Shown here one piece after another: positions 1 through 48,915 of a stretch of DNA of 48,915 bases. The stretch is from Acidimicrobiaceae bacterium. Its GTDB lineage: Bacteria > Actinomycetota > Acidimicrobiia > Acidimicrobiales > Palsa-688. The position numbers and the translations under genes are program-made. How positions within the stretch are numbered: the stretch's first letter is position 1; each line of letters starts with the position of its first letter. Under the pieces are notes generated by a model. It saw nothing but the letters and a program-made list of their open reading frames with translations. It was not told the DNA's origin and made no database searches. Where the stretch lies: positions 1 to 48,915 of the forward strand of contig JAUTXN010000131.1 in the NCBI GenBank assembly GCA_030838045.1, written 5' to 3'.

Positions 1-2
1 AT

Positions 3-1955
3 GTCCTTACGTCCTCGGCGTTTGCTGCGGTCCTGCTGGCTTTGCTGGCCGCACCGCTCGCCGCCCAACCGGCGGCGGCCAACGCCAAGACCCCCCCGCC
101 CGGCACCGAGCAGCTGTGCGCCACTCCGAAGGTCGGCTTCCGAGCCTGTCTGGCGCTGCGCCGGGTGACTCCTGCCGGCCAGCTGAACCCCCTCGCCGTC
201 TCGGGCTACGGCCCCGCCGACATCCAGGGTGCCTACAAGCTGTCCACGGCGAGTGGCGCCGGGCGCACCGTCGCCATCGTCGACGCCTACGACCTGCCGA
301 CCGCTGAGTCGGACCTGGCCACCTACCGGTCCAACTTCGGCCTGCCGGCGTGCACGACCGCCAACGGGTGCTTCCGGAAGATCAACCAGACCGGCGGAAC
401 GACACCGCCCTCGGCCGACGCCGGGTGGGGTGGCGAGATCGCCCTTGACCTCGACATGGTTTCCGCAGCCTGCCCGCAGTGCAAGATCCTGCTGGTCGAG
501 GCGAACAGCGCCAGTAACGCCAACCTCGGCATCGCGGTCAACCGGGCCGCCTCGACCGCCGGCGTCGTCGCCATCTCCAACAGCTATGGCGGGCCCGAAT
601 CCTCCAGCGACACCACCTACGACAACTCGTACTACAAGCACCCCGGCATCGCGGTCACCGCGTCCAGCGGGGACAGCGGCTACGGCACCAGCTACCCGGC
701 CGACTCACCGTTCGTGACGTCTGTGGGCGGCACCTCGCTCAACCGGGCGACCAACACCCGAGGCTGGAGCGAGACGGTCTGGAGTGGCGCCGGCAGCGGA
801 TGTTCCACCTACGAGGCGAAGCCGTCGTTCCAACATGACACCGGCTGCGCCCGGCGGACCATGGCCGACGTGAGCGCCGTCGCCGATCCCAACACCGGCG
901 TGGCGGTGTACGACAGCTACCAGACCAGCGGTTGGCAGGTCTACGGCGGGACCAGCGCCTCGTCGCCCATCATCGCGTCGGTGTTCGCCATGGCGACGCC
1001 CCCGGCCGCGGGCGTCTACCCGGTGCAATATCCCTACGCCAATCCCGCAGCGCTGTTCGATGTCACCAGCGGGAGCAACGGCTCGTGCTCGCCGACCTAC
1101 CTCTGCAAAGGCGTTGCCGGCTACGACGGCCCGACCGGCCTCGGCTCCCCGAACGGCTCCTCGGCGTTCGGCCCGGGCGTCGCCGGTCCGGACTTTTCGA
1201 TGTCCGTGAGCCCCGCCTCGGCCGCGGTGGCCGCGGGCGGCTCGGCCAGCGCCACCGTCTCGACCAGCACCACCTCGGGCGCCGCCCAGTCGGTGTCGTT
1301 GTCCGCCAGCGGCCTGCCGGCCGGCGCCAGTTCCTCGCTGTCGCCCTCGACGGTGACCTCGGGCGGCTCGTCGACCCTTTCGATCACGACGTCGGCGTCC
1401 ACACCGTCAGGCACGTACAACATCACGATCACCGGCACGGGCACAACGGCGACCCACAGCACCACCTTCGCGCTGACCGTGAACGGCTCGACCTCGTGTG
1501 CCTCGGGACAGAAGCTGGCCAACCCGGGCTTTGAGTCGGGCGCCGCGTCATGGACCTCCAGCTCCGGTGTGATCGGCCAGTACACCGGGACGCACGCGCC
1601 GCACGCCGGGACCTGGGATGCGTGGCTGAACGGCTACGGCACGACGCACACCGACACGGTGTCGCAGAGCGTCGCCATCCCGAGCGGGTGCACGACCTAC
1701 ACCCTCTCGTTCTGGTTGCACGTCGACAGCGCCGAGACCACCACGACCGTCCAATACGACAAGCTCACCGTGAAGCTCGGTACCACCACGCTGGCCACCT
1801 ACTCGAACCTCAACAAGGCCACCGGGTACTCGCTCAAGAGCTTCAACGTGGCCGGCTTCGCTGGCCAGACGGTCACCTTGGCGTTCACCGGGACCGAGGA
1901 TGTCTCGCTCCAGACGTCGTTCGTGATCGACGACAACGCCCTGAGCGCCAGCTAG
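3..1955 (+). CDS. S53 family (sedolisin-like) serine-carboxyl peptidase with C-terminal Ig-like and carbohydrate-binding-like regions; 5' end lies upstream of the window
   Basis: Catalytic-type motifs [17 protein letters not shown] and YGGTSASSP. The reading frame stays open upstream of the ORF-track TTG (42) to the window edge and encodes a signal-peptide-like stretch [28 protein letters not shown]. Confidence 0.85.
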
Positions 1956-2045
1956 ACCTGATCGCTCCGGCGGCGGACACTCCGCCGCCGGAGGAATCCC
2001 CACAGGCGTCTGTTTCGGCCTCCCCGCGGCGGGCATAAACCAGCC

Positions 2046-3194
2046 ATGCGGGGGATACTCCGGCCGTGCCGCCACACCATGGACCGCGGCCTGCGTGAGC
2101 AGTGGCGGAGCCACCTGTGCGGGCTCTGCCTGACGCTTCGCGACGTCGCCGGTCAAGGGTCCCGGGTCCTGACCGGCTACGACGTACTCCTCCCGTCGGT
2201 ACTCGTCGAGGCGCAGGCGGGGCGCTCCGCCACGACGACCGCCGCCCCCTGCCCGTTGCGGGGATTTCGCACGGCCGAGGTGCTGCTCAGTACCTCGCCC
2301 GCGATGCAGGTCGCAGCCGCTACCGCCCTCCTGACCGGCGCCGCCGGATTGGAGGACAAGGTGGCCGACGGCGACATCCCCGCGGCCGCCCGTCCCTTGG
2401 CGTCGAGGATCGGCAACCGCTTCTCGGAGCGCGGTGAGGCGGTGTCGACGGCCACCGCCCTCGACAGCCGCGCCGTGGTGACGGCGACACGGCGAGCCCT
2501 TCTGAAAGAGCGCGATCCCGACGCCTCCCTCGAGGAGATCCTGGAGCCGGCAGGCAGCGCGGTGGCGGCCGTCTTTGCCCACAGCGCGACCGCCGCCGGC
2601 GTGCCGCAAAACCGGGCATTGCTGGCCGCCGCGGGCGACGCGTTCGGACGGCTCGTGCACCTCCTCGACGCGGTCGCCGACCGCAGCGCCGACCGCCGCC
2701 ACCATCGCTACAACCCACTGGAGGCCACCGGGACCGACGACCGGGCGGCCAGGGCGCTGGCCGATTCGCTGGTGGGCACCATCCGAGGCGCCCTGGCAGC
2801 GTCGCATTTCGTCGATCGGTCACTCGTGGACGTCCTGTTCGGTCCGACCTTGACGGCCGCGGTCACCCGGGCGTTCCCCCCAGCCGTCCCAGTGGCACGG
2901 CGGAGTCTGCCGGGAGCGACGGAGTGGTCAGGCTCACCGGTTCGCCGAAGGGGGACCGGCTCGGTCGTCGGTGTTGCGGTCGCGGCCGCGACCGCCCGGG
3001 CGGCGATGTGGGGTGGTGGCCGTCGACGGCGCCGCTACCGAGACGACTACGACCCGTATTACGGAGATCCGTATGTTCGGCCGCGCCGGCGCTTCGGGTC
3101 CAGCTGTGGGCAGTTGCTCGCCTGCGAATGCTGTGCCAACTGCTGCTGCAACGAATGTTGCGGAGGCGACAACTGCTGCTGTTGCGTCGTCTAG
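2046..3194 (+). CDS. DUF5685-like protein with Cys-rich C-terminal tail
   Basis: N-terminus MRGILRPCRHTMDRGLREQWRSHLCGLCLTLRD resembles the actinobacterial DUF5685 family; C-terminus CGQLLACECCANCCCNECCGGDNCCCCVV. Confidence 0.65.
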   Translation: MRGILRPCRHTMDRGLREQWRSHLCGLCLTLRDVAGQGSRVLTGYDVLLPSVLVEAQAGRSATTTAAPCPLRGFRTAEVLLSTSPAMQVAAATALLTGAAGLEDKVADGDIPAAARPLASRIGNRFSERGEAVSTATALDSRAVVTATRRALLKERDPDASLEEILEPAGSAVAAVFAHSATAAGVPQNRALLAAAGDAFGRLVHLLDAVADRSADRRHHRYNPLEATGTDDRAARALADSLVGTIRGALAASHFVDRSLVDVLFGPTLTAAVTRAFPPAVPVARRSLPGATEWSGSPVRRRGTGSVVGVAVAAATARAAMWGGGRRRRRYRDDYDPYYGDPYVRPRRRFGSSCGQLLACECCANCCCNECCGGDNCCCCVV

Positions 3195-3250
3195 GAGCGA
3201 CGACCGCGCCAGCTTGGCCGGGGTAAGGCAAACCCAAGGAGGTCGTGCAC

Positions 3251-4285
3251 ATGGACTATCGGATGCTCGGTGGAAGCGGCTGCGTCGTGTCGTCGTTGGC
3301 GCTCGGCACGATGACGTTCGGGACCGAGACCGACGAAGCTGCGGCGCACGCCCAACTCGATCGTTTTCTCGACCGCGGGGGGACGTTCGTCGATACCGCC
3401 GACGTGTACGGCGCCGGGGCGTCGGAGGAGATCGTCGGGCGGTGGCTGCACAAGGTCCCCTCTGGCGTTCGTGACCGCGTGGTGCTGGCCACCAAAGGCC
3501 GATTTCCGATGTCATCGGAGCCCAACGGGGTGGGCCTGTCGCGCCGGCATCTCTCCACGGCGCTCGATGCGTCACTCGCCCGGTTGCAGAGCGACGTCAT
3601 CGATCTGTACCAGGCCCATGCCTGGGATCCCCTGACGCCGCTCGAGGAGACGCTGCGCTTCTACGACGACGCCGTGCGGGCGGGCAAGGTGCGCTACATC
3701 GGCTTGTCGAACTTCACCGGCTGGCAGATCCAAAAGGCCGTGGATGACTGTCGGCGGCTGGGCCTGACCGCGCCGGTGACATTGCAGCCCCAGTACAACC
3801 TGTTGGTCCGCGAGGTCGAATGGGAGATCATTCCCGCCTGCGAGTCCACCGGACTGGGCGTGCTGCCGTGGAGTCCGCTGGGTGGGGGATGGCTCACGGG
3901 CAAGTACCGGCGCGACGAACGGCCGACGGGGGCCACGCGCCTGGGCCAGAACCCCGAACGCGGCGTCGAGGCGTACGACCGGCGGCGTGCGGTGGAGCGC
4001 ACGTGGGAGGTCATCGACTGCGTGAGTCGGATCGCGTCGAACCGGGGGGTCTCCATGGCGCAGGTGGCCATCGCCTGGTTGGCGGCCCGACCCGTCGTCA
4101 CCGCGGTCATCCTGGGAGCGCGGACGGTGGCCCAACTGGAGGACAACCTCGGAGGGATCGAAGTGCCGCTCGACGCCGAGGAGGTGGCGGAACTGGACCG
4201 GGTCAGCGACCCGGCTCCCGCCGACTACCCCTACGGCGGCCCTGGTGTCGAGCAGCGCAGCCGAACGCGTTCCCCGAACCACTAG
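3251..4285 (+). CDS. aldo/keto reductase
   Basis: AKR motifs GTMTFG, DTADVYG, GLSNFTGWQI; AAGGAGG at 3236-3242 supports ATG 3251 rather than GTG 3245. Confidence 0.9.
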   Translation: MDYRMLGGSGCVVSSLALGTMTFGTETDEAAAHAQLDRFLDRGGTFVDTADVYGAGASEEIVGRWLHKVPSGVRDRVVLATKGRFPMSSEPNGVGLSRRHLSTALDASLARLQSDVIDLYQAHAWDPLTPLEETLRFYDDAVRAGKVRYIGLSNFTGWQIQKAVDDCRRLGLTAPVTLQPQYNLLVREVEWEIIPACESTGLGVLPWSPLGGGWLTGKYRRDERPTGATRLGQNPERGVEAYDRRRAVERTWEVIDCVSRIASNRGVSMAQVAIAWLAARPVVTAVILGARTVAQLEDNLGGIEVPLDAEEVAELDRVSDPAPADYPYGGPGVEQRSRTRSPNH

Positions 4286-4306
4286 GCAGAGGCCCGAAAA
4301 TTGTAA

Positions 4307-4322
4307 TCAACCAATTGGTTGA
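4307..4322. promoter_or_regulatory. 16-bp perfect palindrome TCAACCAATTGGTTGA, candidate ArsR operator
   Basis: Perfect palindrome upstream of the arsR-type gene. Confidence 0.6.
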
Positions 4323-4347
4323 CAAGAGGCGCTGAGCGTCCTACGGT

Positions 4348-4371
4348 GTGTTCAACCGAACAGTTGAACAC
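4348..4371. promoter_or_regulatory. inverted repeat GTGTTCAAC-N6-GTTGAACAC, candidate ArsR operator
   Basis: 9-bp perfect arms immediately upstream of the SD and GTG start at 4385; shares the CAAC/GTTG core with the 4307 palindrome. Confidence 0.6.
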
Positions 4372-4384
4372 GAGGAGGAAGGCA

Positions 4385-4786
4385 GTGGCCGCTGATCCGC
4401 TCTCACGGGTGTTCTCGGCGCTCGCCGACCCCACCCGGCGGGACATGGTGGCCAGGCTGGCCGCCAGCGACGCCACCGTCAACGAGCTCGCCGAGCCCTA
4501 CGACGTGACTGTCCAAGCGGTCTCCAAGCACCTCAAGGTGCTGGAGGACGCGGGCCTCGTGAGCCGTACCCGGGAGGCCCAACGGCGCCCGGTGCACCTT
4601 GAGGCGAACGTCTTCGATCTCATGACCAAGTGGATCGAGCGTTACCGGCGTCAGGCCGAGGAGCGTTATCGCCGCCTCGATGACCTGCTGCGGACCATGC
4701 CCGACGAACTCCTACCCACCCGCCCGACCGCGACCGCGCCCGAGACAGAACCCGAGACAGAACCCGAGATAGGAGAACCCCGATGA
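4385..4786 (+). CDS. ArsR/SmtB-family winged-helix regulator
   Basis: VFSALADPTRRDMVARLA...VQAVSKHLKVLEDAGLVSR; GAGGAGG precedes GTG 4385. Confidence 0.88.
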   Translation: MAADPLSRVFSALADPTRRDMVARLAASDATVNELAEPYDVTVQAVSKHLKVLEDAGLVSRTREAQRRPVHLEANVFDLMTKWIERYRRQAEERYRRLDDLLRTMPDELLPTRPTATAPETEPETEPEIGEPR

Positions 4787-5265
4787 CCACGACCAAGACC
4801 CACGAAACCCAGATCATCGCCGACCCCGAGGTGCCGCTCGTACGGATCATCCGGGAGTTCGACGCCCCGCCCGAGAAGGTCTTCCGGGCCCACACCGACC
4901 CCGAGCTGGTGGCCCAATGGCTGGGGCCCCGCCGCCACGTGATGCACGTCGACCACTATGACTGCCGCACCGGCGGCTCCTACCGCTACGTGTTGGTCAG
5001 TGACGGCAACGAGTTCGGCTTCCATGGCTGCTTCCACGAGGTGCGTCCGTCGGAGCTGATTGTCCAGACGTTCTCCTTCGAGGGTTTCCCCGACGGCGTG
5101 GCGCTCGAGCGGCTCGAGCTGGAAGACCTCGGCGACGGCCGCACCCGCCTCACGGCGACGTCGCTGGTCGACTCGTTCGAGGGCCGTGACGCCTTCATCG
5201 CCAGCGGTATGGAGGAAGGCGTCGTCGAGGGCTACGAGCGCCTCGACGAGCTGCTGGCCCCCTGA
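4783..5265 (+). CDS. SRPBCC/AHSA1-like domain protein
   Basis: REFDAPPEKVFRAHTDPELVAQWLGP...GSYRYV; ATGA overlap with the upstream arsR-type gene. Confidence 0.88.
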   Translation: MTTTKTHETQIIADPEVPLVRIIREFDAPPEKVFRAHTDPELVAQWLGPRRHVMHVDHYDCRTGGSYRYVLVSDGNEFGFHGCFHEVRPSELIVQTFSFEGFPDGVALERLELEDLGDGRTRLTATSLVDSFEGRDAFIASGMEEGVVEGYERLDELLAP

Positions 5266-5337
5266 CCTGGGCAGGCGCGGGCCCATACGGAGACCCCCGT
5301 GTGGCCGCCCCACCACCGGGCTTGGCACCATGGACGG

Positions 5338-5994
5338 ATGGTGACCCGGGTGTTCCTCCTCGACGACCACGAACTGGTGCGCCGGGGCGTACGCGAACTC
5401 ATGTCGGCCGAGGAGGACATCGTCATCGTCGGTGAGGCGGGAACGGGCGAGGAAGCCCTCCAGCGGATCCCCGCCGTCAAGCCCGATGTCGCCGTGCTCG
5501 ACGTTCGCCTCGGGGGCGATGCGACCGGGATCACCGGGGTCGAGGTGTGCCGGGAGGTGCGCTCCTCGCATCCCGAGGTCGCCTGTGTGATGTTGACGAG
5601 CTACGCCGACGACGACGCCTTGTTCTCTTCGATCATGGCGGGGGCGGCGGGGTACGTCCTCAAGCAGATCCGAGGTTCGGAGCTGGTCAGCGCCATCCGC
5701 CGGGTGGCGGCGGGCGAGAGCCTCCTCGACCCGGCGGTCACGGCCCGGGTGCTCGAGCGCCTCCGCACCCCGGTGGCGGACCCACTCTCGGCGCTGAGCC
5801 CGCAGGAGCGCAGGATCCTCGACCTGATCACCGAGGGCATGACCAACCGCCAGATCGGTGAGGACATGTTCCTGGCCGAGAAGACGGTGAAAAACTACGT
5901 GAGCCATTTGCTGGCCAAACTGGGCATGGAACGCCGGACCGAGGCGGCTGCCTACGCCGCGACGCTCGCCGAGCGCCGCCGGAGCGGCCCGTGA
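5338..5994 (+). CDS. NarL/LuxR-family response regulator, DevR/DosR-like
   Basis: Receiver VFLLDDHELVRRGV...VAVLDVRLGG, HTH LTEGMTNRQIGEDMFLAEKTVKNYVSHLLAKLGM. Start is MVTRVF rather than the ORF-track 5299. Confidence 0.88.
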   Translation: MVTRVFLLDDHELVRRGVRELMSAEEDIVIVGEAGTGEEALQRIPAVKPDVAVLDVRLGGDATGITGVEVCREVRSSHPEVACVMLTSYADDDALFSSIMAGAAGYVLKQIRGSELVSAIRRVAAGESLLDPAVTARVLERLRTPVADPLSALSPQERRILDLITEGMTNRQIGEDMFLAEKTVKNYVSHLLAKLGMERRTEAAAYAATLAERRRSGP

Positions 5995-7130
5995 GCCCCC
6001 TGCGGGGAGTCGACGATCCTGCCCGGCTCCGGGCGCTCGTCGCGGCCGTCCTGGCCATCAGCTCCGACCTGTCGCTGCCGGTGCTCCTGCGCCACATCGT
6101 CGAGTCCGCCGTCACCTTGATCGACGCCCGCTACGGCGCCCTCGGCGTCCTTGACGCGGCCGGCGTCGGACTGGCGGAGTTCGTCAATATCGGGATGACC
6201 CCCGATCAGATCGCCGCCATCGGGCACCTCCCCGAAGGTCACGGCATCCTGGGGTTGCTCATCTTGGAGCCCGAGCCGCTGCGCCTCGCCGACCTCGGTG
6301 CCCACCCGGACAGCTTCGGGTTCCCGGAGAACCACCCCCCGATGGCCTCGTTCCTGGGAGTGCCGATCCGGGTGCGTGACCAGGTGTTCGGCAACCTGTA
6401 CCTGACCGACAAGCGAGGCTCCGCCGAGTTCTCCAAAGAAGACGAGATCTTGGCGGTGGCCCTGGCGGGAGCGGCGGGAGTGGCGATCGAGAACACCCGC
6501 CTGCTCGCCCGGGTGCAGGATCTGACCCTGGTCGAGGACCGGGAGCGCATCGCGGCGGACCTCCACGACACCGTCATCCAGCGTCTCTTCGCCACCGGGC
6601 TCGGACTCCAGGCCACCGTCCGCAAGATCGACAATCCGGCCGCGGCGGCGCGCGTCCAGGAGGCGGTCGACGAACTCGACGAAACGATCCGCCAGATCCG
6701 CTCGACCATCTTCGCCCTTCAGGGCCCGCGAACGGTCGGCCGGACCTTGCGCGACGAGATCCTGGCCCTGGCGACCGAGGCGGCACCGAACCTCGGATTC
6801 GAGCCCAGAGTGCGATTCGACGGCCTGGTCGACCACGGCGTGGGCGACGACGTCGGTGTACACCTGCTGGCGGTCCTGCGCGAAGCCCTGTCGAACGTGG
6901 TTCGCCACGCCGGAGCGTCGCACGTGATCGTCGAGGTCGCCGTCACAAGTGACGACCTCGTGGCCAAGGTCACCGACGACGGAGTCGGGGCGGGCCCCGG
7001 CCGTCGACCGGGCGGGAAGGGCCTCGCCAGCCTGCGCCATCGAGCCGAGACCCTCGGCGGAACGCTGGAGCTCCTTGGGGGCGCCGACGGGACGGGCACG
7101 ACGGTGTGCTGGCGGGTACCGCTCGGATAG
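5991..7130 (+). CDS. GAF-domain sensor histidine kinase, DevS-like
   Basis: GAF region DARYGALGVLD...FLGVPIRVRDQVFGNLYL; HisKA_3 RERIAADLHDTVIQRLFATGLGLQ; ATPase DDGVGAGPGRRPGGKGLASLRHRAE; 4-bp overlap with the regulator. Confidence 0.9.
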   Translation: MSPLRGVDDPARLRALVAAVLAISSDLSLPVLLRHIVESAVTLIDARYGALGVLDAAGVGLAEFVNIGMTPDQIAAIGHLPEGHGILGLLILEPEPLRLADLGAHPDSFGFPENHPPMASFLGVPIRVRDQVFGNLYLTDKRGSAEFSKEDEILAVALAGAAGVAIENTRLLARVQDLTLVEDRERIAADLHDTVIQRLFATGLGLQATVRKIDNPAAAARVQEAVDELDETIRQIRSTIFALQGPRTVGRTLRDEILALATEAAPNLGFEPRVRFDGLVDHGVGDDVGVHLLAVLREALSNVVRHAGASHVIVEVAVTSDDLVAKVTDDGVGAGPGRRPGGKGLASLRHRAETLGGTLELLGGADGTGTTVCWRVPLG

Positions 7131-7153
7131 GCGGCCGCTCATACGCCCTCAGC

Positions 7154-7609
7154 TCAGCCGCTGACAGACCCTGCGCCGATGGCGTGCCAACCGGTGATGA
7201 TCTCCGAGGAGAGCCGAAAACGGTGGCCGTCCTCGCCGCCCGTGAGCGTCCTCGCCACGCCCGTCACATGCACGCCCCAGTCGCCCCGCCCGTCGTCGCC
7301 AAGGTGATCTGCTTCGAAGGCGACCACCGAGTTCTCGATCGCCCGAGACAGATCGTCGCCGGGGCCGGGGCCGAAGACCACGTCTTCGCCGAAGACGTTG
7401 AACGCCACCGGGATGATGACCGGCACCGCCCGCATCGTGGCCGCCACCCGGCCGTGGCCGCCGGGCGCCAGCAGCGCCAGACACCCGGCACGGGTGAGCG
7501 TTTGTCGCGTCGGCGTGGGCGTTCCTGTGGTTACCAGCCCGACGCGCGGCGCGGTGGCGCCGGGAGTCGGGCCGGCGGCCGAGGCATTGCAACATCGCTG
7601 AGACGGCAC
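7154..7609 (-). CDS. pyridoxamine 5'-phosphate oxidase-fold (PPOX) family protein
   Basis: Translation VPVIIPVAFNVFGEDVVFGPGPGDDLSRAIENSVVAFEADHL resembles PPOX-fold proteins; start uncertain. Confidence 0.65.
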   Translation of the reverse strand: MPSQRCCNASAAGPTPGATAPRVGLVTTGTPTPTRQTLTRAGCLALLAPGGHGRVAATMRAVPVIIPVAFNVFGEDVVFGPGPGDDLSRAIENSVVAFEADHLGDDGRGDWGVHVTGVARTLTGGEDGHRFRLSSEIITGWHAIGAGSVSG

Positions 7610-7630
7610 GACGGTCCCCTTTCCCCAGAT

Positions 7631-8098
7631 CTAGAGATACGCCTCGGACGGGAGCGCCCATTCGGGCTCCGCGGCGTGAAGCCTCCGGCCACTCATGGTC
7701 TGGGGTTTGATGGCCAGCCATGAGGTTCGTTCGTGTTGCACCCACGGTTTTGGGTCGAACCGGTGGCTGAACAATTCGATTTCGTTGTGGTCGAGACGGC
7801 GCAGGACGCCGCCGACCAGCACCGACCAGCCCTGTTGATGGGCCTGATCGATGCCGTCGATCTCGAATGCCACGTGCTCGGGCGCACCGTCGATGGCGTT
7901 GCCCGGCCGGGTGCGCAGGAGTATCCATAGCCCGGACTCGCCGGTCAGCAAGCGGTAGTTGACCGGGAACACGATGGGCCGGCCGTCGATCACGAATGCG
8001 ATTCGCCCCACCGCCGTCCCACCGAGCAGCCGCCGACATTCGTCCTCGGAAAGATGCTCGAGTTCGGTCTGAATGGCGGCCTCGGCGGAAGTCGTCAT
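7631..8098 (-). CDS. PPOX-fold family protein
   Basis: LEHLSEDECRRLLGGTAVGRIAFVIDGRPIVFPVNYRL...VAFEIDGID. Confidence 0.85.
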   Translation of the reverse strand: MTTSAEAAIQTELEHLSEDECRRLLGGTAVGRIAFVIDGRPIVFPVNYRLLTGESGLWILLRTRPGNAIDGAPEHVAFEIDGIDQAHQQGWSVLVGGVLRRLDHNEIELFSHRFDPKPWVQHERTSWLAIKPQTMSGRRLHAAEPEWALPSEAYL

Positions 8099-9132
8099 GG
8101 CGACACGACCACTTTGAGGGCACCGGTGTCGGCGGCCCGGGCGAAGGTGTCGTAGGCCGCCAGGAAGTCATTCATGGCGAAATGGTGGGTGACGAAACGT
8201 CCGACGTCGAGTTGGCGGCCGATGAGGCGCAGCAATGTCGGTGTCGAATACGTGTCCACCAGTCCCGTCGTGATCGTGACGTCCCTGCTCCAGAGTTGCT
8301 CGAGGTGCAGCGTCGCCGGTTGGCCGTGAACACCGATGTTGGCGACGTGGCCGCCGGGGCGGATCAACGTGGCCGCCAGCTCGAAGGTGGCCGGGACGCC
8401 AACGGCTTCGATCGCGACGTCGGCTCCGAGGCCACCGGTCAATTCCTTTATGATGGCGCGGGCGTCCTCGCGGCCATTGTTGACCGTTACGTCGGCTCCG
8501 AATTGCTTGGCCGCTTCCAGGCGACTATCCGCCAGGTCGATGGCGACGATATGGCTGGGGCTGAAGAGTTGGGCGCCCATGATGGCCGAAAGGCCGATGG
8601 GGCCGGCGCCGACGATCGCCACGACATCGCCCGGTTGCACGCGACCGTTGAGCACGCCGACCTCATAGCCGGTGGGCAAGATATCGGACATCATGAGAAT
8701 GTCCTCGTCGGCGACACCTGCCGGAATCGGATACGTGGAGGTGTCGGCGAATGGCACCCGAACGTATTCCGCCTGGGTGCCGTCAATGAGGTGGCCGAGT
8801 ATCCAGCCGCCCCCGCCGAGGCACTGACCATAGCGACCCTGGCGGCAGTACCGGCAGGCGCCGCAGGCCGTAATGCACGACACCAGCACCCGGTCGCCCA
8901 CTTGAACGGACTTCACTGACGATCCGATTTCGACGACGGTGCCCACTGCCTCGTGGCCGAGGATGCGACCGTCGGTCACCTCGGGAACATCGCCTTTCAA
9001 GATGTGCAGGTCCGAACCGCAGATGGTGGTCGCTTCGACCCGTACGATGGCGTCGCTGTCGCAGAGCAGACGGGGGGTGGGGACTTCTTCCCAGGCCTTT
9101 TGCCCGGGACCGTGGTACACGAGTGCGTGCAT
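8095..9132 (-). CDS. zinc-dependent alcohol dehydrogenase family protein
   Basis: TTICGSDLHI, GHEAVGTVVEIG, CGACRYCRQGRYGQC structural-Zn motif, GAGPIGL Rossmann motif. Confidence 0.92.
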   Translation of the reverse strand: MHALVYHGPGQKAWEEVPTPRLLCDSDAIVRVEATTICGSDLHILKGDVPEVTDGRILGHEAVGTVVEIGSSVKSVQVGDRVLVSCITACGACRYCRQGRYGQCLGGGGWILGHLIDGTQAEYVRVPFADTSTYPIPAGVADEDILMMSDILPTGYEVGVLNGRVQPGDVVAIVGAGPIGLSAIMGAQLFSPSHIVAIDLADSRLEAAKQFGADVTVNNGREDARAIIKELTGGLGADVAIEAVGVPATFELAATLIRPGGHVANIGVHGQPATLHLEQLWSRDVTITTGLVDTYSTPTLLRLIGRQLDVGRFVTHHFAMNDFLAAYDTFARAADTGALKVVVSP

Positions 9133-9164
9133 GATGGCTCCTGTTTCGTGACTGAATGACGTGG

Positions 9165-9205
9165 CTATGACTGGCGGCCTATGACTGGCGGGCTATGACT
9201 GGCGG
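9165..9205. repeat. 14-bp tandem repeat x3 (CTATGACTGGCGG + 1 nt) spanning the 3' end of the following gene
   Basis: Copies at 9165-9177, 9179-9191, 9193-9205; the last contains the TAG stop of the minus-strand gene. Confidence 0.9.
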
Positions 9206-9849
9206 ATGTGCCGGGCGGCGATCCGGGGGTCGGCGATGAAGTCGCCGACGGTGACCAGCGCCATGATGAAGAACCCGATCAGGGCGCCGATGGCGGCATA
9301 CAGGGCGATCGTGCTGACGACCGACCAGCCCCAGGCGTAGGTCAACAGGCCGCGCAGTGTTTCGCCCTTGAATGCCGAGGCCACCTGAGCGGTCAACTTG
9401 GCGTTGGTCGGGTCAGCCTGCGATGCGGTGCTCAACTGCGAGTACGTCATCCCGCCCGACGATGTCAACAGGTGGCGGTGGATGAACCCGTCGGCGTAGG
9501 CCTTGGCCTTCGGCCCGGTGTCGACCTTCTGGCCGGCGTATTGCTGCAGGTCAGGAAATTCGGCCGGATTGAGCGCGGCACTGCCTTTGGCGGGAAAAGA
9601 GATGTTCTGCGCCGAGAGTTGGGTGTGGACCATATTCAGGCCGAAATGGCTCCCGTAGAAGAGCAGGCCGCTGCCCACGCCCAAAATGACTGCCAGCATT
9701 ATTTCGACGACCCGACGGGTCGCGACAAAACCGATCAGGGTGCGGCGACCGGTGACGTCCGCGGGCGGCGCCGCAGTAGCTCCGCCGTTCGCCGGCGTGG
9801 TGGCGCCGGGAGTGACTGGCGCCGCGACCGGGACAATAAGGGTGGGCAT
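9193..9849 (-). CDS. hypothetical membrane protein
   Basis: Hydrophobic segments VVEIMLAVILGVGSGLLFYG and VVSTIALYAAIGALIGFFIMALV flank a soluble region; first gene of a collinear minus-strand cluster. Confidence 0.7.
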   Translation of the reverse strand: MPTLIVPVAAPVTPGATTPANGGATAAPPADVTGRRTLIGFVATRRVVEIMLAVILGVGSGLLFYGSHFGLNMVHTQLSAQNISFPAKGSAALNPAEFPDLQQYAGQKVDTGPKAKAYADGFIHRHLLTSSGGMTYSQLSTASQADPTNAKLTAQVASAFKGETLRGLLTYAWGWSVVSTIALYAAIGALIGFFIMALVTVGDFIADPRIAARHIRQS

Positions 9850-9927
9850 TGGTTTCTCCTTGTTTGAGATGGTTAGTGGTTTTCGAATGACCTACGCACA
9901 GCCTGCATTTCGGTGATCCCTCGCCCT

Positions 9928-9943
9928 AGGGTCATTCGACCCT
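9928..9943. promoter_or_regulatory. candidate DevR/DosR-type box AGGGTCATTCGACCCT
   Basis: Perfect 6-4-6 inverted repeat upstream of the minus-strand PPOX/ADH cluster; similar half-site at 10617-10632. Confidence 0.5.
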
Positions 9944-10025
9944 GATCGGGGCGACCACCGGCACCTGTTTGGCACCCGATGGTGCGGCCAGGTGGGGGCG
10001 TACTCCGAAAGAAGTGGTGCGGAGA

Positions 10026-10535
10026 TCAGAGCTCGAGGGGCAGGACGCGAAGGCGGCGGCCGCTGATGTCGCGGGGGCGTATGACGAACCAGCACTGGCG
10101 TTGCCCGGGTGCCCAGGTGATCAGGGCGAGGCGGCGGAGCCGCTCCGACGTCGGGTCGATGGCGTCCGCGATGTCGTTGGCGTGGCCGTGGACCACGACA
10201 CTCCAGCCCGTTCGTGTCGAGGGGTCGATGCAGTCGACCTCGAATGCGACATTGGCCAGTGAAACCTGGTTGAGCACGCTGTCCTCCGACGTACGGAAGA
10301 GAACGGCATCGCCGTCGAGTGCATAATTGACCGGGAGTATTTCGGGCCGGCCATTGACGACGAATGCGACCCGACCGACCTGGGTCAGCGCCAGCAGGTT
10401 GAGGCACTCCGTCCGTCCGAGGTGCTCCATTGTGGCAATGCCTTCAGCGTCAGCGTCAGCGTCGGTGTCGGCGTTTGCGTCGGTGTCGGCTAGTGCGATG
10501 GGCGAGGCGTGGCTCTGCTGCGCGTTTTGGATCAC
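10026..10535 (-). CDS. PPOX-fold family protein (start uncertain; possibly internal MEHLG start)
   Basis: MEHLGRTECLNLLALTQVGRVAFVVNGRPEILPVNYAL...VAFEVDCIDPSTRTGWSV. Confidence 0.8.
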   Translation of the reverse strand: MIQNAQQSHASPIALADTDANADTDADADAEGIATMEHLGRTECLNLLALTQVGRVAFVVNGRPEILPVNYALDGDAVLFRTSEDSVLNQVSLANVAFEVDCIDPSTRTGWSVVVHGHANDIADAIDPTSERLRRLALITWAPGQRQCWFVIRPRDISGRRLRVLPLEL

Positions 10536-10665
10536 ATTTCAAGTGTGATGGTCGGCGGCCGCCGTCGCTAGGGCCGCTCGCCAGGGCCTGAGGATGACGA
10601 AGGCCTGTTCGTTGTGTGACGTTTGACCCTAGTGGCGCCCGGCCGGCGGGGAGGACAATCGGACT

Positions 10666-11202
10666 ATGACACAGACCCAACTGATCGGCGGCAACGCCTG
10701 GGAGCAGGCACTGCACCGCCACCTCGTCTCGCATGTCGACGACGAGCGTGAACTGCTCATGGCCTACCAAGAGGCGGCGGTCGAGTCGGAGTCGTCTGCT
10801 TTCCGCTATCTGGTATCGCTCATAGTCGCCGACGAGCGGCGCCACCACATGGTGTTCGCCGACATGGCGAAGACGTTGCAGACAGAGGTCGACGGCCTAC
10901 CCGAGGCGTTCGCCGTGCCGCGACTCGGACACTGGGGTTTCGAGCGGGCGCAGATACTCGAGCTGACCGAGGCCTTCCTCGTCCAGGAGCGCAAGGACGC
11001 GGTGCAGCTGCAGGATCTCGAAGCCGAGCTTGACCCCGTCAAGGACACGACGATGTGGCCCCTCCTGGTCCGGCTCATGCAAGCCGACACCAGCAAGCAC
11101 ATCGCCATCTTGGAGTTCGTGAAGGAGCAGGTCGCCCGCAAATGGGATTCGAGTGAGGCCGACTGGTCGGGAATCGAGCATCCCACGGCTTCGGCTCGAT
11201 AG
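10666..11202 (+). CDS. ferritin-like/rubrerythrin-like helical protein
   Basis: DDERELLMAYQEAAVES...VADERRHHMVF (ExxH) and MQADTSKHIAIL in an all-helical sequence. Confidence 0.6.
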   Translation: MTQTQLIGGNAWEQALHRHLVSHVDDERELLMAYQEAAVESESSAFRYLVSLIVADERRHHMVFADMAKTLQTEVDGLPEAFAVPRLGHWGFERAQILELTEAFLVQERKDAVQLQDLEAELDPVKDTTMWPLLVRLMQADTSKHIAILEFVKEQVARKWDSSEADWSGIEHPTASAR

Positions 11203-11218
11203 CAGCGGCCAATCGGGG

Positions 11219-11254
11219 CGGCTGGTCAGCGGGGGGCGGCTGGTCAGCGGGGGG
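11219..11254. repeat. 18-bp direct tandem repeat x2 (CGGCTGGTCAGCGGGGGG) spanning the stop of the CAP gene
   Basis: Identical copies at 11219-11236 and 11237-11254, each with an in-frame TGA on the minus strand. Confidence 0.9.
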
Positions 11255-12269
11255 CGGCGGTGAAGCTCACGTCGCTGTAATGCATCCAGCTGTTGGCGAT
11301 GTAGCTGTAGACGCGGGCCCACAGCGTCTTGCCCGCCGGCAGGGCGGCGGCGACCGCGAAGCTGGTCTGGCTTGGCTGCAGGAGGCCGCTGTTGGCCAAG
11401 TCGTGACCGCCCGTCGTCGTGCCGACCGTGACTGCGTAATACCCGGCGCTGGCTACCGGTGACCACGTCAACGGCTTGGTGGTGTCGACATTGGTGGCGC
11501 CCGACGTCGGCCGGGTGAAGTTGGCGGTGCTGGCTCCGGTGGCGGAGAACTTGGCGTCGGTGAAAGTCCACGTGCCCTGCACGTAGCTGTAGATCCGGGC
11601 CCAGAGCGGTTGGCTGCCCGGGAGCGCGGGCACACCGAAGCTGAGTTGGCTGTTGGCCAGGAGGCCGCTGTTGACCAGATCGGTGGCGCCCTGGCTCGAG
11701 CCGACGGTCAGGCAGTAGTACGTCGCCCCTGGGACCTGCAACCAACTGAAGGGCTGGGGCGACGGGAAGATGACCGAACCACCGGTCGGGAAGACGAAGG
11801 TGGCAGACGGAGGGGGCGGGTAGGCGCCGAAGATCTCGGCCACCCAGACGTGGTTGTGGGTGTCGGCCGCGACGGCGATGGCGGTGCGATTGAAGGTCGG
11901 GTTCACCATGCTGTCGCGGGCGGCGCTGGTGTAGACGAGCGCGTTGTAGACCCCCGCGAGGCTGTAGCCGTCGCCGACGTTCTCGCCGATCTTCGTCCAA
12001 CCCGATGGCGCTTGGGTGGCCAGGTTGGGATTGTGGGCCAGTACGCCTGTATCGGCCATGTGGTTGGCCCACTGCTGGGCGACCGCCGTGAGGCCGGCAT
12101 CGGTGGCGAGCGGGGCGACATTGACGCCACTACGCAGCGTGTTGACCCACGTGACCATGTCCCCGGGGCCCGGGCCCGGGCTGTCGGCCCGGGCCGGGGC
12201 GGCTGAGGCGAGAATCGGGAAACCAAGGGTGGCAACCGCCACGACGATCTTGAGCAACTTCGGGCCCAT
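11244..12269 (-). CDS. secreted CAP (SCP/PR-1) domain protein with two C-terminal beta-type repeats
   Basis: Signal peptide; CAP motifs AVAQQWANHMADTGVLAHNP, IGENVG, HVWVAEIFG; duplicated YCLTVGSS...LLANSQLSF...LWARIYSY / YAVTVGTT...LLQPSQTSF...LWARVYSY. Confidence 0.82.
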   Translation of the reverse strand: MGPKLLKIVVAVATLGFPILASAAPARADSPGPGPGDMVTWVNTLRSGVNVAPLATDAGLTAVAQQWANHMADTGVLAHNPNLATQAPSGWTKIGENVGDGYSLAGVYNALVYTSAARDSMVNPTFNRTAIAVAADTHNHVWVAEIFGAYPPPPSATFVFPTGGSVIFPSPQPFSWLQVPGATYYCLTVGSSQGATDLVNSGLLANSQLSFGVPALPGSQPLWARIYSYVQGTWTFTDAKFSATGASTANFTRPTSGATNVDTTKPLTWSPVASAGYYAVTVGTTTGGHDLANSGLLQPSQTSFAVAAALPAGKTLWARVYSYIANSWMHYSDVSFTAAPR

Positions 12270-12307
12270 TGGGGGTCCTGACCGGAATGTCGAGGGTCGT
12301 CGCGTGA

Positions 12308-13390
12308 CTACCCGAGGGGGCCGTGCGGCAGGGTGACCGTGACCTTCCCACTGGGATCCGCGCAGGCCGTGACAGCCGCGGCCTGGACGGCGTCGCCGCT
12401 GTAGGCGGCGGTGAATCGGTAGGTGCCCGCGGCGGTGACCGTGAACGCATCAGAGGTGTAGCTGCCGCTGCCAGCCACGGTCTTGATCGAGGTGAAGATG
12501 GGCGTCCCGGCGCACGTGGCGTTCTTCGGCCCGAAGAGTCTGAAGGTAATCGTGCCGGTCGGGAGGGGCAGCGGCAGTATCGGCGGCGCCACGGTGGCGG
12601 TGTCGGCAATCGAGCCACCCACCTGGGCGGTCGGTGTGGCCAGGGCCAGCAGGGGGAGTTGGGCTGAGGTCACGGTCGTGAGCGAGGATCCGAAGCTCGT
12701 ACTCGTGGCGCCATTCACGGCCGATGTGGCCTTGGCGGAACCGAGTTGCGCAGTTTGTATCGCGGTCGGTGTGGCGCGGCCGAAGGGCTTGGACGGAAGC
12801 TTCAGAACGTTGAACGTGAAATCGATCCGGCAAACAGCGGTGGCGCTCCCGGGGGGACCGAGCACCAAGGGGCCACCGATGGGAGTGAAGGCGACCTGAC
12901 CCGTGAGCAGATTGCTGATCGTGATGGTCAAGCTTCGTCCGGCACAGGCCGTCCCCGACTCACCGGCGCCGGTCGGGCTGATCAGGAACACGGCGGGATC
13001 GGCCGAAGCCGCAGGGCAGTCGCCGACCGCGGTGAACGTGGTTTTGCCGCACGCGGGGACCAACTTGATCGAATTCAACGTGATGTTGCCACCGTTCTCC
13101 GGTGGCGTCGAAATGTTGACTATCTGCAGCGTGGCGGGTAGGCCGAGCTGGCCGACCGTCACGTTGGACGGGAAATTCGGTACCACGCCGAAGCCCGTGC
13201 CGGCGACGGCCGACGGTATTTGGACGACGAAGGGGACGGCCGCCACAACGACGGCGAGCACCGCTCGCATCGCTCGCCCTCGATTGAGCAGCCCGCGTCG
13301 TCGCCCAACCAGCCGGCCCTCGTGCCGCCTGACGGCCCGGCCGAGCAGTCGGGCTGCCGAGTTCGACTCAGTGCTTTTTCGATCTCCCAT
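12308..13390 (-). CDS. secreted Ig-like repeat-domain protein
   Basis: Start MGDRKSTES supported by GAGGA upstream; hydrophobic AVLAVVVAAVPFVVQ; C-terminal GTITFRLFGPKNATC...GSYTSDAFTVTAAGTYRFTAAYSGD. Confidence 0.7.
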   Translation of the reverse strand: MGDRKSTESNSAARLLGRAVRRHEGRLVGRRRGLLNRGRAMRAVLAVVVAAVPFVVQIPSAVAGTGFGVVPNFPSNVTVGQLGLPATLQIVNISTPPENGGNITLNSIKLVPACGKTTFTAVGDCPAASADPAVFLISPTGAGESGTACAGRSLTITISNLLTGQVAFTPIGGPLVLGPPGSATAVCRIDFTFNVLKLPSKPFGRATPTAIQTAQLGSAKATSAVNGATSTSFGSSLTTVTSAQLPLLALATPTAQVGGSIADTATVAPPILPLPLPTGTITFRLFGPKNATCAGTPIFTSIKTVAGSGSYTSDAFTVTAAGTYRFTAAYSGDAVQAAAVTACADPSGKVTVTLPHGPLG

Positions 13391-13671
13391 TTCGTATCCT
13401 CGCCCCGGCTCAATTGCCCTGAAATGTGACCCTTCAGCGCGCGGCACTGCTGCGCGACAATCCGGCGGAGTCGCGTTCAACCGAAACCCCCCCGGAGGTC
13501 AGCGACGACCTAGCATCGCTCCGCATCCCGAAGAATGCGACGGAGCAACGACTAGTGCCGCGCGCTCGACTCGGGTACAGAATAAACGTTTGCATCAATA
13601 AGCGAAATGGCTCGAAATGACTATTTCCATACCACCCGCGCACGCATTGCCGGGCGCCGGGCGCCGGGCGG

Positions 13672-13690
13672 ATGAGCGGATGAGCGGATG
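13672..13690 (+). promoter_or_regulatory. three 8-bp tandem ATG-containing repeats forming two 'MSG*' mini-ORFs coupled to the SIP gene
   Basis: GG ATGAGCGG ATGAGCGG ATGAGTGAT; each TGA overlaps the next ATG. Confidence 0.7.
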
Positions 13691-14515
13691 AGTGATCGTG
13701 CCGAACGGCTCGCGGCGGTCCGGACCCGGCGGGAACCACCGAAGTTCCGACACGTCGCCGTCCGCCGGGTCGAGCGCCTGGGGCCCCGCATGGCGCGCCT
13801 TGCCCTCGGTGGTCAGGACCTTGCCGGCCTCGCGGTCGAGTTGCCGGGGGCGAGCGTCCGGTTGCTGATCCCGTCCGGCGGGGGCGACGAGCTCGTGGTG
13901 CCGGCTTGGAACGGCAATGAGTTCCTCCTTCCCGACGGGCGACGTCCGACGATCCGGACATTCACCCCACGCCACGTCGACGCCGCCAACCTCGAGCTGG
14001 TCCTCGACGTCGTCATTCACGGGTCCGGCCCGGCGTCGGACTGGGCGGTGAACGCCCGACCAGGTGCTCCCGCCGCCATCTCCGGCCCCGGGCGCGGTTA
14101 CGTCATCGACACCGACGGGCCCGCCTTTCTCCTGGCCGGCGACGAGACCGCCATCCCCGCCATCAGCCAGCTACTCGAGGTGCTGGCCGGGTCGCGGGTG
14201 CCCGTGCCGGTCCAGGTGCACATCGAGGTCGCCCACCCTGACGGCCGGCTCCCCCTGCCCGACCATCCCCACGCGAAGGTCGAGTGGTGGGACCTGCCGC
14301 CGAACGCGCCAACGGGCGAGGCGCTATTCGAGGCCGTTCGAGGCAGCAACTTCGCCCCCGGCACCAATGTGTGGGCGGCCGGCGAAGCGGCGGCCATGCA
14401 GCGAATTCGCCGCCACCTTTTCGAAGAGCGAGGACTGCCCCGAGCCCATGCCACCGTGCGCGGCTACTGGAAGCATGGCCGCACCGGCGATGCCGAGGCC
14501 ACCGCCGACGCCTGA
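13688..14515 (+). CDS. siderophore-interacting protein (FAD-binding, ViuB-like)
   Basis: RPTIRTFTPRHVD, GSGPASDWAVNARPGAPAAISGPGRGY, FLLAGDETAIPAISQLLE, VWAAGEAAAMQRIRRHL. Confidence 0.92.
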   Translation: MSDRAERLAAVRTRREPPKFRHVAVRRVERLGPRMARLALGGQDLAGLAVELPGASVRLLIPSGGGDELVVPAWNGNEFLLPDGRRPTIRTFTPRHVDAANLELVLDVVIHGSGPASDWAVNARPGAPAAISGPGRGYVIDTDGPAFLLAGDETAIPAISQLLEVLAGSRVPVPVQVHIEVAHPDGRLPLPDHPHAKVEWWDLPPNAPTGEALFEAVRGSNFAPGTNVWAAGEAAAMQRIRRHLFEERGLPRAHATVRGYWKHGRTGDAEATADA

Positions 14516-14625
14516 GCCGACCGATGCGACGGCCGACGTCCGAGCCATACCGGCGCCTCGGCCGACGCCCGCCACGGCCGACGCCCGATGCGGCCCGCCC
14601 GATGCGGCCCGCCCCCCGCTGGAAG

Positions 14626-15074
14626 CTATTGCCGGTCCTCGGCCCAGACGTCCGGCTTCGCCGCGATGAACCTGGCCATGAGTTCGATGCACTCGTCCCA
14701 CTGCTGAAACTCGACGTCGACTCCCATCGCGATCAGATGGTCCTGCGCGCCTCGCGCGGTGATGATGTCGCCGACCACCACGCGGGGAATCTCGCATCGC
14801 AACACCGCCCCGGCGCACATGTGACACGGCGCCAGCGTCGTGTAGAGAGTCGCCCGCCGGTACACATCCTTCGGCAACCGCCCCGCCCGCTCGAGGCAAT
14901 CCATTTCGGCGTGGAGGATGGCGCTGTTGTATTGCACGCGTCGGTTGTGCCCGCGGCCGACGATCGCCCCGTCGACCACCAACACCGAGCCGATCGGTAG
15001 CCCCCCTCGTCGAATCCCCTGCTGGCCTCGCCGATCGCGGCGGCCGCAAACGGATCGGGTTGCGTCGCGCTCAT
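14626..15074 (-). pseudogene. nucleoside/cytosine deaminase-family gene split by a -1 frameshift at a 6-C run (15001-15006)
   Basis: C-terminal frame LPIGSVLVVDGAIVGRGHNRR...HAEMDCLERAG...APCHMCAGAV is continuous with MSATQPDPFAAAAIGEASRGFDEGG in another frame; one added base in the homopolymer joins them. Confidence 0.75.
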
Positions 15075-15543
15075 CTGCCTGCCAGTGGCATCGGGCCCGT
15101 GGTCGCGATGCCGGTACGCGCCAGGATCTTCGTGGCGCGTGCGTCTGCGTCGAGATGCAAGTCGTTCGCCTCCTCGGGGGTCAGGAACGTCGGCTGGCCC
15201 AACGCCAGGCCGTCGGTTTCCGCTTGGCGCAGGCCGGTGTCGAATGGTGTCGACGAAGTCGTCGAGGCGCCGGTGCCACACCGACCAGTGGGTCGGGTTG
15301 AGGACCAGGTCGACGGAGCGGATCCCCGACGTCTGTTCGCGCCCGGCGAAGTCTTCGGCCAGCATCGCCTGTTGATCAGCTTCGGTGACGAGCGAGCAGT
15401 CTCAGTCCAGGAGTTCCAGGAAGTCGGCCCAGTCCCTGGAACTCGAACAGCCGCTCGCCGGGCCGGGGCAGGACCTGGTCCGCCGGCTTGGCCAGCTGTT
15501 CCAGTTGATCGGCCTCCAACGACTGCTGATACCACACGGTCAT
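15070..15543 (-). pseudogene. decayed CDS with at least two frameshifts and an in-frame stop
   Basis: Protein-like pieces in different minus frames: MTVWYQQSLEADQLEQLAKPADQVLPRPGERLFEFQ / DWADFLELLD*DCSLVTEADQQAMLAEDFAGREQTSGIRSVDLVLNPTHWSVWHRRLDDFVDT / FDTGLRQAETDGLALGQPTFLTPEEANDLHLDADARATKILARTG. Confidence 0.55.
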
Positions 15544-15796
15544 GGCGCGGGCACCGGCATGACGTCGAGCGTGGCCCAACCGAATGTCAGACAAGTCAGC
15601 AGCGCGTCACCAAGCGGTAAAGAGTGCCTGAGCAATTCCTGAACAGTCGGGCTGCCTCCCTCTCTTCTAGGTGGCCCGGCCATGGCCATGTCGGGCGACC
15701 GAGTCGTCCGCCACACCAGTGGCCCAACACCCGTTCGGCGGGATCGGGTCGGCGGACCTGCCCGGCCCGACATCCTGAGGACGGTATCGTGCGGAG

Positions 15797-17149
15797 ATGG
15801 GGAGTGCCGTTGCCGATCGGGATGAGTTTCGCCGTCGGATCGATGACGCGATCCGGCTCCTCTTCGGCTTGGTGATCGAAGCTCTCGCCCGATCGACGGC
15901 GGCTCTGCTCGAGCAGGACGTGGAGCGCGCCAAGCAGGTGATCGCCGACGATCGAGCGATCGACGAGCGCTGTGGGTCCCTCATGGGGCTGGTGAAGGAG
16001 CGGCTGTCCGAAGGGGGACTGGATCCGGAGGACCTGGAGAATCTCGTTGCCATTCTTCAGATCGCCCCGGAACTCGAGCGCAGCGCGGATCTGGCCGAGC
16101 ACATCGCGCAGCGCACCCTGCGGGGCCTGGGCGGGGTCATCACACCGCGCAGCCGAGGTCTCATCCAGTCGATGAGCGACATCGCGGTGCGAATGTGGCA
16201 AGCGGCGGACACGGCCTACGCCCAGCGCTCACGCGATGCCAGTTTCGAACTGAGCGAAGCCGACGACGAACTCGACGATCTCGCGGCCAGCTTGGTGAGC
16301 GAGGGCATCGCCCAGGGAGCCGACCCGCAGGTGGCGGTCGATCTCGCCCTTATCGCCCGATTTTACGAGCGCCTCGGGGATCATGCCGTCAATCTGGCCC
16401 GGCGGGTGGATGCGATGGCCGCGCCCAGACGCTTGACTCCGGCCAGGATCTGGTCGAGGCGGCGTTCGGCGGGTAGGCGAGATCCTGGCGATCAGAGCAA
16501 GTCCGGTTTAGCTCGCGTCGTGTCGGGACTGAAGCATCTACGTCTCATACCGACCGACGAGGGGTTCTTGGAGCTGTTCCAAGCTGCGGCGACCAACGCC
16601 CGAGATTGCGCCGAGGAACTGAGCAAACTGATAGCGGCGTTCAGTGACCTGGACGAGCACTACCAGGCGATCAAGGCGTTCGAACATCAGGGCGACCAGA
16701 TCACCATCGAACTCCTCCGGCGCCTTGACTCCAGCTTCGTGACGCCTTACGACCGCGAGGACATCCACGCACTTGCCGAAGAACTCGACGACGTGGTCGA
16801 CGACATGTTCTCCGCTGCCTCGCTGATGCAGTTGGTCCACGTCGAACAACCACTGCCTGAGCTGGCCGAACTGGCCGAGGTCCTGGTCGCCATGGCCGAC
16901 GAGATGGTCGCTCTCATGGGCTGCCTGGGAAGCGGGCAGGGAGCGCGCTACCGCCTGGAACGGATCGAGCACCTGGAGCGCCAGGGCGATGCCATCTTCC
17001 GACACAGCATGGCCCGACTCTTCAGTGGCGAGTACGAGGCCCTCGAGGTCATCAAGTGGAAGGACATCATCCAGGCGCTCGAGGACTCGCTCAACGCCAT
17101 TGAGGACGTGTCCGACGTCGTCGAGTCCATTCTCGTCAAGAATTCCTGA
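15797..17149 (+). CDS. PhoU-domain / DUF47 fusion protein
   Basis: N-terminal PhoU-like repeats (ERAKQVIADDRAIDE...IAPELERSADLAEHIAQR; IARFYERLGDHAVNLARRV) followed by DUF47-like FLELFQAAATNARDCAEELSKLI...FEHQGDQITIELLRRLDSSFVTPYDREDIHALAEELDDVVD. Confidence 0.85.
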   Translation: MGSAVADRDEFRRRIDDAIRLLFGLVIEALARSTAALLEQDVERAKQVIADDRAIDERCGSLMGLVKERLSEGGLDPEDLENLVAILQIAPELERSADLAEHIAQRTLRGLGGVITPRSRGLIQSMSDIAVRMWQAADTAYAQRSRDASFELSEADDELDDLAASLVSEGIAQGADPQVAVDLALIARFYERLGDHAVNLARRVDAMAAPRRLTPARIWSRRRSAGRRDPGDQSKSGLARVVSGLKHLRLIPTDEGFLELFQAAATNARDCAEELSKLIAAFSDLDEHYQAIKAFEHQGDQITIELLRRLDSSFVTPYDREDIHALAEELDDVVDDMFSAASLMQLVHVEQPLPELAELAEVLVAMADEMVALMGCLGSGQGARYRLERIEHLERQGDAIFRHSMARLFSGEYEALEVIKWKDIIQALEDSLNAIEDVSDVVESILVKNS

Positions 17150-17158
17150 CCCGCGAGG

Positions 17159-18157
17159 TCATCCCCGCACCACGGCATTGGCGATGTGGTACACCACCCA
17201 CGCTGTTGCGGCTGCCCCCGGAATCGTCAACACCCAGGCGAGTACGACCTGTTGGGCGACTCCCCACCGGACAGCGGAGAGTCGGCGGGTCGCACCCACC
17301 CCCATGATCGATGATGTCATGACGTGGGTGGAAGACACCGGCATGGCATACACGTACGCCGAGATCAGAAGCACAGCCGACGCCGAAGTCTGGGCGGCGA
17401 AACCCCGAGGTGGATCCAGGGTGGTGATCCGATTGCCGAGGGTGCGGATGATTTTCCAGCCACCCGCGAGCGTGCCGAGCCCCATGGCGGCCGCCGCCGC
17501 GAAAATCACCCAGTAGGGAACGCGGAAGGTGCGGAGGTGGCCCGTTGCCACGAGCGCCAGCGTGATTACGCCCATGGTCTTCTGGGCGTCCTGTGTCCCG
17601 TGGCTGAACGCCATCGCCGCGGTCGACACACTCTGGGCGCCGCGGAAGCGACGGTTGACCACCGTCGGCCTCGCCCGCCGGAACGTCCACAAGATGGCGA
17701 CCATCAGCAGGTAACCGACAACGAACCCGATGACCGGCGACGCCGCCATTGGCAGGACAACCTTGGTGAGAATCCCATCCCATTTCACCGTGCTGGCCGC
17801 CCCCAGCGCCGCGCCGACCAGGCCACCGATGAGCGCGTGAGTCGACGACGATGGCAGGCCCAGCCGCCAGGTGAGCACGTTCCAGGCGATGCCACCGACG
17901 AGCGCAGAGAACACGATCACCAAGCCGTGTGTTCCAGCTGGTGTCGTGATGATGCCCTTCCCGACAGTGGCGGCCACCTTCGTTGAGACCAGCGCGCCGA
18001 CGACATTGAGTCCCGCCGCCATACCCAGCGCCGTCAAGGGCCGCAAGGCTCTAGTCGAAATAGACACGGCCACAGCGTTGGCGGCGTCATGAAAACCGTT
18101 GGTGAAATCGAATCCCAACGCGACCGCTATGAGGAAAATCAGGCCGACCATGCGCAT
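17159..18157 (-). CDS. Pit-family inorganic phosphate transporter
   Basis: GFDFTNGFHDAANAVAVSISTRAL and GLPSSSTHALIGGLVGA motifs. Confidence 0.94.
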   Translation of the reverse strand: MRMVGLIFLIAVALGFDFTNGFHDAANAVAVSISTRALRPLTALGMAAGLNVVGALVSTKVAATVGKGIITTPAGTHGLVIVFSALVGGIAWNVLTWRLGLPSSSTHALIGGLVGAALGAASTVKWDGILTKVVLPMAASPVIGFVVGYLLMVAILWTFRRARPTVVNRRFRGAQSVSTAAMAFSHGTQDAQKTMGVITLALVATGHLRTFRVPYWVIFAAAAAMGLGTLAGGWKIIRTLGNRITTLDPPRGFAAQTSASAVLLISAYVYAMPVSSTHVMTSSIMGVGATRRLSAVRWGVAQQVVLAWVLTIPGAAATAWVVYHIANAVVRG

Positions 18158-18242
18158 CGCCGAGGGCGTCGGACTGGCAGAGGCCGACTCCGCCTTACCC
18201 TAGTCGCAGCAGCGTCGACCGGTGTCCGCCGCCCCCGGTTGA

Positions 18243-18379
18243 TCACGTGTCGGTTCCCCGGTGGCGCAGGATCAGCCCTTCGGTCTCGAGCCGGGCCAGG
18301 GCTTCTCGCAGCGCCGGCCGGCTCACCCCGTGGCGGGCGCAACCGGCCAAGTCGGCCACGGCCACGCCGGGCCTTGGCG
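18243..18379 (-). pseudogene. GntR-type HTH remnant
   Basis: VADLAGCARHGVSRPALREALARLETEGLILRHRGTDT* immediately after arsR; no effector domain. Confidence 0.4.
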
Positions 18380-18730
18380 TCAGGCGTCGATGGCGGCTCG
18401 CAGGGCGGCGAGGCGTTGGCGGTCGATCGAGTACCACACCCATTTACCTCGCCGGTCGCCGTGCACCAGACCGGCCTCGCTGAGGATCTTGAGGTGGTGT
18501 GAGACGGTGGGTTGGCTCTTGCCCAGCGGAACCACGAAGTCGCATACGCATACTTCGCCGGCGGGCGCCGCGGCCAGGATGCTCAGCACCCGCAGGCGGA
18601 CCGGGTCGGCCAGGGCGGTGAACCCAGCCGCCAACTGAGCCGCCTCGGCGTTGTCGAGGGGGGCGGCGAGCACTGACGAGCAGCACGACTCGACCTCTGC
18701 AACGACGGTCACCGAACTTTTCGTGGCCAT
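18380..18730 (-). CDS. arsR: ArsR/SmtB-family arsenical-responsive repressor
   Basis: TALADPVRLRVLSILAAAPAGEVCVCDFVVPLGKSQPTVSHHLKILSEAGLV with a CVCD metal motif and N-terminal SCC; divergent from arsI. Confidence 0.9.
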   Translation of the reverse strand: MATKSSVTVVAEVESCCSSVLAAPLDNAEAAQLAAGFTALADPVRLRVLSILAAAPAGEVCVCDFVVPLGKSQPTVSHHLKILSEAGLVHGDRRGKWVWYSIDRQRLAALRAAIDA

Positions 18731-18760
18731 GCCTGGCGTCTCCTATTGACAACTATGAAT

Positions 18761-18797
18761 GTATCGACAATCATCAACGTATCGACGCTTGTTGATG
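18761..18797. promoter_or_regulatory. candidate ArsR operator: CATCAAC-N12-GTTGATG and direct GTATCGAC repeats
   Basis: CATCAAC 18772-18778, GTTGATG 18791-18797, GTATCGAC at 18761 and 18779 in the divergent intergenic region. Confidence 0.55.
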
Positions 18798-18813
18798 TTA
18801 CCGGAGGTTGAAT

Positions 18814-19287
18814 GTGTCTCGTGTCCAACTGGCTCTCAACGTGGCGGACATCGATGCCGCGGTGGATTTCTACTCCAAGTTGTTCGGCGCCGAACCGGCA
18901 AAGCGCCGTCCCGGATACGCCAACTTCGCCATTGCCGATCCGCCTCTCAAGTTGGTCCTGATCGAGAACCCGTCGGCCCGGGGCGAGGGCGTGTCGGGGG
19001 CGTTGAATCATCTCGGTGTCGAGGTCTCCTCCGCGGCAGACGTCCAGGCGGCGACCCGCCGTCTGGCCGGCCAGGGACTCGAGCCCGAGGTACAAGAGTC
19101 GACGACGTGTTGTTACGCGGTGCAGGACAAGGCATGGGTCAACGATCCCGACGGGGCGCCGTGGGAGGTCTACACCGTCCTGGCCGACGCCCCGGCCGAA
19201 ACGGGGCTCGGTTGCGGCACCGAGAGCTGCGCGGTGGAGCCGGTGACGGTGGGCGCGACGACCGCTGGCCCCGGTTCCTGCTGCTGA
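18814..19287 (+). CDS. arsI: ArsI/CadI-family VOC dioxygenase-fold heavy-metal resistance protein
   Basis: RVQLALNVADIDAAVDFYSKLFGAEPAKRRPGYANFAI...STTCCYAVQDKAWVNDPDGAPWEVYTVL; GGAGG then GTG 18814. Confidence 0.88.
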   Translation: MSRVQLALNVADIDAAVDFYSKLFGAEPAKRRPGYANFAIADPPLKLVLIENPSARGEGVSGALNHLGVEVSSAADVQAATRRLAGQGLEPEVQESTTCCYAVQDKAWVNDPDGAPWEVYTVLADAPAETGLGCGTESCAVEPVTVGATTAGPGSCC

Positions 19288-19297
19288 CTGCGCTCCC

Positions 19298-20062
19298 ATG
19301 GGAACTGGGTTGACAGTGAACGAAGTGGTGTTGTGGCGGCGCCTCGTCGCCGAGTTGCTGGGGAGCGCCTTCCTCGCCGCGGTGGTGGTCGGGTCGGGCA
19401 TCGCGGCCCAGCAACTCTCGCCCGGCAACGCCGGCTTGGAGTTGCTGGAAAACGCGGCCGCGACTGCGACCGGGTTGTACGCCATCATCTTGATGGTCGG
19501 TCCCGTGTCGGGGGCCCATTTCAACCCGGTGGTGTCCTTCGTCGACGCCGCTTTCGGCGGGGTCTCCTGGAAGACCGCGATCGCCTATGCGCCGGCCCAG
19601 GCCGCTGGCTGCGTCGGCGGGGCGGTGGTGGCCAACGTGATGTTCTCCACCCCGGTGGTGACCGTCTCCACCCACCACCGGGCCACGGGCGCCCACTTCG
19701 TGTCCGAGGTGGTTGCCACCGTCGGCCTGGTGCTGGTCATATTCGCATTGGCCCGCTCCGGTCGAGCGGCACGTGCCCCCGCTGCGGTCGGGGCCTATAT
19801 CGGCGCGGCCTACTTCTTCACCAGCTCGACCAGCTTCGCCAACCCCGCGATCACGATCGGGCGGATGTTCTCCAACACCTTCGCAGGCATCGCTCCGTCG
19901 TCCGCCCCGGCCTTCATTGCCGCCCAGATCGCCGGCGGCCTGGGCGCGTTCGCGTTGATAAAGATCCTCTACCCCGGCGTCACTCCGGCCGAAGCGGCCG
20001 ATGTCGTCGTGCCGCACCTGCGCGGTGACGACAGGACCAACGAGAAGAAGGACTCATCGTGA
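19298..20062 (+). CDS. MIP/aquaporin-family channel (AqpS-like context)
   Basis: GPVSGAHFNPVVSFVDAAFGG and FANPAITIGRMFSNTFAGI; located between arsI and arsC. Confidence 0.9.
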   Translation: MGTGLTVNEVVLWRRLVAELLGSAFLAAVVVGSGIAAQQLSPGNAGLELLENAAATATGLYAIILMVGPVSGAHFNPVVSFVDAAFGGVSWKTAIAYAPAQAAGCVGGAVVANVMFSTPVVTVSTHHRATGAHFVSEVVATVGLVLVIFALARSGRAARAPAAVGAYIGAAYFFTSSTSFANPAITIGRMFSNTFAGIAPSSAPAFIAAQIAGGLGAFALIKILYPGVTPAEAADVVVPHLRGDDRTNEKKDSS

Positions 20063-20472
20063 ACGACCGGCCGATCGTGTTGTTCTTGTGCATCCACAAC
20101 TCGGGCCGCAGCGCCGCCGCCCGGGTATTGCTCGACCACTACGCCGGGCGCCGGGTCGAGGTTCTTTCGGCCGGGTCCGACCCGGGCGGTCAGATCAACC
20201 CCGCGGTCGCCCAGATCCTCACCGAGGGAGCCCTCGACGCGTCGAAGGAGTTCCCCAAGCCGCTCAGCGACGAAGTGGGCCGGGCCGCCGACGTCATCGT
20301 GACCATGGGCTGCGGCGACGCCTGCCCGGTATATCCCGGCAAGCATTACCTCGACTGGCGGCTCACCGACCCCGCCGGCCTTCCCGTCGAGGCGGTCCGA
20401 CCGATCGTCGACGACATCGACCGGCGCGTCCAAACCCTGCTCGCCCAACTCGTCCCCGCCACCACTATTTGA
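20059..20472 (+). CDS. arsC: arsenate reductase, LMW-phosphatase type
   Basis: VLFLCIHNSGRSAAARVLLDHYAG; MGCGDACPVYPGKHYLDW. Confidence 0.93.
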   Translation: MNDRPIVLFLCIHNSGRSAAARVLLDHYAGRRVEVLSAGSDPGGQINPAVAQILTEGALDASKEFPKPLSDEVGRAADVIVTMGCGDACPVYPGKHYLDWRLTDPAGLPVEAVRPIVDDIDRRVQTLLAQLVPATTI

Positions 20473-21139
20473 AGGTATGCAAAGAGTGCTGCAGGTGGAC
20501 GATCCCGGCCTGGTCGACCAGTGCCCGCAGGGTCGTCTGGCGGGTGGCGATCAGGCACGCGGCTCCTTGCCGGGTCGCCTGCCTGAGCAGCCAGGCGATG
20601 ACACCGGCGTTGCGCTCGTCCTGATGGGCGGTGGGTTCGTCGGCCAGGATGACCGCCGGATGGGTGGAAAGGGCCCGGGCGACCATCACCCGCTGCTGCT
20701 CGCCCACCGAGATCTGGTCGACGGTGCGATCGAGGAGCGGCGTCAGGCCCAACTCCTCCAGCACCTGCGCCAACTCGCCCGCCATCGGGGGCAACCTGTC
20801 CGTGGTCCGTGACGCCTGGAGCGCCCGAAGCGGCAGGGTGATGTTCTCGGCGACGGTGAGCTCGTCGAGCAGGGCGACGGTCTGGGGGATGACCGCCAGC
20901 TCGGACCACGAGGGCGGCGCGGCCGAGGCGCCGGGCCAGGCGATGACGCCCCGGTCAGGCTGTTCCCAACCGGCCAGCAGATGGACGATGGTCGTCTTCC
21001 CGCTGGCGGATGGGCCGTGGAGTGCGACTAGCTCACCTGGCTCGAGGGTCAGGTCGAACCCTTCGACCGGGGTGATGACACCACCCGAGGTCCGGTACTC
21101 CTTGCAGACACCGCGGGCCATGAGCGCGATTGCGGTCAC
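20465..21139 (-). CDS. ABC transporter ATP-binding protein
   Basis: Walker A GPSASGKTT, signature ISVGEQQRV, Walker B VILADEPTA; GTG start overlaps the upstream stop. Confidence 0.9.
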   Translation of the reverse strand: MTAIALMARGVCKEYRTSGGVITPVEGFDLTLEPGELVALHGPSASGKTTIVHLLAGWEQPDRGVIAWPGASAAPPSWSELAVIPQTVALLDELTVAENITLPLRALQASRTTDRLPPMAGELAQVLEELGLTPLLDRTVDQISVGEQQRVMVARALSTHPAVILADEPTAHQDERNAGVIAWLLRQATRQGAACLIATRQTTLRALVDQAGIVHLQHSLHTFK

Positions 21140-21969
21140 GGTTGCTGCAGGGTGATCACATCGCCTTCGACGACGACCTCGGCCACCCGGCCTGGGAGCT
21201 GGCGCAGGGCCTCGTCGGGCAACTGGATGCGGCCTGCGGGATCCACCATCACCCGCAGCGGCCCCCGGCCCGACTTGACCGCAGCCAGGACGCCTCGGCG
21301 AATGACCAGGACCTGATCGGACCGATCGGTCACCACCGGGTCGTGCGACGACACGACGAAGGTCCGCCCGGCCTTCGTCAGGCGGACGATGCTGTCGGCC
21401 AAGGCGGCGGCACCGGCGGGGTCGAGGTCGGCGGTGGGCTCGTCGGCGATGATCAGGTCCGGGTCGCCGGCCACCGCGATGGCGACTGCCAGGCGCTGCT
21501 GCTCGCCGTCGGACAGCTCGTCCGGCCGCTTCTTGGGCGCGCCGGACAGGGCCACGGACGCGAGGAGCTGCTCCGCGTCGAGGACCGTGGCCGATTCCCG
21601 CATCTGCCACGCCAGGCGGAGGTGGGCGGCCGCGGTCAGGTAGTCGATGAGGTTGTCCGGCGGCCGCTGGAAGACATAACCGATACGACGGGCCACCAAC
21701 CGGCGCCGGGCGCGTGCCGTCAGGCGCGAGGTTGGCTGGCCAGCGATGGTGACCTGGCCGGCGCTCGGGGCTTCCAGGCACGCCAGGAGGCGCAGAAGGG
21801 TCGACTTGCCTGCACCCGATGCGCCTACGATCGAAGTGAGGGTCCCCTTCGGGAAAGTGGCGTGGATTCCCCGGAGCACCGTGACCCCGCCCTGGTCGGA
21901 GGGGTAGATCTGAACCAGGTCACGGCAGTCGGCCGCGACGCCGGAAGCCTCTCGTCTGTCAGCGGGCAT
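21136..21969 (-). CDS. ABC transporter ATP-binding protein
   Basis: Walker A GASGAGKST, signature LSDGEQQRL, Walker B LIIADEPTA; start MPADRREASG overlaps the upstream permease stop. Confidence 0.92.
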   Translation of the reverse strand: MPADRREASGVAADCRDLVQIYPSDQGGVTVLRGIHATFPKGTLTSIVGASGAGKSTLLRLLACLEAPSAGQVTIAGQPTSRLTARARRRLVARRIGYVFQRPPDNLIDYLTAAAHLRLAWQMRESATVLDAEQLLASVALSGAPKKRPDELSDGEQQRLAVAIAVAGDPDLIIADEPTADLDPAGAAALADSIVRLTKAGRTFVVSSHDPVVTDRSDQVLVIRRGVLAAVKSGRGPLRVMVDPAGRIQLPDEALRQLPGRVAEVVVEGDVITLQQP

Positions 21970-24640
21970 CGCGCAGCAGTTCGGGAAGCGGTCGGGCGCT
22001 CGAGGACCGTTCGAGGATGGCGGTGAGGACGATGCCCGAGACCGCGGCGCCGGCCACGCACCAGACGGCCGTGATGGCGTCGAAGCGGAACAACGGGTTC
22101 GGAGGGCTGTTCGGAAGGGGGTCCAACCGGGAGAAGACGAGCGCCACGGCCAGCCAGGCCAGGCCCACACCGACGACGAGGCCGCCGGTCAGCAGGGCGG
22201 CCACTTCGGCCAGTGTCGCCTGGTGGGCAGTGCGCGCCTTGACTCCGAGCCGGAGGGCGAGTGCCGTCCCGAGGCGTCGGCGCCGGGCATTGGCCGCGAA
22301 GTACAGGCCGACGCCGCACAACGTCACCGCTCCCGCCGCCAGGCCGATCACCTGAAGGTAGTCGAGGGCCCACAGCTGGGGTTCGAGGGCGCTGCCCGCG
22401 GCGACGTCGCTGGCTCGGCTGGCCGCGAAGATCGGCACGCCCGCGTGTTTCAGCCGTCCGGTGAGCCCCAGGTCGGTGCTGTTGACCCAGATCTGGGGCG
22501 CCTCGGTGACCCCGATCCGGGTCAATGCGGCCCGGTTGACCACCAGCAGGTCACGACTGGTCTGCTGGCCTGGGAAGGCCTTGGCCCGTCCCACCACTCG
22601 GGCAGGAAGGAAAAGTGTGCCCTTGTCGCCCGGCAGCGCGATCGTGAGCCGGTCGGGGAGCGACCGCCCTACCGCGATCACCGGAACCGGTCCAGTGTCC
22701 GGGTGGTCGGAGAGGCGGCGCAGCAGGTTGGGCAGGGACGCACCGGCGAAGCTCGACTCCCAGAACGCCGCCCGGGCGAAGGTAGCCGGTTCCACGCCGA
22801 GCACGACCGATGCGGGATGGCCCGCGGTGGTGGCGCCCTCGGCCGTGACGGTCACGAGGGTGGAATGGGCCGCAGCCGGATCGGCGGGAGGAACGGGTAC
22901 GGGCACCTGCAGGTTGAAGACCTGGGCGGCGCCCGGCGCCAGCGTCGTCTTGGCCCCGACCGTCGCCCGAAGGGAGGCCGCGAGCGAGGCGCCGAACATG
23001 ACGATGCCGATCGACACTGCCGTCGCGGTCACCATGGGGGCCGCCCGCCACCGGCCCGCCTCGAGTCGCCGGGCCGCCAACCAACCGGACGTGGGCAGAT
23101 GCCGGGCGGCCACGCTGAGCAGCCGCCGCGAGAGCGCCACCCGCGCGATCAGGCCGGCCGTGCCGGCCAGCATAAGGACCGGGAAGAGGAGCACCAGGCC
23201 GTCGACGCGCTGGACGGGTCCCGAAGATACGACGGCCCCACCGCGAGTTCGCAACTCGTAATACGCGGCCGCGGCCAGCGCGAGCACGATCAACTCCCAG
23301 AGGGGTAGGCGCTCTTTTTCCCCGAGAACACCCGAACGGACGTTGAGGTTGCGCACCCGTGTGGCCACCACGACGGCCCCGACGGCCAGGCCCAGGAGGG
23401 CGGCGACGAGGGCGGAGACGCTCGCAACGAGCACCGCACGGGGTTCGGCCATCGCACTCGGCCCGAACCAACGCACCGTCGTTACTGCCACCGCCAGGCC
23501 GGCGGCGGCTCCGGCCAGCGTCGGCACCGACAGCTCGAGCATCGCCTTGGCCGCCAACGCCCCCGGCGAGGCGCCTCGGATGGCGAGGACGCGGAGCTCG
23601 ACCCGGCGGCGCTCCAGCCATGTCCCGCTGGCGGCGATGATCACCAGTACCGCCACTGCGACGCTCGCCAGGCTCACCGGCCCGACCGCCGAGGCGACTG
23701 CCGCCTCGGTCTCTTGGGCGTGCTGGATGCTGGCGGGCAGGTCGAGGTGGGCCACGCCCTCGCCGACCGCCTTGGCGAGGCGGGAGTTCGGATCCTGGCT
23801 GGACGCGGAGACCGACCCGAGGTGGGCCTGGACGGCCCGGGCCGCGGACATTGTCCAGTTTCGGGCGTCGGGCGGGAACTCCCACCAGGCGGTGACACTG
23901 CTCTTCTCGGTCTGCTGCAACACCTCCATCAGCTGCGGCTGGTCGAGGACGGCCACGGGCGGGGTGGTCGCGTTGCCGAAGACCTCGATCTGGGGCTGCA
24001 GGGAGCACCAGAACTGGTCACGCTCGAGCAGCAGGTCCCGGAAGATGCCGTGGACCGCGATCGGCACCACAGCGGCGCCCACCCGCAGATCCAGCAGGCT
24101 CCCGGCGACCGCGTGGAGCCGGGCCGCGGTCGTGTCGGGCAGCCAGATGCCGGGGGAGGCGACGGCGCTGAGGATGTGAATGTGCTGCGCCGCCCCTCGC
24201 CGGGCGACCAGGGCGATTTGCTGAGGAGGTTCGGTGTTGCCCGCGATCGAGGCCTCGGCGTTGCCCCCGAAGACAGTCGTTACCTCGGTGCCGAGGTGGG
24301 GAGTTCCTCGGACCGCTCCCACCAGGGTCGACTCGGCTGCGCCGAGATCGATGGCGGACGCGGCGCCGGAGGCCGGAGCGATGGGCGGCGACGCCCCGAC
24401 CGCGGGCACCGCGGCTTGGCGGACCACCCGCAGGCCGACGTCATAAGGGCAGCCCTTAGCCAGGTCCTGGCGGAGGGCTCCGCTCGCGGCCGACGAGACG
24501 AAGACCGGGCGGGATCCGGCCGCCAAACCCAGCACCACGCCCGCCACCCCGACACCGACGAACAGCGCCGGGGACCGGAAGGCCAGCAGTGGGGCCCGCA
24601 ACCACGGGGACCATCGGAGGAACCGCAGCCGCTCCATCAC
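21959..24640 (-). CDS. FtsX-like permease (large ABC transporter permease)
   Basis: 893 aa with multiple hydrophobic segments and a large periplasmic-type region; coupled to two ATPases. Confidence 0.85.
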   Translation of the reverse strand: MMERLRFLRWSPWLRAPLLAFRSPALFVGVGVAGVVLGLAAGSRPVFVSSAASGALRQDLAKGCPYDVGLRVVRQAAVPAVGASPPIAPASGAASAIDLGAAESTLVGAVRGTPHLGTEVTTVFGGNAEASIAGNTEPPQQIALVARRGAAQHIHILSAVASPGIWLPDTTAARLHAVAGSLLDLRVGAAVVPIAVHGIFRDLLLERDQFWCSLQPQIEVFGNATTPPVAVLDQPQLMEVLQQTEKSSVTAWWEFPPDARNWTMSAARAVQAHLGSVSASSQDPNSRLAKAVGEGVAHLDLPASIQHAQETEAAVASAVGPVSLASVAVAVLVIIAASGTWLERRRVELRVLAIRGASPGALAAKAMLELSVPTLAGAAAGLAVAVTTVRWFGPSAMAEPRAVLVASVSALVAALLGLAVGAVVVATRVRNLNVRSGVLGEKERLPLWELIVLALAAAAYYELRTRGGAVVSSGPVQRVDGLVLLFPVLMLAGTAGLIARVALSRRLLSVAARHLPTSGWLAARRLEAGRWRAAPMVTATAVSIGIVMFGASLAASLRATVGAKTTLAPGAAQVFNLQVPVPVPPADPAAAHSTLVTVTAEGATTAGHPASVVLGVEPATFARAAFWESSFAGASLPNLLRRLSDHPDTGPVPVIAVGRSLPDRLTIALPGDKGTLFLPARVVGRAKAFPGQQTSRDLLVVNRAALTRIGVTEAPQIWVNSTDLGLTGRLKHAGVPIFAASRASDVAAGSALEPQLWALDYLQVIGLAAGAVTLCGVGLYFAANARRRRLGTALALRLGVKARTAHQATLAEVAALLTGGLVVGVGLAWLAVALVFSRLDPLPNSPPNPLFRFDAITAVWCVAGAAVSGIVLTAILERSSSARPLPELLRDAR

Positions 24641-24674
24641 CGGCCCATCTTGGCGTGGCTACCCGGCGGGGACC

Positions 24675-24722
24675 AGCGCACGCCAACGGCCGCCCGCTAG
24701 CGCAGGCCAACGGCCGCTCGCT
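24675..24722. repeat. 24-bp imperfect tandem repeat x2
   Basis: AGCGCACGCCAACGGCCGCCCGCT / AGCGCAGGCCAACGGCCGCTCGCT. Confidence 0.8.
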
Positions 24723-24787
24723 CGCGGGGGCCGACGCGTCAGCTGCATTCGCGTCGCCCCCGCTCGCCTCGAAATCGAGGGCTCTCG

Positions 24788-25378
24788 TCAGGAGGTGGGC
24801 AGTGTGACGTCGAATTCGACGTCTACGGAGTCCTTGACCTTGAGCGCGCCCATCATCGCGGAAAACGGCTTGATGCCGTACTGCGATTGGACGATCGTCG
24901 TCCTGCCTGCGGCGTGGCCGTCGTCACCGACGGTTAGGTCCAAGGTGACAGGTCTCGCCGTGCCGGAAATGGTCAGGTTTCCCTTGAGGGAGATACGGGG
25001 CGCCGTCCCCGAAACCTCGGTGCTCTCGAAGCTGATATCCGAGTTGCCGAGTGTCTTGGTGATGTTCTTGGCGATGTCCGCCCGATCCTTGTCGCTCAGC
25101 GGCTTGGCGCCGCCTTCGGCGTTGACGATTTCGAGCGAACTGGGATCGATGGTCACCTGGACGCTCGAGGCGGAGGGATCATCGGTGTCGACCGTGATCT
25201 TGCCGCTCCAATCGGAGGCTTCGAACGTGAGGTCGTGGCCCATTTTGGCGGCCATGCCTTCCTTGTAGACCTTGACCGTCAGCGTGCCGTTCTCGGGCTC
25301 GATGCTATGTGTTCCGCTTGCGAATGTCATGTGGTTACCCGGGGAGTCATGTCCGTAAAAGCGGACCTGCTTCCCCAT
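24788..25378 (-). CDS. YceI-family protein
   Basis: FASGTHSIEPENGTLTVKVYKEGMAAKMGHDLTFEASDW...LTISGTARPVTLDLTVG. Confidence 0.9.
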   Translation of the reverse strand: MGKQVRFYGHDSPGNHMTFASGTHSIEPENGTLTVKVYKEGMAAKMGHDLTFEASDWSGKITVDTDDPSASSVQVTIDPSSLEIVNAEGGAKPLSDKDRADIAKNITKTLGNSDISFESTEVSGTAPRISLKGNLTISGTARPVTLDLTVGDDGHAAGRTTIVQSQYGIKPFSAMMGALKVKDSVDVEFDVTLPTS

Positions 25379-25688
25379 TATCCTTTCAATCGGTGAATTG
25401 GATTGTCGCGATACTCGGATCCCGTCGTCATGCGATGGCGCCGATGCCGAATGTGGCCCATCGGGTCAGGGTCCACCACGCTCAAAGCACTGCGTCGGCA
25501 ATGCCACTCGGAGAGCCAGTTCCCGCCTGGGCGGAACTGGCAGTTTCATCCTCAGCGTCCGACAGCTATGAGCACTTATGGTACTGGGTGAAGATTACTC
25601 CTATTGCGGCTGAACCTCAAATCGAGCGTTTGCTCGGCGTGAATATCGAAAATCACAAGACAACGATTCGCACGCGGTCCTCGGCGTC

Positions 25689-26078
25689 TTACGCCGTAGG
25701 CGGAACGTCTTCGCCCCGCTCGATCAGACCTGTCAGCCCGAACATGTCCAGCACCCGGGCGGCCAGTTTCGACGGCGATCGCAGTGTGAGCTTGCGCCCG
25801 CGGCGATCCAGCAACGTCTGACATTCCGCAAGGACGCGGGCAGTGGCGCTGTCGAGGAATTGCGCCTGTGCGAGGTCGATGACGACGTCGGCATCACCTG
25901 AGGCGATAACCCGGGACAACGTGTCAGAAAGGGCATAACGGCTCGAAAGGTCCGCTTCGCCGAGTAGGACGACGAGAATGTCATTGCCCTCGGTTCGCTC
26001 GGGCGAGATCGTGAGCGCGGGCCGCAGGTTTTGCGCGCCATGCGGTGATGGCCGAACCATGCTGTAACGCATTGGCAA
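25689..26078 (-). CDS. STAS-domain anti-sigma-factor antagonist-like protein
   Basis: ILVVLLGEADLSSRYALSDTLSRVI...DVVIDLAQAQFLDSATARVLAE. Confidence 0.88.
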   Translation of the reverse strand: MPMRYSMVRPSPHGAQNLRPALTISPERTEGNDILVVLLGEADLSSRYALSDTLSRVIASGDADVVIDLAQAQFLDSATARVLAECQTLLDRRGRKLTLRSPSKLAARVLDMFGLTGLIERGEDVPPTA

Positions 26079-26349
26079 GCTCCCTGGTCGGTAACCGCGT
26101 TTCCTGCGCTACCAAGGACCGGAGCAACGCTCCCGAGGGGTGCCGGAGTCAGCCGGCAACGCCCAACACGGTGCGGGTGCACATTCCGTGTCGACTCCTA
26201 CGGTACACCTCATCGATCCCCGCATATTCGGCCGTTGACAGCCGGAAGAATTAGGAGCACTCTGCAGCGTAAGGCAATCGTCCTGCAGGACGATGGCCGC
26301 CTGTCCCGGACCCCGGCAGCGTCAGCGATCCACGACGTGGTCAGCGAGG

Positions 26350-26658
26350 ATGGGGTTTGTGACGATAGGCCAGCGACGACCCGTAAGCGTCGACACGACG
26401 TGGCGGAACCACGCCGGGTGCAAGCTCGCAGACGTGGACTTGTTCTTTCCTGCCGGAGCGGGCGGTGTCTCGTTGAACGACATCCAAGCCGCGAAGGCCG
26501 TGTGCCAACGCTGCCAGGTCCAAGATGCCTGCCTGCAGTTCGCGTTGGAGACCAATCAGCAAGACGGCATCTGGGGCGGCACCACCGAGGCCGAACGACG
26601 CCGGGTTCGCCGAGCGTGGCTCGCCGATCTCCGCCGCCAGGCCCAGGCGAGCGGTTGA
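26350..26658 (+). CDS. WhiB-family Fe-S transcriptional regulator
   Basis: Four Cys: GCKLADVDLFFP, AVCQRCQVQDACLQFAL, plus GIWGGTTEAERRRVRR. ATG 26350 preferred over 26293. Confidence 0.92.
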   Translation: MGFVTIGQRRPVSVDTTWRNHAGCKLADVDLFFPAGAGGVSLNDIQAAKAVCQRCQVQDACLQFALETNQQDGIWGGTTEAERRRVRRAWLADLRRQAQASG

Positions 26659-26770
26659 GCTGATGGAGTTGTTCCCGTGCCGCCCGCCACCCGCAGGCTG
26701 GCGCGGTGCCGCCGACCCCGCCCCGCCGCCCTGGGCTGGGGTCGGCGGCCGCTTCAAAAGCAGCGTCGAA

Positions 26771-26890
26771 GGTTCAGCGCCGATCGCCCTGGCGGCGCTC
26801 GCCCTGGCGGCGCTCGTTCAGGCGCCGATCGTTCAGGCGCTGATCGTTCAGGCGTCGATCGTTCAGGCGCCGATCGCCTTGGCGGCGCTG
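26771..26890. repeat. 15-bp tandem-repeat tract (units GTTCAGGCGCCGATC and GCCCTGGCGGCGCTC) spanning the 3' end of the GDT1 gene
   Basis: GTTCAGGCGCCGATC-type units at 26816, 26831, 26846, 26861; GCC(C/T)TGGCGGCGCT-type units at 26786, 26801, 26876. Confidence 0.92.
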
Positions 26891-27444
26891 AACCCAGCCA
26901 GGATCAGCAACACGAATGCGGTGGCGATGCGAGCCTTCCTGACCGAGACCAGGCGAAGCAGGCCCTGGCCGCCGACCACCGCCAGCCCGGCCACGGTCCA
27001 CAGCGCCAGCGTCGCGGCCACGCCGACGCTCCATGGTGAGTGGTAGCGCGCCGCCAGGTTGGCCGTCAGGACCTGGGTCAGGTCACCCCACTCGGCGATG
27101 AAGATGACGGCGAAGGTGGTGGCGAACGTGGCCGCCGACGTCTTCGCCTCGGCATCACCCGGCTCCTCCTCGACCTGGTTGCGGATGAGGAAGGCGTAGA
27201 CGGCCCCCGCTGCGAAGAGCACCGCGACCAGTCCGTCGACCACCCGATGGGGGAGGATGTTGAACAGCGCCACCCCGATGGACACCGCGATCGCGACGTG
27301 CACCGCGAACGCCGCCGCCGCTCCGGCCCACACCGCCAGCGGCCGGCCCCGCGACGCCAGGATGAGCGATGCGAACATGGACTTGTCGGGCAGTTCCCCG
27401 AGGAAGATCAAGGGGAAGACGGCGGCAAAGACTGCCAGGTTCAC
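26863..27444 (-). CDS. TMEM165/GDT1 (UPF0016) family transporter
   Basis: Paired motifs GELPDKSMFASLIL and AEWGDLTQVLTANLA. Confidence 0.92.
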   Translation of the reverse strand: MNLAVFAAVFPLIFLGELPDKSMFASLILASRGRPLAVWAGAAAAFAVHVAIAVSIGVALFNILPHRVVDGLVAVLFAAGAVYAFLIRNQVEEEPGDAEAKTSAATFATTFAVIFIAEWGDLTQVLTANLAARYHSPWSVGVAATLALWTVAGLAVVGGQGLLRLVSVRKARIATAFVLLILAGFSAAKAIGA

Positions 27445-27472
27445 CTGCTCCTCGTACGCCTTTCCCGACCGA

Positions 27473-27928
27473 TCAGGCGCCGGCTCGGGCCTTCAGGGCG
27501 CCGAGCGCCTTGTCGGCATGTACCGACATGCGGACCTCGCTCTTGACGACGTCGAGGACCCGGCTGTCCTTGCCGATGACAAAGGTGGATCGCTTGGTCG
27601 GCAAGGGACCGGAGCGGTGGACACCGAAGATCTTGGCCACCGTATTGTCCGAGTCGGAGAGGAGCGGGTAATCGAAGGCGTGCTTGTCGGCGAACTGCTT
27701 CTGTTTGCCGACCGTGTCATGGCTGATGCCGACGCGCTGGGCACCGATCGCCTCGAACTCCGACTTCAGGTCACGGAAGTGGCAGCTCTCGATGGTGCAA
27801 CCCGCCGTCATGGCGCCCGGGTAGAAGAACAGCACGACCGGCCCGTCGCTCAGGTAACCGCTCAACCGCTGCGGCGTACCTTCCTGATCGAGCAGCTCGA
27901 AGTCGGGGACCGTTTCGCCAATGTGCAC
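27473..27928 (-). CDS. peroxiredoxin (AhpC/TSA, BCP-like)
   Basis: VPDFELLDQEG...VVLFFYPGAMTAGCTIESCHFRDLKSEFEAIGAQRVGIS; GTG start 27928 or 27946. Confidence 0.9.
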   Translation of the reverse strand: MHIGETVPDFELLDQEGTPQRLSGYLSDGPVVLFFYPGAMTAGCTIESCHFRDLKSEFEAIGAQRVGISHDTVGKQKQFADKHAFDYPLLSDSDNTVAKIFGVHRSGPLPTKRSTFVIGKDSRVLDVVKSEVRMSVHADKALGALKARAGA

Positions 27929-27960
27929 GGCGGCGATGGTAGGCACGCCCCCGCCGCTAC

Positions 27961-28056
27961 CCGCACCGGGACGGTCCCGCACTGGGACGGTCCCGCGCCG
28001 GGACCCGCCCGCGCTGGGACGCCCCCGCGCTGCGACGGGCCCGCTCTGGGATACGA
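27961..28056. repeat. 16-bp degenerate tandem repeat x6 (consensus CCGCRCYGGGACGGTC)
   Basis: Units at 27961, 27977, 27993, 28009, 28025, 28041. Confidence 0.85.
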
Positions 28057-28091
28057 CGCCCCTCGGGCTCAGAGGCTCAGAACAGTGCGGC

Positions 28092-28583
28092 TCAGAGGAG
28101 GCGCTGCATGAGCACGACGTCGAGCCACCGGCTGAACTTGCGGCCCACCTGGCGTTCCACGCCGACCAGCTCGAACCCGCATGACCGGTGCAAGGCGATG
28201 GACGCTGCGTGGCCCTCGACGATGCGGGCCATGACGGCGTGGAAGCCGTGGGCCGCCGACAGCGTGAGCAGATCGGCCAGCAACAGCCGCCCGACCCCCT
28301 GGCCCCGGCAGTCCGCCCGGACGTACACCGAGTCCTCCACCGTCGTGGAGTAGGCGGGCCGGCTTCGGTACGGCGACACCGAGGCAAAGCCGGCGACCAT
28401 CCCGTCGTCGGTCGCCGCCACGATCGCCGGGTGGGGGCCCCGGTGCTCGGCCAGCCAGGCCAGCTGGTCCTCGGGGGTACGGGGCACCATGTCGAACGTC
28501 ACCGTCGAGCCGAGCACCTCGGTGTTGTAGATGAGCCGCATGGCCTCGGCGTCGTCGTTCGTCGCCAGCCGGGTCCGCAGCAT
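28092..28583 (-). CDS. GNAT-family N-acetyltransferase (phosphinothricin acetyltransferase-like)
   Basis: IYNTEVLGSTVTFD...VYVRADCRGQGVGRLLLADLL...ALHRSCGFELVGVERQVGRKFSRWLDVVLMQRLL. Confidence 0.9.
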   Translation of the reverse strand: MLRTRLATNDDAEAMRLIYNTEVLGSTVTFDMVPRTPEDQLAWLAEHRGPHPAIVAATDDGMVAGFASVSPYRSRPAYSTTVEDSVYVRADCRGQGVGRLLLADLLTLSAAHGFHAVMARIVEGHAASIALHRSCGFELVGVERQVGRKFSRWLDVVLMQRLL

Positions 28584-28703
28584 CCCGACGGCACGCTACC
28601 GAACCCTGACGACCGCCCTTCCGCCCGGAGCGGCCGGCCCCGACGACGGCCCTGCCACCCCCGCCGCTCGACTACCATGGCCGAGCTACCCCGGCAGGGG
28701 TCT

Positions 28704-28776
28704 GCCCCCTTAGCTCAGTCGGCAGAGCACAGCCATGGTAAGGCTGGTGTCGTCGGTTCGATTCCGACAGGGGGCT
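28704..28776 (+). tRNA. tRNA-Thr (anticodon GGT)
   Basis: Acceptor GCCCCCT/AGGGGGC; anticodon stem CAGCC-ATGGTAA-GGCTG; TpsiC GTCGG-TTCGATT-CCGAC. Confidence 0.95.
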
Positions 28777-28803
28777 CAGCCCTTCGGGAAAGTTCCTCCA
28801 CAG

Positions 28804-28876
28804 GGCGGCGTAGCTCAGTAGGCAGAGCAAACGGCTCATAATCGTTAGGTCGTCGGTTCAAGTCCGACCGCCGCTA
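28804..28876 (+). tRNA. tRNA-Met (anticodon CAT)
   Basis: Acceptor GGCGGCG/CGCCGCT; anticodon loop CTCATAA; TpsiC GTCGG-TTCAAGT-CCGAC. Confidence 0.93.
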
Positions 28877-28879
28877 CAG

Positions 28880-28951
28880 ACCAGCAGCACCAGCACGACC
28901 AGCAGCACCAGCACGACCAGCAGCAGCAGCACGACCAGCAGCACCAGCACC
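28880..28951. repeat. 18-bp tandem repeat x4 (ACCAGCAGCACCAGCACG)
   Basis: Units at 28880, 28898, 28916, 28934, between tRNA-Met and rpmG; no T on the + strand. Confidence 0.92.
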
Positions 28952-28983
28952 CCGACCACGGGGACAAGTGAAGGAGTCACAGC

Positions 28984-29148
28984 GTGGCGAAGAACGAGAA
29001 GCGGGTGAAGGTCACCTTGGCCTGCGACGTCTGCAAGCGGCGTAACTACATCACCATGAAGAACAAGCAGAACGACCGCGAGCGCATCGAGCTCAAGAAG
29101 TACTGCCGGTGGGATCGCCAGCACACAACCCACAAAGAGACCCGCTGA
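28984..29148 (+). CDS. rpmG: 50S ribosomal protein L33
   Basis: GTG start, GAAGGAG upstream; [54 protein letters not shown]. Absent from the ORF track because it is only 54 aa. Confidence 0.93.
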
Positions 29149-29200
29149 CCAGAGGGGCGAATACCGAGTAACCCGTGCCGTCTTTCCCGAGTCTTACCCA

Positions 29201-29794
29201 GTGATGTCGCCGGATCTCACCGGTCTGGTCACCGCGGCCAGAGCAGGCGACCGCTCGGCGTTCGACGAACTGGTCAAAGCCACCTATACCGACATGTACA
29301 CGCTGGCCTACAGACTCACGGGAAACGAAGAGGACGCACGCGACGTGGTGCAGGACGCCTATCTCCGGGCCTACCGAGGCCTGAAGCGTTTTCGCGGCGA
29401 CGCCCGCTTCACGACCTGGATGTACCGGATCACGGCCAACTGCGCCTCGACCGCCCTGGCGAAGCGGTCCCGCACCCGCCACGACGAACTCGACGAGGAG
29501 TTCGACCTGGTCGACGTCAACCCCGACCACGACCCGCAACGCCAGGCCGAGTTGGCCTTCGAGCGCGACGGCATCGCTCGGGCGTTGCAGGAACTGCCCC
29601 CCAAGCTCCGGGCCGTCATCGTCTTGCGCGACGTCTACGACCTACCCCATGAATCGATCGCGGTCGAACTCGGGATCACCGAGGCGGCGGCCAAGGTCCG
29701 GCTGCACCGGGCCCGGCGCAAGCTCCGCGAGCGGCTGTTCCCCCAGCGCTCCGATGGTTCCCTGATCGAGGGAGATGACGCCCATGCAGTCTGA
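29201..29794 (+). CDS. ECF-type RNA polymerase sigma factor
   Basis: AYRLTGNEEDARDVVQDAYLRAYRGLKRFRGDARFTTWMYRITAN; sigma4 LRAVIVLRDVYDLPHESIAVELGITEAAAKVRLHRARRKLRE. Confidence 0.94.
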   Translation: MMSPDLTGLVTAARAGDRSAFDELVKATYTDMYTLAYRLTGNEEDARDVVQDAYLRAYRGLKRFRGDARFTTWMYRITANCASTALAKRSRTRHDELDEEFDLVDVNPDHDPQRQAELAFERDGIARALQELPPKLRAVIVLRDVYDLPHESIAVELGITEAAAKVRLHRARRKLRERLFPQRSDGSLIEGDDAHAV

Positions 29795-30203
29795 CCAGCG
29801 GGACCACCAGCGCCGCCCGACCCGGCGCCTCACCTGCGAAGAGGTGGCCGCCGCCCTCCCGGCGATCGTCGACGGCACCGAGCGGGCCGACCGGCGGATC
29901 CAGCACCACGTCACCACCTGCCTGCGTTGCCAGGCGGAGTTGGTGCACTACCGCAAGCTCCTGCGGGCCCTCCGCCAGCTGCGCACCGAGTACCTCGAGC
30001 CCGCGCCCGGCGTCCTTAGCGGCATCCTGGCCAACCTCGAGGAGGCGGGCGAACGCGGTGCCATCCGCTCCCTGCTCTCGGGCAAACGGGCCGCCTACAT
30101 CGGCGGGGTGGCCGTCGCCGCCACCGCGGCCGGCGCCGCTGGGACACTGGTGCTCGTCTCCCGGGCCTCCAACAAGCGCAAAGGCATGCGTCTCGCCGGT
30201 TAG
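29775..30203 (+). CDS. anti-sigma factor with zf-HC2-like zinc finger and one TM segment
   Basis: LTCEEVAAALPAIVDGTERADRRIQHHVTTCLRCQAEL; hydrophobic AAYIGGVAVAATAAGAAGTLVLV; overlaps the sigma gene. Confidence 0.85.
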   Translation: MTPMQSDQRDHQRRPTRRLTCEEVAAALPAIVDGTERADRRIQHHVTTCLRCQAELVHYRKLLRALRQLRTEYLEPAPGVLSGILANLEEAGERGAIRSLLSGKRAAYIGGVAVAATAAGAAGTLVLVSRASNKRKGMRLAG

Positions 30204-30355
30204 GTCAAGGGTCGGGGAAAATGCCTCCCCGGTCGCTGCCCGAGCGCCGCGCCGGGTGCCCGCGGGGCAGCGGTAGGACCCGAGCGCCGCCCGCCTGCCC
30301 GCCGGGAAGCGAAGAGCGGGTGCTATCCTCGCTGTCTGGGACTCCCCTCCGCTAT

Positions 30356-30428
30356 AGGGCAGTAGCTCAATTGGTAGAGCACCGGTCTCCAAAACCGGCG
30401 GTTGGGGGTTCGAGTCCCTCCTGCCCTG
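30356..30428 (+). tRNA. tRNA-Trp (anticodon CCA)
   Basis: Acceptor AGGGCAG/CTGCCCT; anticodon stem CCGGT-CTCCAAA-ACCGG; conserved position before secE. Confidence 0.96.
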
Positions 30429-30468
30429 CTCCACCTGATCCACACCCTTCGAGAAGGTCATCGCCAAC

Positions 30469-30780
30469 GTGAGCATGAACCGAGAACAAAAGCGGTTGCT
30501 CCAGCGCCAGGGCCAGCTGGGCGCTGACGGAGAGCCCGCGGCCCGTTCGCGAGAGAAGACCCGTCCGACGGCTCCCGCTCAGGCGGCCCAACGCAGCCGG
30601 ACCAAGCCCCGTGAGTTCCTCCACGAGGTCGGGGTCGAGCTGCGCAAGGTGGCGTGGCCCTCCCGGGCCGAGACCATCAATTATTCCACCGTCGTGCTGA
30701 TGACCCTCGTCATCGTGATCATCTTGATCTTCTTCCTTGATTACGGTTTCTCGTTCGTCGCACGCTTCCTGTTCAAGTAG
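30469..30780 (+). CDS. secE: preprotein translocase subunit SecE
   Basis: FLHEVGVELRKVAWPSRAETINYSTVVLMTLVIVIILIFFLDYGFS. Confidence 0.95.
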   Translation: MSMNREQKRLLQRQGQLGADGEPAARSREKTRPTAPAQAAQRSRTKPREFLHEVGVELRKVAWPSRAETINYSTVVLMTLVIVIILIFFLDYGFSFVARFLFK

Positions 30781-31494
30781 ATGAGTGAAATAGACCAGAA
30801 CCCCACCAATGTCATGACCGACGCGCCCGTGACTGAAGCGCCCGAGGCAGCCGACGCGCCCGCCGAGGCGGTGCTGAGCGAGGACGAAGTCCTCGGGATC
30901 GCGGCCGAGGAGGACGTGGTCGAGGCCGCGCCCGTCATCGAGAGCGCCTACGACCGGCCCGGCCAGTGGTACGTCGTCCACACCTACGCCGGCTACGAGA
31001 ACAAGGTGAAGTCCAACCTTGAGAGCCGCATCGCCTCCATGAACATGGAGGAGCGGATCTTCGAGGTCGTCATCCCGCTCGAGGACGTCATCGAGTTCAA
31101 GAACGGCAAGAAGCAGGTCGTGTCCAAGAAGATCTTCCCCGGCTACCTGCTGGTCCGGATGGACCTCGACGACGACTCCTGGTACGTGGTCCGCAACACC
31201 CCCGGTGTCACCGGCTTCGTTGGCCTCGGCGCTCGCCCGACCCCGCTGTCGCGCAAAGAGGTCGAGGGCATCCTGCAGGTCAAGGTCGACGGCCAGGAGC
31301 CCACCAAGAAGGGCCGGCCCCGGTTGGAGTACGAGGTGGGCGAGTCGGTGCGTGTGAAGGAAGGCCCGTTTGCCGACTTCACCGGTACCATCGCCGAAAT
31401 CAATGAGGATCAGCTCAAGCTGAAGGTCCTCGTCAACATCTTTGGCCGTGAGACGCCGGTCGAGCTCGAGTTCGCGCAAGTCGCGAAGCTGTAA
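30781..31494 (+). CDS. nusG: transcription termination/antitermination protein NusG
   Basis: [24 protein letters not shown]...[30 protein letters not shown]. Confidence 0.97.
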
Positions 31495-31505
31495 GGAGTC
31501 CTTTC

Positions 31506-31934
31506 ATGGCCAAGCGCCGCGTAACGGCGATCGTTCGAATCCAGTTGCCCGCGGGCAAAGCCACGCCCGCGCCGCCAGTTGGCACCGCCCTCGGGCCCCA
31601 TGGCGTCCAGACCATGGAGTTCTGCCGCCAGTACAACGCGGCGACCGAGGACAAGGCGGGCCAGGTGATCCCCGTCGAGATCACGATCTTCGAGGATCGC
31701 TCGTTCACCTTCATCCTGAAGACCCCGCCCACCCCGGTGCTGCTGCGCCAGGCGGCGGGCGTGGACAAGGGCTCGGTCACGCCGGGTCGGCTGGTGGCCG
31801 GCAAGGTCTCGGACAGCCAGGTCGCCGACATCGCCCAGATCAAGATGCCCGACCTCAACGCCAACGACCTCGAATCGGCCAAGCGCCAGGTTCGGGGGAC
31901 CGCCCGCTCCATGGGCATCCGGGTCGAGGGTTAA
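31506..31934 (+). CDS. rplK: 50S ribosomal protein L11
   Basis: [36 protein letters not shown]. Confidence 0.98.
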
Positions 31935-31997
31935 GACAACCAAACTCCGACGCTGAGGAAGACCTCGCCTCAGGTCGGCAACAGAGAGGGAGGCAGC

Positions 31998-32756
31998 ATG
32001 CCGAAACACGGAAAGAAGTATGTCGACGCCAAGCGAGGCTTCGACCCCCAGCAGTCGTACTCGCCGGTGGAGGCGATCGACCTGGTCAAGAGCCTGGCCC
32101 ACGCCAGCTTCGACGAGTCGGTCGAACTGGCGGTGCGCCTGGGTGTCGACCCACGTCGCGCCGATCAGGTCGTCCGGGGGACCGTCTCGCTGCCCGCGGG
32201 AACCGGCAAGCCGGTCCGGGTGGCGGTCTTTGCTGCCGGCGACAATGCCGAAGCGGCTCGCGCCGCGGGCGCCGACATCGTGGGCTCAGACGACCTGATT
32301 GCCAAGGTCGACGGTGGGTTCATGGACTTCGATGTCGCCATCGCCACGCCGGACCTGATGGGCCAAGTCGGGAAGCTGGGCCGCAAGCTCGGACCCCGCG
32401 GCCTCATGCCCAACCCCAAGACGGGTACGGTCACCACCGATGTGGCCCGGGCCGTGGCCGAGTTCAAGGGTGGCAAGGTCGAGTACCGGGCCGACACCCG
32501 GTCGCGCGGCGTGGTGCAGGTGCCGATCGGCAAGGTCAGCTTCGACAAGGACAAGATCCTGGTCAACTTCCGGGCCGTCGTCGACGAGCTCAACCGGGCC
32601 AAGCCCGCGGCCGCCAAGGGCCGGTACATGAAGTCCGTGGCCGTCTCGTCGACCATGGGCCCCGGGATTGACATCGACGTCAACCGCCTGCGGGTGACCG
32701 ACGAGGAGTTGGCGGCGACCGCCGCCGCAGCCGAGGCAGCTGCCGCATCCGCCTAG
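31998..32756 (+). CDS. rplA: 50S ribosomal protein L1
   Basis: [39 protein letters not shown]...[15 protein letters not shown]. Confidence 0.98.
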
Positions 32757-32783
32757 CTGCGTAGCTGCGCCGCCGCCAACGTT

Positions 32784-32842
32784 TGTGCCGATTGGAAGCT
32801 ATGTGCCGATTGGCGGCGCTATGTGCGCTCCGAATCGGCACA
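32784..32842. repeat. TGTGCCGATTGG x2 direct plus inverted CCGAATCGGCACA
   Basis: Direct copies at 32784 and 32802, inverted copy at 32830-32842; can form alternative hairpins between rplA and the L10 leader. Confidence 0.75.
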
Positions 32843-32919
32843 GTCGCTCGTATCAGCACAGAAACCGGGAGTGGGGACGGCGGCCGGCCGATTCCGGTTA
32901 AACTCGACGTCAACAGCTC

Positions 32920-33010
32920 CATAATCCGCCGAAGACATCCGGTGCGCCGAAGGCGCATAAATCCTGACGAGGCGAACAGGTCACCCTCCGGGTCCTCGTT
33001 CGCGCGTCGC
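32920..33010 (+). ncRNA. L10 leader (ribosomal protein autoregulatory leader)
   Basis: CCGAAGACATCCGGTGCGCCGAAGGCGCATAAATCCTGACGAGG upstream of rplJ matches the characteristic L10 leader layout. Confidence 0.75.
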
Positions 33011-33033
33011 CCGAACTTGAGAGGAGGTGACCG

Positions 33034-34692
33034 ATGGACAACCCAAGGGCCGAGAAGGTCGCGGTGGTCACCGAAGTGCGCGAGCACTTCGAACGATCCA
33101 ACGCCGCCATCCTCACCGAGTACCGCGGTCTCACCGTGAAAGACCTGGCAGGCCTCCGTCGGACCCTTCGCGAGGCCGGAAGCGAGTACAAGATCTACAA
33201 GAACACCCTCGTTCGCTTCGCCGCCAACGACCTCGGCCTGGGCGAGCTCGACGCGCTGCTGGTCGGGCCCACCGCGATCGCCTTCGTCAACGGCGACGCC
33301 GCCGCGGTTGCCAAGGCACTGCGGGACTACGCCAAGACCAACCCCAAGCTCACCGTCAAAGGCGGCGTGCTGGGCAACAAGGTCATGTCGGTGGCCGACG
33401 CCGCGGCGTTGGCCGATCTGCCGCCCCGGGAAGTTGTTCTGGCCCGTTTGGCCGGCGCACTGGCCTCCCCGATGCAGACCTTCGCCGGTCTGCTCCAGGC
33501 CCTGCCCCGCGGCTTCGCCTATGGCCTGAAGGCCCTGATCGAGAAGCGAGGCGGTGTCCCCGACGCCGTCGACGCCGTCGAAGCCACCTCCGCTGAAGGC
33601 GAAGACTCCACCCCTGGAACACCGGCGCCTGAGGGCCACGACGCCGAGGCGGCTCTGCCGTCCGAGCCCGCCGAGTCGGCGCTATCGGCAACCGCGTCGG
33701 AGCCGCCCGAGTCTGCGACGGCGGTGTCCGAGCCGGCCGAGTCCGCCGTGTCAACGAGCCCGGAGCCCGCTCCCGCCGAGACCGCCGTGTCCGAGCCGGC
33801 CGAGTCCGCCGTGTCAACGAGCCCGGAGCCGGCTCCCGCCGAGTCCGCCGTGTCTGACGACGCCGTGGCGGACTCAGTGTCCGCCGCGATCTCCGAGCCG
33901 CCGCTGACGGAATCGCCCCCCGAGGGCGACGAGCCCGCGGCGGCATTGGTGGCCGACACCGAGCCCACCGACACTGCACCCACCGCCGCGGCCCCCGAGC
34001 CCGAGCCCACTGCGACAACGGAGCCCGAACCGTCCGCTACAGCACCCGAGCCCGCGACAGAGTCCGCTGCCGCCGAGCCGGCCCCGGCCGCAGGCCCCGA
34101 GCCCGAGCAAGCCGCGGCTGAGCCCGAGCCCGAGCAAGCCGCGGCCCCCGCGCCCGAGCCCGAGCAGGCCAGCGCCGCCGCTGCGGCGCCCGAGCCCGAG
34201 CAGGCCAGCGCCGCCGCTGCGGCGCCCGAGCCCGAGCAGGCAGCGGCGCCAGCGCCCGAGCCCACTGCGACAACGGAGCCTGCTCCCGCCGCTGAGCCCG
34301 CTCCCGCCTCCGAGGCCGAACCGTCCGCTACGGCGCCCGAGCCCGAGCCCGAGCCCGCCGCCCCGGCCGCGGCCGCGGCCGAGCCCGAGCCCGAGCCCGC
34401 CGCGGCTGCCGCCACTGAGGCGGAGGCGGTTGAGCCGCCGGAGTTGGAGAACGCGGCCGAGGCGGCGCAGACGCCTGCCTTGGTCAACGAACCGATCGAG
34501 GTCGAGCCGCTCGCCGCCCATGGCATCCCGGCCGACGTCGAACCGGAGATCCTCTCGGTCGAGCCCTCGCCCCCTGACGCCCCGACCGAAGCCGAACCCG
34601 AGACTGACGCTCCCGCCGTTGACGGTGAGAGCAACGCCCCGCCGCCGGCCGCAGCCACTGCGCCCGACGTCGTCACCCCGCCCGCCAACTGA
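33034..34692 (+). CDS. rplJ: 50S ribosomal protein L10 with a C-terminal acidic Pro/Ala/Glu-rich extension of about 375 aa
   Basis: Residues 1 to ~176 are canonical L10 (AAILTEYRGLTVKDLAGLRRTLREAGSEYKIYKNTL...GLLQALPRGFAYGLKALIEKRGG); the same frame continues as PEPEPA/SEPAESAVS-type repeats to a stop just before rplL. Confidence 0.93.
   Translation: MDNPRAEKVAVVTEVREHFERSNAAILTEYRGLTVKDLAGLRRTLREAGSEYKIYKNTLVRFAANDLGLGELDALLVGPTAIAFVNGDAAAVAKALRDYAKTNPKLTVKGGVLGNKVMSVADAAALADLPPREVVLARLAGALASPMQTFAGLLQALPRGFAYGLKALIEKRGGVPDAVDAVEATSAEGEDSTPGTPAPEGHDAEAALPSEPAESALSATASEPPESATAVSEPAESAVSTSPEPAPAETAVSEPAESAVSTSPEPAPAESAVSDDAVADSVSAAISEPPLTESPPEGDEPAAALVADTEPTDTAPTAAAPEPEPTATTEPEPSATAPEPATESAAAEPAPAAGPEPEQAAAEPEPEQAAAPAPEPEQASAAAAAPEPEQASAAAAAPEPEQAAAPAPEPTATTEPAPAAEPAPASEAEPSATAPEPEPEPAAPAAAAAEPEPEPAAAAATEAEAVEPPELENAAEAAQTPALVNEPIEVEPLAAHGIPADVEPEILSVEPSPPDAPTEAEPETDAPAVDGESNAPPPAAATAPDVVTPPAN
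33724..33849 (+). repeat. 63-bp in-frame tandem repeat x2 within rplJ
   Basis: GTGTCCGAGCCGGCCGAGTCCGCCGTGTCAACGAGCCCGGAGCC... copies at 33724-33786 and 33787-33849 with about 2 mismatches. Confidence 0.92.
34150..34221 (+). repeat. 36-bp identical in-frame tandem repeat x2 within rplJ
   Basis: GCGCCCGAGCCCGAGCAGGCCAGCGCCGCCGCTGCG at 34150 and 34186, partial third copy at 34222. Confidence 0.92.
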
Positions 34693-34731
34693 CCCGCCCA
34701 CCATTTTCCCCCGTAAGGAGCACTGACAACC

Positions 34732-35115
34732 ATGGCCACCAAGTCTGAAATCCTCGAGTCCATCGCCGGCATGACCGTTCTCGAGCTGTCCGAACTGCTG
34801 AAGGAGTTCGAGGAGAAGTTCGGCGTCACCGCCGCGGCGCCCGTCGCCGCCTCGAGCCCTGGTGGCGGCGGCGGAGCCGAGGCTGCGCCCGAGGTCGAGG
34901 AGCAGGACGAGTTCGACGTCATCATCACCGGCGCCGGCGACAAGAAGATCCAGGTCATCAAGGAGGTCCGTTCGCTTACCAGCCTCGGCCTCAAGGAAGC
35001 CAAGGACCTGGTCGACAGCGCCCCCAAGGCCGTTCTCGAAAAGGTCACCAAGGAAGAGGCCAACAAGGCCAAGGCGCAGCTGGAGGCGGCGGGCGCGACC
35101 GTCGAACTCAAGTAG
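34732..35115 (+). CDS. rplL: 50S ribosomal protein L7/L12
   Basis: [26 protein letters not shown]...[33 protein letters not shown]. Confidence 0.98.
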
Positions 35116-35122
35116 TTCGGCC

Positions 35123-35139
35123 GGGTTTGCGGCAAACCC
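35123..35139 (+). terminator. GGGTTT-GCGGC-AAACCC hairpin after rplL, candidate attenuator before rpoB
   Basis: 6-bp perfect stem just downstream of rplL; no strong U tract. Confidence 0.35.
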
Positions 35140-35336
35140 TTGACCAGGGCGTGCCGCTGCCCTACCCTTCCCCCTGCAGAAGCGCCCGAAAGCGGTTGCT
35201 TTTCTTCGCGCGCTGACTTACACTGGTCAGTTGCCGTGCTCGCCTGTCATGCGCACCCCCGGGCTTTCCTCGTGGGTGCTGCGCGCCCTTACGGCTCCCG
35301 ATCTGCCTTCCACGTCTCATTCTGAGGAGTAGGCCT

Positions 35337-38915
<3,579 letters not shown>

Positions 38916-38918
38916 CGC

Positions 38919-42947
<4,029 letters not shown>

Positions 42948-42987
42948 CGGTCCCCATCTTCGTTCGTGGACAAGACGGCAAAACAAA

Positions 42988-43020
42988 GGGCCCGGCTCGT
43001 GAGAGCCGGGCCCGATGTTT
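42988..43020. terminator. strong hairpin GGGCCCGGCTC-GTGA-GAGCCGGGCCC between converging genes
   Basis: 11-bp perfect stem, 4-nt loop, followed by GATGTTTT; A-rich on the opposite side (AAAACAAA), consistent with bidirectional use. Confidence 0.88.
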
Positions 43021-43053
43021 TCGAGAGCGCCGATCGGGCGCCCCCGGGTCGAA

Positions 43054-43266
43054 CTAGGCGACCGCCTGGCGGCCGAGGTCGGTGTTGTACTGGCGGGCGA
43101 TGGAATCACGCTGCGCCTTGGCACTCTCGCTGTTGCCCGTGATGCGCTTGTCGCTCGGCGTCACGTTGACAACCTGGATCGTCCCGTTGGGGTCGAAGTT
43201 GCCGCTGGAGTGGTAGTTGTACGAGCGGGGACCCTGGGGACCCTGGTCCTTGTTGATGGTTGCCAT
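43054..43266 (-). CDS. 70-aa small protein of unknown function
   Basis: MATINKDQGPQGPRSYNYHSSGNFDPNGTIQVVNVTPSDKRITGNSESAKAQRDSIARQYNTDLGRQAVA*; strong SD AGAGGAGG 8 nt before ATG. Masked in the ORF track by a longer in-frame ORF. Confidence 0.75.
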   Translation of the reverse strand: MATINKDQGPQGPRSYNYHSSGNFDPNGTIQVVNVTPSDKRITGNSESAKAQRDSIARQYNTDLGRQAVA

Positions 43267-43312
43267 GCAGACAACCTCCTCTTTGTTTGTCGTGATCGCC
43301 ACCCTACCGCCA

Positions 43313-43332
43313 TTTGTGAAAACTTTCACAAA
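43313..43332. promoter_or_regulatory. 20-bp palindrome TTTGTGAAAACTTTCACAAA, Rex-type operator candidate
   Basis: Matches TTGTGAA-N4-TTCACAA exactly; lies between the divergent small gene (43266) and hyuA (43378). Confidence 0.7.
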
Positions 43333-43377
43333 CTTTCGTGTGACTGACGCCAGGGTGCGATCTGCGATCCTGGCCCG

Positions 43378-45351
43378 GTGATACGACGAGTCGGAGTCGA
43401 CACCGGGGGCACCTACACCGACATCGTCTCGTCCGACGGCTCGGTCATGAAGGTCCTGTCGAGCCCCGACGACCCGGCGGTGGCGGTCCTCGAGGGCGTG
43501 GCCACCGTGGCCGCGGCGGCCGCGGCGGCCGCGGCGGCGGCGGCGGTGGCGGCGGGGTCCGAGGGGTCCGAGGGATCCGGCGGTCGGCCTTCGGTCGTAG
43601 CTCACGGAACGACGGTCGCGACCAACGCCTTGTTGGAGCGCCGGGGCGCCCGGGTGGCGCTGTACTCGACCGAGGGCCACGCCGACATCATCGAGATCGC
43701 CCGCCAGGTGCGGCCCTCGCTGTACGACCCGTTCCTCGACCGGCCCGAGCCGCTCGTCCCCCGCGACCTGCGCTTCGAGGTGCCGGGCCGCCTCGATCGC
43801 GAAGGCCACGAGATCGAACCGGTGGTTCTCACGGGCGCCGTGTCGGAGATGCCGGCCGGTGTCGGTGCCGCGGCGGTCGTCCTGCTCCACGCCGACCGCA
43901 ATTCGGTCCACGAGGCGGTGGTGGCGGCCCACCTCCGGGCCGCGGGCCTCGACGTGACGGCCTCCTCCGACCTGTCGCCCGAGTTCCGGGAGTACGAGCG
44001 CACGGTGACGACCGTCGCCAACGCCTACCTCCGCCCGCCCTGCCGCCGCTACCTCCTGCGCCTGGCCGGCGCCGCCGACCAGGTGCTGGTCATGACCTCG
44101 GCGGGCGGCCTCATCCCGCTCGCGGAAGCGGCTGAACGCCCCGTCGCCCTGCTGCTCTCGGGCCCCGCCGGCGGCGTGCTGGCGGCGTCGGCCGCGGCGG
44201 TGGCGGCGGGCCACCCCGACGCCGTCACCTTGGACATGGGCGGGACCAGCACCGACGTCTGCCTGATCCGCGCCGGCCGGGCCCAACCCGCGGCCGAGCG
44301 CCAGGTGGCGGGCCTGCCCATCCGCATGCCCTCGCTCGACGTGCACACCATCGGCGCGGGCGGGGGCTCGATCGCCCGGATGGACCCCGGCGGCGCCCTG
44401 GTCGTCGGCCCCGAGAGCGCAGGCGCCAACCCTGGCCCGGCCTGCTACGGCCGGGGCGGCATGCGGCCCACCGTCACCGACGCCAACGTGGTGGCGGGCC
44501 GGCTACCGGAGGGGGTCGAGTTGGCCGGGCTCGGTCGTCTCGATGCTGACGCGGCCCGACGGGCACTGGGGAAAGGGGAGGTCAGCGCGGCGGGCGTACT
44601 CGACGTCGTCAACGCCAACATGGTGCGGGCCGTCCGCCGGGTGTCGGTCGAGCGGGGCATCGACCCTCGGGGTTTGGCGCTGGTGGCGTTCGGGGGAGCG
44701 GGGCCACTGCACGCCTGCGCCCTGGCTGACGCGTTGGGCATGCCCGCGGTCGTCGTGCCGCCGAGGGCGGGCGTGCTGTCGGCCGCCGGCTTGCTGGCCG
44801 CCCCCCGCCAGGTCGACCTGGTCAAGAGTTGGGGCGATCCGAGGGATCATTCGGGCGCGGTGGCGGCGATGGCCGAGCTGGCGGAGGCCGCGGTGGCCCA
44901 GTTGCGCCCCGCGGTGGCCCAATTGCGCCCCGCGGTGGCCGATCTGCGGCCCGCAGACCCAGGCCGGAGTACAAACCGTTGTGGGGACGACGGTTTGTAC
45001 TCCGGCCAAGGGTCTGGAGCCGAGGCAGGGGTCGAGGTGGAGACATTGTTCGACTGCCGCTATGCCGGGCAGGGCCATGAGCTCTCGGTCGCCAGCATCG
45101 AGGGGTTCGGCGCCGAGCACCAGCGGCGCAACGGCTTCGCCCGGCCCGACGCACCGGTCGAGGTGGTGGCGCTGCGGGCGTCGGCCCGGCTCCCGAGCCC
45201 GGTCCAGCTGGCCGACCTGCCCGACCCGGGCGGCCGGTCCGGCGTGGTCGTCGGCCCGGCGGTCATCGCCGAGGCGGACTGCACGATCTGGGTCGCGGAC
45301 GGATGGAAGGCCTCGGTCGGAGGTGGAGGCGCATGGGTGTTGACCCGCTAG
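43378..45351 (+). CDS. hydantoinase/oxoprolinase-family protein, subunit A
   Basis: RVGVDTGGTYTDIV, VVAHGTTVATNALLERRGARVAL, LDMGGTSTDVCLI, AFGGAGPLHACALADALGM. Confidence 0.93.
   Translation: MIRRVGVDTGGTYTDIVSSDGSVMKVLSSPDDPAVAVLEGVATVAAAAAAAAAAAAVAAGSEGSEGSGGRPSVVAHGTTVATNALLERRGARVALYSTEGHADIIEIARQVRPSLYDPFLDRPEPLVPRDLRFEVPGRLDREGHEIEPVVLTGAVSEMPAGVGAAAVVLLHADRNSVHEAVVAAHLRAAGLDVTASSDLSPEFREYERTVTTVANAYLRPPCRRYLLRLAGAADQVLVMTSAGGLIPLAEAAERPVALLLSGPAGGVLAASAAAVAAGHPDAVTLDMGGTSTDVCLIRAGRAQPAAERQVAGLPIRMPSLDVHTIGAGGGSIARMDPGGALVVGPESAGANPGPACYGRGGMRPTVTDANVVAGRLPEGVELAGLGRLDADAARRALGKGEVSAAGVLDVVNANMVRAVRRVSVERGIDPRGLALVAFGGAGPLHACALADALGMPAVVVPPRAGVLSAAGLLAAPRQVDLVKSWGDPRDHSGAVAAMAELAEAAVAQLRPAVAQLRPAVADLRPADPGRSTNRCGDDGLYSGQGSGAEAGVEVETLFDCRYAGQGHELSVASIEGFGAEHQRRNGFARPDAPVEVVALRASARLPSPVQLADLPDPGGRSGVVVGPAVIAEADCTIWVADGWKASVGGGGAWVLTR
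44890..44952 (+). repeat. 21-bp in-frame tandem repeat x3 in hyuA (AVAQLRP)
   Basis: GCGGTGGCCCAGTTGCGCCCC units at 44890, 44911, 44932. Confidence 0.9.
44954..45016. repeat. long interrupted palindrome inside hyuA
   Basis: CAGACCC-A-GGCCGGAGTACAAACCGT-TGTGGGGACG-ACGGTTTGTACTCCGGCC-AA-GGGTCTG: 18-bp perfect inner arms plus 7-bp outer arms. Confidence 0.93.
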
Positions 45352-46892
45352 ACCCGGCCGCGCTCCAGGTCCTGATTTCGCAGTTGACCGGGGTGGCAGA
45401 GGAGATGGGAGCCGTGCTGCGCCGGGCCTCCTTTTCCCCAAATATCAAGGAGCGGGCCGATTGCTCGGCGGCGCTGTTCACCGGCGATGGGCAGTTGTTG
45501 GTCCAGGCCGAGCACATCCCGGTCCACCTGGGGTCCATGCCCGCGTCGGTCGCGGCCGCCATCGGGGCCGGTCTGGCCCTGGCGCCGGGCGATCAGATCG
45601 TGCTCAACGATCCGTTCGCGGGCGGCACCCACCTCAACGACGTGACGCTGGTGGCGCCGTGCTTCGTCGACGGCCGGATCGTGGGTTGGGCGGCCAACCG
45701 GGCCCACCACGCCGACGTCGGCGGCATGACGCCCGGGTCCATCCCACCCGAGGCGACGGAGATCCAGCAGGAGGGGCTGCGGATCCCGCCGGTGCTGCTC
45801 GGCCCGGCGGTGGTGGCCATCTTCCTGGCCAACTCCCGCACGCCCGACGAGCGGCGGGGCGACCTCGACGCCCAGGTCGGGGCCAACGCCATCGGCATCG
45901 AGCGGCTGGCCGCCATCGTGGCCGGCGGGGCGCCGGTCGAACAGGTGCTGGAGTACGGCGAGCGGCGGATGCGGGCCGCGCTGGCGCAGCTGGCGGACGG
46001 GACGTGGCAGGTCAGCGACGTGATGGATTCGGTCGGCCCTCGGGACTCGCAGCAGCAGCCCGTCACGATCCGGCTGCGGCTGACCAAAGCGGGGGAGGAG
46101 GTGCGCTTCGACTTCACCGGTTCCGACGCCCAGCAACCCGGCAACGTCAACGCCGTCGAGGCCGTGACCTACAGCGCCGTCGCCTTCGCGCTGCGCTGCG
46201 CCACCGATCCCTCGATCCCCGCCAACGGCGGCACCCTGCGGCCCATCACCGTCGTCGCCCCGGCGGGCACGATCGTGGCGGCCTCGCCGCCCGCCGCGGT
46301 GGGAGCGGGCAATGTCGAGGTCTCACAGCGCGTGGCCGATGTCTGCCTGCAGGCGTTGGCGCAGGCCGCCCCGGGCCGGGTGGGCGCCGGTGGCCAGGGG
46401 ACCATGAACAATCTCATCCTGAGTGGCGTGTCGGGATGGGTGTACTACGAGACCATCGGGGGCGGCCAGGGCGGGCGACCGCCGCCGGGCGGGGCGGGCA
46501 TGAACGGGGTCCACACCGCCATGACCAACACCATGGACACCCCGACCGAGGCGTTGGAGCGGACGATTCCGGTACGGGTGCTGCGTTACCGGCTGCGCCA
46601 GGGGAGCGGGGGAGCCGGGCGGGCCGCGGGAGGCGACGGGATCGAGCGGGTGATCCAGGTGCTGGAAGCGGCGACGGCGTCGCTCATCACCGAGCGGCGG
46701 ACCAGCCAGCCGTGGGGATTGGACGGTGGGCAGCCGGGGGGCCGGGGCGTGAATTGGCTGTGGCCGGGGGGCGACGAGTCGGCCCGGCGGCCGCTGCTGG
46801 ACAAGGTGACGGTGACCCTGGAGGCTGGCGACGCCATCCAGCTGCTCACCCCGGGCGGCGGGGGCTGGGGGGTGGCGGCGACGGGCGCTTGA
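45333..46892 (+). CDS. hydantoinase/oxoprolinase-family protein, subunit B
   Basis: VAEEMGAVLRRASFSPNIKERADCSAALFTGDGQLLVQAEHIPVHLGSMP...NDPFAGGTHLNDVTLVAP; ATG 45333 overlaps the hyuA end. Confidence 0.93.
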   Translation: MGVDPLDPAALQVLISQLTGVAEEMGAVLRRASFSPNIKERADCSAALFTGDGQLLVQAEHIPVHLGSMPASVAAAIGAGLALAPGDQIVLNDPFAGGTHLNDVTLVAPCFVDGRIVGWAANRAHHADVGGMTPGSIPPEATEIQQEGLRIPPVLLGPAVVAIFLANSRTPDERRGDLDAQVGANAIGIERLAAIVAGGAPVEQVLEYGERRMRAALAQLADGTWQVSDVMDSVGPRDSQQQPVTIRLRLTKAGEEVRFDFTGSDAQQPGNVNAVEAVTYSAVAFALRCATDPSIPANGGTLRPITVVAPAGTIVAASPPAAVGAGNVEVSQRVADVCLQALAQAAPGRVGAGGQGTMNNLILSGVSGWVYYETIGGGQGGRPPPGGAGMNGVHTAMTNTMDTPTEALERTIPVRVLRYRLRQGSGGAGRAAGGDGIERVIQVLEAATASLITERRTSQPWGLDGGQPGGRGVNWLWPGGDESARRPLLDKVTVTLEAGDAIQLLTPGGGGWGVAATGA

Positions 46893-46922
46893 CGGGGCGC
46901 GGCTGTCGGGGCTGTCGGTCGC

Positions 46923-46961
46923 GGCTAGCGGTCCCGGCTAGCGGTCCCGGCTATCGGTCCC
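46923..46961. repeat. 13-bp tandem repeat x3 (GGCTAGCGGTCCC) spanning the stop of trmO
   Basis: Units at 46923, 46936, 46949; the TAG stop is in the last. Confidence 0.9.
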
Positions 46962-47364
46962 GGCTGTCGGGGCTGAGCACAGGCTTCACGTCGACGATCG
47001 GCGTCCCGTCGAGTGCCTCCAGGTTGCGCACGCCGATCCTCGTGCCCTCGACGGAAAGAACTTCGACGCGGTGCAGCCCGACGGGGTTGGGCCGGTCGGG
47101 CGATCTGGTGCTGAACACCCCTTGCTCGGGGTTCGCCGGGTTGCCGCGGGGATGCACCGCCAGCACGTCCCGACGGGCCCGATCGAGCCACGTCAGCACG
47201 AGGATCTCGCTGCCGACCGCGAGGTCGCGCAACCCCTCCGCCACGTCCGGGCGGAAGACGAGCACCGAGTCCGGCGCCCCCTCGTCGCCCTGGCGGGGCG
47301 CGGCATGCAGATCGACGAGGCGGGACTCGACCCAGCCGATCGGGTGCACCTCATAGGAAGTCAC
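46951..47364 (-). CDS. trmO: TrmO-family (UPF0066) tRNA methyltransferase
   Basis: [13 protein letters not shown]...[21 protein letters not shown]...[22 protein letters not shown]. Confidence 0.9.
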
Positions 47365-47531
47365 AGTCGCCAGGCTGTCACAACATCGCCATAGGATCGC
47401 CAGCCACGCGGCGAATCCGCCAGCACGGCACCGGGCGAGGCCGCGCTACAATGTCCGTTGGCTGCACGGCTGGTGTTTCTTCGCGCGTCCCGCGTCCAGG
47501 AAGCGCCGGCTCCCGTAGAGGAGAGGTTTTC

Positions 47532-47900
47532 TTGCCCACCATCGCGCAACTGGTCCGGACGGGCCGCGAGCACAAGTCGGATAAGACCAAGACCCCGGCC
47601 CTCAAGGGCGCGCCGCAGCGGCGGGGGGTCTGCACCCGGGTGTACACGACCACACCCAAGAAGCCCAACTCGGCGCTGCGCAAGGTCGCCCGAGTCCGGC
47701 TGACGAGTGGCGTCGAGGTGACCGCCTACATCCCCGGTGTCGGCCACAACCTGCAGGAGCACTCGATCGTCCTGGTTCGTGGCGGGCGGGTCAAGGATCT
47801 GCCTGGCGTTCGTTACAAGATCATCCGCGGCACCCTCGACACATCCGGTGTCCGCGACCGCAAGCAGGCCCGTAGCCGTTACGGCGCCAAGAAGGACTGA
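47532..47900 (+). CDS. rpsL: 30S ribosomal protein S12
   Basis: [62 protein letters not shown] start after GAGAGG, not the ORF-track 47451. Confidence 0.96.
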
Positions 47901-47914
47901 GGGACTCACCAGAC

Positions 47915-48385
47915 ATGCCCCGCAAAGGACCCGCCCCCCGACGTGATCTCATGCCCGACCCGATCTACCGGTCGGTCCTGGTCACCCAGCTGGTCAACAA
48001 GATCCTCTCCCGCGGCAAGCGGAGCCTGTCGGAGCGGATCGTGTACAACGCGCTCGACATCGTGAAGGACAAGTCCGGCGCCGAGCCCGTCGCCACCTTG
48101 AAGCGGGCGGTCGAAAACACCAAGCCCCAGCTGGAGGTCAAGAGCCGCCGCGTCGGTGGCGCCACCTACCAGGTCCCGGTCGAGGTGCGCCCCCGCCGGG
48201 CCACGACGCTGTCGATCCGGTGGCTGGTCGGTTACTCCCGTCAGCGCCGGGAGAAGACGATGGCCGAACGGTTGGCCAACGAGCTGCTGGACGCGTCCAA
48301 CGGCACCGGAGCGGCGGTCAAGCGCCGTGAGGACATGCACAAGATGGCCGAATCCAACAAGGCGTTCGCCCACTACCGCTGGTAA
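47915..48385 (+). CDS. rpsG: 30S ribosomal protein S7
   Basis: [50 protein letters not shown]. Confidence 0.98.
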
Positions 48386-48589
48386 CGGCGGCACAATTCA
48401 CCAAGGCGCGGCTGCGCGCCCGTGGGTCCCGGTGTGACGCCTGCCGATCAGCCCGCAGAGCCCCGAGCCGAGCGACCAGCCCGACTGAGCTGAGCCCGCA
48501 CCGCACCCGACCGCACCGCACCGCTGCATCGCATCGCACCACCCCCACCCTCGAGCCCCAGAGCCCTCGAGAGCTATCGAGAGAAAATC

Positions 48590-48915
<326 letters not shown>

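Follow-up and report, generated by a model that had tools for sequence, protein, structure and literature searches.

Bacterial L10 is regarded as a short, conserved protein, and the ribosomal stalk is the recruitment site of translation GTPases. An earlier note described a giant acidic tail of about 375 aa on the L10 of an Acidimicrobiaceae bacterium (assembly GCA_030838045.1, contig JAUTXN010000131.1; the 48,915-nt stretch analysed is hereafter the window). We asked whether this tail is real, whether related bacteria share it and what might maintain it.

The rplJ gene encodes an ordinary L10 core followed by a long acidic tail

Residues 1–174 of the rplJ product match Pfam Ribosomal_L10 (PF00466; 94.8 bits, cut-off 22.8) and the NCBIfam model for bacterial L10 (NF000955; 169.6 bits, cut-off 85), and this core is alignable end to end with the 173–180-aa L10s of Thermus, Thermotoga and Mycobacterium. 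The genome contains a single L10 copy, in the usual gene order rplK-rplA-rplJ-rplL-rpoB. At 552 aa, the protein exceeds the usual L10 length (about 165–180 aa, ending at or soon after the C-terminal helix, a typical value rather than a curated criterion), but it is still a member of the bacterial uL10 family, because most of its relatives are overlong too. In the tree of L10 cores, a well-supported clade unites the remaining L10s of the family to which the window's bacterium is assigned, and the window's protein falls outside it; weak signal, classification or gene transfer could account for this placement.

As the earlier note had recognized, the frame runs on beyond the core for more than twice its length, in this case 378 aa (residues 175–552), up to a stop codon (34690–34692) ahead of rplL, which begins at position 34732. 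The tail contains 110 Ala, 78 Pro, 67 Glu, 30 Ser, 28 Thr and 15 Asp, and its pI is 4.05, versus 9.65 for the core. Together with 82 Asp/Glu, it has no Phe, Trp, Tyr or Cys, and the basic residues, previously described as nearly absent, are wholly absent. Base composition alone would lead to about 68 Lys/Arg in the tail, and 8 are expected if the composition of each codon position is kept (probability of none, 2e-4); from the base-composition expectation and the substitution spectrum in relatives (see below), we ruled out that this absence is due to chance. GC3 remains at 78–89% all along the tail, as expected for a single unbroken coding frame, and the unbroken frame, the GC3 and the existence of tailed relatives exclude a frameshift or read-through artefact. 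The minus strand contains an open frame of 538 aa (33519–35135) mirroring the tail. We did not consider it a gene but the mirror of the GC-rich repeat, which lacks stops on the minus strand and so reads there as one open Ser/Gly/Ala frame.

The 63-bp and 36-bp in-frame duplications noticed previously are real (Table 1), and the periods of all the tandem arrays found in the window's tail are divisible by 3. A search of the same genome for further copies of tail sequence found none at E ≤ 1e-3. The C-terminal tip reads ...TAPDVVTPPAN. The genome assembly is fragmented (380 contigs, 89.68% complete), and the exact repeat number and tail length are thus uncertain.

Table 1. Features of the rplJ region in the window
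Feature	Position	Strand	Basis
Conserved rplJ leader element (CCGnAGACATCCGGTGCGC...CCTGACGAGG)	32936..32986	+	Conserved upstream of rplJ in tailed and tailless relatives
rplJ, full-length uL10, 552 aa	33034..34692	+	ORF, Pfam/NCBIfam matches; sole L10 in genome
Canonical uL10 core, residues 1–174 (rRNA-binding domain and C-terminal helix)	33034..33555	+	Pfam/NCBIfam; AlphaFold2 pLDDT 92–97 across domain; Foldseek 5o60_I, 1zav_A
Long C-terminal helix, residues 132–173, putative L12-dimer-binding spine	33427..33552	+	AlphaFold2; Foldseek versus 1zav; L12 role by homology
Acidic Ala/Pro/Glu/Ser/Thr tail, residues 175–552, K/R-free, predicted disordered	33556..34689	+	Composition, AlphaFold2
63-bp tandem repeat, 2.2 copies, 94% matches, in frame	33717..33854	+	Tandem-repeat search
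36-bp-period tandem repeat region (34154–34189 and 34190–34225 identical)	34073..34263	+	Tandem-repeat search, sequence reading
6-bp repeat (GCCCGA, Glu-Pro)	34335..34399	+	Tandem-repeat search
rplL, bL12, 127 aa, ordinary, partner of the L10 spine	34732..35115	+	TIGR00855, 152.9 bits

The conserved leader element is probably the L10–L12 autoregulation site; the Rfam L10 leader was not called upstream of rplJ. The window's copy seems to be without the GGGCC/GGCCC hairpin present in many relatives. Further upstream, genes for tRNA-Thr, tRNA-Met and tRNA-Trp (28704–30429) precede nusG.

The tail is predicted to leave the distal end of the L12-binding helix

AlphaFold2, run on a shallow alignment of 34 sequences, produced a confident core with one long helix and assigned pLDDT values of 42–57 to residues 175–552, with neither helix nor strand. 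The tail is predicted to be disordered; low pLDDT from a shallow alignment is no proof of it, and the composition agrees. Foldseek matched the model to L10 in the Mycobacterium smegmatis 50S subunit (5o60_I) and in the Thermotoga maritima complex of L10 with the L12 N-terminal domain (1zav_A). By homology, helix 132–173 is the spine that binds the L12 dimers and, since the modelled tail starts at the end of this helix, it would exit at the distal tip of the spine, amid the N-terminal domains of L12, and not at the stalk base where it had been placed before.

How many L12 dimers are bound, and hence the L12 copy number, depends on how long the C-terminal helix of L10 is (PMC4592705). Here the helix is of ordinary length, as the core aligns with L10s of 173–180 aa, so that the proposal of the tail as a regulator of stalk stoichiometry finds no support; judging only by length, the core would match L10s bearing three L12 dimers. 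The tethering, crowding and recruiting roles that had also been suggested cannot be told apart from sequence.

Related bacteria carry the same kind of tail

The L10s of relatives were read directly from loci found by search or drawn from their genomes, and tail lengths derive from this reading; stop-to-stop open frames from genome searches overstate tails. The sample comprised 224 distinct complete L10s from Actinomycetota, skewed to close relatives and with some genomes chosen for their long open frames. Tails of at least 20 aa were present in 162 of them (72%, in a biased sample that is no census), and the median tail over all 224 was 55 aa. The range, from 0 to 378 aa, bears out the expectation of variable-length tails in related L10s; the window holds the longest, followed by one of 181 aa. 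All of the 162 tails are net negative and 121 are devoid of Lys and Arg, which together account for only 0.6% of the 10,788 tail residues in the sample. Acidity increases towards the tip, with the D/E fraction in the relatives' tails passing from 24% in the first 15 residues to 37% in the last 15. The sampled tails contained 286 tandem arrays, and in 283 of these the period was a multiple of 3. The arm is therefore in frame, of the same kind in most sampled relatives and evolving by in-frame gain and loss of repeats; growth by in-frame duplication, as the earlier note had read it, is supported, and the like tails of relatives argue against an assembly freak.

Tailed L10s occurred not only within the order of the window's bacterium but also in further orders of its class and elsewhere in the Actinomycetota. 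In several groups, among them family f7 and a portion of the window's own family, tails are almost absent; whole groups have lost the arm or never gained it, indicating that it is dispensable. In the genus-mate G198 (79%-complete assembly), we did not find the rplJ locus but only repeat-like matches. When mapped on the tree of L10 cores, presence of the tail required 24 changes versus 54.5 after shuffling; it is strongly clustered and therefore inherited, with repeated losses or gains. Tail length was nearly independent of GC content (Spearman 0.12–0.14 in the sampled L10s), and we discarded the tail as a GC-driven by-product. Together, these results indicate that the window's tail represents the extreme of a genuine but little-noticed trait that related bacteria share.

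Selection in relatives acts on charge

The selection tests covered tails of relatives; the window's own long tail lies outside them. Across 30 independent pairs, pooled pN/pS was 0.48 in the tails, with values below 1 in 29 of the pairs, and 0.14 in the core. Because transition bias could push the neutral expectation below 1, we gave more weight to the spectrum of single-base codon changes. Among matched G↔A transitions at codon position 1, A↔T exchanges occurred at 19.9 per 1000 opportunities versus only 2.5 for E↔K (Fisher p = 3e-4). Any alignment bias would oppose this deficit, because standard scoring prefers E–K over A–T pairs. Other charge-losing changes were also rare (E↔G, 2.4, and D↔N, 4.3 per 1000 opportunities) and, overall, charge-losing changes (EK, EG, DG, DN) were 5–8-fold rarer than neutral ones (AT, AV, PS; p = 3e-7). 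D↔E transversions, at 21.2 per 1000, came close to the rate of synonymous transversions (30.1), and changes yielding large hydrophobic residues or Cys were infrequent (6/2733). A +1 or +2 frameshift in the tails would yield 30–37% Lys/Arg, and no basic tail was found among the complete ones.

From this substitution spectrum, selection among relatives maintains acidity and excludes basic and hydrophobic residues while letting Asp and Glu swap; it preserves charge rather than sequence or length. The reading frame and the selection also argue that the tail is translated.

Some other proteins of the same machinery have acidic extensions

In the same genome, uS2 (L272, G000:C50:15222-15869 and downstream) possesses a 174-aa C-terminal extension, consisting of an Arg/Gln-rich stretch followed by a last segment of about 105 aa that is acidic and K/R-free, and a similar extension occurs in most sampled relatives. 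In NusG (30781–30945), the conserved domain is preceded by some 55 N-terminal residues that are acidic and K/R-free. We saw no acidic tail on uL17, S4 or RpoA, and found no acidic K/R-free stretch in the 9.3 kb around the alpha operon. Because uS2 and NusG carry them and uL17, S4 and RpoA do not, acidic tails occur on certain peripheral components of the translation and transcription apparatus but not on others, and are not wholly specific to the stalk.

What might maintain the tail

We consider it probable that the window encodes an otherwise normal uL10 whose L12-binding helix is extended at its end by a very long, disordered polyanionic arm, grown by slippage and loosely selected for acidity. 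The work of such an arm would be physical rather than sequence-specific, that of an electrostatic and entropic bristle: it could maintain the solubility of the L10–L12 complex, hold stray RNA and nearby ribosomes away from the stalk and perhaps, before L10 is assembled, compete with RNA for its basic face in the way that the acidic tail of Hfq does. A simple variant in which the tail neutralises the core is disfavoured by the lower basicity of tailed cores (median net charge of +1 versus +4 in tailless L10s), a comparison confounded by relatedness. The length of 378 aa would represent a slippage-driven extreme of the shared trait, rather than a new function. More tentatively, Actinomycetota, and Acidimicrobiia above all, might use a selected, charge-encoded polyanionic stalk arm, with a partner on uS2, for tuning the encounters of the ribosome with RNA, factors and other ribosomes, an arm that in this case has been stretched to about 380 residues. 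If true, every ribosome in the window's lineage would display an arm with 82 charges.

The tail could instead bring no benefit, its GC-rich repeats slipping in frame at a permissive C terminus and selection removing only the basic, hydrophobic or frameshifted versions, as these would bind rRNA or aggregate. Its freely varying sequence and length (0–378 aa), the repeated losses, the repeat-rich tail of the window and the relaxed pN/pS relative to the core all fit this explanation, which we nevertheless regard as rather unlikely: E→G and D→N changes, whose neutral products should be harmless, are also selected against (2.4 and 4.3 versus 19.9 per 1000 for A↔T), and tails have been retained through the greater part of the order and beyond it, in further orders and classes. 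An assembly artefact, either wrongly expanded repeats or a frame error, appears very improbable, because the same type of tail occurs in relatives from many independent assemblies and composition, frame and GC3 hold over all 378 codons; nevertheless, given that the genome is fragmented and short-read assemblies can mis-size repeats, the precise length might yet prove wrong.

An arm specific to the stalk that recruits or guides translation factors, as the acidic tail and Pro/Ala-rich hinge do in the P-stalk proteins of archaea and eukaryotes, would fit two observations: the tail exits from the end of the L12-binding spine, and its composition is like that of the P-protein hinge, a segment whose reach depends on its length (PMC3794596). 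We consider this role improbable, since the tail is without a hydrophobic C-terminal factor-binding motif, bL12 and its factor-binding domain are intact, and uS2, distant from the factor site, bears a similar tail.

Comparison with known systems

The window's protein shares with bacterial uL10 (PF00466; NF000955) the core, the place in the operon and the L12-binding helix, and differs from it by the 378-aa acidic tail, the PDB-matched bacterial L10s being of at most 180 aa. Long, disordered terminal extensions of ribosomal proteins, mostly of unassigned function, are reported to be common in bacteria, including Mycoplasma pneumoniae (PMC9534751). The L10 tail is likewise a long and mostly disordered terminal extension, and falls among those reaching more than 20 aa beyond the Escherichia coli protein and predicted to be disordered (378 aa, pLDDT 42–57); the passages covered of the main text of that work describe no acidic L10 tail, nor one this long.

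Like the P-stalk tails of archaea and eukaryotes (P0/P1/P2; PMC3794596), the L10 tail is flexible, Pro/Ala-rich and acidic (A, 110, P, 78, and E, 67, of 378 residues). Those tails, however, have a conserved hydrophobic-acidic tip, which the L10 tail lacks, and the latter occurs on a bacterial L10 that retains bL12. Two or more F/W/Y/I/L/M residues among the last 15 were found in only 3 of 141 tails, and the motif is absent from the tip of the window's tail; we thus rejected a P-stalk-like factor-binding tip.

The uS2 tail of the same and related genomes is, like that of L10, C-terminal, Ala/Pro/Glu-rich and nearly K/R-free, although it is shorter and preceded by the Arg/Gln-rich segment. By analogy, the nearest tested precedent is Hfq, in which an acidic C-terminal domain and RNA compete for a basic face of the protein (PMC5606850). 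Both would combine an RNA-binding domain with a disordered acidic tail that is most acidic at its tip, on average in the case of the relatives' L10 tails. Conversely, the L10 tail is much longer and does not go with a more basic core, and competition with RNA, established for Hfq, is putative for L10.

A literature search, with most subscription papers outside it, returned no report of an acidic L10 tail in Actinomycetota. The tail thus belongs to a known category, that of ribosomal protein extensions, but is apparently undescribed as a clade-wide, charge-selected feature of the stalk. Most of the sampled Actinomycetota L10s have a feature that is missing from L10 models and structures based on a handful of model bacteria, and a clade-wide acidic arm selected for charge would offer a clean natural series, from 0 to 378 aa, on what disordered ribosomal tails do.
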